The position numbers were made by a program, and so were the translations under genes. Below are positions 1 to 45,704 of a DNA stretch of 45,704 nucleotides, piece after piece (positions within the stretch are counted from its first letter, which is position 1; each line of letters starts with the position of its first letter). The stretch is from Candidatus Yanofskyibacteriota bacterium (lineage in GTDB: Bacteria > Patescibacteriota > Minisyncoccia > 2-02-FULL-40-12 > GWA2-44-9): NCBI GenBank assembly GCA_016181045.1, contig JACPAB010000001.1, forward strand, positions 1 to 45,704. Direction: 5' to 3'. The notes under the pieces were generated by a model. That model was not told the DNA's origin, did no database searches, and worked only from the letters and a program-made list of their open reading frames with translations.

Positions 1-643
1 CTCGAATTAGCATTATGCATTCACTCAAACAAAAAGAATTTGTCGAATGGAAATACCAAGAATTAAGGAGATTCGTTAAGATGAAACCGATGCAATCAGA
101 ATATTTTGATCATAGGTATGAGAAAAAGTATTTCTGGTGGCGATTTCAAACAAGACGTTTTCCAGAATTCAAGGAATTAGCTGATATTTTCTACGACGGA
201 AAAACAAAAATTATTCCCCGTACTATCGGCCAAATATTAACACACCCACTAGCTCTCGCAGTTTGGTATATGGATGACGGTGGCAGAAGAAAAGATTGCC
301 ATGGAATGTTCTTGAATACATTAAGTTATTCAAAAACAGAACAAACAAAGTTACAAAAATGCTTAGTCAAAAATTTTGGAATAGAAACTAGAATCCATTG
401 GATTTCTGATGGATATCGACTATACATTCCGACACATTCTGCTAAAAATTTTTGTAAATTGATCAGTCCGTATATTATTCCATCAATGATCTATAAATTA
501 CCTTATAACCCCGTAACGACTGAATCCGCCGGAATATGGCGGAAGAGATAGATTGAAATAACATCTATCAAACGTCGGGCCCGTCTCTCATAGAGAGCGG
601 AGCAAGGTATAGTCTGTGCTCTTAGTAATAAGAGAAACACACG
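1..643 (+). other. Group I intron (3' portion) in 23S rRNA, insertion at about E. coli 2546/2547 (A-loop region)
   Basis: LAGLIDADG ORF followed by a P7-like pair (CCCCGTAACGACT ... GGTATAGTCTG); intron-terminal G at 643; 3' exon resumes as ttggctgttcgcc (23S A-loop helix). 5' end lies outside the window. Confidence 0.75.
3..551 (+). CDS. Intron-encoded LAGLIDADG homing endonuclease, 5' partial
   Basis: ORF 15..551 stays open upstream of the first ATG to the window edge; second-motif-like ALAVWYMDDGG and typical C-terminal IPSMIYKLP. Confidence 0.85.
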   Translation, partial: RISIMHSLKQKEFVEWKYQELRRFVKMKPMQSEYFDHRYEKKYFWWRFQTRRFPEFKELADIFYDGKTKIIPRTIGQILTHPLALAVWYMDDGGRRKDCHGMFLNTLSYSKTEQTKLQKCLVKNFGIETRIHWISDGYRLYIPTHSAKNFCKLISPYIIPSMIYKLPYNPVTTESAGIWRKR

Positions 644-752
644 TTGGCTGTTCGCCAATTAAAAGGGTACGCGAGCTGGGTTCAAACCGTCGTGAGACAG
701 GTTGGTCCATATCTGGTACGGGCGTAGAAGTTTGAGGAGGGTTGTTCCTAGT
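644..752 (+). rRNA. 23S rRNA exon between two introns
   Basis: ttggctgttcgccaattaaaagggtacgcgagctgggttcaaaccgtcgtgagacagg...ttcctagt matches the conserved 23S domain V/VI segment. Confidence 0.92.
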
Positions 753-1514
753 AAAGAATTGCTACTGTCGCCAGTAATGGCGACTGACAACTCGGCTAAT
801 AACGGTGGAATCTTAATTTATCTGGATCCGTTGATAACTCTGGTTGCTTTAGTCCTTCAATCAAAGTACAATTACTTGAGGACCAGAAAACAATTAAGAC
901 AATACCGTGGGAAGTCGATCTAACATTGATTTAGCTTATATCGCCGGTTTTCTTGATGGAGACGGAAGCTTGATGCTTCAAATCAAGAAACGAGGCGATG
1001 GAAAGCGAAAGTGGCGCATCATGTGCACTATCTGTTTTTATCAAGACGGTAGACATGAAATGCCTCTTTATTGGATACGAAGAGTGCTCGGGATAGGGTA
1101 CGTTTCCAAGCGTAACGATGGAATGTCTGAACTTAGAATTAATGGGTTTAAGCAAGTTAGAGATATTCTCAAAAACTTGTTGCCATTCATTAAATTCAAA
1201 AAAGAACAGGCAAAAGCTATGTATTATGCGCTGGAGATGTTATTAAAAAATGATCAATTAAAAGATTCGCAGTGGCGAAAAATAGTTGATTGTATTCTGA
1301 AAATCCAAGAGCATAATTATGTAACCAAGAAAAAGAAAACTCGAGAAGAGTTATGTCTCATGTTAGGTTTGACCCCGTAACGACTTGTTCCTGAGCTCCT
1401 GAGAGCGAGGGACGGATAGAAGTTTTTTGGCTTCTATAATATGCCGATCTCCGATCCCGCCCTGGCGGGAGGAGAAAGATATAGTCTGCACTTATAGTGA
1501 TATAAGAACATGTG
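753..1514 (+). other. Group I intron inserted in the sarcin-ricin loop of 23S rRNA (about E. coli 2656/2657)
   Basis: Exon ...ttcctagt (ends in U) | aaagaattg ... aacatgtg (ends in G) | acgagaggaccgg; P7-like CCCCGTAACGACT and AAGATATAGTCTG segments; internal LAGLIDADG ORF. Confidence 0.85.
907..1380 (+). CDS. Intron-encoded LAGLIDADG homing endonuclease (single motif)
   Basis: 157 aa ORF with IDLAYIAGFLDGDGSLMLQI motif inside the 23S intron; stop codon lies in the putative P7 strand. Confidence 0.88.
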   Translation: MGSRSNIDLAYIAGFLDGDGSLMLQIKKRGDGKRKWRIMCTICFYQDGRHEMPLYWIRRVLGIGYVSKRNDGMSELRINGFKQVRDILKNLLPFIKFKKEQAKAMYYALEMLLKNDQLKDSQWRKIVDCILKIQEHNYVTKKKKTREELCLMLGLTP

Positions 1515-1670
1515 ACGAGAGGACCGGAATGAACGAACCTCTGGTGTACCAGCTGTCCCGCCCGGGGCAGCGCTGGGTAGCTATGTTCGGTTCTGATAAG
1601 CGCTGAAAGCATATAAGCGCGAAGCAGGCTCCAAGATTAGACTTCATAGTTACTAATAGATCATCATGAA
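1515..1670 (+). rRNA. 23S rRNA 3' exon
   Basis: acgagaggaccggaatgaacgaacctctggtgtaccagctgtc ... gttactaatagatcatcatgaac; 3' boundary approximate. Confidence 0.88.
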
Positions 1671-1719
1671 CTAAAAAGTAATAATTCCTTGTAGAATTAA
1701 GTTTCTTTTAAAGCAAGAA

Positions 1720-1847
1720 CCCGTTAGCTTGGTAGCTATACTGGTGTTGTCCCACCTGATCCCATCCCGAACTCAGAAGTGAAATACGCCAAGGCCCATG
1801 ATAGTCGAGCTTACTCGGCGAAAGTAGGTAGCTGCCAGACTAACGGG
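1720..1847 (+). rRNA. rrf: 5S rRNA
   Basis: cccgttagcttggtagctatactggtg...cacctgatcccatcccgaactcagaagtgaaa...gtaggtagctgccagactaacggg; ends are complementary. Confidence 0.93.
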
Positions 1848-1964
1848 TTTTTGCTTTACTTAAAACCGGCGCCCCTGGCCGGGAGGCCATAAAAAGGAAC
1901 TCCGCCCGGCCGTAGCCGGGTAGTAGCCGCCAGACTGATGGTTTTAATTTTAGAAAACACGTAT

Positions 1965-1993
1965 TTGACAAAGTGCGTGTTTTTAGATATAAT
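1965..1993 (+). promoter_or_regulatory. Consensus sigma70-type promoter
   Basis: TTGACA (1965-1970), 17 bp spacer, TATAAT (1988-1993). Confidence 0.85.
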
Positions 1994-1998
1994 TATAG

Positions 1999-2156
1999 GG
2001 TGATGGTGGGGAGGGTATGCTTGAACGTTAATCCTCTGTGCAACCAGCCAGAGGCCCCGCGCAAGAGTGGGGATGAAGCTGGAACTGAAGAAACCTCTCG
2101 GTGGTGTACCAAAACTAACCCGCCATCACAGCGTCCTCCTCGGAGGCGCTTTTTTG
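1999..2156 (+). ncRNA. Unidentified structured small RNA
   Basis: Promoter directly upstream; ends pair (gtgatggtggg / cccgccatcac); internal hairpins CCTCTG..CAGAGG and CCCCGC..GTGGGG; intrinsic terminator gcgtcctcctcggaggcgcTTTTTT. Confidence 0.65.
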
Positions 2157-2870
2157 TTTCAAGTCAGCCAAAAATTTAATAATTTTCGGAACATAGGGTT
2201 TTAATGTATCTAAAGCATAACCAGACCTACGAACTTTAAATAAGATAGAAATTAGCTCTTTAGTTTGGGCAGTAGAATTTTCTAAAAGAGTATTATGGCT
2301 AAATTGATATTTCCCGTTTTCTTGGCAATTGATGTAGTGACACATTGTCAAAAGAAGTTTTGTGAAATGTTTTACATCGAAATTCGAATTATTAATATTG
2401 GGAATAAATCGTTTATATAAATCCTGCTTAATATATTGAACTGCTTCGGGGTAGGTGAAGTCATTGAGCAAAAAATCTGTACGCTCAAACCTTTTTCCCA
2501 CCACATATTTCCAGTTATAAAAATTTAGAAGTAGTTGGCGAGGATGTAAAATTTTCGCCAGCGGGCTTTGCGGTTCTCCACCGTTTAGTTCATCAATATA
2601 GATATAATTTATATTAAAATCTCGGATTTCCGGAGCTGACTCTTTTAAGAACTTTCGTATCACTATTAATTTATCCGTTGGAAAATCACTGTTTACAATA
2701 ACGAGCGCATCAACATCGCTTCTTATTGGATCAAAATCGTTGCGTGCGAGTGAACCCCAAAGATAAACTGATATAAATCCTTTATCGCGGTATTCATTAA
2801 AAATTTCCCGCAAAACAAAGGAAGCTTTGTTAATAATATTTTCTGTAAACATTAATTTGTATTTTATCAT
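2115..2870 (-). CDS. Nucleotidyltransferase-domain protein
   Basis: SVYLWGSLARNDFDPIRSDVDALVIV matches the GS-x9-DxD nucleotidyltransferase motif; 3' end is antisense to the ncRNA terminator. Confidence 0.75.
   Translation of the reverse strand: MIKYKLMFTENIINKASFVLREIFNEYRDKGFISVYLWGSLARNDFDPIRSDVDALVIVNSDFPTDKLIVIRKFLKESAPEIRDFNINYIYIDELNGGEPQSPLAKILHPRQLLLNFYNWKYVVGKRFERTDFLLNDFTYPEAVQYIKQDLYKRFIPNINNSNFDVKHFTKLLLTMCHYINCQENGKYQFSHNTLLENSTAQTKELISILFKVRRSGYALDTLKPYVPKIIKFLADLKQKSASEEDAVMAG
2130..2156 (+). terminator. Intrinsic terminator
   Basis: GCG-t-CCTCC-tc-GGAGG-CGC followed by T6. Confidence 0.8.
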
Positions 2871-3093
2871 TCTTTTTAAACAAGGGAATGGCTCTTTTTA
2901 ATTTTGTCTTGTAGAATAATACTATATCTGATAACGCCGGGCGTTTTACTCAAGTTCGAGGCAAAAGCGAAGCCCGAACCGAGCCATATATAAATATGGT
3001 GAGGGAGGACTGGAGCTTTCAACGAAGAAATTGAGAAAACCCGAAGGGCCCGTACCGCTTAACGTAAGTTAGCGGAGGGCGAACAAGTTATAT

Positions 3094-3894
3094 ATGGAAG
3101 CAAGGGCGAAAAAGCAGTTAATAATAGGCGCTATATTTGTTTTGCTTATCGGCGGAGCGGTTTACGGTCTTGCCGACAGGTTTTTCATAATTGAGGCCAC
3201 GTGTTTTGATAATATCCAGAACGGCAAGGAAGAGGGCGTTGATTGCGGCACTCTGGCCTGTGGTATTGTCTGCCAAGAGCCCGTCCAGCCGCTGCAGGTG
3301 TCCGACGAAAAGTTATTCAGGATAGGCCCCGGAAGCTACGACTTCGTAGCCAAGCTTGTGAATTCCAATACTTCCTATGGGGCGCCCGAGATAATGTATT
3401 CGATAGCTCTGCCGGGTGAGGGGACAAAAACCGGTATGACATACATCCTGCCCGGCCAGACCAAGTATGTGGTTCTCACATCTCTGCGGACTGCCGGGGA
3501 GGTGGGTTCCGCCGGACTTAGGGTGAACTCCGTTCAGTGGGAAAAGCTTGATATGCCGTCGGGTGAAGTTAATTTGATAAACAGAAGAGGCAATTTTGGG
3601 AACGCTGAAGCCGAGAGTTCCTATGAGGGCGTCGTATTCAACGATTCCAATTATGATTTTGACAAGGTGGAAGTGTCGGTTATATTATTTGATGCATCCA
3701 ATGCCGTTATCGGCGTGAATAGGACGGAAATAAGAACGCTATTGGCGAAGACCGAAAGGTCTTTCAAGGTTGTCTGGCCGTTCCCGCAGCCGCTCGTCTC
3801 CAGGGCGGACGTGCAGATATCGACCAATCTGTTCGAGAACTCTAATTTCATAAAAAGCTATGGCACACAGGAGAGATTTCAAGAGTTTTATTAA
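3094..3894 (+). CDS. Membrane-anchored hypothetical protein with N-terminal TM and CFDNIQNGKEEGVDCG motif
   Basis: 266 aa ORF, single N-terminal TM, Cys-rich segment; overlaps the start of rodA. Confidence 0.7.
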   Translation: MEARAKKQLIIGAIFVLLIGGAVYGLADRFFIIEATCFDNIQNGKEEGVDCGTLACGIVCQEPVQPLQVSDEKLFRIGPGSYDFVAKLVNSNTSYGAPEIMYSIALPGEGTKTGMTYILPGQTKYVVLTSLRTAGEVGSAGLRVNSVQWEKLDMPSGEVNLINRRGNFGNAEAESSYEGVVFNDSNYDFDKVEVSVILFDASNAVIGVNRTEIRTLLAKTERSFKVVWPFPQPLVSRADVQISTNLFENSNFIKSYGTQERFQEFY

Positions 3895-4963
3895 AGGACT
3901 ATTCAGAGACACAGATGTCCCATTGTTCGCCGCGGTAGCGGCCATTTCTTTGTTCGGGGCGGTTAATATGTATGGCATCGTGGGTCCCGGTTCGCTATTG
4001 ACCAAGCATTTGACATTCATTGCGGTTGGCCTTGGGCTGATGATTTTTATGTCCTTCGTTAATTACCGATATTTAAAAAATTACTCTTTTCCTGTTCTGG
4101 TTCTCTATTTTCTTTCTCTTTTTCTCCTATTGCTTACTTTTTATTCCCGATCTGTCAGGGGAGTGAATGCCTGGATCGTTCTGGGGCAGTTCACATTCGA
4201 GCCGGCAGAGCTGGCCAAGCTGATGCTGATAATTTTGATGGCAAAATACTTTTCCCAGCGCCATGTCCACATAAACCAGTTTAAATATATAGTGATAGCG
4301 GGCATCTATTTTGTTCTTCCCGTGGGAATAATGCTGGTCCAGCCCGATCTCGGTTCGGCCATAATTTTGTCTTTGATCTGGCTGGGCATGCTCCTTGCGG
4401 CCGGCATCAACAAGAGGCATCTTTTTCTTTTGTTGATTCTGGCCGTAGTTGTCTCATATGGTGCCTGGGCGGGGGTTCTTAAGCCATACCAAAAAGAACG
4501 ACTGGTGTCTTTCGTCAATCCGGGAGCGGACCCGCTCGGAACAGGATACAACCTTATCCAGTCGCAGGTCGCGATCGGTTCCGGCCATTGGTTCGGTAAC
4601 GGCTTGGGGAAGGGTTCGCAGGCAACTCTCGGATTTTTGCCGGAACCGCACAACGATTTTGTTTTTGCCGCCGCGGCCGAGCAGTTCGGGCTGGTCGGTC
4701 TGGGTCTGATTTTGGCGGCAATCGCTTTTATAATTTCTAGAACATTGCTGATAGGCCGGTCGGCAATGTCCAATTTCGGAAAATTATTCTCGATAGGGCT
4801 CACTATCTTTATATTTGCCCACGCCATTATCGGCGCCTCGGTCAACATCGGCTTGATGCCCGTTACGGGCTTGCCATTCCCGTTCTTAAGCTATGGCGGC
4901 AGTTATATGATATCTCTGATGGGCGGATTGGGGATTCTGCAAAGCATTCGCCGTTATGGCTAA
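3860..4963 (+). CDS. rodA: Rod-shape determining / cell-cycle protein RodA (SEDS family)
   Basis: Polytopic; SFVNPGADPLGTGYNLIQSQVAIGSGHWFGNGLGKGSQATLGFLPEPHNDFVFA is characteristic of SEDS proteins. Confidence 0.92.
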   Translation: MAHRRDFKSFIKGLFRDTDVPLFAAVAAISLFGAVNMYGIVGPGSLLTKHLTFIAVGLGLMIFMSFVNYRYLKNYSFPVLVLYFLSLFLLLLTFYSRSVRGVNAWIVLGQFTFEPAELAKLMLIILMAKYFSQRHVHINQFKYIVIAGIYFVLPVGIMLVQPDLGSAIILSLIWLGMLLAAGINKRHLFLLLILAVVVSYGAWAGVLKPYQKERLVSFVNPGADPLGTGYNLIQSQVAIGSGHWFGNGLGKGSQATLGFLPEPHNDFVFAAAAEQFGLVGLGLILAAIAFIISRTLLIGRSAMSNFGKLFSIGLTIFIFAHAIIGASVNIGLMPVTGLPFPFLSYGGSYMISLMGGLGILQSIRRYG

Positions 4964-4975
4964 CCATAACGGAAT

Positions 4976-5105
4976 TTCTAATTTCTAAACCCTAATTTCT
5001 AAACAATATCAAATGACCAAATATCAAAATCCAAAACAGTTTAAATATTTGAGATTCGGATTTTGGATTTGTTTAGGATTTAGAGATTAGAGTTTAGAGA
5101 TTTTA
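4976..5105. repeat. Long imperfect inverted repeat, AT-rich (TTTCTAAACCCTAATTTCTAAAC ... GTTTAGGATTTAGAGATTAGAG)
   Basis: Complementary arms on both sides of aaaacagtttaaatatt. Confidence 0.6.
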
Positions 5106-5109
5106 TATT

Positions 5110-5379
5110 ATGGATTTAGTAATAAACTTTGTGGATATCGGAAAAATACGACTAGAATTAAAGCAAGGCAGACGTGTGGAGGATACTCTTGACTTTTCTT
5201 TTCATGGTAATCTCGATGACTTGTTAATATCCTCTGTTGACAAAGTTTTAAAAGAGAATAGAATAGAAGCATTGTCTTTAAAAACCGTAAGTATCGGTGG
5301 AGATGTTGATAAAAACAGCTCGGCGTATAAGATAGCCCTTGCTTTCATAAAAGCGTGGAAAGAAGCCAAAAAATTGTAG
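5110..5379 (+). CDS. Small hypothetical protein
   Basis: 89 aa ORF with protein-like composition upstream of rpoB. Confidence 0.5.
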   Translation: MDLVINFVDIGKIRLELKQGRRVEDTLDFSFHGNLDDLLISSVDKVLKENRIEALSLKTVSIGGDVDKNSSAYKIALAFIKAWKEAKKL

Positions 5380-5403
5380 TTTTTTAACTGGTCATAACAT
5401 AGA

Positions 5404-5468
5404 GATTAGGACTTAGCCAGTAGAACTTAGAATCAGATTCTAATGGCTAAAAACTAATGGCTAATTAC
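5404..5468. repeat. Intergenic palindromic repeat, copy 1 (TTAGCCANTAGAACTTAGAA ... TTCTAATGGCTAA)
   Basis: Same inverted-repeat unit recurs near 8749, 20639 and 33131. Confidence 0.75.
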
Positions 5469-5593
5469 TATCAATTAAAAACCTAACAATCGCCACCAGA
5501 TTGTCCCCAGATAAAATCATAAATTAGGTGATATTTTAATCCGTTCAGCACGCGGGAAGAGTGGGCGTGTGTGTTTTTGTTGTCATACGAACT

Positions 5594-8500
5594 ATGCGAA
5601 AAATATTCTCCAAATTCGATGTAGACAAATTGGAAGCCCCTAATTTGGTTCAGGTCCAATTGGATTCTTACAAGTGGTTTTTGGACATCGGTCTTAAGGA
5701 GCTTTTGAAAGAGGTCTCCCCCGTAGCCGACTGGACCGGAAAAGAATTGGAGTTGAGTTTCATCGATTATAAGCTCGAAGAACCGAAATACAAAGAGAGA
5801 ACCGCTATCGAAAAGAACATCTCATACGAAGCGCCGCTCAAAGTAAAAGTCGGCTTGAGAAACAAAAGAACCGACGCATACAAGGAACAGGAATTATTCC
5901 TTTCTGATTTCCCCCTTATGACAGAAAGGGGAACTTTTATCATTAACGGAGTGGAGCGCGTCGTTATTTCCCAGCTTATCCGAAGTCCGGGCGTATTTTT
6001 TTCGATGTCCCGCTCCTCCCGCTATAAGAGATTCTTTGGGGCTAAGCTTATTCCTTCCCGAGGCGCTTGGCTTGAATTCGAGACCGAATTCAACGGAGTC
6101 ATTTCTTGCAGAATAGACAGAAAGAGAAAAGTAGCCGCAACGGCGTTGTTGCGGGCTTTTGGCATAACCGAAGACGAGGAGATAAAGAAGATATTTGCCG
6201 ATGTCGATACCGACGAGAATATGAAGTACATCATGGCGACCATTTTACAAGACCCCTCCTCGAACGAAAATGAAGGTCTCATCGAATTATATAAGAGAAT
6301 TCGCCCCGGAGACCCGGCCACGCCGGATAATGCTAAGCAGATGGTCCACAATCTTTTCTTCAACCCTTCCCGATACGATCTTTCCAAGGTCGGCCGCTTC
6401 AGAATGAACAAAAGGTTCGGTGAAGAACTGCATTTGGAAAAGTCCGAGAACAGGGTTTTGAGGAAAGAGGACATCATAAATATTCTCAAGGAGATCATCC
6501 GCCTCAACAATAATCCGAGCGCTCAGCCCGATAATATCGACCACCTTGGCAACAGAAGGGTCAAAACATTGGGTGAACTTTTACAGGACCGCTTAAGGAT
6601 CGCGTTTGCCAGGATGGAAAGGATAATCAAGGACAGGATCAGCACATCGGATATTGCCACAGTGCTTCCTTCCCAGTTGATAAACTCCAGGCCGTTCGTG
6701 GCGGCGCTGAAAGAATTTTTCGCTTCCGGCCAGTTATCCCAATTCATGGACCAGCATAATCCGCTGTCCGAGCTGGAACACAAAAGGCGCCTATCCGCTT
6801 TAGGTCCCGGGGGATTGACCAGAGAGAGGGCAAGCTTTGAGGTTCGTGACGTCCACCCTTCCCACTACGGGAGGATATGCCCCATCGCTACCCCGGAAGG
6901 TCCCAACATCGGTCTGGTCGGCCATTTGGCCATGTATGCCAAGATATCCGATCTCGGATTTATTCTTACTCCTTACAGGAAAGTAATCAAAGGCAAGATT
7001 ACCGACGATTTTAAATACATGGATGCCGTCGAAGAAGAGAGATATATAATCGCTTCCGCCGGAACTGAAGTTGATAGCAGTGGAAAACTCGTTGGCAATA
7101 AAGTTGTCGCCAGGTTGCATGGCGAACCGGGCACCGCTGAGCTGGCGCAGATCGATTACATGGACGTTTCACCGAGACAGCAATTCTCGGTCTCGACTTC
7201 TTTGATCCCGTTCCTCGAACATGACGACGCAAACAGGGCACTGATGGGTTCGAACATGCAAAGACAAGCTGTGCCGCTATTGCAGCCCGAATCGCCTTAC
7301 GTCGGAACCGGTTTGGAAGAAAAAATAGCTAAAGATTCCGGAATGGTTGTCTTGGCTCCCGAAGCGGGACTTATTAAGGAAGCCGATGCTTCTCATATAG
7401 TATTGAAGACAGACAAAGGCAAAGAGCATGAGTTCAAACTTTTAAAATTTGCAAAGTCCAATGCATTCACCTGTTTGAACCAGAGATCCTTGGTCAAGAA
7501 AGGGGATAAGGTCAAGAAAGGCCAGGCATTGGCCGACGGTCCCTCCACGCAGGACGGAGAGTTGGCCCTGGGAAAGAATTTGGTGGTTGCTTATATGTCT
7601 TTTGAAGGCGCCAACTTCGAAGATGCCATCGTTCTCTCGGAGAGAATGGTCACGGAAGATGTTTTCTCCTCGATCCACATAGAAGATTATTCGACCGATG
7701 TCCGGGAAACAAAGCTCGGATCCGAAGTCACTACTTACGATATTCCGAATGTTGCCATGGAGCGGCTTAACGACCTTGATCCGGACGGTGTCGTCAGGGT
7801 CGGAGCGGAAGTCCGTTCGCAGGATATTTTGGTCGGCAAGATATCTCCGAAGGGAGAAAGCGACCTTACCGCCGAAGAGCGTCTTTTGAGAGCGATATTC
7901 GGGGAGAAATCACGAGACGTCAAAGACACCTCTTTGCGTCTTGATTACGGAAAACTGGGCCGCGTCGTGGGCGTGAAAGTGTTCTCCAGAGACGAAGGAG
8001 ACAAGCTCGACGTCGGCGTTATTAAGAAAATACAGGTTTCGGTCGCCCAATTAAGAAAGATCCAGGTTGGAGACAAGCTGGCCGGAAGACACGGAAACAA
8101 GGGCGTCGTGTCCGTAATATTGCCCGAAGAAGATATGCCGTTCCTGGAGGACGGCACGCCGGTGGATATCGTATTGAGCCCCTTAGGTATCATTTCCCGT
8201 ATGAATATCGGCCAGGTTTTGGAGTCCCATCTCGGTATTGCCGTAAGAAAGAACGGATACAAAGCCGCAACGCCTGCGATGGCCGGGCCGACGGAAGAAG
8301 AGATAATGGACGAGCTCAAAAAAGCCGGATTCCCCGTTGACGGAAAGAGCCAGCTTTACGACGGCAAGACCGGACTGCCTTACGAACAGAAATGCCATGT
8401 CGGCCTCACTTATTTTATGAAATTGATCCACATGGTGGAGGACAAGATGCACATGCGCTCCATCGGGCCTTATTCATTGATCACCCAGCAGCCATTGGGA

Positions 8501-8749
8501 GGTAAAGCCCAATTCGGGGGCCAGAGATTCGGAGAAATGGAAGTGTGGGCCTTGGAAGGATACGGGGCCGCCCACACCCTGCAAGAAATGCTGACCATCA
8601 AGTCCGATGATGTTCTGGGCCGCGCGAAGACGTATGAATCGATCGTGAACGGGGAAGAAATAAAAGCGCCGCATTTACCGGAGTCATTCAAGGTATTATT
8701 GTCCGAAATTAAAGGTCTGGCTTTGAACGTGGAACTTTTAGAGAAGTGA
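5594..8749 (+). CDS. rpoB: DNA-directed RNA polymerase subunit beta
   Basis: Full-length RpoB; signature [25 protein letters not shown]. Likely start at internal ATG 5594 ([18 protein letters not shown]) rather than 5561. Confidence 0.97.
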
Positions 8750-8815
8750 TTAGGATTTAGCCATTAGAACTTAGAATAATTTCTAATAACTACTGGCTAA
8801 TAACTAATGGCTAAT
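8749..8815. repeat. Intergenic palindromic repeat, copy 2, abutting the rpoC start codon
   Basis: gattaggatttagccattagaacttagaa...ttctaataactactggctaataactaatggctaat directly before tATG. Confidence 0.75.
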
Positions 8816-8816
8816 T

Positions 8817-11800
8817 ATGGACTTATCATCGATAAAACTTAAGCTCGCGTCGCCGGAGGACATAATGTCCTGGTCTTACGGAGAGGTTACCAAGCCGGAA
8901 ACCATCAACTACCGAACGCAGAAGCCCGAGAGGGAAGGTCTTTTTTCCGAGGCCATTTTTGGTCCGACCAAGGACTGGGAGTGTTATTGCGGCAAATACA
9001 AAAGGATCCGGTATAAGGGCATCATCTGCGACAGGTGCGGTGTCGAAGTTACCCGCTCAATAGTCAGAAGAGAGAGAATGGGTCACATTAAGCTGGCCGC
9101 TCCGGTCGCTCATATTTGGTTCCTGCGGGGCGTGCCTTCGAAAATCGCCGCAATCCTGGGCGTTTCTCTCCCTGACCTGGAGAAGGTTATTTATTTCGCA
9201 AGCTATGTCGTAACCAAAGTGAACGAGGACTTGAAAGCCGAGGCCATGAAGAGGATCGAATCCGAGTTCAAATCGAAACTCAAGAACGCTAAGAACGAAG
9301 AGGGGCGGGAGAATTTGAAGGAACTTAAAGACAGGGAGAAGAACAGTTTAAAAAATCTCATAAAATACCAAATCATATCCGAACTGGACTTCAGGGATCT
9401 CTCTTTGAAATATGGAGAAGTGTTCGAGGCCAGGATCGGCGCCGAAGGCGTCAGACATTTGCTGGAAGAAATGAATCTCGAGGATCTTATCCAAGAACTC
9501 GAAGGAGATCTAAGTAACGAGGTAAATCCTCTGGAACAGAGAAAGGTTGCCCGCCGGCTCAAGTTTGCTAAGGGTATGCTCAAGGCCGGTATCCGGCCGG
9601 AATGGGCCATTATGACCACTTTGCCGGTAATTCCTCCGGCGTTGCGGCCGATGGTTCCGCTTGACGGCGGCAGATATGCCACCTCGGATCTCAACGATTT
9701 ATACAGACGGGTCATAAACAGAAACAACCGTCTGAAACATTTGCTTGAATTGAAAGCCCCGGAAGTCATCACCAAGAATGAAAAGAGAATGCTTCAGGAA
9801 GCGGTTGACGCCTTGATAGACAATTCCATGAGAAGGGGGCAGGTTACGACCGCCGCATCGACCGGCCAAAAGAGGGCTTTGAAGTCATTGGCCGATATGC
9901 TCAAGGGCAAGCAGGGCAGATTCAGGCAGAACTTGCTCGGAAAGCGCGTGGACTATTCAGGCCGTTCGGTTATCGTCATCGGAGCGGAACTTGGCATTGC
10001 CGAGTGCGGACTGCCCAAACACATGGCTTTGGAACTGTTCAAACCGTTCGTTATTGGAATTCTTATAAAGAAAGAGCTTGCCCACAATATAAAATCGGCG
10101 ACCCGTTTGATAGAACAGGAAACCCCGGATGTCTGGGCCGCATTGGAAGAGGCGATGCACGAGAAGTTGGTATTGCTCAATCGTGCTCCGACTTTGCACC
10201 GTCTCTCCGTGCAGGCCTTCAAGCCGGTCCTTATCGAAGGTAAAGCCGTCAAGATCCCGGCCCTGCCGACTCACGCCTTTAACGCCGACTTTGACGGAGA
10301 CCAGATGGCCGTTCACTTGCCCCTGACCAATGAAGCCCAGACGGAAGCAAGAGAACTGATGCTGGCCAGCCACGGAATATTGAAGCCGGCAACCGGAGAA
10401 CCGGTTGCCACGCCAAGCCATGATATGTCGTTCGGCATTTATTATCTGACCAGCGTTCTGGAGGGAGCAAAAGGCCAGGGTAAAATATTTTCTTCCCGGT
10501 ATGAAGCGCTTTTATCTTTTGAGAACGATTTTACCGATCTAAGAGCCGTTATAAAAGTTCCCAATCCGGATTATAACCCGCCTTCGCCTGATGGCTTTGG
10601 CGAGGCAAAGCCGAAAATGATAGAGACGACTCCAGGCCGGATGATATTCAATAAAACCCTGCCTAAAGGGCATAAATATGTCAACAAAATTCTAACCAAG
10701 CCCGATTTGAAAATGATCGGTTCGGATATTTGGGATGAATATGGAGAAGAAACTACCGTCGAATTTTTAGACGCGATTAAAGATCTCGGTTTCCACTATG
10801 CGACTGTCTCGGGCATCTCCTGGGGATTGAATGACCTGAAGATCCCTCCCGAGAAGCCGCAGATAATTGCCGAGTCCGAAAAACTTATCGAAGAAAACGG
10901 GCAACTCTACGAAGACGGTCTCCTTACCGAATACGAGAGAAGGTCCAAGGCCATCGAGATCTGGAACGAGACCAAGTCCAAGCTTTCCGACTTGGTCAAG
11001 AAACAGGTTTCCGACCAGGACCCGGCGTTCCTTATCGTTGACTCCAAATCCAGAGGCAACTGGTCGGTGCTTGACCAGATGATGGGCATGAGAGGCATCT
11101 TCGTGAATCCGGCCGGAGAGTTCATTGAACTTCCCGTAAAAAATTCTTTGAAAGAAGGCCTTACCTCGCTTGAATACTTTATTTCAACCCATGGCGCCCG
11201 AAAAGGTCTGGTGGACACCGCCTTAAAGACGGCAACCGCCGGATACCTGACCAGGCGTTTGGTTGATGTTGCCCAAGATGTCGTCATCACCGAAGACGAC
11301 TGCAAAGACAAGGAGGGCTACACGCTTTATGCCGAGGACTCCAAGTTCAGCGGCGAGTCATTGGGCAGGAGAGTGAAGGGCCGCGTAGTGATGGAAGATA
11401 TTGTTGATGCCAACGGGGAAGTTGTGGTTAAGAAAAGCAAGATAGTCGACAAGGAAGCATCAAAGAAAATAGAGGACCTTAAGCTCGCCAAGATAAGGAT
11501 CCGGTCCCCGATAAAGTGCAAATCACCCAACGGCATCTGCCGCCTTTGCTACGGATACGATTTGTCAAAAAATAAGATGGTCGACATCGGCGAAGCCGTG
11601 GGTATCGTGACCGCGCAGGCCATCGGAGAACCGGGAACCCAGCTGACGATGAGGACATTCCACACCGGCGGCGTTGCCGGCGGCGCGGACATTACAATGG
11701 GATTGCCTCGGGTCGAAGAGATATTTGAAGTTCGACCGCCCACATTTAAAGCCCTAATTGCTGACGTGAACGGCAAAGTATTATCCGTCCAAGATACAGG

Positions 11801-12431
11801 CAAGAATAAAATAATCACGGTTGAAGTCATCGATACCCATTCGACAAGCTCAGGGCAAGCTGGCGAGAAAAGAGAATATTCTGTTGCTCCTAATCTTGCA
11901 ATAGCCGTTGCTTCAGGCGACCTTATATCACAGGGCCAGCAACTTAGCGAAGGCCATGTGGACTTGAAAGAACTTTTTGCCACCACTGACAACAACATAG
12001 ATACTGTTGCCAGATATATCGTAAGAGAAGTTCAGAGCATTTACTTTCCGACGGGAGACAGCATCAACGACAAACACGTCGAGCTAATCACCCGACAGAT
12101 GTTTTCGAGAGTCAAAGTGGCCGATCCCGGCGATACCGACCTTCTTTCCGGCGACGTTGTTGAAAAAAAGCGGCTCTGGCAGGAGAACGAAATAGTAAAA
12201 GGTGAGAAAAAGGCCGAGGCGACATATGAGCAGCTCATTTTGGGTATATCCAAAGTGGCCCTTACCACCGACAGCTTCCTCTCGGCCGCTTCTTTCCAGG
12301 AAACCGCCAGAATTCTTATCGAGAGCGCGATAGTAGGCAAAGAGGATTACCTCCGCGGCCTCAAGGAGAATGTCATCATTGGCCGGCTGATACCTGCCGG
12401 AACGGGGTTTCAGGAAAAGATAGGAGAGTAG
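8817..12431 (+). CDS. rpoC: DNA-directed RNA polymerase subunit beta'
   Basis: Full-length RpoC; NADFDGDQMAVHLPL catalytic motif, zinc-binding CYCGKYKRIRYKGIICDRCGVEV. Confidence 0.97.
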   Translation: MDLSSIKLKLASPEDIMSWSYGEVTKPETINYRTQKPEREGLFSEAIFGPTKDWECYCGKYKRIRYKGIICDRCGVEVTRSIVRRERMGHIKLAAPVAHIWFLRGVPSKIAAILGVSLPDLEKVIYFASYVVTKVNEDLKAEAMKRIESEFKSKLKNAKNEEGRENLKELKDREKNSLKNLIKYQIISELDFRDLSLKYGEVFEARIGAEGVRHLLEEMNLEDLIQELEGDLSNEVNPLEQRKVARRLKFAKGMLKAGIRPEWAIMTTLPVIPPALRPMVPLDGGRYATSDLNDLYRRVINRNNRLKHLLELKAPEVITKNEKRMLQEAVDALIDNSMRRGQVTTAASTGQKRALKSLADMLKGKQGRFRQNLLGKRVDYSGRSVIVIGAELGIAECGLPKHMALELFKPFVIGILIKKELAHNIKSATRLIEQETPDVWAALEEAMHEKLVLLNRAPTLHRLSVQAFKPVLIEGKAVKIPALPTHAFNADFDGDQMAVHLPLTNEAQTEARELMLASHGILKPATGEPVATPSHDMSFGIYYLTSVLEGAKGQGKIFSSRYEALLSFENDFTDLRAVIKVPNPDYNPPSPDGFGEAKPKMIETTPGRMIFNKTLPKGHKYVNKILTKPDLKMIGSDIWDEYGEETTVEFLDAIKDLGFHYATVSGISWGLNDLKIPPEKPQIIAESEKLIEENGQLYEDGLLTEYERRSKAIEIWNETKSKLSDLVKKQVSDQDPAFLIVDSKSRGNWSVLDQMMGMRGIFVNPAGEFIELPVKNSLKEGLTSLEYFISTHGARKGLVDTALKTATAGYLTRRLVDVAQDVVITEDDCKDKEGYTLYAEDSKFSGESLGRRVKGRVVMEDIVDANGEVVVKKSKIVDKEASKKIEDLKLAKIRIRSPIKCKSPNGICRLCYGYDLSKNKMVDIGEAVGIVTAQAIGEPGTQLTMRTFHTGGVAGGADITMGLPRVEEIFEVRPPTFKALIADVNGKVLSVQDTGKNKIITVEVIDTHSTSSGQAGEKREYSVAPNLAIAVASGDLISQGQQLSEGHVDLKELFATTDNNIDTVARYIVREVQSIYFPTGDSINDKHVELITRQMFSRVKVADPGDTDLLSGDVVEKKRLWQENEIVKGEKKAEATYEQLILGISKVALTTDSFLSAASFQETARILIESAIVGKEDYLRGLKENVIIGRLIPAGTGFQEKIGE
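10582..10615. repeat. Palindromic element in frame in rpoC (GGCTTTGgcgaggCAAAGCC core, TTCG/CGAA outer)
   Basis: Encodes SPDGFGEAKPK between otherwise RpoC-like segments. Confidence 0.55.
11839..11868. repeat. Short repeat-like insertion in frame in rpoC (cattcgacaagctcagggcaagctggcgag)
   Basis: Encodes HSTSSGQAG; resembles a repeat I recall from Parcubacteria genomes (CPELVEG / STSSGQA translations). Confidence 0.55.
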
Positions 12432-12473
12432 GTGCTTGTATTTGTAATCTGATTTGATAAATTTGGATTACCT

Positions 12474-12541
12474 GGGCCCGGTCCGGTGACAAGCTTAGTC
12501 TTGACAGCTGAGTCTTCGGGGTTCAACTCCCCGCGGGTCCA
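12474..12541 (+). ncRNA. tRNA-like element (acceptor and T-arm, degenerate or missing D-arm)
   Basis: GGGCCCG ... CGGGG TTCAACT CCCCG CGGGTCC A; possible anticodon arm TTAGT-CTTGACA-GCTGA; only GTC-CGGT-GAC where a D-arm is expected; no encoded CCA. Confidence 0.4.
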
Positions 12542-12561
12542 GGATAAAGAAATATCAACAC

Positions 12562-12590
12562 TTGACTTGTTTGTTCTGTTCTGATAGCAT
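12562..12590 (+). promoter_or_regulatory. Putative promoter
   Basis: TTGACT, 17 bp spacer, TGa-TAGCAT (extended -10). Confidence 0.5.
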
Positions 12591-12596
12591 TAAAGT

Positions 12597-12676
12597 ACTG
12601 TCAAGGCTGAGCTTTAAGTCACCAGACTAGACTCGCAAAGAGTCAGCAAAAACCGCCATTTTGGCGGTTTTTGTGT
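12597..12676 (+). ncRNA. Possible small RNA with intrinsic terminator
   Basis: Hairpin GACTCgcaaaGAGTC then AAAAACCGCCattttGGCGGTTTTT. Confidence 0.4.
12649..12674 (+). terminator. Intrinsic terminator
   Basis: aaaaACCGCCattttGGCGGTttttg. Confidence 0.8.
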
Positions 12677-12678
12677 GG

Positions 12679-12707
12679 TTGACTTTTTGTGTGAAAAGGC
12701 GTATAAT
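12679..12707 (+). promoter_or_regulatory. Strong promoter of the DGR target gene
   Basis: TTGACT (12679-12684), 17 bp spacer, TATAAT (12702-12707). Confidence 0.82.
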
Positions 12708-12742
12708 TAAAAAATAGTGGTATTACCACCAGCACCTTAACT

Positions 12743-12781
12743 GCCGCGTAGTGCGGCCAAAACTCTCCTGCGTAGTGCGGG
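12743..12781 (+). promoter_or_regulatory. Two tandem hairpins with identical GUAGU loops in the DGR target 5' UTR
   Basis: GCCGC-GTAGT-GCGGC (12743-12757) and CCTGC-GTAGT-GCGGG (12767-12781), followed by SD AAGGAG (12782-12787). Confidence 0.65.
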
Positions 12782-12793
12782 AAGGAGTGTGTT

Positions 12794-13396
12794 ATGTCAG
12801 ATTTCGATCTCACCTACACCCAGACCGGCGATCTCGGCAACAAAATCGGCGGACAGGAAGGTGCCAAAGGCATTCTCTCCGGTGAGCTCGTTGTGGTGAA
12901 GAGAAGCGAGGCCAACCGCCGCTGGATCAAGATTGACGAGAACACCATCGCGGTGGACCTTGAGTCCAGCCCCGGCCTGCCCTTCGCCGGCGCCCAGGTC
13001 GAGAAGCATATCGGTGTTGGCGGCGCGATCTTCCAGAAGCAGGCCGACGGTCTGTATCGAAACGGCCGCAAGGTGGGTCTCCACCTCTCCGGGCGTCAGA
13101 AGGGCGGCAAGGTCGTGAAGGGCTATGAGCTCCGCGACGAGCTCACCGGCAAGCCGGTGCTCAACGCGAATGAGCTCGACGCCCTCTACGACAACCCCCA
13201 TCTCCTCCCCGAGGAATGGAAGCGGGACGAGAACGGCAACATCCGCTTCATCTTCTTCTGGGGGACGATCTACCGCAACTCGGACGGCGGCCTGTACGTC
13301 CGGTACATCTACTTCGACGGCGGGTCGTGGGACCGGGTCTTCAGCTGGCTCGACCGCGGCTGGCGTGGCAACGACCCGGCGGCGCTCGCAAGTTAA
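12794..13396 (+). CDS. DGR target (variable) protein
   Basis: 200 aa ORF with SD and strong promoter; C-terminal VR (NSDGGLYVRYIYFDGGSWDRVFSWLDRGWRGNDPAALA) is an A-substituted version of the TR; GGSW motif. Confidence 0.93.
   Translation: MSDFDLTYTQTGDLGNKIGGQEGAKGILSGELVVVKRSEANRRWIKIDENTIAVDLESSPGLPFAGAQVEKHIGVGGAIFQKQADGLYRNGRKVGLHLSGRQKGGKVVKGYELRDELTGKPVLNANELDALYDNPHLLPEEWKRDENGNIRFIFFWGTIYRNSDGGLYVRYIYFDGGSWDRVFSWLDRGWRGNDPAALAS
13272..13391 (+). repeat. DGR variable repeat (VR)
   Basis: 120 bp ungapped alignment to TR 13765..13884; 15 differences fall on TR adenines, plus one G/C difference near the 3' end. Confidence 0.96.
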
Positions 13397-13431
13397 GTCC
13401 TTGGGACTTGGCTTCTTGGTCAGCGTTGACC
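13395..13431 (+). other. Hairpins immediately 3' of VR
   Basis: AAGTCC-TTG-GGACTT (13395-13409) and GGTCA-gcgt-TGACC (13418-13431). Confidence 0.7.
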
Positions 13432-13496
13432 TTGGATCCTTGGCCCTTGGAGCGGCGAATAAAATCGCTGCAACGCTTTGGAGATATGCGTCAACT

Positions 13497-13528
13497 CCAG
13501 GCCCGTGCAGAAATGCCGGGCCTTTTAA
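13497..13528 (+). terminator. Terminator of the DGR target gene
   Basis: aGGCCCGtgcagaaatgcCGGGCCttttaaat. Confidence 0.7.
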
Positions 13529-13531
13529 ATT

Positions 13532-13541
13532 CTGATATAAT
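13532..13541 (+). promoter_or_regulatory. Putative extended -10 promoter for the TR RNA
   Basis: TGaTATAAT upstream of the TR region; no clear -35. Confidence 0.45.
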
Positions 13542-13764
13542 GATCTTGGAACTAGGTGAATATGCGGGAGATCAAGGTTTCCCGCTACCGAAACCAGTAT
13601 CCATATAACCCAGAGTATCTCTGACTATGGTTTGAGGTAGTGTGGTATATGCGAACTCAAAAACAAAAGAAACTTGGTATAGGGCGTTAAGGTATTACGA
13701 TACCAAATGCGATACAGCTCTGAGAGTATTCAATGGGCAGTGGTATGGAAGACGCTCTATACAC

Positions 13765-13884
13765 ACCGCAACTCGAACGGCAACCTGTACGTCCGGTACA
13801 TCTACTTCAACGGCGGGTCGTGGAACCGGAACTACAACTGGCTCGACAACGACTGGAATGGCAACAACCCGGCGGCGGTCGCAA
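13765..13884 (+). repeat. DGR template repeat (TR)
   Basis: AAC-rich template; see VR. Confidence 0.96.
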
Positions 13885-13894
13885 ATCTCTTACG

Positions 13895-13922
13895 TTCTCT
13901 CCCTACTTATCGGGAGAGTTTT
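13895..13922. other. Hairpin downstream of TR that also contains the avd stop codon
   Basis: CTCTCCC-TACTTATC-GGGAGAG-TTTT. Confidence 0.65.
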
Positions 13923-14250
13923 GTTTCTGAAGCTGACCGCTCCAGCCCCCGATCATTTTCCCTATCTCGTTAATCTTAGTCGATAGAGCTATATATTTCT
14001 TGCTGTCGAGCGACTTTGTCTCCCAAAGGATCATGAGGAGTATCCGCAGCACATCCAGTTTCCGAATAGCTACATTAACGTAGGGCAGTTTGTCGTGTCG
14101 AGGCAGAAAGCTTGCGGTTGCGACTGCTTCTATGATTTCGATAAAATAATTATCGATCCGCTGCCCAAGCGAGTGTTTGTGGGTTTTGGGTATGGTCTGA
14201 TAGTATTCATACCAAACCAAATAAGCGCTTTTGGTCTTTTGTAAAAGCGG
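13903..14250 (-). CDS. avd: DGR accessory variability determinant (Avd-like), N-terminus out of frame with an ATG
   Basis: Frame reads LPLLQKTKSAYLVWYEYYQTIPKTHKHSLGQRIDNYFIEIIEAVATA...LRILLMILWETKSL...INEIGKMIGGWSGQ, Avd-like. The ORF track start at 14220 is TTG and lacks LPLLQKTKSAY. Confidence 0.85.
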   Translation of the reverse strand, partial: PLLQKTKSAYLVWYEYYQTIPKTHKHSLGQRIDNYFIEIIEAVATASFLPRHDKLPYVNVAIRKLDVLRILLMILWETKSLDSKKYIALSTKINEIGKMIGGWSGQLQKQNSPDK

Positions 14251-14261
14251 AAGTGAAGGTT

Positions 14262-14273
14262 GGGGGGGGGGGG
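14262..14273. repeat. G12 homopolymer between divergent avd and RT
   Basis: ggttGGGGGGGGGGGGcgtaac. Confidence 0.9.
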
Positions 14274-14285
14274 CGTAACTGGTGT

Positions 14286-15263
14286 ATGAAAATCAGGTTT
14301 ACTCATAGTTACGAAAGCGTTATATCTTTGGAAAATCTCCTCGAAGCGTGGAAAGAGTTTATCATCGGGAAGAGGTCTCGTAAAGATGTCCAAGAATTCG
14401 AGTTAAATCTGATGGGCAACATCATAGATCTTCATGAAGACCTTACTGCGAAAACCTACTCACACTCCGCCTATGAACCTTTCAATATTTCTGACCCAAA
14501 ACCGCGCAGAATCCACAAATCATTGGTCCGGGACCGGTTGCTCCACCATGCCATTTATCGGCAACTTTATCCATTTTTCGATAAGACATTCATTGCCGAT
14601 TCGTATTCATGCCAGATTAATAAAGGGACACATAAGGCCTTGAATCAATTTCGAGAATTTGGGCATATCGCTTCCAAAAATCACACCAAAACCGTCTGGG
14701 TTCTGAAATGCGATATCCGAAAGTTCTTTGCCAGTATTGACCACGCGGTGCTTTTGGAAATTTTAAGAACGCATATCGATGACGACGACATCATTTGGCT
14801 GCTTGAGAGGATTGTCGGTAGTTTTAACAGCGGCAAACCGAGGACTGGCTTGCCGCTCGGTAATCTTACTTCGCAGCTATTGGTTAACATATACATGAAT
14901 GAGTTTGACCAATTTATGAAGCATCGGATGAAAATTAGATACTATATCCGTTACGCGGATGACTTTGTGGTCTTGTCTCAAGATAAAGCATGGCTCGAAG
15001 AGTTGTTGCCGAAAATTGCTGACTTTCTTTCGGAGCGGCTCAAACTGGACCCGCATCCTGACAAGATCTCAATCCGCACTCTTTCTTCGGGTATCGATTT
15101 TTTGGGCTGGGTTCATTTTCCGGACCATAGGGTTTTGAGGACTGTAACAAAAAGAAGAATGATGAAAAGAATTAAAGAAAACCCCAGACCAGAGGTGATG
15201 AATTCTTATCTTGGTTTACTGAAGCATGGGAATACACAAAAGTTAAGAAAAAGATTGATTTGA
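14286..15263 (+). CDS. DGR-type reverse transcriptase
   Basis: RT motifs incl. YIRYADDF and GLPLGNLTSQLLVNIY (DGR-type GxxxSQ). ORF can also start at GTG 14253, upstream of and reading through the G12 tract. Confidence 0.95.
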   Translation: MKIRFTHSYESVISLENLLEAWKEFIIGKRSRKDVQEFELNLMGNIIDLHEDLTAKTYSHSAYEPFNISDPKPRRIHKSLVRDRLLHHAIYRQLYPFFDKTFIADSYSCQINKGTHKALNQFREFGHIASKNHTKTVWVLKCDIRKFFASIDHAVLLEILRTHIDDDDIIWLLERIVGSFNSGKPRTGLPLGNLTSQLLVNIYMNEFDQFMKHRMKIRYYIRYADDFVVLSQDKAWLEELLPKIADFLSERLKLDPHPDKISIRTLSSGIDFLGWVHFPDHRVLRTVTKRRMMKRIKENPRPEVMNSYLGLLKHGNTQKLRKRLI

Positions 15264-15295
15264 TTTAATTTGTAAAATTCCTATACTTAATAGAT

Positions 15296-17455
15296 ATGGC
15301 GAAGCGCAAAAGGAAAGAAAAGCCAGCATCTAAGCCAAAGAAAGAGACCGAGTCCATTTTCGACATTTCCCAGGAGACCAAGAACAGCATCTGGGGAATA
15401 ATGAGTTTTATAATGGCCGTGCTGGTTATTCTTAGTTTTGTCGGAAGAGCCGGCTGGGCGGGGGAAGGTTTTAATATTTTTGCCAGAGCGCTTTTCGGGT
15501 GGGGGTTCTTTATTGTTCCGGTTGCTTTGGTTCTTCTCGGCATGTCCTTCATCAAGTCCATTTCAAGACGCATATATTTCAGCGCCATGTTCGGAACGCT
15601 GTTATTCGTCCTGGCTATCCTGGCCACACTCTATATATTCGGTAACGGAAACTTTGATGCCCGGCTTACTCAAGGAGGTTATCTGGGCGTGGTTCTGGGA
15701 TTTCCTCTTCTTGCATCGGTTGGTTTCGGAGCATCTTTAGTAATACTTTTGGCCACCGTCATTATTGCTCTCTTGGTCTCTTTGAATGTTCCGATCTACG
15801 GCCTGATCGCCAAAAATGAAGAAGATGAAGCCAAGTCCGAAGACAAAGTGATCATCAAAAAAGGCAATGAGATAGTTACTGCCGGCCAGAAGCCGGAAGT
15901 AAAGCCGGTCGCGGCCAAGGCCAAAGCGCCGGATTCGGAAAATGCTTTTGTGATCAAGAGTTTCAAAAAGGGGAAATGGACCTTGCCGCCGCTCAACCTG
16001 CTCCATGAAGACCAGGAAGAAGCCGTGACGGGGGATATCAATGCCAGCGCCACGATAATTAAAAGAACTTTGTCCAATTTCGGCATTGACGTTGAGATGG
16101 GCGAGGTCTCTATCGGGCCTACCGTAACGCAGTTCACTCTCCGGCCGGCTGTAGGTATGAAGCTATCAAGAATAGCCGCGCTTCAATCCGACTTGTCCTT
16201 AGCTCTCGCCGCTTATCCGATAAGAATAGAAGCGCCGATACCCGGCAAATCGTTGGTCGGCATCGAAGTCCCGAATAAAAAAGTCGCGCTTATCGGATTA
16301 AGGAATATGTTCGAACACGACGAATACAAGAAATCCAAGTATTTCCTGCCTTTAGCTATGGGCAGAGACGTATCGGGGAATCCCGTTTTTGCCGGACTTG
16401 AGAAGATGCCCCATCTTTTACTCGCCGGAGCGACCGGCACCGGAAAGTCAGTGAGCATCAACGGCATCCTTCTTTCCATGCTCTACAAATATTCTCCGGA
16501 AGTTCTGAAATTAATATTGATTGACCCCAAGCGCGTTGAGCTTACTTTGTATAATGAAATTCCTCATTTGATAACGCCCGTAATTATCGACAATAAAAAA
16601 GTTCTCGGAGCGTTGAAGTGGTCTCTTTCGGAGATGGACAGGCGATACGATACTCTTTCCAAGAGCGCTTCCAAAGATATCCTGTCCTACAACACCAAGA
16701 TGTCCGAAAGGGGCGAGTCGATAATGCCTTTTATAGTGATAGTCATAGACGAATTGGCCGACTTGATGGCTTCGTATGGCCGGGACGTGGAGGCGGCTAT
16801 CGTCCGCCTGGCCCAGATGTCTCGAGCGGTGGGTATCCACCTTATACTTTCTACCCAAAGGCCATCGGTTGAAGTTATCACCGGTTTGATAAAAGCGAAC
16901 ATAACTTCACGTGTCGCTCTTCAGGTGGCCAGCCAGATTGACTCAAGGACTATTCTCGATATGGCCGGAGCGGAGAAGTTGCTCGGCAAAGGAGACATGC
17001 TCTTCTTAGCCGGAGATGTTGCCAAGCCCAGGCGTTTGCAGGGAGCAATGGTCACGGAGAAGGAAGTAAAAGATGTCGTTAAATTCTTGAAAGCCCAAGC
17101 GGAAGATCTAGATATGGAAACAACCGAAGGCGATTTGAAAGTTGATTTTGATGCCGCCGCAAGAATGAGAGGCGGTTTTGCCGGCAGTGACGACGATGCC
17201 GATGACGATATGTATCATGAAGCAAAAGAGGTCGTAGTTCTGGCCGGTAAGGCCTCGGCGTCTCTTTTACAAAGGCGTTTGCGGGTGGGCTATGCCCGGG
17301 CAGCCCGTTTATTGGATATATTGGAAGAAAACGGCATAATCGGGCCAGGGGACGGCGCCAAACCCAGAGAGGTATATCATAAACCGGAAGGAGCACTGGC
17401 CGGTGCTACTGCGATCAACGCGGATACTCCAGAGGCAGAAAACGAAGAAGTATGA
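15296..17455 (+). CDS. ftsK: DNA translocase FtsK/SpoIIIE family
   Basis: N-terminal TMs; HLLLAGATGTGKSVSINGILLSML Walker A; LILIDPKRVELTLYNEIPHLITPVI; gamma-type C-terminus. Confidence 0.95.
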   Translation: MAKRKRKEKPASKPKKETESIFDISQETKNSIWGIMSFIMAVLVILSFVGRAGWAGEGFNIFARALFGWGFFIVPVALVLLGMSFIKSISRRIYFSAMFGTLLFVLAILATLYIFGNGNFDARLTQGGYLGVVLGFPLLASVGFGASLVILLATVIIALLVSLNVPIYGLIAKNEEDEAKSEDKVIIKKGNEIVTAGQKPEVKPVAAKAKAPDSENAFVIKSFKKGKWTLPPLNLLHEDQEEAVTGDINASATIIKRTLSNFGIDVEMGEVSIGPTVTQFTLRPAVGMKLSRIAALQSDLSLALAAYPIRIEAPIPGKSLVGIEVPNKKVALIGLRNMFEHDEYKKSKYFLPLAMGRDVSGNPVFAGLEKMPHLLLAGATGTGKSVSINGILLSMLYKYSPEVLKLILIDPKRVELTLYNEIPHLITPVIIDNKKVLGALKWSLSEMDRRYDTLSKSASKDILSYNTKMSERGESIMPFIVIVIDELADLMASYGRDVEAAIVRLAQMSRAVGIHLILSTQRPSVEVITGLIKANITSRVALQVASQIDSRTILDMAGAEKLLGKGDMLFLAGDVAKPRRLQGAMVTEKEVKDVVKFLKAQAEDLDMETTEGDLKVDFDAAARMRGGFAGSDDDADDDMYHEAKEVVVLAGKASASLLQRRLRVGYARAARLLDILEENGIIGPGDGAKPREVYHKPEGALAGATAINADTPEAENEEV

Positions 17456-17508
17456 TAACGACATTCAGTGTCGTTATCAAAAAATCGGCCTTTTAGGCCG
17501 ATTTTTAG
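17454..17508 (+). terminator. Inverted repeat overlapping the ftsK stop, followed by an intrinsic terminator
   Basis: GATAACGACA-ttcag-TGTCGTTATC then aaaaTCGGCCttttaGGCCGAttttt. Confidence 0.85.
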
Positions 17509-17603
17509 GTACTTGTACCGAGCTCGTCGAGGTATTGCTTTTTCATTAAGTTCCTGATATAATTAAACTACACAAATTTGGTTCTTTTTGCCAGGAGGGT
17601 CAG

Positions 17604-18026
17604 ATGGATGCTGCCAGAAGACGAGAGCTTCACACAATGCTGGTGGAGCGCAGGCGGGAAGTCGCGGACGAGGTCAAGGACATGATGAGGTCCAACCGCG
17701 ACGAGAACACCCAACGAAGGGGCGACAAAGTGCGGGACTTTGCCGAGGACTCCGAGGTCAGCGCGCGCGAGGACGTCGAGCTCGCGCTCATCCAGATGAA
17801 GTCCGACACCCTGACCAGGGTCGACCAGGCCCTGGGCCGGCTCGATCAGGGCACCTACGGCAACTGCTTTGAATGCGGGGACGAGATCTCGGAGAAGCGA
17901 CTCCGGGCCCTTCCGTTCGCCCCCCGCTGCAAGGACTGCCAGGAAACCCACGAAGCCGAAGAGCAGCGCTCAAAGCAGCGCGGCTTCGGCCTCTTCGCCG
18001 ACGTCGGTCCCCGGTTCGATTCGTAA
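17604..18026 (+). CDS. DksA/TraR-family C4 zinc-finger protein
   Basis: GTYGNCFECGDEISEKRLRALPFAPRCKDCQE; upstream TTGCTT-17 bp-TATAAT promoter and SD. Confidence 0.9.
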   Translation: MDAARRRELHTMLVERRREVADEVKDMMRSNRDENTQRRGDKVRDFAEDSEVSAREDVELALIQMKSDTLTRVDQALGRLDQGTYGNCFECGDEISEKRLRALPFAPRCKDCQETHEAEEQRSKQRGFGLFADVGPRFDS

Positions 18027-18028
18027 TC

Positions 18029-18075
18029 CTGACCAGCGTGGTCAGGGGCCCCCACCGTGGTGGGGGCCTTTAACT
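18029..18075 (+). terminator. Intrinsic terminator
   Basis: ggGGCCCCCACCgtggTGGGGGCCttt. Confidence 0.8.
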
Positions 18076-18138
18076 TTTCAACAAAGTCAATTTGCTTTAA
18101 TAAAATGCTCTGGTAAGATACGTGGGTAATTAAAACTC

Positions 18139-19146
18139 ATGATCAAAAAACTATCAGACGACACCAAATCAAAACATGTCGATATAACCGTAAAGGAGCT
18201 TCAGGAAAAGTATGGCGAGGGTTCCATAATGCGCTTGGGCCAGGTAAAGAAGGTTGATGTCGATGTAATTTCAACCGGCTCGCTTTCGCTCGACATCGCC
18301 CTTGGCGTGGGCGGCGTGCCGCGCGGGCGCATCATTGAGATATACGGCCCCGAGAGCTCGGGCAAGACAACTCTCTGTCTCCATATTGTCGCCGAAGCCC
18401 AGAAAACCGGCGGCGTTGCCGCTTACGTTGACGCCGAGCATGCCCTGGATCCGGAATATGCCAAGAAGATAGGAGTAAAAATAGACCAGCTTCTCATATC
18501 CCAGCCGGATACCGGCGAACAGGCATTGGATATCGTTGAATCATTGGTAAAGTCGGGAGGCGTGGACGTCATCGTTATTGACTCCGTCGCCGCGCTGACC
18601 CCGCGGGCCGAGATAGAGGGGGAGATGGACCAACAGCACATGGGGCTCCAGGCGCGCTTGATGTCCCATGCCTTAAGGAAGCTCACCGCCATTGTGGCAA
18701 AGTCCAATACGACGGTAATTTTTATCAACCAACTGCGGATGAAGATTGGCGTGATGTTCGGCAACCCGGAGACGACCACGGGCGGTATGGCATTAAAGTT
18801 CTATTCATCGGTCCGAATTGATATAAGGCGCTCGGCTCAAATCCAATCCGGCGAAAAAATAGTCGGCAACCGCACAAAGGTTAAGATAGTAAAGAACAAA
18901 GTTGCCCCGCCGTTCAGGACTTGCGAATTCGATATTCTATACAACGAGGGCATTTCCCGATATGCCGATGTTGTGAATGCCGGCGTCCGCTATGGCGTGC
19001 TTGCGAAGGCCGGAAGCTGGTATAACTACGGCACGCAGAAACTCGGGCAAGGCGTTGAGGGCTCCCGCCAGTTCCTCAAAGAGAACCCCAAAGTGGAGAA
19101 AGAGATAGTCACTAAAATAAAAGAAGCCGCGGTCTTGGAGGCATAG
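18139..19146 (+). CDS. recA: Recombinase RecA
   Basis: [20 protein letters not shown] and full-length RecA. Confidence 0.97.
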
Positions 19147-19315
19147 GCGCTCCGGCCACAACCCCCGACTCGACCAATAGTCCTCGCTTCCGGCGAGCTC
19201 GGCTATCTACATGCTCGGCATTTTAGTCGCCAGAGGCGACACCAAGCTAAAACGCCTGCGCAAGTTCTCGCTGTGGGTTATGGCCTTCCGCGCCCATCAC
19301 TCATTTTACAAGTCC

Positions 19316-19343
19316 TTGACAAATTATGTGGAAGGAGTATAAT
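19316..19343 (+). promoter_or_regulatory. Promoter
   Basis: TTGACA (19316-19321), 16 bp spacer, TATAAT (19338-19343). Confidence 0.75.
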
Positions 19344-19349
19344 ACTAAA

Positions 19350-19790
19350 TAATCCAGCTCGGGAATCGCTCGGTCCTGGAGGGTGTCACGGCCCGTTAGG
19401 ACCGTGGCGGATTAGGTGTAGCGCTGGCTGGCCAGACGGCTGCAGTGCCGGCGCTACACCCCGTTTCTTTAAATAACAATTTGTCTCGCGAAATTGGTTC
19501 AAAAACACAGGTTTTTGGCTCAATTCCGCGAGGGTCAGATTGGAAGAATGGGCGTGCGATGGAACCGTCGCACGATATCCAGCCAACCTGGCCTCGCGGT
19601 TCTTTCCGGCACAAGATGGTGGTAGCCGGAGAGCAGTACTGTACTACTGTTGTCCACCGTTGTTCGTTGCATTGTACCCTAGTTGAATCAACCGGGGGAG
19701 CGATGTGCAGATCGTTCCTCCTTGCCTTGCTTGTTCCCGACAGTTTCCCGCTTCGTTTGAGCACAGCTCGCGGGGCTTTTTTGTTTTAAT
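19350..19790 (+). ncRNA. Putative structured noncoding RNA region (one or two RNAs)
   Basis: Promoter upstream; stems GGTGTAGCGC/GCGCTACACC (19415-19460) and CTCGCGaAATTG.../CAATTcCGCGAG (19485-19532); overlapping ORFs in both strands are not protein-like; T-run at about 19778. Confidence 0.45.
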
Positions 19791-19812
19791 TAAAAGACCC
19801 GCGACGCGGGTT

Positions 19813-20325
19813 TTATCTGTAGCCGTTTTGTCGGGCCAGGTCTTTGTTCCTCTGCCATTGCCTGAAGTTTCGGTGCGAGTACTTATAGCCGATATAGCCG
19901 TTTACGGCTATCTTTTCCACCCAACCGAGGGTCTTGATGAGTTTCCGGTGCTTCGGGTGCCTCCTAATCAGGAGCCGTTCATTTGCGCTTACGCTCGCAT
20001 TGTTAATGAGCGAAAGCTGAAGGACAGGTAAGCTTATCAGGATTACTTTCCCGTTGCCGGCGGCGTAGCTTTTAGGTTTATCGAACGGCAAACCGTTTAT
20101 GGTGAAGTCGGCGTTGCTTTCCATGAAGCCGTGTTCGAAGAAGACCTGCGAGCTGTTCCAGTCGAGTTGCTTGCCCAGCCAGGAGGCGCCGAATGGGCCA
20201 TATGTGGTCGGGTCGAGGACGACGTTTTTGGCAACGCCTTTGATGAATTCACCGACCCCGTTTTGGGCCTCGACAGGCCGGGGCGCGGCCAGGATAATTG
20301 CCAAAATAACCCAGACAAACTTCAT
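19813..20325 (-). CDS. Secreted hypothetical protein
   Basis: 170 aa ORF with N-terminal signal peptide (MKFVWVILAIILAAPRPVEAQ). Confidence 0.65.
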   Translation of the reverse strand: MKFVWVILAIILAAPRPVEAQNGVGEFIKGVAKNVVLDPTTYGPFGASWLGKQLDWNSSQVFFEHGFMESNADFTINGLPFDKPKSYAAGNGKVILISLPVLQLSLINNASVSANERLLIRRHPKHRKLIKTLGWVEKIAVNGYIGYKYSHRNFRQWQRNKDLARQNGYR

Positions 20326-20423
20326 CGGGACCTCTCAAGGAACTGTAAGTTCCCATATTATAATACAAATTTAAGAATTTTCAAGTAAATCAAAAACCTC
20401 GGAAAGGGGTTTTTGATTTGAAC

Positions 20424-20633
20424 TTATTTAACCGTTTGGCTACGGGTATACGGCATCAATGCCATATATCTGGCGAGTTTTACCGCGTCGGCTATCTTCC
20501 TTTGGTGTTTATTGCAAAGCTTGTTCCTTCGGGATGTCGCAATCTTAAACTGTGAAGTAACATACTTCCTTAGGAATTGAGTGTTCTTGTAGTCCACTCT
20601 GTTTATATTATCTTGGCAAAACTGACAATTCAA
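20424..20633 (-). CDS. rpsR: 30S ribosomal protein S18
   Basis: CQFCQDNINRVDYKNTQFLRKYVTSQFKIATSRRNKLCNKHQRKIADAVKLARYMALMPY. Confidence 0.93.
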   Translation of the reverse strand: MNCQFCQDNINRVDYKNTQFLRKYVTSQFKIATSRRNKLCNKHQRKIADAVKLARYMALMPYTRSQTVK

Positions 20634-20638
20634 ATTAG

Positions 20639-20699
20639 TGATTAGAACTTAGCCAATAGAACTTAGAACTAAATACTAATGGCTAATAACTAATGGCTA
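20639..20699. repeat. Intergenic palindromic repeat, copy 3
   Basis: gattagaacttagccaatagaacttagaa...actaatggctaataactaatggctag; its end supplies the ssb stop codon. Confidence 0.75.
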
Positions 20700-21239
20700 G
20701 AAAGGCAGGTCTTCTTCTTTTATTTTCATTTCGTCTTCTTCGACCCCGGCATTCATCGGTTCGTTCTCGTCTATTATCGGAATATCTGCGTCTTTGACGG
20801 GACCAGCTTTTTTGATATCGGCCATCGGCTCGCCTCGCGAAGCGGGGCTTTCGTTCGAATATGCGGCTCCTGCCGGTGATCGGAGTGAGGCATCGCCCAC
20901 TCCTGGGGAACTCTGTCGAGGCCCCAACTGAAGGTTCTCGGCGATTATCTCGGTGATATATTTTTTGACGCCGCTTGAATCGGTCCAGTTCCTGGTCTGG
21001 AGCCGGCCTTCTATCATGACCAGCCCGCCCTTTTTAAGATATTGTGTCGCAACATCCGCCAGGCGGCCCCAGGCAATAACGGTATGGTATTCGGTGGCGT
21101 CTTTGCGCTGGCCGGAAGGATCTTTCCAGACCCGATTGGTGGCCATTCTAATGGTGGCGACACTCTGTCCGCTCGGAATAGATCTGGAATCCGGGTCTTG
21201 GGTTAATCTTCCTATTAATACTACCTTATTTAAATTCAT
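20697..21239 (-). CDS. ssb: Single-stranded DNA-binding protein
   Basis: MNLNKVVLIGRLTQDPDSRSIPSGQSVATIRMATNR; acidic tail EEDLPF. Start inferred at 21239. Confidence 0.94.
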   Translation of the reverse strand: MNLNKVVLIGRLTQDPDSRSIPSGQSVATIRMATNRVWKDPSGQRKDATEYHTVIAWGRLADVATQYLKKGGLVMIEGRLQTRNWTDSSGVKKYITEIIAENLQLGPRQSSPGVGDASLRSPAGAAYSNESPASRGEPMADIKKAGPVKDADIPIIDENEPMNAGVEEDEMKIKEEDLPF

Positions 21240-21407
21240 GTTATAACTTGCTGGCCGCTCTCGCCGCAATTAGGCGAGTACGCTCTTGCCCAACTTCTTC
21301 GTTAAAATCTCCACTTGCTCGTCACCATATTTCAATATGGCCCCTCGCAATGCTCGATTTTGCCTCGAATTTGGCCAAGCCAGCTGCGTTCTAATTAATA
21401 CTGATTG

Positions 21408-21789
21408 TTATAGGTTTCCAAGTATATCCTCTAATTTCTTTTCCATTTCTTTTGTTTCTTCCGGCGTAGCGATCTTCTCTTCTTTTGCCCGTCTTTCGGC
21501 TCTTTCTTTGGCTTTAACCTGTTTTAGCACGGCCTCTCTTCGTTGTCCAGCAGAGGGGACTTTGATTATCATTCGCGTTTTCGACGGTGAACTGGATGTA
21601 GCCAAAAAAGGCATTATCATTGTGCTTTATTTGGTAAGACAAACGCATCTTTTCCGGCTCTCTGGAAAATAAAACATTTCCGTTTCGGCCGGTGATGCTT
21701 TTTTCTAGCGCTTGTTTGGTCTCCTGAACCTTGGATTCTTCCAAATTCGGGTTCAAATGGAAGGCTAATTCGTAGTTTTGCTTCTCCAA
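21408..21789 (-). pseudogene. rpsF: 30S ribosomal protein S6, apparently frameshifted with an internal deletion
   Basis: N-terminal part (NYELAFHLNPNLEESK...FFGYIQFTVE) and C-terminal part (RMIIKVPSAGQRREAVLKQ...) lie in different frames; position upstream of ssb-rpsR supports S6. Confidence 0.7.
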
Positions 21790-21855
21790 TTGCGTAATGA
21801 CTTTAGTCCGAGAGATAGGGCAAGTAGTGCCACTAATGGGTACCCAGCATATCAT

Positions 21856-21897
21856 CTTCGACTTGCCTTTGGCTTAGCCGCGAAGCGGCTGTCGAAG
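21856..21897. repeat. Palindromic element (CTTCGAC...GTCGAAG with inner GCCGC/GCGGC)
   Basis: Complementary arms. Confidence 0.55.
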
Positions 21898-21980
21898 TTG
21901 TATTACTGGGGGTATTCTCTCGCGTTTCAAAGCCATTTATTAATGACGCCTCATGTTAGCAATTTAGGGCTGAAATGTCA

Positions 21981-22032
21981 ATCCCGTACGAAGCAGAAGC
22001 ACGCTGCGGGCCCTCGCGGCTTCGTACGGGAT
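21981..22032. repeat. 52 bp palindromic element, family B, intergenic copy
   Basis: ATCCCGTACGAAGcagaagcacgctgcgggccctcgcggCTTCGTACGGGAT; second copy at 31555..31606 inside an oppA-like gene. Confidence 0.85.
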
Positions 22033-22035
22033 CAA

Positions 22036-22570
22036 CTATTTTTCCCAGCCCGTTCCGAGCTTGGGAGGTTCAGCATCTGGCCAGTCGGCGAGCATTATCA
22101 GGACTTCCGTATCGAGAACTTTGTTATTGTGCGCGAGCAATGCGATGGCGCAGGCGCGATGCATACCCTCAACCACGACCAGATCATTATTTGGCAGCCG
22201 GAGGGCGGTCAGGGTTGTGGGTGCTGGAAAGTTGTCGGCTATTTCTCTGATGTACCAATGGTTGTGGACTCCGGGGTGGGCGAGCAGGTCTTTCAGGCGG
22301 GGCGGTTTTTCCGGAAACGAGCCGTAAAACCACTTATCCCAGCCGTGGAACATTCCGCCTCTCCATTCGGGCACGGATTTTATCGGTTCGTTTACCTTGT
22401 GTAGTTTCCAATTTAGTTCTTTTGCGAAAAGAGGAGCATGGGTGGCGCGCCGCCATTCTTCCCACGATTTAAAACCTTTTGCTTGCCAAAAACTTTTCCA
22501 GTGCTCAAGGGACTCTTCCGTGCTTCGCCATGCTTCAAAAACTTCTTCTCGAGTCAGCGTTTTATTAGTG
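22036..22570 (-). CDS. ParB/sulfiredoxin-like domain protein, start unclear
   Basis: DLVVVEGMHRACAIALLA; reading frame extends upstream of 22374 (LTREEVFEAWRSTEESLEHWKSFWQAKGFKSWEEWR...) without an in-frame ATG. Confidence 0.5.
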
Positions 22571-22584
22571 TTAAATTTTCCATG

Positions 22585-23640
22585 TTAGATCTTGATTTCC
22601 ACCACATCTCCTTCTCGAATTATATAGTCGCGGCCGACGGTACGAAGAAGGCCTTTAGAGCGGGCGGGAGCATACCCGCCGGATTCGAGGAGCGTTTTCC
22701 AGTTTATCACTTCGGCCCGGATGAATAACTTTTCAAAATCGGTATGGATGGCGCGGGACGCTTTCGGTATAAAGTCGCCGATGTGCGCGGTCCATGCCCG
22801 GCTCTCGTCTTCTCCTGTTGTGAGAAATGTAACAAGGCCGAGAGTTTTATACGCTTTTTTTATAAGCTGGTCCAAACCGCTCTCTTTTATTCCGAATTCT
22901 GTTAGATATTCTTTTTTTTCGTCTGCAGTTGATTCCGAAAGAAGCAGTTCCAGAGGCGTGGATAGAACGACATAGTCCCTTCCGGCCATCGCTTTTAGCA
23001 AATCAGGCCCAGGTTGCCAGCCGTCAGACATTTGGGACTCGGAAACATTTAGAACAAAAATTACCTTTTTCCCGGTTAGTAAATTCAATTCTGGTAATTT
23101 TGATATCTGATTTATTTCACGATCGTGTAATAAATCAGATTTTGTTTTTACCTTCTTTTCTCGTTTTTCCTTTGTTTCGAGGTCGGCCAGCTCGAGCTCC
23201 GTTTGAATTATCTCGATGTCGTCGGCCGGGCTTGCCCCGTTAGAAGTAGGTCGCCCAGGGCGACCGTCAGTTCTAACGGGGTCGATTTTGTTGTCATATC
23301 TAATTACATTTTCATTCTCAAAAACCCGGACAACATGGGCGATGGCGTCCACTTCTCTGATATTGGCCAAAAACTTGTTTCCCAGCCCTTCGCCCTGGGC
23401 CGCGCCTTTGACCAGACCGGCGATGTCGAAGAAGTCGATGGTCGTATAGATCTTTTTCTTTGAATCGGACAGCAAGGACAGAGCATCCACCCTCTCATCG
23501 GGCACGGCAACAACACCCACATTCGGGTCGATAGTCGTGAAGGGATAATTCTGTATATCCACTTGTTTGTTGGTCAGGGCCTTGAACAGCGTTGACTTGC
23601 CGACATTAGGCAAACCCACGATTCCTATGGATAATGGCAT
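22585..23640 (-). CDS. ychF: GTP/ATP-binding protein YchF
   Basis: SIGIVGLPNVGKSTLFKALT; C-terminal TGS-like domain. Confidence 0.95.
   Translation of the reverse strand: MPLSIGIVGLPNVGKSTLFKALTNKQVDIQNYPFTTIDPNVGVVAVPDERVDALSLLSDSKKKIYTTIDFFDIAGLVKGAAQGEGLGNKFLANIREVDAIAHVVRVFENENVIRYDNKIDPVRTDGRPGRPTSNGASPADDIEIIQTELELADLETKEKREKKVKTKSDLLHDREINQISKLPELNLLTGKKVIFVLNVSESQMSDGWQPGPDLLKAMAGRDYVVLSTPLELLLSESTADEKKEYLTEFGIKESGLDQLIKKAYKTLGLVTFLTTGEDESRAWTAHIGDFIPKASRAIHTDFEKLFIRAEVINWKTLLESGGYAPARSKGLLRTVGRDYIIREGDVVEIKI
23105..23140. repeat. 36 bp palindrome, family C, in frame in ychF
   Basis: ATCTGATTTATTtCACGATCGTGtAATAAATCAGAT. Confidence 0.88.
23235..23281. repeat. 47 bp palindromic element, family A, in frame in ychF
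   Basis: CCCCGTTAGAA..GGTCGCCC-a-GGGCGACC..TTCTAACGGGG; encodes VRTDGRPGRPTSNG. Confidence 0.88.
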
Positions 23641-23644
23641 ATTC

Positions 23645-24328
23645 TTATTTTAAGATTTTTTCCGCTCTTTTGATATCGGCCGGACTGTTTATCTGGAGCC
23701 AGTTTTTCATTACCACGCCTTTTATCGGGGTGTCTTTTGCGGCTGCCAGCATTGTTTGGGGGAGTCCGTATTCGCCGTTGGAGAGTTTTACCGGCTTATA
23801 TTTGAATATTCTCGAATTCATTACGTAAGCGCCTGTCGATACGAGTATGCCTGTTTTCATTTCTCTGGCTGTCGGATAAAGCGCCTGGATTATGTACTGC
23901 TTTGAGTCGAGGATCATATTCAAATACTTTGAGGTTGGGGGAATGGTTTTGGCCAGCCCGAATGCCCATTTGAAGCGGACTAATTTACCCAATTCTTTTT
24001 TCGAATAAATATCATCACCGTATAAAACAAGGAACTTTTCTTTACCCAGATATTTCCTGGCCTTATAAACGGCAGTCGCTGTCCCGGTTAAATTCTTCAG
24101 CTCGATATATGTTATTTTAATTCCTTTATATTCTTTGCCGACATGTTTTTTTATCTGTGCGCCAAGATGCCCGATGACCAAAAAGACCTCTTTTATTCGG
24201 GAGGGCAGGGAGTCAAGCGTGTATTCAATTATTGGCTTGCCGGAAACTTTTATAAGCGCCTTTGGCGTCTTTTTAGTTATATCTCCGAAACGCGTTCCTT
24301 TTCCGGCTGCTAATATAATAGCTTTCAT
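23645..24328 (-). CDS. Sugar-phosphate nucleotidyltransferase
   Basis: MKAIILAAGKGTRFGDITKKTPKALIKVSGKPIIEYTLD. Confidence 0.9.
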   Translation of the reverse strand: MKAIILAAGKGTRFGDITKKTPKALIKVSGKPIIEYTLDSLPSRIKEVFLVIGHLGAQIKKHVGKEYKGIKITYIELKNLTGTATAVYKARKYLGKEKFLVLYGDDIYSKKELGKLVRFKWAFGLAKTIPPTSKYLNMILDSKQYIIQALYPTAREMKTGILVSTGAYVMNSRIFKYKPVKLSNGEYGLPQTMLAAAKDTPIKGVVMKNWLQINSPADIKRAEKILK

Positions 24329-24354
24329 TATTAAAAAAGGAGAACGAGTCTCCT

Positions 24355-24810
24355 TTAGTACTCTATGATTGGAGGGTCGGTGGCGATGGCGAATACCGGA
24401 AGCGGGAGTTTCAGCCAAGCTGTTTCGTATATCTTGACGAAGATCCGCTGGGCCCGATAGATGTCCTCGTTGTCGTGGATATCTTCGGGCTTGAAGAATC
24501 TCGCGTCCTTTATTTCGTCCTTGAACAGGGGATCGATGATGCCGTCCCAGCTTGTTGCCGTGAACAGGACGACTTTGTGTTTCCAGTTGATCACCAGCTG
24601 GACGTCGGCAACCATGATGGGCCGCTCGATGATGAGGCCTGACTCTTCGTTCGTCTCTCTTACGACTGCCTGCTTGGAGGTTTCACCTCTCTTGATTCCG
24701 CCGCCGGGCAATGACCACTTTGTCCCATTGTGAACGAACAGGTACTCTCCCTGCGCATTCTTCAGGACAATGTTCACGCCGTTGTTGGGAAGGTCTCCTA
24801 GCTCTGCCAC
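24355..24810 (-). CDS. NUDIX hydrolase
   Basis: Nudix box GGGIKRGETSKQAVVRETNEESGL. Confidence 0.9.
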   Translation of the reverse strand: MAELGDLPNNGVNIVLKNAQGEYLFVHNGTKWSLPGGGIKRGETSKQAVVRETNEESGLIIERPIMVADVQLVINWKHKVVLFTATSWDGIIDPLFKDEIKDARFFKPEDIHDNEDIYRAQRIFVKIYETAWLKLPLPVFAIATDPPIIEY

Positions 24811-24860
24811 CTTTTCTCCTTAGTTTGTAAGAACAATGGATATAGTATAATTGAAAAATC

Positions 24861-26756
24861 GTGATTAGCAAGATTTTCAGGGCCTATGATGTGAGAGGGA
24901 TTTATCCGGAAGAGCTCAACGAAGAGGCGGCTTTTAGGATTGGCCAGGCGGCGGCTGTTTTTCTGAAAGCCAAGACAATGATTGTCGGGGAAGATGCCAG
25001 AAGCTCGTCGCCGGCGATAAGCGCCAAGGTCAAAGAGGGCATAACTAGCACCGGCTGTAACGTGATATCAATCGGCAGATCAACCACGCCTCTTTTTTAT
25101 TTTTCACTCAATAAACTGGGCGCCGACGGAGGGATCATGGTAACGGCATCCCATAATCCACCGCAATATAACGGCCTTAAGGTGGCAGGCAGGGAGGCGG
25201 AACCAATAAGCGTCAACTCTGGTCTTTTGGAGATAAAAAAGCTTACCGATGCAGATATTCCTATGAGCGATAACCGCGGAAGTGTTAAAGAAATATCGTT
25301 CAAGGAGGACTATGTTAGTTTCCTGATAAAAAATTCGGGAAGCGTCATCGAAAAGGCCAAGAATATCAAGCTTGTGATCGATGCCTCCAATGGTATGGCT
25401 CCGCTGATTTTGTCTGATGTTATGAAAAAGGCTGGTCCCAATGCCACATTTTTGAATTTCGATATAGACGGAACTTTTCCAGGCCATCTTCCCGACATAT
25501 CGAAAGAAGAAAATCTCAAAGAGTTAAAAGATAAAATATTGGAAATCAGCGCGGATATAGGCTTCGCATTTGACGGGGATGCTGATCGTCTTGCCGTACT
25601 GGATGAGAAGGGGAATAAGATCAGCGCCGATTTTGTGGTCGGACTTTTATATAAAGCTAAAAGCAGCTGGTTCAAAAGACCGAAAGTCGCCTATGACCTG
25701 CGCTTCTCAAAATCGGTCAAGGAACTCTTTGGCAGGAACGGCTTTCCGTCACGCGTCGGCTATGCGTTCGTCAGGAAAACTATGAAGGCCGCCAGCGCCG
25801 ACTTCGGAGGGGAATTGGCCGGCCATTTTGACTTTAAAGAAATGAACTACGCCGAATCGGCTGTCCTGGCAATGCTGAAAGTGGTTGCCATTGTTGCCAA
25901 AGAACGAAAACCCTTGTCCAAGCTTGTCGAACCATTCCAAAAATATGCCAATTCCGGGGAAATAAATACAGAAGTCCAAAATCGGGAAAATGTTTTGGAT
26001 AAAATAAAAAACGCATACAAAGACGGCAAAACCAACGAGTTGGACGGCATCACTGTTGAATACAACGACTGGTGGTTCAACGTGAGAGCGTCGAATACCG
26101 AACCCATCCTGCGTCTGGTGGTAGAAGCCGACAGCCGGGAACTTATGGACAAGAAAGTCAAAGACATAACATCTCTCATTGGTTCGGAAGAAGTCGCAAA
26201 AGAATATGAGAAAACGGTTGTTATGCCGGAACAAAAAGGCAAACAGTTCTTGCTGTGTTCTGTCGGTTTGGTCGGGGCCGGAAAGACCACAGTTTTAAAG
26301 CCATTGGCGGAAAAATTTGGTTTGGTCAGGATCTCTACCGACGAGATAAGGAAAATACTTAAAGAAAAGGGATATGGCTATAAAGCTGCCGAGAGCATCG
26401 CCCTATCCGTCGGCGAAAAATACGCCCGCCAGGGTCACGGGATCGCGATAGATGCCGATTGTTCAAGGGCCGAGAAGAGGCGGGAGATAGAGGAGGTGGC
26501 AAGAAAAATAAACATTCCTGTAATTTGGATACACGTAAACCCCCCTGAAGAATTCATAATAAACAAACTGAAGAATTATCCGCACACCTGGCTGTTCAAA
26601 GATGCCGAGCAGGCGATACAGAACTACTATGCCCGCAAACCCTTGCACGAGAAGCTTGATTTTGACTTCACTTACACTTTCGATACCTCGAGAAGCGACC
26701 TCGGCAAGCAAATAGACGAAGCGTCAGAAAAGATAAAGAGAAAACTGGGGCTATAA
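24861..26756 (+). CDS. Phosphomannomutase/phosphoglucomutase fused to a C-terminal P-loop kinase-like domain
   Basis: MVTASHNPPQYNGLK and DGDADRL PMM motifs; C-terminal GLVGAGKTTVLKPLAEKFGLVRISTDEIRKIL Walker A domain. Confidence 0.9.
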   Translation: MISKIFRAYDVRGIYPEELNEEAAFRIGQAAAVFLKAKTMIVGEDARSSSPAISAKVKEGITSTGCNVISIGRSTTPLFYFSLNKLGADGGIMVTASHNPPQYNGLKVAGREAEPISVNSGLLEIKKLTDADIPMSDNRGSVKEISFKEDYVSFLIKNSGSVIEKAKNIKLVIDASNGMAPLILSDVMKKAGPNATFLNFDIDGTFPGHLPDISKEENLKELKDKILEISADIGFAFDGDADRLAVLDEKGNKISADFVVGLLYKAKSSWFKRPKVAYDLRFSKSVKELFGRNGFPSRVGYAFVRKTMKAASADFGGELAGHFDFKEMNYAESAVLAMLKVVAIVAKERKPLSKLVEPFQKYANSGEINTEVQNRENVLDKIKNAYKDGKTNELDGITVEYNDWWFNVRASNTEPILRLVVEADSRELMDKKVKDITSLIGSEEVAKEYEKTVVMPEQKGKQFLLCSVGLVGAGKTTVLKPLAEKFGLVRISTDEIRKILKEKGYGYKAAESIALSVGEKYARQGHGIAIDADCSRAEKRREIEEVARKINIPVIWIHVNPPEEFIINKLKNYPHTWLFKDAEQAIQNYYARKPLHEKLDFDFTYTFDTSRSDLGKQIDEASEKIKRKLGL

Positions 26757-27764
26757 CAAGCCCATCTTCTCTTTGACCTCTTTGAGGGTCTTACTGGCGA
26801 GTTCCCGGGCTTCTTCTTCCGATTTCTCGAGTATTTCCAATACCATTTTGGGATTATCTTCAAATTCTTTTCTCTTTGTCTGGAATGGCTTCAGGAATTC
26901 CACAACAACTTCGGCCAGATCATTTTTGAAATCAACATAGGATTTGCCTTCGTATTCGGCTTCAATGTTTTTTATCTCTTTGCCCGAGAGCAGGTGAAAA
27001 ATGGTTATGAGATTTGATATGGCCGGTTTTTCTTCATCGTTGTAATAAATTTCTTTTCCGGAGTCGGTGACGGCCCTTTTTATCTTGGCGCGAATGGTGT
27101 CAGGAGTATCAACAAGGAAAATACAACTTTCGTCTCCGGCCTGCCCCGCGGCGACTTTGCCGCTTTGCGGGGTCTTGGACATCTTTTTACTCGCGTCCTG
27201 GAGCGACATGATGCGGGCGCCCTCGGTTAGTTTTGCCTTGACCGGTTCAAACGTTTGTCCAAACATGGAATTAAATTTCTTAGCTATTTCGTTGGCGAGG
27301 TCAATGTGAGGCATTTGGTCCTCTCCGACAGGCACGAGATTTGATTTCTCCGCGAGAATATCAGCTGCCATGAGAACGGGATAATCAAGCAAGCCCATGT
27401 GGTTGTATTTAGGCGATTTTTCAAGCTGTTCTTTGTATGTCGGCAGACGGTCCAGCCAGCTGACAGGAGTGATTGTGTTAAAAAGCCACGCCAATTCCGT
27501 ATGTTGGGGGACTTTTGATTGGCGGATGAGCAATGCTTTGTCGGGGTCAATTCCTGCGGCTAGATAATCCAAAACCACATCCATTATCTGCTGCTGGAAT
27601 GTTTTCGGGTCGTAAGGAGTGGTGATACCGTGGTAATCAACTACAGCGAAAATTGACTGGTGGGCAGAGTTTTGTAATTCTATCCAATTTTTTATGGCAC
27701 CCAGGTAATTACCGAGATGTAATTTGCCCGAGGGGCGAATGCCGCTAAATACTCTGGTTTTCAT
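26751..27764 (-). CDS. trpS: Tryptophanyl-tRNA synthetase
   Basis: FSGIRPSGKLHLGNYLGAIKNW; KKMSKTPQ; length and domain order. Confidence 0.94.
   Translation of the reverse strand: MKTRVFSGIRPSGKLHLGNYLGAIKNWIELQNSAHQSIFAVVDYHGITTPYDPKTFQQQIMDVVLDYLAAGIDPDKALLIRQSKVPQHTELAWLFNTITPVSWLDRLPTYKEQLEKSPKYNHMGLLDYPVLMAADILAEKSNLVPVGEDQMPHIDLANEIAKKFNSMFGQTFEPVKAKLTEGARIMSLQDASKKMSKTPQSGKVAAGQAGDESCIFLVDTPDTIRAKIKRAVTDSGKEIYYNDEEKPAISNLITIFHLLSGKEIKNIEAEYEGKSYVDFKNDLAEVVVEFLKPFQTKRKEFEDNPKMVLEILEKSEEEARELASKTLKEVKEKMGLL
27144..27172. repeat. Palindromic element in frame in trpS near the KMSK loop
   Basis: CCCCGCGGCgactttGCCGCTTTGCGGGG; encodes part of TPQSGKVAAGQAGDES. Confidence 0.6.
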
Positions 27765-27796
27765 AGTGTTTAGTATAATATAATTTGAAATTTTAC

Positions 27797-27822
27797 AAAA
27801 ACCGCCCGATAGGCGGTTTTTG
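27797..27822 (-). terminator. Intrinsic terminator
   Basis: aaaaACCGCCcgatagGCGGTtttt. Confidence 0.7.
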
Positions 27823-27831
27823 TTTGTGTCT

Positions 27832-28155
27832 CTATCGTATCGTTGAACCGTTCGGAACTTCTTTTATCGGTTGTATGAGTATAGGATTATCGTTCTCGTC
27901 GCTTGCGGCGAGGATCATGCCCTGCGATTCCAGGCCCATCATTTTTCTTGGCTCCAAGTTTTCTAAAACAAGCACCTGTTTATTTATCAATTCCTGTTTT
28001 TAGTACGACAATTTCAAGCCGCCTAGAATTTGACGGGTTTCATTGCCTATATTCACCCGGAGTTTGTATAATTTCTCGCTACCTTCAATATCTTCCACGC
28101 TTTCAATAGTTCCAACCACAATATTTAATTTTTTGAAGTCGTCGATATTTATCAT
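27832..28155 (-). pseudogene. tRNA-binding (Trbp111/MetG C-terminal-like) domain protein with in-frame TAA
   Basis: Manual translation: MINIDDFKKLNIVVGTIESVEDIEGSEKLYKLRVNIGNETRQILGGLKLSY*KQELINKQVLVLENLEPRKMMGLESQGMILAASDENDNPILIQPIKEVPNGSTIR. Confidence 0.8.
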
Positions 28156-28247
28156 TAAAAAATCCTAGTAATAATATTTAAGAATACACAAAATTCCAAA
28201 AAACGGCCAGAAGTTTACGATTAGCCAGGTTTAACTATGTTTTGACT

Positions 28248-28283
28248 TTATTATTTATGTATCCTACGATACATAAATAATAA
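28248..28283. repeat. Palindrome upstream of the PaaX/Cas2-like gene, 16 bp arms with 4 nt loop
   Basis: TTATTATTTATGTATC-ctac-GATACATAAATAATAA; overlaps a TTGACT-17-TACGAT promoter. Confidence 0.92.
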
Positions 28284-28293
28284 TGAGGGAATA

Positions 28294-28851
28294 ATGAGTG
28301 AGAACAAGGAAAAATCAAAATTTATTCACCAATTTGCCAAAGTGATGTTGGAGATAGGGAAAACAAGCGGGTATATTATAGCCGATATCTTTGAGGTTTG
28401 GGCCACGACTTCATATAAAGGTGTGAGAATGAAAGAAAAAATAAATTATGATTTTCCTAGTTATCGTCGCGGTCTATACAATCTTAAAAACAGGGGATTG
28501 GTGAATATAAACGGTCAGAAGGTGAGCATGACCGGCAAAGGCCGGATTTGGCTTAAAACATCATATCTCAAACACCTAAGGATCCTTCATCCGAAGTGGG
28601 ACGGCAAGTGGCGGGTAGTGATTTTTGACATACCCCAAGAACTGCACACAAACAGAAATCGTTTTAGACGGAAATTAAAATCGTTGGGGTTCTTTCTCTT
28701 ACAAAAAAGCGTTTTGGTAATTCCATATCCGTGTGAAGAGGATCTCGCCGAGATTTGCGTTAATTTTAAGATTTCTGACTATGTTGATGTGATTGTTGCC
28801 GACTCCATCGGCTCTCGAAAAGAAGAGGTTAAGAGATTCTTTGAACTTTGA
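28294..28851 (+). CDS. PaaX-like / Cas2-like domain protein
   Basis: WDGKWRVVIFDIPQELHTNRNRFRRKLKSLGFFLLQKSVLVIPYPCEEDLAEI; N-terminal wHTH-like segment. Confidence 0.75.
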   Translation: MSENKEKSKFIHQFAKVMLEIGKTSGYIIADIFEVWATTSYKGVRMKEKINYDFPSYRRGLYNLKNRGLVNINGQKVSMTGKGRIWLKTSYLKHLRILHPKWDGKWRVVIFDIPQELHTNRNRFRRKLKSLGFFLLQKSVLVIPYPCEEDLAEICVNFKISDYVDVIVADSIGSRKEEVKRFFEL

Positions 28852-28860
28852 GTCGAATTT

Positions 28861-28900
28861 TATGATTATTTCTGTATCGTACGATACAGAAATAATCATA
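28861..28900. repeat. Perfect 40 bp palindrome downstream of the PaaX/Cas2-like gene
   Basis: TATGATTATTTCTGTATCGT|ACGATACAGAAATAATCATA. Confidence 0.95.
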
Positions 28901-28989
28901 GACAGCAATTAGCAAACAAAGTAAAAAGCAATAGAGTTTCAGTTTTCTGTATTTATACTTCTCGTAGCTGGTCTTGGCGCTTACGAATT

Positions 28990-30831
28990 TTATACCTCAA
29001 TCAATACCGGGAGCACCATCGGGCGACGTTCCGTTTTCTGGAAAAGGAAGAGCCCGATCTGGTTTCTGATGGCGTCTTTCAGGTATGACAGGTTGGTTTC
29101 TTGTCCCGCCGATTTATTTTCAACAATGAATCGTATCCTTTTTCTGACTTGGGACAAAAGTTCCTTGTTCTCTTTGAGATAAACGAATCCTCTGGAAATG
29201 ATGTCGGGACTGCCCCGGACCTGACCTGTTTTCGAGTCAATAAGCGCGAAGATGACGAACATTCCGTCCTCGGCTAATATCTGCCTGTCCCTTAAGACGA
29301 CGTTGCCCACGTCGCCGACGCCGAGGCCGTCAACGTAGACCGGGTCGGACGGGGCCTTGTCTTTATCGAACCACCACTTTTCCGGTTCCAGGTGGACTAT
29401 CGAACCGTTGTCGGCAATAATAACATTCTCCGGCGGCATGTCTTCTTCCTGGGCTATTAACCCATGATTGATCATCTGCGAATATTGGCCGTGGACCGGA
29501 AGCAGGAATTTGGGTCTGATGAGCTTCAGAAGCTCCCTGATATCCTCTTTGCTGCCGTGGCCGGAAGCGTGGACATCAAGCATTTGGTAGTTGAACACTT
29601 TCGAGCCGTTCCGGTAGAGTTGGTCTTTGAGGAATTGAACATCGGATTCGTTGCCCGGAATGACCGACGAAGAGAAGATGTAAGTATCGTTGGTGGTCGG
29701 GTGGATGTGCCGGTGCTCGCCGTTGGCGATACGCATGAGAACGGCATTGCCTTCTCCCTGGGCGCCCGTCACAACCGCCACGATCTTATCGTGCGGATGG
29801 TTATTTACTTCCTCCATGGTTATCTGGGTTCCGCGCTGGAACTTCAGATACCCGAGATGTTTGGCTATCTCGACGTTGGTTTTCATAGAATAGCCGTCGA
29901 ATACGACCTTCTTGCCCATTTTCTCGGCCAGGGTAACTATCTGCTGGACACGGTTCAAGGTCGAAGCGAAACATCCGATTATCGTCAAGCCGGTAGCGTC
30001 CAACATCAACTGTTCTATATCTTTGGTAACGGCGCTTTCTGATAATGAATGTCCCTCTTTTTCCGCGCCGGTAGAGTCGCCCATGAAAAGAAGGACGCCT
30101 CGGTCGCCTATGGCCTTAAATTCTTCCAGGTCGGCCGGGGGATCGTTGACCGGATTGGAATCAAACTTATAGTCAATGGCGTGGATTATTACGCCTGCGG
30201 GTGTCCGGATCTCAAACATAAGGTCGTCGGGAATGCTGTGGTTTATACGATGGGCCTTTACGGTGAAGTATTGGCCGACCTTAACTTCGTCTCCCGGCTT
30301 CATGTCGTATATATCGAGCGGTTTCTTGTCTTTGAACTCATCCATCCTCTTGGTTATGAGGGCTTTGGTTAAAGGCGCGGCATAAACATCCGGATCACCG
30401 ATCCTGTCTCTGATGAACGGAACAGCGCCGATATGGTCCAAGTGGCCGTGAGAAAAGAACATCGCATGGATCATGTCTTTTTTATCGTCCAGATAACTGA
30501 CGTTGGGAATTGAGAAGTCGATACCGGGCATGTTCTGGCGGGGGAATCCAAGTCCGGCATCGATGAGGATTATCTCATCGTTATATTGGATGCAGGCCAT
30601 GTTGTTCCGGCCGATCTCGCCGAGGCCTCCGAAGTTGATGATCTTTAGGCCGCCGTTCCTTGCGGCTCTGGCGTGGTCCTCCGGTGTGCCCTCGTTGATC
30701 TGCCTTAAAACCCTTATCTTGCGGATAAGAGGTTTTTGCCAGCGCCGATCGCCAAGGCGGGGAGCGCGTCTGCCCCTTGAACGCGCGGGCCTGTCGCCCT
30801 GCGGCTTTTCTTTACTTTTTTGAGGTGTCAT
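28990..30831 (-). CDS. rnj: Ribonuclease J
   Basis: FGGLGEIGRNNMACIQYNDEIILIDAGLGFP, FFSHGHLDHIGAVPFI. Start placed at internal ATG 30831. Confidence 0.94.
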   Translation of the reverse strand: MTPQKSKEKPQGDRPARSRGRRAPRLGDRRWQKPLIRKIRVLRQINEGTPEDHARAARNGGLKIINFGGLGEIGRNNMACIQYNDEIILIDAGLGFPRQNMPGIDFSIPNVSYLDDKKDMIHAMFFSHGHLDHIGAVPFIRDRIGDPDVYAAPLTKALITKRMDEFKDKKPLDIYDMKPGDEVKVGQYFTVKAHRINHSIPDDLMFEIRTPAGVIIHAIDYKFDSNPVNDPPADLEEFKAIGDRGVLLFMGDSTGAEKEGHSLSESAVTKDIEQLMLDATGLTIIGCFASTLNRVQQIVTLAEKMGKKVVFDGYSMKTNVEIAKHLGYLKFQRGTQITMEEVNNHPHDKIVAVVTGAQGEGNAVLMRIANGEHRHIHPTTNDTYIFSSSVIPGNESDVQFLKDQLYRNGSKVFNYQMLDVHASGHGSKEDIRELLKLIRPKFLLPVHGQYSQMINHGLIAQEEDMPPENVIIADNGSIVHLEPEKWWFDKDKAPSDPVYVDGLGVGDVGNVVLRDRQILAEDGMFVIFALIDSKTGQVRGSPDIISRGFVYLKENKELLSQVRKRIRFIVENKSAGQETNLSYLKDAIRNQIGLFLFQKTERRPMVLPVLIEV

Positions 30832-30834
30832 ATG

Positions 30835-30918
30835 TGGGTACGGAGAGATTTGAACTCTCACGGGATTGCTCCCACACGCTCCTGAAGCGTGCGCGTATAC
30901 CAGTTCCGCCACGTACCC
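30835..30918 (-). tRNA. tRNA-Leu (CAG)
   Basis: GGGTACG TGGCGGAACTGGTATACGC ... anticodon loop TTCAGGA ... GAGTTCAAATCTC CGTACCC A; no encoded CCA. Confidence 0.92.
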
Positions 30919-31034
30919 AAATTAAAATCGGTTAGTTAAAAAGAGGGGTTTTGTATAGTTAACTTAAGGAGTTCAATATCGTAGTAGTTTCATTATACAC
31001 TAACCTTGAAATTAATGCAAGTGCGGATAAGTTT

Positions 31035-32828
31035 TTACTCCCAGCCTCTCTTGGTTTCCATATACCACTTTTCAATGTTCGCGAATCTGTCCGACGGCAT
31101 GGATATGATCTTGCTTTCAAAGCCCCGGATGTCTTTGGTCTGGCCGTAAATATAGTATGAGTTATACAGGAACACTGCCGGCGCGTCTTCGATCACTAAT
31201 TTTTGGAATTCATCGTATTTTTGCGCCCGCTCCAGCGGATTGAGTATCTTTCTGGCTTCTTCAAGCAATGTGTCGGCGGTCTTGTTGCTGTATAGAGCCA
31301 GGTTCAATCCCGGATCGCGCCTTTGTGAAGAGTGCCAAAGCGTGAACGGGTCAGGATCAAGGGTCAGTATTTCTCCGAAAAGCAGCATTTGGTAGTTCCT
31401 TTCTTTGATGGCTCTTTGCAGTTCCGGCGTAGGTAGTATCTCAACTTCAATATTCACTCCCACTTTGGCCCATTGCTCCTTGAGCGCATTTGCTACGGCG
31501 ACTAATTCCGGCCAGGTTGACGTGGTCAGTTTCAGGTCTATTTTCTTTCCGTTCATCCCGTACGAAGTAGAGGCGCGCTGCGAGCCCTCGCGACTTCGTT
31601 CGGGATTCAGCAGCTTATTGGCCTGATCAAGGTCGAAAGGATATGTCTTAACGTCGCTGTTGATGTCCAAAATGTTTCCCACCATCGGCGAGGCGACCGA
31701 TTCGCCCTTGCCTTCCAATATCTTCGAGAGCAACTCATTTTTGTCGGTGGCGTGGTTCAAGGCCAGGCGGATATTCTTGTCGGCCAGCTCTTTCGACTGG
31801 TCTTGATTGAAGAACACTCCGAAATATCTGGGCATTTTGAGTTCGCGGACATTCAGCCGCCTTTTGAATTTTATTTTCTTTAAGTTGGGTCCCGAAACGA
31901 AAGAGATATTTTCGATGCTGTTTTTGTTGTAGGCATCTATCATCGCGTCTTCCGAATCAAAGAACCTGAACCCGATACGATCTATATGAGACCGGCCAAG
32001 ATAGAACTTCTCGTTGACTGCCAGCTCATATTCTCTGACTCTTCCGAGCGTATCTTTCTTGAGCTTGGCGAATTTATACGGGCCGGAGCCGATGGGCTTC
32101 AGGTTCAAATCGGCCTGGCCGAAATTTATCGGTTTGATGTCCTGCCAGGCATGCTTGGGCAGTATCCTGATGGTAAAATTATTTACGAACTGGGCATATC
32201 TTTCTTTCAGTTTGAATATTATGGTGTAGTCGTTAACTTTGTCCGTCTCAACTCCCTGCCAGTTGACCCTCTGCTGGCTTCCGTAATCGGGGTTTTGGGC
32301 GGTTTGGACGGTGAATACGACATCATCCGCGGTAACAGCCGTACCATCGTGCCAAAAGACGTTATCTCGGAGATAGATAGTATAATTCAGCCCATCGCTG
32401 GAAACCTCATATGACTTAGCCAGGTCGGGGATGAGCTTCCCTGCCTCGTTGTATTTCATGAGTCCCGAATAAATAAGCGAGGTCAGGTCCCTGTCCGCAT
32501 CGTTGCTTTGTGAAAGCAGAGGGTTGATAAGCCGGGGCTCTCCGACCATGCCTTCGGTGAAAGACCCGCCATTATCCGGTACGCCCGTTGTGTAATGGTA
32601 AAAAGATGTGAACGGGATAGAGATGACCGAACCGAGCATTACCAGAGCAAAAATAAATATCAAATAGCGCTCTTTGTTGGAGAGGACTTTCGGGATCAGG
32701 CGTAATTTATTGCGCTCAACGCTCTTAAGAAGAGAGTCCTTGATGCCTTCTTTGTGTCTGGCGGAAGGACCTTCTTTTTCGGACTTTAAACCGAAAAAAT
32801 CGTCGAGCTGGTTATTATCCTGGAGCAC
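31035..32828 (-). CDS. ABC-type peptide transporter substrate-binding protein (family 5, OppA/DppA-like)
   Basis: SYEVSSDGLNYTIYLRDNVFWHDGTAVTADDVVFTVQ. Confidence 0.9.
   Translation of the reverse strand: MLQDNNQLDDFFGLKSEKEGPSARHKEGIKDSLLKSVERNKLRLIPKVLSNKERYLIFIFALVMLGSVISIPFTSFYHYTTGVPDNGGSFTEGMVGEPRLINPLLSQSNDADRDLTSLIYSGLMKYNEAGKLIPDLAKSYEVSSDGLNYTIYLRDNVFWHDGTAVTADDVVFTVQTAQNPDYGSQQRVNWQGVETDKVNDYTIIFKLKERYAQFVNNFTIRILPKHAWQDIKPINFGQADLNLKPIGSGPYKFAKLKKDTLGRVREYELAVNEKFYLGRSHIDRIGFRFFDSEDAMIDAYNKNSIENISFVSGPNLKKIKFKRRLNVRELKMPRYFGVFFNQDQSKELADKNIRLALNHATDKNELLSKILEGKGESVASPMVGNILDINSDVKTYPFDLDQANKLLNPERSREGSQRASTSYGMNGKKIDLKLTTSTWPELVAVANALKEQWAKVGVNIEVEILPTPELQRAIKERNYQMLLFGEILTLDPDPFTLWHSSQRRDPGLNLALYSNKTADTLLEEARKILNPLERAQKYDEFQKLVIEDAPAVFLYNSYYIYGQTKDIRGFESKIISMPSDRFANIEKWYMETKRGWE
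31555..31606. repeat. 52 bp palindromic element, family B, in frame in the oppA-like gene
   Basis: ATCCCGTACGAAGTagaggcgcgctgcgagccctcgcgACTTCGTtCGGGAT; encodes PERSREGSQRASTSYG. Confidence 0.88.
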
Positions 32829-32905
32829 CTATAACTAACGACTAACGACTAACGACTAACAACGAGAAATTAAACTGTTGTAAGTTGTTTGTTGTAAGTT
32901 GTGGG

Positions 32906-33130
32906 TTAAGAAAAATAGATTCTTGCGACCGATACGGCTATGAACAGAACGGCCAAGATAATGGTTGCCCGGAAAATAATTTTTTCGGCGCCTCTTTTGG
33001 TGCTGTATTCAATACCACTGCCGCCCATAGCGGAACCCAATCCGCTGCCTTTTTGCTGCAGCAAAATACCGGCCACCACAAGGATGGACAATGCTATCTG
33101 GCCGTAAGTTAAAATTTGTATTAAATCCAT
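32906..33130 (-). CDS. secG: Preprotein translocase subunit SecG
   Basis: 74 aa, two TMs, LLQQKGSGLGSAMGGSG. Confidence 0.9.
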   Translation of the reverse strand: MDLIQILTYGQIALSILVVAGILLQQKGSGLGSAMGGSGIEYSTKRGAEKIIFRATIILAVLFIAVSVARIYFS

Positions 33131-33200
33131 AATTAGTGATTTAGGACTTAGCCATTAGGACTTAGAATTTCTAATTTCTATTGGCTAATTACTAATGGCT
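33131..33200. repeat. Intergenic palindromic repeat, copy 4
   Basis: aattagtgatttaggacttagccattaggacttagaa...ttctattggctaattactaatggct fills the gap between secG and the next gene. Confidence 0.75.
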
Positions 33201-33551
33201 TTATGTTACCACTTTTGTCGTTGCCGAAATAAATATATTTACTATCGAGATTATGATGGTCGCCCATACCAGAGCCGTCAGGTCCTGGACCACGACGAAG
33301 TCGAAAGCATAGTCAACCGTCCACAACATTAAAGCATTTATGACAATTGTCCAGAGTCCCAAGGTCAGGATTATCAGGGGCATCGATATCACTTTCAGTA
33401 TCGGCTTGACGGCGAAGTTCAGGATACCAAGCAGGACACCGGCAAGCAGATACTCTTTTGTCCCGCCGTTTATGACAAATCCCGGAACCAGGTAAGTAGC
33501 CGCAAAAATAGCTAAAGAATTGCCCAAGACCCTTATTATGAAGCTAACCAT
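33201..33551 (-). CDS. Phage holin family (4-TM) membrane protein
   Basis: MVSFIIRVLGNSLAIFAATYLVPGF...GILNFAVKPILKVISMPLIILTLGLWTIVINALMLW; start at internal ATG. Confidence 0.8.
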   Translation of the reverse strand: MVSFIIRVLGNSLAIFAATYLVPGFVINGGTKEYLLAGVLLGILNFAVKPILKVISMPLIILTLGLWTIVINALMLWTVDYAFDFVVVQDLTALVWATIIISIVNIFISATTKVVT

Positions 33552-33588
33552 ACAGGTTGTGTAACAATAGCATCTTTGGGGTCGAGAT

Positions 33589-35046
33589 TCAATATTGACC
33601 AAGAGACCTCCGGTGGAGGCGGCGGTAATAAGTGATGGCGAAACGGTGGGCTTCGGCGTCGATGCTTTTAATAAGATTACGGACATTTTGCGGGAGCTTT
33701 GACATCGAGACGGGTTTTTCCAGGGTGGTCGAGAATATCTCATATTTACCTTTAGCCAAAGCAATGATTGGGATTTGAGATTTAGGATTTTTGATTTGTT
33801 TGCTCGGAGAAGGTTCACGGTGCTTTAGCCCGGGAATCTCTGTAGGATTTAGAAATTTGGATTTAGAAATTGCCGCTCTAGCGGCGTTGAGCTGGCCTTT
33901 GCCGCCGTCTATGAGTATCAAGTCCGGGAATGACCACTCGTCATGTTTGAGACGGCGCTCCAAGACCTCCCGGAGCATTCCGGTATCTCCGCTTGGAATC
34001 TGATTTATACTACGATCGTGAAATAAAGCAGATCTTGTTTTTGTAATTCTCGCTCTTATTTTAAACTTGCGGTAGAGGTTCTTGTCCGGCCGACCGCTGA
34101 TGAACGTGACCATGGCGCCTGTGGCATTTGTGCCCTGGATATTGGAAACGTCGTAGCCCTCTATGCGATATGGTACGCGGTCTAATTTTAATAGGCGGGC
34201 TAATGCTTTTAGGGTGTTTTGTGCTCTGACGTCGTTTTCAGTATTAAGTATACCGTATTTAGTATTACGAATAATTTTAGCGTTTTCGAAAACTCTCTTT
34301 AGTTTCTCTATTTTGTCGCGCAATTCTATTGCTTCCTGAAATTTTTCTTCTTTCCCGAGTTTTATCATTTCTTTTTCCAGGTTTTTCACTAGAGAGGTTT
34401 TCTTTCCCGACAAGATTTTCTTAATCGCTTTGATGCCATCTTTATATATTACACCATAATACGATCGTGGTGAGGTGTAAGATGGTGGCATGAGTGCTTT
34501 TGGTTCATTGTCTTTTAAGCAACAAACGCCGAGGCACTTTCCTATATGATAGTTCAAGCAGAAGTTGTTGTGCGGATTTTTACAGGTGCAATAGGGGAAT
34601 ATTTTTCTTAGGAATTTTAATGTTGATTTAAGAACGGCTCCGTCAGTAAACGGGCCAACAGAATCGGATATTTCAATATTTAAATATTTAAATATGCGTG
34701 GTTGATGAGTGAGAAAAATTTTAGGAAATTTTTCGTGAGTGAAAACCACGTAGAAGTATTGTTTGTCGTCCCGCATTACGATATTGAATCTTGGCTGCAG
34801 GTTCTTTATTAGTTGAGATTCGAGTATCAACGCTTCGATGTCGGATTCAGTGACCCTGAATTCCAGACTGTTCGCGGTCGAGACCATTTTTTGTATCCTT
34901 GGGTCCGTTGTTTTTAAATACGAACGCAGGCGCGCTTTTAAGTTTGCCGCTTTTCCTATGTATATTTTCTTGCCTTCTTCTTTGAACATATAAATTCCGG
35001 GGGAAGAAGGCGATCCGGAAATAATTTTTGCCAAGAGGTCGCTTGT
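33589..35046 (-). CDS. uvrC: Excinuclease ABC subunit C, lacking a recognisable C-terminal HhH
   Basis: GSPSSPGIYMFKEEGKKIYIGKAANLKARLRSYL; IEGYDVSNIQGTNATGAMVTF; DLILIDGGKGQLNAA. Confidence 0.93.
   Translation of the reverse strand, partial: TSDLLAKIISGSPSSPGIYMFKEEGKKIYIGKAANLKARLRSYLKTTDPRIQKMVSTANSLEFRVTESDIEALILESQLIKNLQPRFNIVMRDDKQYFYVVFTHEKFPKIFLTHQPRIFKYLNIEISDSVGPFTDGAVLKSTLKFLRKIFPYCTCKNPHNNFCLNYHIGKCLGVCCLKDNEPKALMPPSYTSPRSYYGVIYKDGIKAIKKILSGKKTSLVKNLEKEMIKLGKEEKFQEAIELRDKIEKLKRVFENAKIIRNTKYGILNTENDVRAQNTLKALARLLKLDRVPYRIEGYDVSNIQGTNATGAMVTFISGRPDKNLYRKFKIRARITKTRSALFHDRSINQIPSGDTGMLREVLERRLKHDEWSFPDLILIDGGKGQLNAARAAISKSKFLNPTEIPGLKHREPSPSKQIKNPKSQIPIIALAKGKYEIFSTTLEKPVSMSKLPQNVRNLIKSIDAEAHRFAITYYRRLHRRSLGQY
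33772..33872. repeat. AT-rich inverted-repeat element in frame in uvrC
   Basis: ggatttgagatttaggatttttgatttg ... ggatttagaaatttggatttagaaatt; similar motifs to the 4976..5105 repeat; encodes SKFLNPTEIPGLKHREPSPSKQIKNPKSQIP. Confidence 0.5.
33998..34033. repeat. 36 bp palindrome, family C, in frame in uvrC
   Basis: ATCTGATTTATActACGATCGTgaaATAAAGCAGAT; cf. ychF copy. Confidence 0.85.
34449..34480. repeat. 32 bp palindrome with ACGATCGT core, in frame in uvrC
   Basis: TTACACCataatACGATCGTggtgAGGTGTAA. Confidence 0.75.
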
Positions 35047-35100
35047 CATTAGTCGGGCAATATTATACCATATCGTCAAGTTATTTCAAAAAAGAATTCC

Positions 35101-35943
35101 ATGAGAGTTATTTTTGCCGCGCTTTCTTTTCTTTTGCTTACGGCTGATTTGGCAGCAGGCCAGAAAGACAAGATCTGGGTCGGTCCGACTGATGTAAATA
35201 ACCCTCGTTGGGCAACCCCTTCCGACTTTGACGGTTCTTCTCTGGTATTCTGCCGAGGATACTATGAAAACGTTAAAATTAAATCTGACCACCAGATTTT
35301 GGGGTGGTACGTTGACTATCCTGGAGCGGATCATAATTTCCTCGTTCGAATAGCTGAATTAACTAAGACGCGAATACGGCGGGATGCTGACGGTAAACCC
35401 GTCCATGTAGTCGTGCGTCTGGATAGTTCGCTTATATTCAATTGTCCGGTGATATTTCTTTCTGATGTGGGAGAAATCGAATTTAAAAGTAGCGAGATTG
35501 ATAATCTCCGCGTTTACTTCAAAAAGGGAGGATTTCTGTGGGCAGATGACTTCTGGGGGTCGCAGGCATGGGATCATTGGGAGTATCAGATCCGGCAAGT
35601 TCTACCGTCCGGCCTCTATCCGATGATAGACATTCCTGAAACCCATCTAATTACTAATCTGCTGTTTCCCATACCCAAGGTTCCCCAGATTCCGAATATC
35701 GGTCTTTGGTGGTACGGCGCCGGAAAACAAACATCAGAACGCGGTGAAGACAGCAAGGAAGTCCATTTTCGAGGCATTGAAGACGGGAAGGGCCGTCTGA
35801 TAGCGGTAATGACCCACAATACTGATATTGGAGAAACTTGGGAAATGGAAGGATTTGATACCAGAGGAGAATTTTTTCTTAAGTTCTCTCCGACAGGATA
35901 TGGAATAGGGATAAACATTTTCCTTTACGCTCTCATACACTAA
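35101..35943 (+). CDS. Secreted DUF4159-like protein
   Basis: Signal peptide; GWYVDYPGADHNFLVRIAELTKTRI, LRVYFKKGGFLWADDFWG, NTDIGETWE, GIGINIFLYALIH; family name from memory. Confidence 0.7.
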   Translation: MRVIFAALSFLLLTADLAAGQKDKIWVGPTDVNNPRWATPSDFDGSSLVFCRGYYENVKIKSDHQILGWYVDYPGADHNFLVRIAELTKTRIRRDADGKPVHVVVRLDSSLIFNCPVIFLSDVGEIEFKSSEIDNLRVYFKKGGFLWADDFWGSQAWDHWEYQIRQVLPSGLYPMIDIPETHLITNLLFPIPKVPQIPNIGLWWYGAGKQTSERGEDSKEVHFRGIEDGKGRLIAVMTHNTDIGETWEMEGFDTRGEFFLKFSPTGYGIGINIFLYALIH

Positions 35944-36030
35944 AGGCCTCGCATGTCGGGGCTTTTCATTGACTTTAAAAACCCCAGGTATAGTATTAGA
36001 AATAAGATTCAATTTGACTGGGGGTAGGCA

Positions 36031-36429
36031 ATGTTTCGTTCTTTGACTATCATGCTGGTACTTACTTTTGCGACTACTTTGTCTTTTGCTTCCGACCCCA
36101 AGACCTCAAAGGGTGTTGTAAGTGTCGCAGCCGCAGGTCTTAACGGAAAAGAAGTGTTCCTAAAACATAAATGCAACAATTGCCACGCTGTAAGCACGGC
36201 TGGTATTGAGGCCAAAACAAAGTCAAAGGCGCCAGACCTTGTTGACGTAACTGTTCGTCATGAAAAGCCGTGGATTCGCAGGTTTATCAGGCAGAATGAC
36301 GTTCATGTGTCCTGTCCGAAAGTTGACCCGCTTCGGGATGGTAAGAAACATGCTATAAAATTTAAAGGTACTCAAGACGAGGAAGACGCTTTGATAGAGT
36401 GGCTGGATCAACAGCGGAGCGGGAAGTAA
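36031..36429 (+). CDS. Secreted c-type cytochrome (single heme)
   Basis: Signal peptide plus LNGKEVFLKHKCNNCHAVSTAG (CxxCH) and APDLVDVTVRHEKPWIRRFI. Confidence 0.85.
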   Translation: MFRSLTIMLVLTFATTLSFASDPKTSKGVVSVAAAGLNGKEVFLKHKCNNCHAVSTAGIEAKTKSKAPDLVDVTVRHEKPWIRRFIRQNDVHVSCPKVDPLRDGKKHAIKFKGTQDEEDALIEWLDQQRSGK

Positions 36430-36496
36430 CCCCGCGTCTGAAGTTCTCTACGGAGGACTTTTTAATTTGTAAAAGATGGTATATTTTGGATCAATG

Positions 36497-37477
36497 GACT
36501 CTTTTAAAAGCGCAATTTTAGCTACCGTTGTTTATTATGACATTCTCGACGTCTCCTTGACGCTTTTCGAGGTTCATAAATTCCTGGTCAATCCGGGCCG
36601 ACTTTCCAAGATACCGATTGCAGAGCCGATTACTTTGGGGCATATAGACGAAGAGCTTCAGACATTGGTCAAGCTCGGAACGATTCAAACAAAGAATGGT
36701 TTTTATTTTCTTCCCGGGAGGGAGCGGCTTTACGATATCCGCATCGGAAGAGAGAAGATATCCGCCGCCAAATGGAAGAAATTCTTAAAAACATCCCGTT
36801 GGTTCCAGGCGGTGCCATATTTACGCGGCATGCTGGCCTCCGGCTCGATGGCTTTAGGAAATACAGACGAGGACAGTGATTTTGACGTGCTGGTAATTGC
36901 CGCCTCCGGCCGGCTTTATACCTGCCGGGTGTTCCTGTCTCTAACGGCCTCGCTTTTCCGGGCGCGCCGCAAACGGTTCGACAAGACCGCTCCCGATAAA
37001 TTCTGCTTCAATCATTATATTACCGACACATCATTGCCCATCCGGCACGAAAGTTTGTATAACGCCCAGACATACATCCACTTAAAGCCGGTGCTGATAG
37101 GCGGCGAGCTTTTTGAGGATTTTTATGCCTCAAATATCTGGTTAAATAAATATGTTTACAATTTTAAGCCGGCCAACATGTTTGTCCGCCGGAGCGTGAA
37201 GCCGAGTGTTTTTTTGCGCTCGGCTGCTGTTCTGGGAGAATTTTTTCTTAACAATAAACTGGGCGATTTACTCGAAGGGTTTTTGAAGAAATACCAACAG
37301 CGCAGGATTAGGTCCAATCCGGTTACATATGAGAAAGGCGGCAGGGTCGTTTTTAATGGCGGTGAGCTGGAATTCCATCCCCACTCTTTCGAGCGAATTG
37401 TTGTTGATAGATATAATGTAGGCCTGATAAAGCTTGGCATCCCCGGGATTGTTGAAAAGGACTCGGGCTTGAGTTGA
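36497..37477 (+). CDS. Nucleotidyltransferase-domain protein
   Basis: LASGSMALGNTDEDSDFDVLVIA motif; start probably internal ATG. Confidence 0.75.
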   Translation, partial: DSFKSAILATVVYYDILDVSLTLFEVHKFLVNPGRLSKIPIAEPITLGHIDEELQTLVKLGTIQTKNGFYFLPGRERLYDIRIGREKISAAKWKKFLKTSRWFQAVPYLRGMLASGSMALGNTDEDSDFDVLVIAASGRLYTCRVFLSLTASLFRARRKRFDKTAPDKFCFNHYITDTSLPIRHESLYNAQTYIHLKPVLIGGELFEDFYASNIWLNKYVYNFKPANMFVRRSVKPSVFLRSAAVLGEFFLNNKLGDLLEGFLKKYQQRRIRSNPVTYEKGGRVVFNGGELEFHPHSFERIVVDRYNVGLIKLGIPGIVEKDSGLS

Positions 37478-37537
37478 CATGTTTTTTTGCTTTCGCTACG
37501 ATTGGAGCACGATTGCATGACTTAAAGGGAGACCGGC

Positions 37538-39061
37538 ATGAACCTTTACAAGAAAATAACAGGTCTGATTTTGGTCTGTTCACTGCTCACTATCGGTTCG
37601 TCCGATTTGTATGCTCAAACTCAAGAGCTTCCCCACTTTTTTCCGGAAGGGGTAACATCGACAAATGTTCCGGTTAAACAATGGCAGGAATGGCGGCGTT
37701 ATTACAACGCTACCCGTCATGCCTTGGCTGACCATGAAGCAATATGGCCGGGTTTTATTCACGGCAAGGACGTCATCGTTCTGGACCGAAGTTACTTTGG
37801 CCAGAAGGTGAAGCTTGTCTTTGACAATTATATTTGCGAGGGCAAGATTACGTCAAAGTCCTGCGACGGCAAGATCCGCTACCAGTCATTTGACGGCCAG
37901 TACTACATCACTGAACGGCAGTTCCAGGTCGTAGCGGCTAAGGTGGACGAGTTTGTCCCGAAGGCCGTAAAGTTTAACTTTGGTTTCTGGGGCAAGGTTG
38001 AAAGCGTTGCTGTCGCCGCGGCGGCTAAGAGCGAGGGAAAGACAGAAGATGAATTTCGAAAGGTCCTGGACAAAAACGACCCGGTAAATCCGGGCATCAC
38101 ATTCAGGGAACAGCGTCATATCCCCGAACGGCTTGAGGAAAAGGATTTCATTCCTTACCGGGAGATACATTTCGGTCTTACTCCCGACTATCCGCAAGTT
38201 CTTGGGGTCGCCTGGCTTAACGCTGGAATTATCCACTATACGCCGGAGGCGATGATCAGAGATTATTTGACGCAGAACACTCCTCTCGTGTTGGCTCACG
38301 AATTTGTCCACGCCAACAAGAAACTTCAGAGTTTGCCTATCGGTTGGGGCCTTGACCTTGAAACCATGGCGAGTGTTCCGGATATGTTGTTTGAGGATAA
38401 CCACCTTGACCTGTGGATACATTCTTATTCAACAATGTTCAGAGAGCTTATCTGGGTGTTTTACGGATTCAGATTTGAGCAGGCGGCGGACGAAATAACA
38501 AAACGTCCTTCGTGGCTGTCTATGGGCAATACCCAATATGACGAAGAAAAATTCAATGAACTTTCTTTGAAACTCAATACTGCCAAAAAGGCCTTGCAGG
38601 AGGCGTTTCTGGTTGTGGTCGGTCAGCATTACTCCACTCCTATCTTTTGGACGGCCGTGAACGACAAGGTTGTTGACGACAACTTTGTGTTCAGAGTCAT
38701 GATGTCCGCTCTCTATAACCCGACTCTTTTGGGCGGTGAGGGACCGACAATGAAGTGGCTTGAGGCCCGCGGGCCCCGCATCAAGCAGATGATGGACAAG
38801 GCCTGGGAAGAAGCCGGGACTGTTCCAAACGAGCAAATGACGATGGGGAATGCGGAAAAAGACCCCGGAGAAAGAAGGTCTTTGATCCTTTTTAATCACA
38901 TCAGGAACGGCTATGAAATTTCGGACGACGACGCCCAGAAGTTCCTAAGAGCCAACAAGGTCTCTTCGTTAAAGGAACTGCTGACTTGGGAACCGGCGCG
39001 GCTTAGGAAGGCGATAGAGAGCTTCATCCAAAGCGAGAGAGCCACAAGGAGGCCTCAATGA
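37538..39061 (+). CDS. Secreted protein with a HEFVH metallopeptidase-like motif
   Basis: Signal peptide; LVLAHEFVHANKK; followed by FEQAADEI. Confidence 0.65.
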   Translation: MNLYKKITGLILVCSLLTIGSSDLYAQTQELPHFFPEGVTSTNVPVKQWQEWRRYYNATRHALADHEAIWPGFIHGKDVIVLDRSYFGQKVKLVFDNYICEGKITSKSCDGKIRYQSFDGQYYITERQFQVVAAKVDEFVPKAVKFNFGFWGKVESVAVAAAAKSEGKTEDEFRKVLDKNDPVNPGITFREQRHIPERLEEKDFIPYREIHFGLTPDYPQVLGVAWLNAGIIHYTPEAMIRDYLTQNTPLVLAHEFVHANKKLQSLPIGWGLDLETMASVPDMLFEDNHLDLWIHSYSTMFRELIWVFYGFRFEQAADEITKRPSWLSMGNTQYDEEKFNELSLKLNTAKKALQEAFLVVVGQHYSTPIFWTAVNDKVVDDNFVFRVMMSALYNPTLLGGEGPTMKWLEARGPRIKQMMDKAWEEAGTVPNEQMTMGNAEKDPGERRSLILFNHIRNGYEISDDDAQKFLRANKVSSLKELLTWEPARLRKAIESFIQSERATRRPQ

Positions 39062-40536
39062 GAACCAGGATAACCACTCTTGTCATTGTGCTTCTGTCCG
39101 TTATTTCGGGCGGTTGCGCAACTACTCTTAAAGGTTCATTTCTTGAACAAGCCGAAAAAGAGGGCTGGACGAAAGAGCAGCAGTATACGGCTTTTTACTA
39201 CGGCCTGCGCCTGAAGTTCCTCAAAGAAAATCCCCAGGGCGGATACGACGTTTACTACGCGGTCCTTACCAACAAACAGGCCTTAACCATTCTTGAAACC
39301 CGGCTGGAAGATCTCAAAGGCATGCTTGATTACAAGAACAAAGGTGAGGCCAAGTACCTGGAAGAATTTGGCTTGAGGGCCGAGTTGGAAAGAGAAGAAA
39401 GGACTTTGAAAGCCGTTTATGCCAGGTTAAGGTTGTTGGAGAACTTCAACGACTTTAAGGCAAATATGGGCGACTCAAATTCTTATCAGAATCAACATTC
39501 TGACAGGGGTTTCAACTCCGCCAAGATATTTGTTGAAGACGTTGCCGGGGCATATCCTTTCACCAGTACTCAAGTTGAAGAAGCCAGAGCCGGCGGTTCC
39601 CTAAAGGAGATCGAACGCATTGTTTGGTTTTCCGAAAGGACCCTTGGCAAAAAAGAACCGGACCCGGACGATCCGGAAGACCCGAATAAATTTATTTGGA
39701 AACCGGTGAAAGTCGGAGTTGAATTCGTATCTTACAAGATTCTCGGCGCTGACAGGCCAAAAGACAACATGGCCGAATACGTTGAGGGCACGCGGCTTGA
39801 AGTTGCCGATAACGGCAACATAAAGCGGGAGTCCAAACCGTCTCTAAGATTGTTCCTTCCGAACAATGGCTACGGCTCGGTCCTGGTCATTGATAAGGAT
39901 AAGGAAGGCGAGATCGGATTCCTGTTGCCTGACTTTGTTGAAAGAGTGGGAAGGGTCGCTACTGCCCAAAATCTCATGAACGACTCGGTTCTGTCCAGGT
40001 TGTTCTATGAGGATGAGCAGAGCAACCGGATTCCGCCAAAGACGCCTCCGCCGATCACTGTCACAATAGCTCCTGTTGGCGGGAATAAGATAGACGTTTG
40101 GGAGACCAATCCAAACGGTTGGACGGTTCCCATGAGGTATAAGAACAATACGGTGGATAATTACTCGGTCGGCCTAAAGCTCAAAGGTTCGGACGACGAA
40201 CATTTTGACCATTCCAAGCCCAATAAGCAGATCGAATACTTCAGGAAAAATTGGGACAGCGCGGGCAATGTGGTTGAATATTTCCACCCCAAACCGCCTT
40301 ACAACGAGGGAAACATTGAACAGATCTCTGCGTTCGGCAAAGACCTGTCAGGTTTCTTCGCTAACGGCGACAGGATTGAAGGCCGTATTACTTCCGGAGT
40401 CAACAAGTTCATCCAGGACAGGCCCTACGCTATCGCGTATGCGCAGTCCGACAAAAGATGGATGCTTCGGGATGAAGACGGCGACGGCAAGTACGAAGGC
40501 AGACGTGAACTATTTGGTGCTAACGGTGACAGATAG
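39058..40536 (+). CDS. Lipoprotein, hypothetical
   Basis: Lipobox VISGGC; ATGA overlap with the preceding gene. Confidence 0.65.
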   Translation: MRTRITTLVIVLLSVISGGCATTLKGSFLEQAEKEGWTKEQQYTAFYYGLRLKFLKENPQGGYDVYYAVLTNKQALTILETRLEDLKGMLDYKNKGEAKYLEEFGLRAELEREERTLKAVYARLRLLENFNDFKANMGDSNSYQNQHSDRGFNSAKIFVEDVAGAYPFTSTQVEEARAGGSLKEIERIVWFSERTLGKKEPDPDDPEDPNKFIWKPVKVGVEFVSYKILGADRPKDNMAEYVEGTRLEVADNGNIKRESKPSLRLFLPNNGYGSVLVIDKDKEGEIGFLLPDFVERVGRVATAQNLMNDSVLSRLFYEDEQSNRIPPKTPPPITVTIAPVGGNKIDVWETNPNGWTVPMRYKNNTVDNYSVGLKLKGSDDEHFDHSKPNKQIEYFRKNWDSAGNVVEYFHPKPPYNEGNIEQISAFGKDLSGFFANGDRIEGRITSGVNKFIQDRPYAIAYAQSDKRWMLRDEDGDGKYEGRRELFGANGDR

Positions 40537-40641
40537 TTAGACATTTACAAGCTCTCTCGCAAGAGAGCTTTTTAATTTCTGGTGAGCGGGGTGTGTGTTG
40601 ACATTTTTATATTTATGCATAAAATATGACTACATCTATTT

Positions 40642-40932
40642 ATGAGCAAAATCAAACCACTGTCGGGCCATATTCTCCTGGAGCCCCTCCGGGAGGAGAA
40701 GAAAAAAGGGGGCATTATCCTGCCCGAAACGGCAGAAAAAGAACGCTCCGAAAAAGGCAAAGTTATTGCCGTGGGCGCGGGGCGTCCGGATAAGGACGGC
40801 AAAAAGGTGCTCATGGAGGTTAAAAAAGGCGACATAGTTATTTTTACCAAATACGGCCCGAACGAAGTTAAGGTCGGCGACAAAGAATACTTGATTGCCA
40901 AGGAAGACGACATTTTGGCGATTTTGAAATAA
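40642..40932 (+). CDS. groES: Co-chaperonin GroES
   Basis: KIKPLSGHILLEPLREEKKKGGIILPETAEKERSEKGKVIAVG. Confidence 0.95.
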   Translation: MSKIKPLSGHILLEPLREEKKKGGIILPETAEKERSEKGKVIAVGAGRPDKDGKKVLMEVKKGDIVIFTKYGPNEVKVGDKEYLIAKEDDILAILK

Positions 40933-41055
40933 TTTACCATTTGCCAATTACCATTTGCCAATTATTTACCATTTAATCATTGCGTCATTTTCTGAAAATG
41001 GATAAATGAAACGATGATAAATTAATGGAAATTGGAAAATGATAACTGGTAAATT
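40932..41055. repeat. Long imperfect inverted repeat in the groES-groEL gap
   Basis: AATTTACCATTTGCCAATTACCATT ... AATGGAAATTGGAAAATGATAACTGGTAAATT. Confidence 0.65.
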
Positions 41056-41057
41056 AA

Positions 41058-42749
<1,692 letters not shown>

Positions 42750-42865
42750 GTAATTAAGAAATTGAGAAATTAGGTCAAGAGCGGCCGTACGGCCGCTCTT
42801 GACGTATTTATTATGTAGTCATACAATCTAGGTACTTCATTAAAAACATAAGAAAAAGGCCAAAA

Positions 42866-43231
42866 ATGACCAGAACAAAAGCGCTCCTGACCCTTGCTGT
42901 TATTTTGTTTGCAAGTTCGCTTTTTGCAATCGGTTGTTCCACGAAATCAGCTGATGCTAACACAGTTCTTGCCCCACATCGTACAAGCGTTTATTTTGTT
43001 GTCGATAGGCCAGATGGTTTTGTGGCCTATGTGCCGGAGGGTTCTGTGCGTGTCGGTATAAAAATTCAGCCAAACGTTACTGAACCATACGTTGAAGTTC
43101 CCAAACAAAAAAAAGACGCCTATCAAATGGGAGAGGGTGAATTTGTTGCTTGGGGCTTTGGTGGCACATTGTACGTGAAAGATGTAGAACAGTTTAGGGG
43201 CCTTCTTTTGGCCAAATCCGAGCGTGAGTAA
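42866..43231 (+). CDS. Small lipoprotein, hypothetical
   Basis: Signal peptide and lipobox FAIGC. Confidence 0.65.
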   Translation: MTRTKALLTLAVILFASSLFAIGCSTKSADANTVLAPHRTSVYFVVDRPDGFVAYVPEGSVRVGIKIQPNVTEPYVEVPKQKKDAYQMGEGEFVAWGFGGTLYVKDVEQFRGLLLAKSERE

Positions 43232-43274
43232 CTCACGCTTTTTTGTTTTTAAAATTTTAGTTAAACTGATTTTA

Positions 43275-44957
43275 ATGGAAACAAAATTTATCTTTGTTGC
43301 TGGTGGGGTCATGTCGGGGATAGGCAAGGGCGTTACTGTCTCTTCTACGGCGAGAATTCTCAAGGACTATGGCTTTCGTGTTACGGCCGTGAAGATAGAC
43401 CCTTATCTTAATGTTGACGCCGGCACGATGAACCCCACCGAACACGGCGAGGTTTTTGTGACAGATGACGGTTGTGAATGCGACCAGGATGTTGGCAACT
43501 ACGAGAGATTTCTCGACGAGAATATTTACAAGGATAACTATATGACTTCCGGTCTGGTGTATAAGTCAGTGATAGACCGAGAGAGAAATCTTGGCTACGC
43601 CGGTAAGTGTGTTCAAATAATTCCCCACATCACTGATGAAGTGGAAAATCGGCTGATGAAAGTTGCCAAAAAACAAAAAGCTGATTTTGTTCTCGTTGAA
43701 ATAGGCGGAACGGTGGGCGAGTATGAAAACTTATTATTCCTTGAGACCGGCAGAATAATGAAACTAAAAATGCCCGGTCATGTCTTGTTTTTACTTGTCA
43801 GTTATTTCCCGATTCCTGATATGATAGGCGAAATGAAAACAAAGCCGACCCAGCATGCGGTCCGCGCGCTTAACTACGCCGGTATCCAACCCGACATTAT
43901 CATTGCCCGCTCAACACAGCCGTTGGATGAAATAAGAAAGAACAAGGTCTCTATTTTCTGCAACTTGGATGTTAAAGATGTGATATCCGCTCCGGATTTC
44001 AAGGGCTCAATATACGAGATTCCGGTTAATTTTGAGAAAGATAATTTGGGAAAAAGAATTTTGGAAAAATTAGGCATCAAGTCGCGCTCTAAAAAATCAA
44101 ACAAGTGGGATTTGATGGTTAAAAACATAAAAAGCGCGGCTAAACCGGTCAAAATAGGCATAGTGGGTAAATATTTCGGTACAGGCGACTTCACTCTAGC
44201 CGACTCGTACCTATCTGTAATAGAGGCGGTCAAGCATGCCGCCTGGTCTTTGAAAAGAAAACCGGAAATTACCTGGCTTAGCGCCGAGAATTATGAAAAG
44301 GACCCGGCTGTCTTGGAAGAATTAAAAAATTTCGATGGTGTTATCGTACCGGGTGGATTTGGCAAAAGGGGAGTTGAAGGCAAGATCGCCGCAATCAAAT
44401 ATGTCCGGGAAAATAACATTCCTTTTCTTGGGTTATGCTATGGATTGCAATTAGCGGTTGTGGAATTTGCCAGAAACGCCTGCGGCCTTGAAGATGCTCA
44501 TACTTCCGAAGTAAATCCGGATACGTCACGGCCGGTAATATGCACGATGCCGGATCAGTTAGTGAATATTAAAGAAAAAAGGATGGGCGGTTCTATGCGC
44601 CTCGGAGAGTATAAATGCAAATTAACCCCACAAGCCACAAGCTATAAGCTCTATGCTAAAAGCCTGATTTCCGAACGCCACCGCCATCGCTACGAGGTAA
44701 ATAACCACTACCGCTTGAAGTTGGAAAAAGAGGGAATGCTCGTTGCCGGCACTCATCCCATTAGAACTAACGGTCGTCTGGGACGACCTACTTCTAACGG
44801 GACAGGTCCACAAAAAAACTTAATTGAAATTATAGAAATCCCGGAACACAAGTTTTTTGTTGCCACTCAATTCCATCCGGAATTCAAGTCGCGGCCTCTC
44901 ACGCCGCATCCATTATTTGTCGGGTTGATAAAATCAGCGTCAGGGGTTAAAATTTAA
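43275..44957 (+). CDS. pyrG: CTP synthase
   Basis: KFIFVAGGVMSGIGKGVTVSSTARIL; GAT domain PFLGLCYGLQLAVVEFARN; FFVATQFHPEFKSRP. Confidence 0.96.
   Translation: METKFIFVAGGVMSGIGKGVTVSSTARILKDYGFRVTAVKIDPYLNVDAGTMNPTEHGEVFVTDDGCECDQDVGNYERFLDENIYKDNYMTSGLVYKSVIDRERNLGYAGKCVQIIPHITDEVENRLMKVAKKQKADFVLVEIGGTVGEYENLLFLETGRIMKLKMPGHVLFLLVSYFPIPDMIGEMKTKPTQHAVRALNYAGIQPDIIIARSTQPLDEIRKNKVSIFCNLDVKDVISAPDFKGSIYEIPVNFEKDNLGKRILEKLGIKSRSKKSNKWDLMVKNIKSAAKPVKIGIVGKYFGTGDFTLADSYLSVIEAVKHAAWSLKRKPEITWLSAENYEKDPAVLEELKNFDGVIVPGGFGKRGVEGKIAAIKYVRENNIPFLGLCYGLQLAVVEFARNACGLEDAHTSEVNPDTSRPVICTMPDQLVNIKEKRMGGSMRLGEYKCKLTPQATSYKLYAKSLISERHRHRYEVNNHYRLKLEKEGMLVAGTHPIRTNGRLGRPTSNGTGPQKNLIEIIEIPEHKFFVATQFHPEFKSRPLTPHPLFVGLIKSASGVKI
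44758..44801. repeat. 44 bp palindromic element, family A, in frame in pyrG
   Basis: CCCATTAGAACTAACGGTCGTCtgGGACGACCTACTTCTAACGGG; encodes IRTNGRLGRPTSNG. Confidence 0.88.
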
Positions 44958-44960
44958 GGA

Positions 44961-45515
44961 ATGAATATTATTACTATACTTATTATAATCTTGGTCGTTT
45001 TGGGTCTTTGGTTGGCCGGCGCCTTTAATGCGCTTGTCCGTTCTCGCAACAGGGTCAAAGAATCCTGGTCGGATATAGATGTTCAGTTGAAGAGGAGATA
45101 TAACCTTATCCCGAATCTCGTAGAAGCGGTGAAGGGCTACGCCGCCCACGAACAAAGTGTTTTGGAAAATGTCATCAAGGCCCGTTCTGCGGCGATGGGC
45201 GCGCATTCGGTCAAAGAGCACAATCAAGCCGAGAACATTCTATCGGGAGCATTAAAAAATTTGTTTGCTCTCGCAGAAGCATATCCTCAATTAAGAGCAG
45301 TAGAGTCATTTACAAAACTTCAGGACGAATTGACAGATACAGAGAACAAGATCCAAGCTGCCCGCAGGTTCTATAATACAAATATAATGACACTTAACAC
45401 CCAGATAGAGCAATTCCCGACCAACATAGTCGCCAATATATTCGGATTCAAAAAATCCGACTTCTTCGAACTCAATGAAGAAGCGGCTCGCGAACCGGTC
45501 AAAGTTAGTTTCTAA
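44961..45515 (+). CDS. lemA: LemA family protein
   Basis: NALVRSRNRVKESWSDIDVQLKRRYNLIPNLVEAVKGYAAHE. Confidence 0.93.
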   Translation: MNIITILIIILVVLGLWLAGAFNALVRSRNRVKESWSDIDVQLKRRYNLIPNLVEAVKGYAAHEQSVLENVIKARSAAMGAHSVKEHNQAENILSGALKNLFALAEAYPQLRAVESFTKLQDELTDTENKIQAARRFYNTNIMTLNTQIEQFPTNIVANIFGFKKSDFFELNEEAAREPVKVSF

Positions 45516-45591
45516 TGGCTAATCTGTATTCTCACAAGGACTCAAACATTCGTAAGACATGGTTATTGATGACCGTGTTTTTGGTTTGACA

Positions 45592-45614
45592 TACGGCTTG
45601 CTTTTATATAGAAT
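45592..45614 (+). promoter_or_regulatory. Promoter upstream of the hicB-like gene (approximate coordinates)
   Basis: TTGACA, 17 bp spacer, TAGAAT. Confidence 0.5.
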
Positions 45615-45621
45615 TTAAATA

Positions 45622-45704
45622 ATGAAAAAACACAAATTTACTCATAAAATATATCACTATACCGCCGTGTTTGAACCCGACGAAAAAGCGGGGGGTTTTA
45701 CTGT
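45622..45704 (+). CDS. HicB-family antitoxin-like protein, 3' truncated by window
   Basis: MKKHKFTHKIYHYTAVFEPDEKAGGFTV, typical HicB N-terminus. Confidence 0.65.
   Translation, partial: MKKHKFTHKIYHYTAVFEPDEKAGGFT

Follow-up and report, generated by a model that had tools for sequence, protein, structure and literature searches.

A cell-borne Patescibacteria diversity-generating retroelement with a conserved structured leader 5′ of its template repeat and a putative slippage tract in avd

The mechanism of diversity-generating retroelements (DGRs) has been detailed only for one phage element, yet the Patescibacteria (CPR) carry one of the large groups of cell-borne versions. In the element of the Bordetella phage BPP-1, organized as mtd-avd-TR-brt, cDNA synthesis is primed by an internal adenine of the spacer RNA (PMC12875486). 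Inspecting the BPP-1 sequence, we found that the spacer segment AGGTGGT (positions 48-54) can pair with the 3′ end of the template repeat (TR) and is followed by C55 and A56. The latter nucleotide is presumably the priming adenine. A different kind of system is represented by the contingency genes, in which slipped-strand mispairing at a short repeat in the 5′ coding region yields genomes with the gene in frame and genomes with it out of frame. Closest to the locus considered here is DGR clade 2 of Roux et al. (2021), which is restricted to Patescibacteria, has targets that mostly lack recognised domains, and is reported to look less active than the average DGR (PMC8144416).

The cassette, its repeats and its target

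The present locus lies in a 45,704-nucleotide stretch of DNA (hereinafter the window) from a 457-kb Patescibacteria genome, as a cassette flanked by rpoC (ending at 12431) and ftsK (starting at 15296). Its parts occur in the order target gene with the variable repeat (VR), RNA leader, TR, antisense avd, and reverse transcriptase (RT) gene (Table 1), a layout that first-pass annotation of this DNA had termed unusual but that comparison with relatives revealed to be the rule in CPR. Our analysis drew on assemblies with one sequence per species, including a comparison set of ~110 relatives; no transcript, expression, read, or biochemical data were at hand.

Table 1. Features of the DGR cassette, with coordinates in the window
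Feature	Coordinates	Strand	Remarks
Target promoter, sigma-70-like TTGACT-17-TATAAT	12679-12707	+	11/12 consensus match
Target gene, 200 aa	12794-13396	+	ORF; VR at C-terminus
Variable repeat (VR)	13272-13391	+	15/16 differences from TR at TR adenines
Degenerate CTTNG repeat array after VR	13392-13451	+	Strand-specific
6-bp hairpin AAGTCC-TTG-GGACTT adjoining VR	13395-13409	+	Weakly enriched in clade
Terminator-like hairpin GGCCCG...CGGGCC, then T-rich	13500-13526	+	3′ of target gene; recognised by eye, not listed by scan
-10 box TATAAT of template RNA, TG two bases upstream	13536-13541	+	TANNNT in 51/51 leaders
Leader domain P1-P2	13545-13653	+	23/31 pairs with compensatory changes; 97.3% of cells paired
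Leader strand of long-range helix, proposed primer strand	13662-13676	+	Priming inferred; A13672 is the predicted residue
Leader domain P3	13672-13763	+	Ends 1 nt before TR; 17/24 pairs with compensatory changes
Template repeat (TR)	13765-13884	+	Ends consistent with identity profiles in 75 loci
TR 3′ end and flank, partner strand of long-range helix	13882-13896	+	Pairing imperfect in window
Terminator-like hairpin and U-rich tail closing template RNA	13897-13926	+	Overlaps avd 3′ end (other strand)
avd, ATG 14306-14304, core ends 13903	13903-14306	-	Out of frame as assembled
C12 tract in avd (G12 on + strand)	14262-14273	-	Proposed slippage switch
RT gene (DGR reverse transcriptase, 325 aa)	14286-15263	+	Overlaps avd start head to head at 14286-14306

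VR and TR align without gaps over 120 bp with 104 identities and 16 differences; those at TR adenines comprise 11 A>G, two A>T, and two A>C changes, and the one remaining is a G/C difference at 13385. With adenine making up 32 of the 120 TR bases, the chance of at least 15 of 16 differences falling on it is about 3e-8. The same specificity pervades the 75 related loci in which the VR could be located, where TR adenines account for 906 of 941 VR/TR mismatches. Twelve codons of the target are changed, 11 of them through adenines (nine from N, one from Y, and one from D) and the twelfth, V37L, through the G/C difference; the repeat coordinates of the first-pass annotation proved exact, and its count of differences was confirmed. 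No further copy of TR was found in the window, the next best match reaching 53/120 positions. The divergence of VR from TR testifies to past activity only; in the absence of reads and cultures, whether mutagenic retrohoming is ongoing could not be judged.

The RT displays the motifs LGNLTSQ and YADD and, in a small tree of 18 rows, groups with the RTs of BPP-1 and other phage DGRs to the exclusion of two retron-like RTs (support 100/100). Among solved structures the closest is chain 8ub7 (E=1e-40), whose deposited name is Reverse transcriptase; we presume it to be the DGR enzyme of BPP-1. RTs of this kind were recovered in 34 of 59 relatives and in 132 of 289 genomes of the class. The core of the avd product matches the bAvd family (PF22296, E=5e-14) above its cut-off and NF033474 with 70.7 bits, below the cut-off of 80. 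On the strength of the adenine-specific VR/TR differences, the DGR-clade RT, and the bAvd-family protein, the assignment of the locus to the DGRs, already made on first inspection, appears virtually beyond doubt as far as sequence evidence can establish it. The element is cell-borne, belongs to Patescibacteria, and is of an already-known kind: its host group, cell-borne state, and target features most likely place it in clade 2 of Roux et al. 2021, a membership judged by host and features and not by an RT tree, and because it fits this Patescibacteria-restricted clade, the DGR itself is not a new type.

The target gene has homologues in 51 of the 289 class genomes and, as first noted, a strong promoter of its own, which is supported by its match to the consensus and by no experiment. 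The profile searches suggested at the outset were productive for Avd, with its bAvd match, but the target matched no family in Pfam, NCBIfam, or PHROGs. A peptide-pattern search of genome and viral contigs, which detects close relatives only, likewise returned none, and no second copy of the target, close or remote, was found elsewhere in the genome, which is 84.6% complete. Structure prediction, also proposed earlier, delivered a model that is confident from about residue 41 onward but found no significant counterpart: Foldseek comparison with PDB and BFVD gave no match at E<=0.001, C-type lectins appearing only as weak matches. By inference, without binding data, we regard the target as a probable binding protein subject to diversification.

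The region following VR contains CTTNG units spaced by 7-8 nt, at 3.0 per 60 nt across 75 loci as against 0.57 expected and 0.09 on the other strand. The near-invariant ACUUGG of the leader described below resembles this unit; a role of either in target recognition is a guess. The hairpin adjoining VR was considered as a feature of the clade and set aside as not general, being found in 10 of 75 loci versus 4.5 +/- 2.1 expected.

A structured leader and its pairing with the 3′ flank of TR

Aligning the interval between VR and TR in relatives uncovered a conserved, non-coding, structured leader of ~220 nt (13545-13764) immediately 5′ of TR. Compensatory changes are seen in 40 of its 55 pairs overall, and ~97% of cells are paired in both of its domains, P1-P2 and P3; in 500 covariation shuffles the observed value was never reached on nine of ten measures and was reached twice on the tenth. 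These shuffle controls are inflated by the kinship of the loci, but controls that share this kinship, in which either structure was slid by 1-3 columns, are only 31-54% paired. G-U cells (130) far outnumber C-A cells (7), which indicates that the RNA is of the TR-sense strand. Against 12.3 expected from shuffles, and with a search range of 6 positions allowed, a TANNNT box precedes all 51 tested leaders, and the template RNA thus probably has its own promoter. Downstream, a hairpin with a U-rich tail directly follows TR in about 100 loci, its sequence varying freely between them; its pairing holds partly by construction, since these segments were chosen as hairpins in those loci.

A covariance model of P3 recovered 118 places in 89 of the 289 class genomes, 93 of them upstream of a same-strand RT at a median distance of 539 nt. 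Of the 92 RTs at 57% identity or more, 82 have P3, and several of the ten lacking it begin no farther than about 350 nt from a contig end. With the P1-P2 model, 87 matches were obtained over 100 loci. Across the phylum, the P3 model matched in 63 of 381 genomes, and it was confirmed in 67 of 75 GTDB contigs carrying an exact 20-base P3 motif, nearly all of which are from Patescibacteria or unnamed bacteria; the RNA model did not bear out the motif matches in Pelagibacteraceae and Clostridia contigs. One short contig filed as Bacteroidetes (L287) was confirmed and is perhaps mis-binned. Viral spread of the leader was also considered and rejected, as the RNA model confirmed only one (L339) of 38 IMG/VR contigs with the motif. 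The P3 model found no match at any of seven phage DGR loci, BPP-1 included, and no Rfam family scored above chance in 13400-13940. With high confidence, we regard the leader as part of the template RNA.

The linker preceding P3, with the consensus AAAUGAAGAU-A-CUUGG, has the potential to pair with the TR 3′ end and its flank, CAACUCUCUUCAUUU. With the register set by the TR motif CGxAA, independently of pairing, 76.7% of cells in this helix are paired over 75 distinct loci, compared with 69.4 +/- 0.6 when flanks were dealt among loci, and none of 1000 such dealt-out controls was as high; helices slid out of register are 39-49% paired. Double-change cells number 95 versus 42 +/- 5, and the comparison of own with swapped partners yields z=14. 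On this comparative evidence we consider the pairing between the leader and the TR 3′ flank to be demonstrated for the clade; the window's own helix is imperfect. VR/TR identity in the 75 loci begins 2-3 nt past P3 and stops right after CGxAA, at the edge of the long-range helix. In 111 of 113 loci the leader strand of the helix is succeeded by one mostly unpaired nucleotide and then an A. As this order of helix, single base, and adenine is that of BPP-1, we propose the leader strand as the primer strand. That it primes cDNA synthesis is an inference we hold to be somewhat better supported than its negation; the narrower placement of priming at A13672 is tentative and may well prove wrong. By analogy, we propose a permuted template RNA: the design would be that of BPP-1, but the primer strand, which BPP-1 has 3′ of TR, would here lie 5′ of it.

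The repeat tract in avd

The avd gene is antisense in all 104 loci where it was found. The first-pass annotation correctly had Avd-like and RT genes adjacent, leaving unstated that avd is on the minus strand; it also called the element complete, which needs qualifying, as avd in the assembly is frameshifted in its C12 tract. This tract, G12 on the plus strand, is the sole G/C run of at least 9 in the window. Among distinct DGR loci we counted 82 G/C runs of at least 8, of which 79 fall within the 260-bp spot of this tract and three elsewhere, that is, 79 runs in 28 kb versus three in 583 kb, a ~550-fold enrichment; seven phage DGR loci have no G/C run of even 7. Other loci have other repeats at the same spot, namely (GA)n, (GT)8, and (GGTT)11. 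The tract lies inside the gene, with a conserved MSQLNFHKN-like N-terminal peptide upstream, which sits in differing frames among loci, and a LLPLLQKVKSAYLLW-like core downstream. A start at TTG 14220, given in a mechanical ORF list, was discarded, as the N-terminal peptide and conserved Avd residues are encoded upstream of it.

In 66 distinct loci with an open start, avd is in frame in 10 (129-141 aa) and out of frame in 56 (17-80 aa), the window being one of the latter; the frame offsets 0/1/2 are distributed as 10/28/28, and the in-frame share is below one third (P=0.0007). Assembled homopolymer lengths may err by one. Several genes that have no C tract run uninterrupted from an N-terminal peptide of this type (L127, L128, L129, L140, L142, and L145), L127 retaining a short repeat remnant and being in frame; in L131, with (GGTT)11, avd is out of frame. 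The locus family shows one mark of phase-variable genes, a coding repeat of C8-13 with both in-frame (10) and out-of-frame (56) representatives. We are fairly confident that avd is under slippage control. That the slippage amounts to heritable phase variation is our preference by a lesser degree, there being no reads to tell it from transcriptional slippage. An effect of the tract on RT by way of translation is not favoured, an in-frame start beyond the tract being available in just 17 of 55 loci. The in-frame figure of 10/66 could also mean that expression depends on slippage during transcription.

A proposed mechanism, its rivals, and comparison with known systems

These observations can be combined in a model in which the template RNA would start near 13548 and end past the hairpin near 13926. 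Its leader would recruit RT and Avd, and the leader strand, paired with the TR 3′ end, would serve as primer strand with A13672 initiating, so that cDNA synthesis would begin at the 3′ boundary of TR; it would stop at the P3 structure, which lies at the 5′ boundary of TR. The adenine-mutagenised cDNA would then replace VR in the target gene, and slippage of the C tract may turn Avd, and hence mutagenesis, on or off, the assembled window representing a putative OFF state.

How the cDNA is primed admits another answer, in which the leader remains the core of the template RNA, acting in recruitment and as the 5′ stop, and priming occurs otherwise, such as by the 3′ end of the RNA folding back after the terminator hairpin, or from a nick in the target DNA. 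The hairpin and U-rich tail that close the RNA just past TR in about 100 loci would suit such priming, as would the minimum-energy fold of the window's RNA, in which the tail is base-paired to the A-rich linker; yet the helix between leader and TR flank covaries, sits where VR/TR identity ends, and preserves the BPP-1 order of elements, and we deem this alternative unlikely without dismissing it. Much harder to sustain is a BPP-1-like arrangement, with a true spacer that follows TR and runs antisense to avd, the leader being reduced to a regulatory 5′ UTR. BPP-1 does require a structured spacer 3′ of TR (PMC12875486), and a TR-RT gap of 128-235 nt exists in all seven phage DGR loci; in the window's clade, however, the terminator-like hairpin directly follows TR, covarying structure resides in the leader and not in the avd region, and the avd 3′ end has no raised synonymous constraint, on which account a spacer RNA concealed in the antisense avd was rejected.

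As for the tract, it need not be a heritable switch: slippage of RNA polymerase might produce a constant mixture of frames and a low level of Avd. That 56 of 66 genomes are out of frame speaks for this, as a costly but needed gene in such a state would be tolerable only if slippage rescued it, but the presence of (GA)n, (GT)8, and (GGTT)11 at the very same spot, and the several loci without a C tract that read straight through, count against it, making it the weaker reading though one to be kept in mind. Decay of the window's copy, with a chance frameshift in avd having ended mutagenesis, would account for the assembled frame and is very improbable nonetheless: the same state recurs in the majority of loci, window included, it affects the tract alone, both the preceding peptide and the following core being conserved, and RT, leader, and TR are intact. 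We accordingly retain the combination of a leader-primed template RNA, an Avd slippage switch, and a cell-borne DGR as the best explanation, and as a whole we judge it likely. Its extension to many Patescibacteria DGRs, as phase-variable hypermutators with a permuted template RNA, adenine priming by the leader, and a repeat switch in avd, is a conjecture on which we would not yet rely.

With a leader, a primer helix, and an adenine named, retrohoming in CPR becomes directly testable and would provide targeted mutagenesis with a second RNA design. The avd switch, if true, would place a targeted hypermutator itself under random on/off control and suggest a way in which cells keep the cost of a DGR in check, and it would fit the report that clade 2 DGRs look less active than average (PMC8144416). 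In the literature within our scope, which excluded key DGR work (Paul 2017, Wu 2018, and recent BPP-1 RNA structures) and included some sources in part only, we found no earlier report of a leader RNA or a slippery avd; provisionally, we treat both as new parts.

Like contingency genes, avd has a short coding repeat and genomes caught both in and out of frame; unlike them, it would act in a targeted mutator and not in a surface structure, and switching has not been shown. The nanoarchaeal DGRs, to the extent that their description was available (PMC4372165), resemble the present one in residing in very small, probably host-dependent uncultured cells and in having orphan targets, but differ in IMH sites with TGGGGT and GRA-loop hairpins inside the target gene, with no leader RNA reported there. 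With clade 2 of Roux et al. 2021 the element shares the host group, the cell-borne state, and a target without recognised domain or membrane anchor, whereas neither the leader RNA nor the avd tract is described in the accessible text of that work (PMC8144416). In BPP-1, avd lies on the TR strand upstream of TR, and the spacer lies between TR and brt; here, avd is antisense and lies downstream, the structured RNA precedes TR, and a C tract is found in avd. The BPP-1-type RNA layout, with a sense upstream avd and a structured TR-RT spacer, was not seen in the window's clade. For all these differences, the two systems share the adenine-specific transfer from TR to VR, the RT clade, the Avd family, the C-terminal VR, and a helix at the 3′ end of TR after which come a single base and an A.

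Leader RNA in a viral-collection contig and weak leader matches in more distant CPR loci

Among the 38 motif-bearing IMG/VR contigs, a real leader RNA was recovered in only one, L339, where both an RT-like and an Avd-like frame adjoin it, the latter containing a (CT)19 repeat. The DGR on this contig could be truly viral, or the contig could be of CPR origin and have been misfiled. In the more distant group of CPR RTs (about 50% identity; the related DGR loci L031, L032 and others), most loci have no strong leader match, and some few display weak, longer matches (about 130 nt, 28–31 bits), which perhaps represent a second RNA subtype.

Repeats and RNA features of the window

The degenerate repeat array directly 3′ of the VR is strand-specific and is also found in 75 related loci.

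Features and their positions
Feature	Sequence	Position	Description
23S rRNA, 3′ part	window	492-1656	1165 nt
tRNA-like element	window	12474-12540	3′ of rpoC; acceptor-like stem, GGGCCCG/CGGGTCC; T-arm, GGGGTTCAACTCCCC
CTTNG repeat array	window	13392-13451	spacing 7-8 nt
Leader RNA	L339	10956-11050	

The tRNA-like element received no ARAGORN call, and searches against Rfam recovered only weak matches to it (mascRNA, E=0.0018; tmRNA, E=0.015); the genuine tmRNA of this genome is located on another of its contigs, C6. As a copy of about 200 nt (73%) occurs on a further contig of the same genome, C9, and shorter copies are present in two relatives' genomes (G003 and G029), we interpret it as a repeated element of unknown kind. 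For the 23S rRNA, the 3′ part has a low score, just 83.7 bits, and is spread over more nucleotides than the 864 model positions it covers, which together hint at an insertion or strong divergence.

Follow-up and report, generated by a model that had tools for sequence, protein, structure and literature searches.

A simple repeat at the 5' end of avd as a candidate phase-variation switch of diversity-generating retroelements in Patescibacteria

What might a run of 12 guanines do between two divergent genes of a diversity-generating retroelement (DGR)? The question is raised by a 45,704-nt stretch of DNA from a Candidatus Yanofskyibacteriota bacterium (contig JACPAB010000001.1; this whole stretch is referred to as the window), in which a complete DGR is flanked by rpoC and an ftsK-like gene (Table 1). 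The element is identified as a DGR by the adenine differences between its template repeat (TR) and variable repeat (VR), its DGR-type reverse transcriptase (RT) and its accessory protein of the Avd family. Of the 17 differences between VR and TR, 16 fall on adenines of TR (which has 33 A), and TR has no copy in the genome other than VR. The RT matched Pfam RVT_1, with GLPLGNLTSQ and YADD readable in its sequence, and the avd core matched Pfam PF22296 (bAvd; 5e-14) above the cut-off and NCBIfam DivGenRetAVD at 78.4 bits, just under the cut-off of 80. The target gene had no match in Pfam or NCBIfam. A terminator-like hairpin (plus strand, 13897-13918) directly follows TR, overlapping the avd stop, and may mark the end of the TR RNA ahead of the region that comprises the avd antisense and the RT.

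Table 1. Features of the DGR and of its homopolymer, with positions in the window.
Feature	Position	Strand	Remarks
DGR target gene	12794..13396	+	200 aa; VR at C terminus
VR (variable repeat)	13272..13393	+	
TR (template repeat)	13765..13886	+	
avd core reading frame (bAvd)	13903..14261	-	open back to tract; no ATG of its own; stop at 13903
G12/C12 homopolymer	14262..14273	.	inside avd N-terminal coding region; at present length avd ATG out of frame (OFF)
avd 5' coding segment MSKPDFHTPVT	14274..14306	-	start ATG 14306-14304; overlaps RT 5' end on the other strand
DGR-type reverse transcriptase	14286..15263	+	LPLGNLTSQ, YADD; ATG start 3' of tract

The preliminary description of this DNA had placed a G12 homopolymer between avd, on the minus strand, and the divergent RT gene, on the plus strand, and this arrangement is real. 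The tract is the sole G12 of the 457-kb assembly, and the window contains no further runs of G8 or longer. As had also been stated, the avd frame lacks an ATG and stays open when followed back across the C tract, and the hand arithmetic by which tracts of 10 or 13 G would join an upstream ATG frame to avd is right; the allele in the window is OFF. That ATG-initiated frame exists, starting 11 codons ahead of the tract with the reverse complement of the His-7 codon (CAT) of the RT, but the 'MDIFTRPL' start given for it, at 14393, is a TTG. A GTG-started RT reading through the tract, likewise suggested, could exist (14253), but an ATG start is available to the RT without it, as it is to the RTs of most repeat-bearing relatives (see below).

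The RT was used to search related genomes, and the stretches fetched yielded 226 distinct loci, 203 of which had an avd divergent from the RT. In 169 of these 203 divergent Patescibacteria loci, a simple repeat was present within a 165-nt zone at the 5' end of avd (167 if two doubtful 8-mers are removed). Homopolymers of C7 to C14 accounted for 139 of the 169, the others being dinucleotides (22; CT, CA, GA or TC), tetranucleotides (5), a 7-mer array (1) and the doubtful 8-mers (2), which were rejected as noise (L274 and L280), two-copy 8-mers being common outside this zone. The units were thus of non-triplet size (1, 2, 4 and 7), and none of the 169 had a unit of 3, 6 or 9. Control stretches of equal size in the bodies of RT and avd contained 0 and 2 repeats, respectively, and all other sequence of the loci contained 58 repeats in 510 kb (0.019 per 165 nt), half of them chance 8-mers. 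The enrichment at the avd 5' end is therefore about 45-fold as counted and about 90-fold without the 8-mers, so that the placement of the repeat is far beyond chance. The repeat was found in the same family, order and class as the window's genome, and its range extends to other classes within the phylum, whereas the 12 fetched DGRs with avd and RT on the same strand had no such repeat at avd, except for one T7. In the 45 nearest genomes, 24 of the 44 tracts of G10 or longer lay at the DGR avd/RT junction (hand count).

Tract length is not fixed among the relatives, and the repeat itself turns over quickly while the sequence around it changes slowly. Within a cluster of loci about 82-92% identical to one another, the same position is occupied by (AACC)10, (CAAT)7, (CAAC)11, C9 or a degenerate tract, and similar loci have (CAGC)6 or the 7-mer array (GCCAGCC)6 there. 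Phase differs between near relatives, with (CT)8 OFF in L155 and (CT)6 ON in L156 (92% identity), and between the paralogues of one genome, with C10 ON in L005 and C9 OFF in L134. On the RT tree, the minimum number of changes was 33 for repeat class, 24 for ON/OFF state and 57 for phase. A second source supplied 31 duplicate copies of loci, which had an identical tract and are probably the same assemblies; a search of viral contigs for contigs of the same population with other tract lengths returned only the known contig.

The reading frames around the repeat follow a common logic. The avd frame was open through the repeat in all 169 loci, and in 168 an ATG frame ran from the RT side into the repeat without a stop. 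Phase was scored in the 142 repeat-bearing loci with a single ATG frame; 27 were ON (in frame) and 115 OFF, a proportion of ON below one third (P=2e-4). The metagenome consensus of a long G run may be in error by one or more units. The preliminary description had considered that homologues lacking the tract might start Avd downstream of it; instead, 30 of the 34 loci without a repeat have an in-frame ATG upstream of the core. Read on the opposite strand, the avd ATG is a His codon of the RT; this codon is CAT in 122 loci and CAC in 1, compared with 1033 CAT and 790 CAC in the other His columns of the same RTs (P=1e-27; all P values given here assume independent loci, which these are not fully). 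As the preference for CAT is meaningless for the RT and yet creates the avd start, it provides strong evidence that this ATG is in use. Upstream of the ATG, codon choice is also biased towards a TATNAT-like motif at -13 (36 loci, 18.7 expected), with no such preference at -18, and a promoter scan around the window tract gave nothing above chance; a leaderless avd promoter is only hinted at. Counting against a switch, TTG codons 3' of the tract (e.g. 14220) could serve as starts of a shortened Avd.

Where both members of a pair of avd genes are OFF, dN/dS is still about 0.1, indicative of purifying selection, and avd must therefore be expressed often enough to be kept. Such repeats should also be unstable in these bacteria. 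Without MutS, slippage errors should go uncorrected, and MutS was not found in 57 of the 58 related genomes, including that of the window, as against its presence in 11 of 14 control genomes; instability should therefore be favoured.

The relationship between the repeat and the RT divides the loci into two forms. In 111 of the 169 loci, including the window, an ATG start for the RT lies 3' of the repeat, which would then gate avd alone, and 15 more loci have a GTG or TTG there. In the remaining 43, no ATG, GTG or TTG start is left on the RT side of the repeat; the RT frame crosses it to an upstream ATG, so that both frames cross the repeat, on opposite strands. The RTs of this form have recurrent N-terminal peptides (e.g. 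MNQR, MPxFV..NRQ and MRNNIHPNQISLFDS), and a comparable, uninterrupted RT extension is present in three loci without a repeat (L112, L267 and L276). In the loci of this form with a unique frame, the shift that restores the RT restores avd as well, in 23 of 23 cases (P=1e-11). A chance origin of this coordination was tested with the loci that have their own RT start, and in these the phases agree in only 16 of 36. This two-gene arrangement was noticed during the analysis and had not been predicted beforehand. It is likely that in these loci one repeat acts as a two-way switch, the same phase restoring RT and avd, and that slippage toggles the whole hypermutation machine as a unit; if so, this form would be a phase-variable mutator aimed at one gene. 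Peptides resembling MRNNIHPNQISLFDS occur in L151, L156, L158, L164, L246 and L253 (CT repeats), L170 (C10) and L235 (TC), in an antisense, codon-aligned overlap with avd, two proteins being read from both strands of the same DNA.

Taken with the frames and the repeats of the relatives, these features make it very probable that the tract is a translational phase-variation switch, or contingency locus, built into avd, which would gate DGR mutagenesis by slipped-strand changes. The preliminary description had proposed the tract as a candidate phase-variable switch, and the comparison supports this suggestion on sequence grounds and extends it far beyond the window. Translation of Avd would start at the ATG antisense within the first RT codons, and the ribosome would read 11 codons, cross the repeat and enter the conserved Avd domain. 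Replication slippage, which we infer to occur within populations, would alter the number of repeats, one length in three placing the ATG in frame with the Avd domain (ON) and the others leading to an early frameshift (OFF). Each cell lineage would thereby switch hypermutation of its target gene on or off at random. In the 43-locus form, the repeat would lie in the overlapping starts of avd and RT, with one phase restoring both. Both cDNA synthesis and retrohoming depend on Avd in the DGRs that have been studied. In the reconstituted BPP-1 DGR, inactivation of avd lowers diversification (repair) to about 1e-9 (PMC12875486), and the tract should therefore turn target hypermutation on and off if Avd acts in the same way here; by analogy with this Bordetella phage, Avd is probably essential for the DGRs described here. 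The excess of OFF alleles suggests that mutagenesis is usually silent.

Other roles for the repeat can be set against these data. Slippage of the polymerase or the ribosome on the C run could operate on the RNA, yielding a fixed, low fraction of in-frame Avd at any tract length. Most loci have homopolymers of 9-11, on which polymerase slippage is plausible, and most are out of frame, yet their avd is under purifying selection. However, di-, tetra- and heptanucleotide repeats, on which such slippage is not readily expected but slippage of the DNA is, stand in for the homopolymer in close relatives, and loci without a repeat are simply in frame. Slippage on the RNA is therefore disfavoured as the sole cause, and we consider this explanation improbable.

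Even less probable is a role of the G run as a cis element for expression of the RT (through a Shine-Dalgarno-like sequence, promoter spacing or RNA structure), the start of avd then being at another site. In the window, 12 bases separate the run from the RT ATG, and the repeat is no more than 25 bases from the RT N terminus in many loci, but the same place is occupied in relatives by CT, CA, AACC and CAGC repeats, at widely varying spacing, and both the antisense ATG (CAT 122:1) and the frame logic pertain to avd. The Shine-Dalgarno-like element that the preliminary description had envisaged for the RT is thus rejected. The least credible of these alternatives, which we judge very improbable, is neutral growth of a repeat in an unconstrained gene end in bacteria that lack mismatch repair, with avd dying or starting downstream. 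The failure to find MutS in 57 of 58 genomes and the poorly conserved N termini would fit such growth, whereas the lack of triplet units, the strong enrichment over the flanks, the low dN/dS of OFF genes, the selected avd ATG and the coordinated frames of the 43-locus form all argue against it.

A switch of this kind would join two known systems. Like the poly-G and tetranucleotide loci of SSR phase variation in Neisseria, Haemophilus and Campylobacter, the window feature has a non-triplet repeat of variable length in the first codons of a gene, with in-frame and out-of-frame alleles (ON and OFF) and an intact downstream frame. Unlike these contingency loci, which control surface or modification genes, the gene switched here is a component of targeted mutagenesis, and the repeat is common to overlapping divergent genes, one form restoring both by the same phase. 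The DGR resembles that of Bordetella phage BPP-1 and its phage relatives in its RT, TR, VR at the target C terminus, Avd and adenine-directed changes, but in the BPP-1 layout avd precedes TR and RT on one strand, and here it is divergent. The loci probably belong to the Patescibacteria-restricted DGR clade 2 of Roux et al. (2021, PMC8144416), with which they have their cellular nature and their phylum in common.

The main text of that study mentions neither Avd nor homopolymers, and does not decide whether control of RT activity underlies the slower turnover seen in the targets of cellular DGRs (PMC8144416); in the paper on the reconstituted BPP-1 system, its authors describe the natural control of DGR activity as a frontier (PMC12875486). 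Among open-access full texts, a scope outside which the two main DGR surveys fall, we found no DGR paper reporting repeat-controlled avd or RT. Both components are of known kinds, and their union, together with the use of one repeat by two divergent genes, appears to be new. If the switch is true, it would be heritable, random and reversible, and a lineage could vary a binding protein in bursts, retaining a favourable variant afterwards. A span of about 1 kb holds both the tract phase and VR, which can be read from ordinary metagenome reads, so that the link between them is testable in existing data.

Several repeats were observed away from the avd/RT junction. The window contains a 7-mer array (ACTAACG x3.9; 32834-32860) and two-copy repeats of period 14 (4978-5004, 8783-8815, 33845-33871 and 40934-40964). 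The remaining tracts of G10 or longer in the 45 nearest genomes lie in mixed places and may include further phase-variable genes; one genome (G088) by itself gave dozens of G10 matches. Other long G/C runs, up to C15, lie away from DGR RTs in mixed contexts (L194-L213), and further phase-variable genes are possible among them in these bacteria. In L204, a C13 (1163-1175) follows closely after an RT of 47% identity, in a same-strand ORF, and this different cassette layout may carry the switch too.

Follow-up and report, generated by a model that had tools for sequence, protein, structure and literature searches.

The window analysed here is a 45,704-nt stretch from a Patescibacteria genome (the host genome, G000) of 457 kb that is 84.6% complete and related to Ca. 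Yanofskybacteria. Between trpS and the RNase J gene rnj it carries a gene encoding a winged-helix protein with a Cas2-like domain, and a palindrome lies on either side of this gene (Table 1). The initial annotation had described a PaaX/Cas2-like gene bracketed by palindromes with a common core, and this description was borne out: both palindromes contain ATTATTTnTGTATCnTACGATACAnAAATAAT, and the coordinates and arms claimed for the 16-bp-arm upstream copy and the perfect 40-bp downstream copy agree with ours. The promoter motif that it had proposed was also found, with the predicted TTGACT at 28242-28247 and, after a 17-bp spacer, the predicted TACGAT at 28265-28270, which places the putative -10 element inside the upstream palindrome.

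Table 1. Coordinates of the gene, its palindromes and related features in the window.
Feature	Position	Strand	Description
Upstream palindrome	28248..28283	.	16-bp arms, 4-nt centre, 36 bp total
Downstream palindrome	28861..28900	.	Perfect 40 bp, 20-bp arms, no loop, same core
Winged helix (wHTH) + PaaX_M/Cas2-like protein gene (L005)	28294..28851	+	185 aa
Sigma70-like promoter TTGACT-17-TACGAT	28242..28270	+	Predicted, read from sequence
RNase J gene (rnj)	28990..30912	-	Right-hand neighbour; 3' side is the insertion site
trpS	26751..27764	-	Left-hand neighbour; adjoins rnj without the element in many relatives
L010-type dispersed copy (sister gene L010, G000:C6)	23105..23140	.	In frame in ychF, peptide SDLLHDREINQ
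L010-type second copy	33997..34033	.	In frame in uvrC, peptide SALFHDRSINQ

Long palindromes of this kind are sparse in the genome: besides this pair, the window has 2 perfect zero-loop palindromes with arms of at least 10 bp, and 326 kb of the host genome contains 12 with arms of at least 12 bp, 3 of which adjoin the six homologous genes described below. A perfect zero-loop, GC-rich palindrome of 30 bp with a CGTACG centre lies at 42774-42803, 24 bp past groEL. Directly upstream of the element, at 27835-28155 on the minus strand, is a gene for a tRNA-binding domain resembling the MetG C-terminal domain; an in-frame TAA in its middle marks either a pseudogene or a sequencing error. No Cas1 gene or CRISPR array was noticed in the window, including among the genes neighbouring L005.

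The C-terminal half of the window protein matches the PaaX_M "Cas2-like domain" model PF20803 (E=1e-21, 77.1 bits, gathering cut-off 24), while the Cas2 model TIGR01573 scores just under its cut-off (23.3 bits, cut-off 24.5) and the PaaX regulator model TIGR02277 far under (29.1 bits, cut-off 264.55). An AlphaFold model has a mean pLDDT of 82.7, mostly >90 in the Cas2 part and weaker in the winged helix, and its best structural match is E. coli PaaX (PDB 8a39), with Cas2 among the next matches. E. coli PaaX represses its own promoter through the operator TGATTC-N27-GAATCA (PMC9493321). Both proteins have a winged helix followed by a Cas2-like domain, but the window protein is 185 aa long against about 305, lacks the PaaX C-terminal part and is not accompanied by a paa operon. 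It shares with Cas2 the ferredoxin fold, the conserved FDIP aspartate and the QxSV motif, but carries an extra N-terminal winged helix. In an alignment of 93 family sequences D112, Q137 and S139 are invariant and align with the metal-binding Asp and the QxSV motif of Cas2, and R121 is also conserved; no His or Tyr occurs among the invariant or nearly invariant columns, as an HUH motif (two His) with a catalytic Tyr would have left.

The host genome encodes five homologs of the window protein, at 32-50% identity. Across the host and 94 relatives homologs occur in 53 of the 95 genomes, with up to 13 per genome and a patchy distribution in which presence or absence in incomplete bins is uncertain. 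In a species-level collection, a scan with a subset of the family alignment led to 512 confirmed loci. A single-sequence query of IMG/VR, which reaches close relatives only, returned no viral relatives. One homolog with a perfect downstream palindrome (L211) lies on a contig labelled Syntrophaceae, outside Patescibacteria, which reflects either transfer or a binning error. The family consists of solitary winged-helix, Cas2-fold proteins of Patescibacteria.

The association with palindromes extends across this family. Perfect zero-loop palindromes with arms of at least 12 bp were found within 150 bp upstream of 21/94 genes and downstream of 29/93, compared with 2/1011 control windows drawn from the same loci, and 16 of the 95 loci in this first set had palindromes on both sides. 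Such palindromes are more than 100-fold enriched beside family genes over the control windows. The pattern was replicated in another 56 loci, with counts of 3/54 upstream and 10/53 downstream, against 0/584 controls. Where a locus has two palindromes, their central 20 bp agree at 17.0 of 20 positions within the locus and at 7.7 of 20 between loci. Many homologs have no clear palindromes, especially in distant high-copy families such as that of G055.

A maximum-likelihood (ML) tree showed that close proteins have common palindrome centres, so that palindrome type tracks protein clade. The types, assigned by eye from centres and arms, are ATCATATGAT for L070/L075, CAATTG for L071/L079/L099, ACGATCGT for L010/L072/L093, ACCAATTGGT for L021/L022, GCGATCGC for L039/L094 and CGTACG for L024/L076. 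This rule predicted a CATATG centre for a gene retrieved later (L332, G021:C40; 67% identity to L070), and that centre was found. Orthologs at the same locus can differ by symmetrical arm changes (e.g., L014/L020 and L010/L072), and in the vertically inherited pair L024/L185 the 34-bp palindrome core is identical, with 87% identity in the gene region and 78-82% in the flanks. We rejected an RNA hairpin reading, since mismatches in imperfect stems have no excess of G-U over A-C (7 versus 6 of 35), and likewise plain intrinsic terminators, since the palindromes are loopless whereas the host's ordinary terminators are GC-rich with loops.

Several family members have additional copies of their cognate palindrome elsewhere in the genome. 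Types with copies away from their gene number four in G024, one in G023 and one in the host genome, and the types concerned are those of L070, L024, L071, L072, L075 and L010. G024 has 29 zero-loop palindromes (score of at least 12) in 309 kb, most belonging to the types of its four genes; over these approximately 309 kb of a genome of roughly 700 kb, flanking and dispersed copies number 2 and 4 for L024, 2 and 6 for L070, 1 and 2 for L071, and 2 and 3 for L072. The L024 type occurs in 1/95 genomes, the one with the L024 gene, in 7 copies. The L070 type (58 genomes) has 8 sites in G024, 1 in G019 and 1 weak site in G007, with 0 matches to a reversed-pattern control. For the L075 type, G023 has two copies beside the gene and two dispersed ones, and the host genome has one copy; the two matches in G018 have flanks that are mutual reverse complements, so they probably represent a single region. 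The L010/L072 type occurs in each of the 3 genomes known to carry the gene and in 6 of the 92 others (two of the six weak). Across types, some dispersed copies in G019, G012 and G021 occur without a detected cognate gene. Copies of the L010 type in the host genome comprise two beside the gene and three dispersed ones. Each of the latter lies in frame in an ORF, and the two in the window (Table 1) are decayed.

The window gene's own type behaves differently. Orphan copies of TGTATCNTACGATACA, which the initial annotation had proposed searching for, numbered 0 in 94 relatives and 0 in the host genome, where the search covered 326 kb of 457 kb as sequence and about 131 kb by pattern only, with 15% of the genome missing. 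Since no dispersed copy of its type was seen, the window gene may not spread its palindrome, may have arrived recently or may have a purely regulatory role.

Comparison with relatives shows that some dispersed copies are insertions, whose ends are approximate because the comparison genomes are a species-level set. A copy in uvrC of G024 is an in-frame insertion of ~33 bp relative to G023, G019, G026, G009, G008, G015 and G004. At a second position in uvrC, L010-type copies are present in the host genome, G019 and G026, and the site is empty in G023, G021, G009, G008 and G015; relative to these five genomes the window copy lies within an insertion of ~48 bp. The copy found in a wzy-like gene has kept its position across G000, G019 and G024 while its arms have changed, and the region is of similar length in relatives. 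We rejected this copy as a 36-bp insertion, given that relatives differ by only 1-4 aa in length; with so little net length change here, insertion is shown for some copies only. No clean target-site duplication was seen; in the L195/L201 comparison discussed below, a direct repeat is accompanied by an extra gene. A possible third decayed, ACGATCGT-centred palindrome (13/18 pairs) lies at 34447-34482 of the window, in the variable uvrC loop where G024 has its CATATG-type insertion.

Other short repeats are also dispersed in this genome. A second palindrome family, CATTCTCAYATTCT(YR)AGAATRTGAGAATG, occurs in 14/95 genomes, often in frame within genes (G000:C3:81272, C3:127296, C8:19892 inside metK, and C3:18980; loci L153-L166); none of the PaaX-like genes seen had this core, and a G024 copy (L155) is flanked by two ORFs that appear LAGLIDADG-like by eye. 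The window further contains a 52-bp inverted-repeat element, ATCCCGTACGAAG...CTTCGTACGGGAT, at 21981-22032 and 31555-31606, with more copies in the genome (L131, L133, L138), and a 48-bp inverted-repeat element, CCCGTTAGAA...TTCTAACGGG, at 23233-23280 and 44757-44804, where it is in frame in ychF and pyrG, respectively, and encodes the peptide GRxGRPTSNG; a third copy is at L130. An inverted-repeat family of about 65 bp, TTAGCCATTAG...CTAATGGCTAA, is found at 5396-5467, 8745-8819, 20632-20700 and 33127-33205 and in many copies elsewhere in the genome, and a dispersed repeat of about 130 bp lies between groES and groEL (40924-41062), with several genome copies (L133, L136, L138, L145).

The genes themselves also appear to change position. 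In many relatives rnj and trpS are neighbours or near neighbours, and the gap between them is occupied in the host genome (L005) and in G024 (L070); in G023, L075 adjoins the trpS flank at a distance of 1.3 kb from rnj. In the other examined genomes of that genome family, a search of the 1.5 kb around rnj revealed no homolog (the G012 contig ended early), and more distant genomes can have a homolog near rnj, as in G055 (L040, in the other orientation). The search for empty sites in relatives that the initial annotation had suggested thus yielded them, with rnj-trpS free of the element in most relatives. L005 and L070 fall in different deep clades of the ML tree, which implies either repeated filling of the rnj-trpS site or a change of occupant. 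The gene units of two Staskawiczbacteria (L195 and L201) lie on different sides of a shared segment, and in L195 the other site retains a single palindrome; the stretch that moved in L195 includes an extra gene and a direct repeat of ~28 bp, so this was not a clean transposition. These comparisons support the conclusion that the gene and its palindromes occasionally settle at a new site, rnj-trpS among them.

Among known systems RAYT/REP (REPIN) comes closest: a single-copy gene has its cognate palindrome on either side, a genome can contain several classes of gene and palindrome, the presence of dispersed copies hinges on the cognate gene and they are decayed where it is absent, and orthologous genes may have altered palindromes (PMC3116915, PMC3686654). 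The present family resembles it in having cognate palindromes on both sides, several classes per genome and changed repeats at orthologs; dispersed copies accompany the gene for the L070, L024, L071, L072, L075 and L010 types but not for the window type. However, its palindromes are longer (30-60 bp), perfect, zero-loop and often AT-rich, no tetranucleotide of the GTAG/GTGG kind is common to their flanks, copy numbers are low, and copies lie inside genes. Given the missing tetranucleotide and HUH/Tyr motif, the family protein, with its winged helix and Cas2 fold, is not a RAYT. Rickettsia palindromic elements are palindromic repeats in frame in protein genes (PMC10969869), but they are about 150 bp long and no repeat-bracketed gene is described in that source. 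PATEs and IS605-type elements are small repeats, and their near-terminal palindromes are related to transposon palindromes (PMC3119063), but these palindromes sit near the ends of a longer unit and the transposase is of the IS200/IS1341 type. We found no published description of such a gene-palindrome association in open-access PMC.

Several explanations could account for this pattern. In a plain autoregulator the palindromes would act as operators flanking the gene, possibly brought together by a loop, and the dispersed copies a small regulon. Consistent with this, a palindrome overlaps the predicted promoter not only at the window locus but also in the L193/L195/L201/L204 set, the architecture and best structural match are those of the repressor PaaX, so the fold can serve a plain repressor, the constraint that has kept the L024/L185 palindrome better conserved than its gene fits a regulator, and the window type lacks dispersed copies. 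Plain autoregulation nevertheless seems unlikely to us, as dispersed copies lie inside unrelated genes (uvrC, ychF and the wzy-like gene) as well as after unrelated genes, one of them is an insertion absent from relatives, and a long perfect palindrome past the stop codon is unnecessary for autoregulation. Movement of a different kind, in which the gene and both palindromes transpose as a single IS-like unit, would explain the empty rnj-trpS sites, the different placement of the L195 and L201 units with a lone palindrome marking the other site, and the alignment of same-genome paralogs (L195 versus L193/L204) from the upstream palindrome to just beyond the gene, with the downstream palindromes matching separately. 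We regard such a unit as improbable: no identical or near-identical full copies occur within one genome, the moved L195 segment is unclean, and lone palindromes outnumber gene copies. It is very improbable that another enzyme moves the palindromes and that the PaaX/Cas2-like gene is bracketed by chance; the same genomes do have other short inverted-repeat families without a known mobiliser, but here each type is tied to its own gene by flanking position and genome co-occurrence, and palindrome type and protein clade agree.

The explanation that we favor, and consider reasonably probable as a whole, is that these proteins recognise a cognate palindrome, repress themselves and are or were the agents that spread the palindromes. 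Each family protein would be specific for one palindrome type, which a dimer would most likely contact with its winged helices. The gene sits between two such copies, and since the upstream one overlaps the predicted promoter, the protein probably represses its own expression; judged from this overlap, autoregulation is likely for the window gene too and is compatible with a RAYT/REP-like role. Further copies are scattered in the genomes of several members, including as in-frame gene insertions. By analogy with RAYT/REP, the protein, or its nuclease-like Cas2 domain, may be or have been the agent that cuts and spreads its palindromes; alternatively, host machinery recruited by the Cas2-like domain may copy or move them. 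The window copy would represent the state of a gene with two palindromes whose dispersed copies have not survived. Weighing against this explanation are the missing dispersed copies of the window type, the many homologs that lack clear palindromes, the strong constraint on the vertically inherited L024/L185 palindrome, the wzy-like copy that is no clean insertion, and the genomes in which dispersed copies occur but no cognate gene was detected. The RAYT/REP-like reading offered in the initial annotation is well supported for the family, on the strength of dispersed cognate copies, the uvrC insertion and the empty sites; for the window gene itself the search for orphan palindromes came out negative. 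More tentatively, we propose that the Cas2-fold winged-helix protein could be an enzyme, either a nuclease with sequence specificity or one resembling a transposase, that disseminates its perfect palindromes through the genome. This would be a second and independent invention of the RAYT/REP style, built on the fold of CRISPR Cas2 and widespread in Patescibacteria.

Solitary genes of the Cas2-like and PaaX-like kind are frequent in Patescibacteria, and open-access PMC yielded no role for them; their link to dispersed cognate palindromes provides a function that can be tested. A Cas2-fold protein would join the few candidate movers of miniature DNA. The association also bears on the pre-CRISPR origin of the Cas2 fold, and it offers a source for in-frame protein insertions in the reduced genomes of Patescibacteria: if the proposal is true, a Cas2-fold palindrome spreader could write short peptides into host proteins.

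Follow-up and report, generated by a model that had tools for sequence, protein, structure and literature searches.

PaaX is a DNA-binding repressor, and the Cas2/PaaX family is so far known for repressors and for components of CRISPR adaptation; to our knowledge, no Cas2/PaaX-like protein has been recognized as a DNA mover. Two described systems provide the closest comparisons for the architecture and behavior analyzed here. In REP-RAYT-REP units, a single gene is located between two short palindromes (PMC2817692), and Rickettsia palindromic elements (RPE) are in-frame palindrome insertions in unrelated protein-coding genes, to which they add a peptide (PMC10969869). The window (the whole analyzed stretch of 45,704 nucleotides from a Candidatus Yanofskyibacteriota bacterium, contig JACPAB010000001.1) and the rest of the source genome (G000; 457,497 bp, 84.6% complete, all contigs scanned) contain 36-bp palindromes that are found both inside conserved genes and in pairs around small genes for Cas2/PaaX-like proteins (Table 1). 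With a probability of about 0.7, we consider these palindromes to be the mobile units of very small, REP/RAYT-like elements of Patescibacteria with a Cas2/PaaX-like putative mobiliser.

Table 1. Palindromes and associated genes in the window and, where a contig is given, elsewhere in the source genome
Feature	Position	Strand	Basis
Lone 36-bp ACGATCGT palindrome in ychF	23105..23140	-	sequence and genomic copies
Left-hand palindrome of the element in the window, TGTATCCTACGATACA; one deviation from the core CGTACG	28248..28283	+	
P0001, 185 aa, winged helix and PaaX_M/Cas2-like domain; putative mobiliser of its own palindrome family	28294..28851	+	PF20803 E 1.1e-21, AlphaFold model
Right-hand palindrome of the element in the window (40 bp, no mismatch), core CGTACG	28861..28900	+	
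Lone 36-bp ACGATCGT palindrome in uvrC	33998..34033	-	sequence
Second ACGATCGT palindrome in uvrC, other arms (TTACACC..GGTGTAA)	34447..34482	-	sequence, genome scan
ACGATCGT palindromes on either side of a PaaX_M gene	C6:6519 and C6:7149		genome scan
Further ACGATCGT palindrome in miaA	C6:45807		genome scan
Y1 transposase (RAYT-like) gene, bounded by inverted ATCAAGGTTCGACCT / TATCAAGGTTCGACCTCGGTT repeats; separate palindrome system	G000:C9:12130-12807		
Y1 transposase (RAYT-like) gene, no shared flank repeat	G000:C8:5978-6754		

The palindromes that a preliminary description of the window placed in ychF and uvrC are confirmed in both coordinates and translation, and have the common form ATCTGATTTAT..ACGATCGT..ATAAATCAGAT. 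The ychF copy (ATCTGATTTATTTCACGATCGTGTAATAAATCAGAT) forms 17 of 18 pairs and translates in frame as SDLLHDREINQI, in a loop about 39-42 nt longer than in most orthologues. The first uvrC copy (14 of 18 pairs, in-frame peptide SALFHDRSINQI) lies past YRKFKI in a loop that has 48 nt more than in orthologues such as that of G010; the genomes G009 and G001 have inserts in this loop too. A second uvrC site was suggested to combine the same ACGATCGT centre with different arms, and it does (TATTACACCATAATACGATCGTGGTGAGGTGTAAGA, 13 of 18 pairs); this palindrome is in frame with uvrC, is read in a different palindrome frame (peptide YTSPRSYYGVI) and occupies a variable loop that is missing from most orthologues. 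Comparison with orthologues from 26-27 genomes of the family identifies the ychF, uvrC and miaA palindromes as extra segments in tolerant loops. Relative to most orthologues, the inserts amount to 39-48 nt, not exactly 36, and no exact nucleotide-level empty site for any of the three was found among these family orthologues because they are too divergent and the loops are hypervariable. In uvrC and miaA, inserts are located at the same position in different genera, which is compatible with either shared ancestry or a tolerant spot. Another in-frame palindromic element, of about 53 bp, is present in ychF and pyrG (23228-23280 and 44757-44809, 83% complementary; peptide RT(D/N)GR(P/L)GRPTSNG), so that ychF carries two different palindromic inserts. 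The UvrC and MiaA loops of relatives also contain peptides such as NSKFKILNSKF, encoded by repeats that look similar to the TTAGAACTTAG / CTAATGGCTAA arrays dispersed in intergenes and gene ends of the window (5400-5476, 8744-8826, 20622-20712 and 33135-33200).

As an 8-mer by itself, ACGATCGT is rejected as an enriched signal, the counts in the window (3 vs 0.69 expected, a value of 3 being reached in 6 of 100 shuffles) and in the genome (8 vs 3.2-5.6 expected) being non-significant. Enrichment of ACGATCGT-centred palindromes, the test to which the preliminary description had tied its proposal beforehand, holds: six of the eight genomic sites are centres of palindromes in which 13 or more of 22 symmetric positions pair. 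The proposal that the core, rather than the arms, is the determinant also looks right, the core being the same on the left and on the right in 86 of 97 element pairs; some pairs (L048, L209) have only the core in common and differ in their arms, like the second uvrC site. The idea of one mobile-type palindrome family in several copies and the role assigned to the core are retained, but the RAYT/Y1 transposase or resolvase expected as partner gives way to a different protein. The gene between the two ACGATCGT palindromes on contig C6 (C6:6590-7138, within a full element at C6:6519-7184) encodes a winged-helix-like region followed by a PaaX_M, Cas2-like domain (PF20803, E 4.9e-20).

The P0001 gene of the window is a sister of this ACGATCGT-lineage gene, which lies outside the window. 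The source genome encodes six genes of the PaaX_M-type family, one of them in the window, and each of the six lies between palindromes with a common core (CGTACG, CGTACG with other arms, GTCGTATATACGAC, CCTAGG, CTTAAG and CGATCG). Two further lone 36-bp palindromes in this genome have a CATATG centre (G000:C3:106521-106556, in frame in a membrane protein ORF) and a CAGCTG centre (G000:C3:97423-97458); genes matching these were not found in G000, the assembly of which is incomplete. A palindrome of the form ATTCTCATATTCT(T/C)(G/A)AGAATATGAGAAT, for which a linked gene was not identified, is present in four copies (G000:C3:18973, C3:81270, C3:127294 and C8:19889).

Detectable relatives are present in 18 of the 28 genomes of the family (Ca. 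Yanofskybacteria; 0-6 copies), and of 286 genomes from Patescibacteria, 92 have PF20803, the maximum being 11 copies per genome; among 14 well-known control genomes, the only one with PF20803 is that of Sulfolobus acidocaldarius (one copy). A scan of 84,980 species genomes detects at least 549 relatives, the best 80 of which are nearly all from Patescibacteria. In phages there is no match to P0001, viral contigs contain one relative, and the matches in plasmids are weak and come from actinobacterial records. A repeat common to the left and right flanks (score of 15 or more) accompanies 84.6% of 78 family genes vs 3.2% of 124 control ORFs, that is, other ORFs in the same loci, and the flank repeats of the family genes are nearly always palindromes; about 20% of the short family genes (e.g., in G003, G004 and G022) have no shared flank repeat. 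Across 97 well-defined pairs, both the symmetry and the left/right identity stop at 18 bases on either side of the centre, which gives a unit of 36 bp. A CNNNNG centre is found in 171 of the 194 palindromes (CGATCG 60, CATATG 42, CGGCCG 27, CGTACG 17, CAATTG 13), positions 10-18 form the arms, and positions 5-9 are more variable. The centre-to-centre distance is 551-872 bp (median 638 bp), and the right palindrome follows the stop codon and sometimes includes it. These 97 pairs show no excess of matching flanking k-mers that would indicate target duplication. Palindrome similarity tracks protein similarity with r of 0.32 (permutation standard deviation 0.027; maximum of 500 permutations 0.086), that is, by more than ten permutation standard deviations.

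A Pfam search with the bounded gene identifies PaaX_M (PF20803) along with weak HTH and Cas2 matches, and no Y1_Tnp. In the AlphaFold2 model of P0001 (mean pLDDT 82.6), the N-terminal part is helical/winged and the C-terminal domain has a ferredoxin-like fold. Among solved folds, E. coli PaaX (8a39; Z 10.1, 166 aligned residues, rmsd 7.2) is the nearest, followed by Cas2 (Z 9.5, 71 aligned residues, rmsd 3.0), with these structure-library matches dominated by residues 102-185 and barely covering the rest of the fold. Five residues are invariant in 66 sequences (D103, D112, Q137, S139 and C147), none of them His or Tyr; C147 is missing from P0002 and hence is not universal. The D112 residue belongs to an FDIP motif that aligns to the start of Cas2 profiles and could be either catalytic or structural in the mobiliser candidate. 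Scores fall below the equivalog cut-offs for both PaaX (TIGR02277, 29 and 44 bits vs 264.55) and Cas2 (TIGR01573, 23.3 and 18.7 bits vs 24.5).

The mobility of the elements is well supported. In one Moraniibacteriota MAG, two copies at different loci are 97% identical over 784 bp, and the identity extends 15 and 4 nt beyond the palindromes; a premature stop interrupts one of the copies, and no lone copies of that arm set are present in this genome. Within one genus, the smpB-cysS intergene contains an element with the core CGGCCG in G311, a different element with the core TGGCCA in G312, a lone CGGCCG palindrome with no gene in G313, and nothing in G189. Despite this differing occupancy, an exact empty site was not obtained from these four genomes because the intergenes are too divergent, and no exact occupied/empty pair at the nucleotide level was found among the sites compared. 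The L287/L289 pair was considered as a case of transposition and rejected, the two loci being orthologous. Lone ACGATCGT copies number 19 in six family genomes, and 17 of these are inside open frames of ychF, uvrC, miaA (two sites), a trmH-like gene, tgt, a FemAB-like gene and others (host names other than the first three were read off the translations). The same HDR/YDR frame is used in 15 of the 17; given that the usual ACGATCGT variants have a single stop-free frame of three per strand and that 36 nt correspond to 12 codons, survival bias explains this shared frame. In G000, G001 and G013, the lone copies correspond to the ACGATCGT palindromes on either side of the cognate gene in the same genome (the cognate genes of G001 and G013 are 73% identical to that of G000); in G009, G014 and G015, lone ACGATCGT copies are present and a cognate gene was not detected.

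The following scheme is proposed. A full, autonomous-type element would consist of a gene for a protein of 160-205 aa between two 36-bp palindromes that have the same core; lone 36-bp palindromes would be non-autonomous copies, those in ychF, uvrC and miaA belonging to the ACGATCGT lineage. The protein, probably a dimer in which the Cas2-like domains pair and the winged helices read the arms, would recognize the CNNNNG-centred palindrome and cause it to be copied or transferred to new sites without target duplication, as proposed for RAYTs and REPs, such that palindromes could be mobilised alone or as a pair around the gene. Inserts in frame would persist in a tolerant surface loop, as a peptide of the type S(D/Y)L(F/Y)HDR(S/E)IN, and autoregulation via the left palindrome may also occur. 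The mobiliser role of the PaaX_M protein is suggested by its association with the palindromes; we infer that this protein, rather than a host or other enzyme, catalyzes the movement, and its dimeric state and chemistry are likewise putative.

The rival explanation that the gene is an ordinary PaaX-type repressor, with the flanking palindromes as its operators and the dispersed copies as regulatory sites or relics, appears unlikely. It fits with PaaX being the nearest solved relative, with the usual location of the left palindrome just 5' of the start codon, and with the co-variation of palindromes and protein, but leaves unexplained the second palindrome past the stop codon and the lone copies within the coding frames of ychF, uvrC, miaA and other genes. 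Furthermore, the flanking pair is found in none of the 7 long, PaaX-sized members (over 205 aa) vs 68 of the 87 short ones, the copies are unevenly distributed (0-11 per genome), and occupancy varies between orthologous intergenes. An operator function of the left palindrome can coexist with mobility.

Somewhat less probable still is site-specific recombination, whereby the palindromes would be recombination sites through which the element integrates, possibly by means of host Xer, and lone palindromes would be solo sites left after recombination of the flanking ones. Symmetric arms around a 6-bp centre, the absence of target duplication and the observation that lone copies often join two different half-sites at the core are all compatible with such a mechanism. 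However, for copies in conserved genes that are probably essential, a 640-bp insertion would first have had to be survived, the core varies between lineages, and the unit contains no recombinase gene. As a component of the mobile-element scheme, recombination between flanking palindromes would leave single ones behind and can account for the mixed half-sites and for some of the lone copies in intergenes; it is not an easy explanation for the copies in essential genes.

Mobilisation of the palindromes as REPs by a RAYT/Y1 transposase is very improbable. The source genome does encode two Y1_Tnp proteins, and REP-RAYT-REP units share their overall architecture with the present elements (PMC2817692), but this option is largely refuted by the flanks of both Y1_Tnp genes, which differ from those described here and contain no ACGATCGT palindromes; moreover, the bounded gene has neither a Y1_Tnp match nor, among the 66 sequences, an invariant His or Tyr. 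Chance palindromes or terminators, conceivable in a genome with many terminator-type palindromes, are refuted by the scan (69 palindromes of all kinds at the threshold in the real genome vs 0 in a first-order Markov genome), by the cores common to both flanks and by the in-frame dispersal in several genera.

The source genome contains additional repeats and elements. The region 12794-15263 of the window looks like a diversity-generating retroelement, with a 120-nt repeat (87% identical) at 13272-13391, the 3' end of an ORF, and, 493 nt further downstream, at 13765-13884; a reverse transcriptase ORF (14253-15263) comes next. Two ORFs at the contig start (15-551 and 907-1380) are both homing endonuclease-like, the latter with a LAGLIDADG-like motif AGFLDGDGS, and perhaps belong to a broken rRNA intron region. 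A 52-bp palindromic direct repeat, ATCCCGTACGAAGCAGAAGC..GGCTTCGTACGGGAT, is present at 21981-22032 and 31555-31606 (88% identical), one copy being inside the ORF 31035-32828. Contigs C3, C4 and C5 of the source genome contain many ATTTAAATATTTAAATATT palindromic or tandem runs, and AAATATTT occurs 69 times.

The elements share with RAYT/REP a gene bounded by two palindromes that are also found alone elsewhere, co-evolution of palindrome and protein, and the absence of a target duplication signal. They differ from these IS200/IS605-type systems in that the bounded gene lacks the Y1 HUH domain and encodes a winged-helix and Cas2-like protein instead, in that the palindromes are 36-mers, symmetric about a CNNNNG centre and often intragenic rather than extragenic, and in the copy number, a handful per genome, not hundreds. 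Similarity to RPE is one of behavior, namely in-frame palindromic insertions in unrelated protein genes; the RPE unit is about 100-150 bp vs 36 bp in Patescibacteria, where the palindromes have an identifiable candidate autonomous partner. The protein shares the N-terminal winged helix and PaaX_M domain, and the closest solved fold, with PaaX repressors, but is only 160-205 aa long, lacks the PaaX C-terminal region and is encoded by multi-copy genes with palindromes on both sides. With CRISPR Cas2, it has in common the ferredoxin-like fold and the invariant Asp of the Cas2-like FDIP motif; unlike Cas2, the domain is fused to a winged helix, is encoded alone between palindromes and scores under the equivalog cut-off. 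The lack of target site duplication in the 97 pairs distinguishes the elements from classical MITEs and DDE insertion sequences.

In the open-access literature, we found no description linking PaaX- or Cas2-like proteins to palindromes or mobile elements in Patescibacteria. The behavior is REP/RAYT- and RPE-like, but the bounded protein has no relationship to Y1 transposases and the unit is different. On balance, and with considerable reserve, we favor a new class of mobile elements: 36-bp palindromes with a CNNNNG centre would be mobilised by a winged-helix protein of Cas2/PaaX type that lacks any known transposase or recombinase domain. Such elements would be among the smallest autonomous ones known and might connect Cas2, PaaX repressors and transposition in evolutionary terms. 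A mobiliser role would make the protein, at less than about 200 aa, a novel type of mobilising enzyme, with a bearing on the question of how Cas2 became a DNA-integration partner. For the streamlined genomes of Patescibacteria, the proposed scheme implies a widespread mobile element that alters conserved proteins via 12-codon in-frame insertions, and would offer a simple explanation for the many small, lone Cas2/PaaX-like genes in these genomes.
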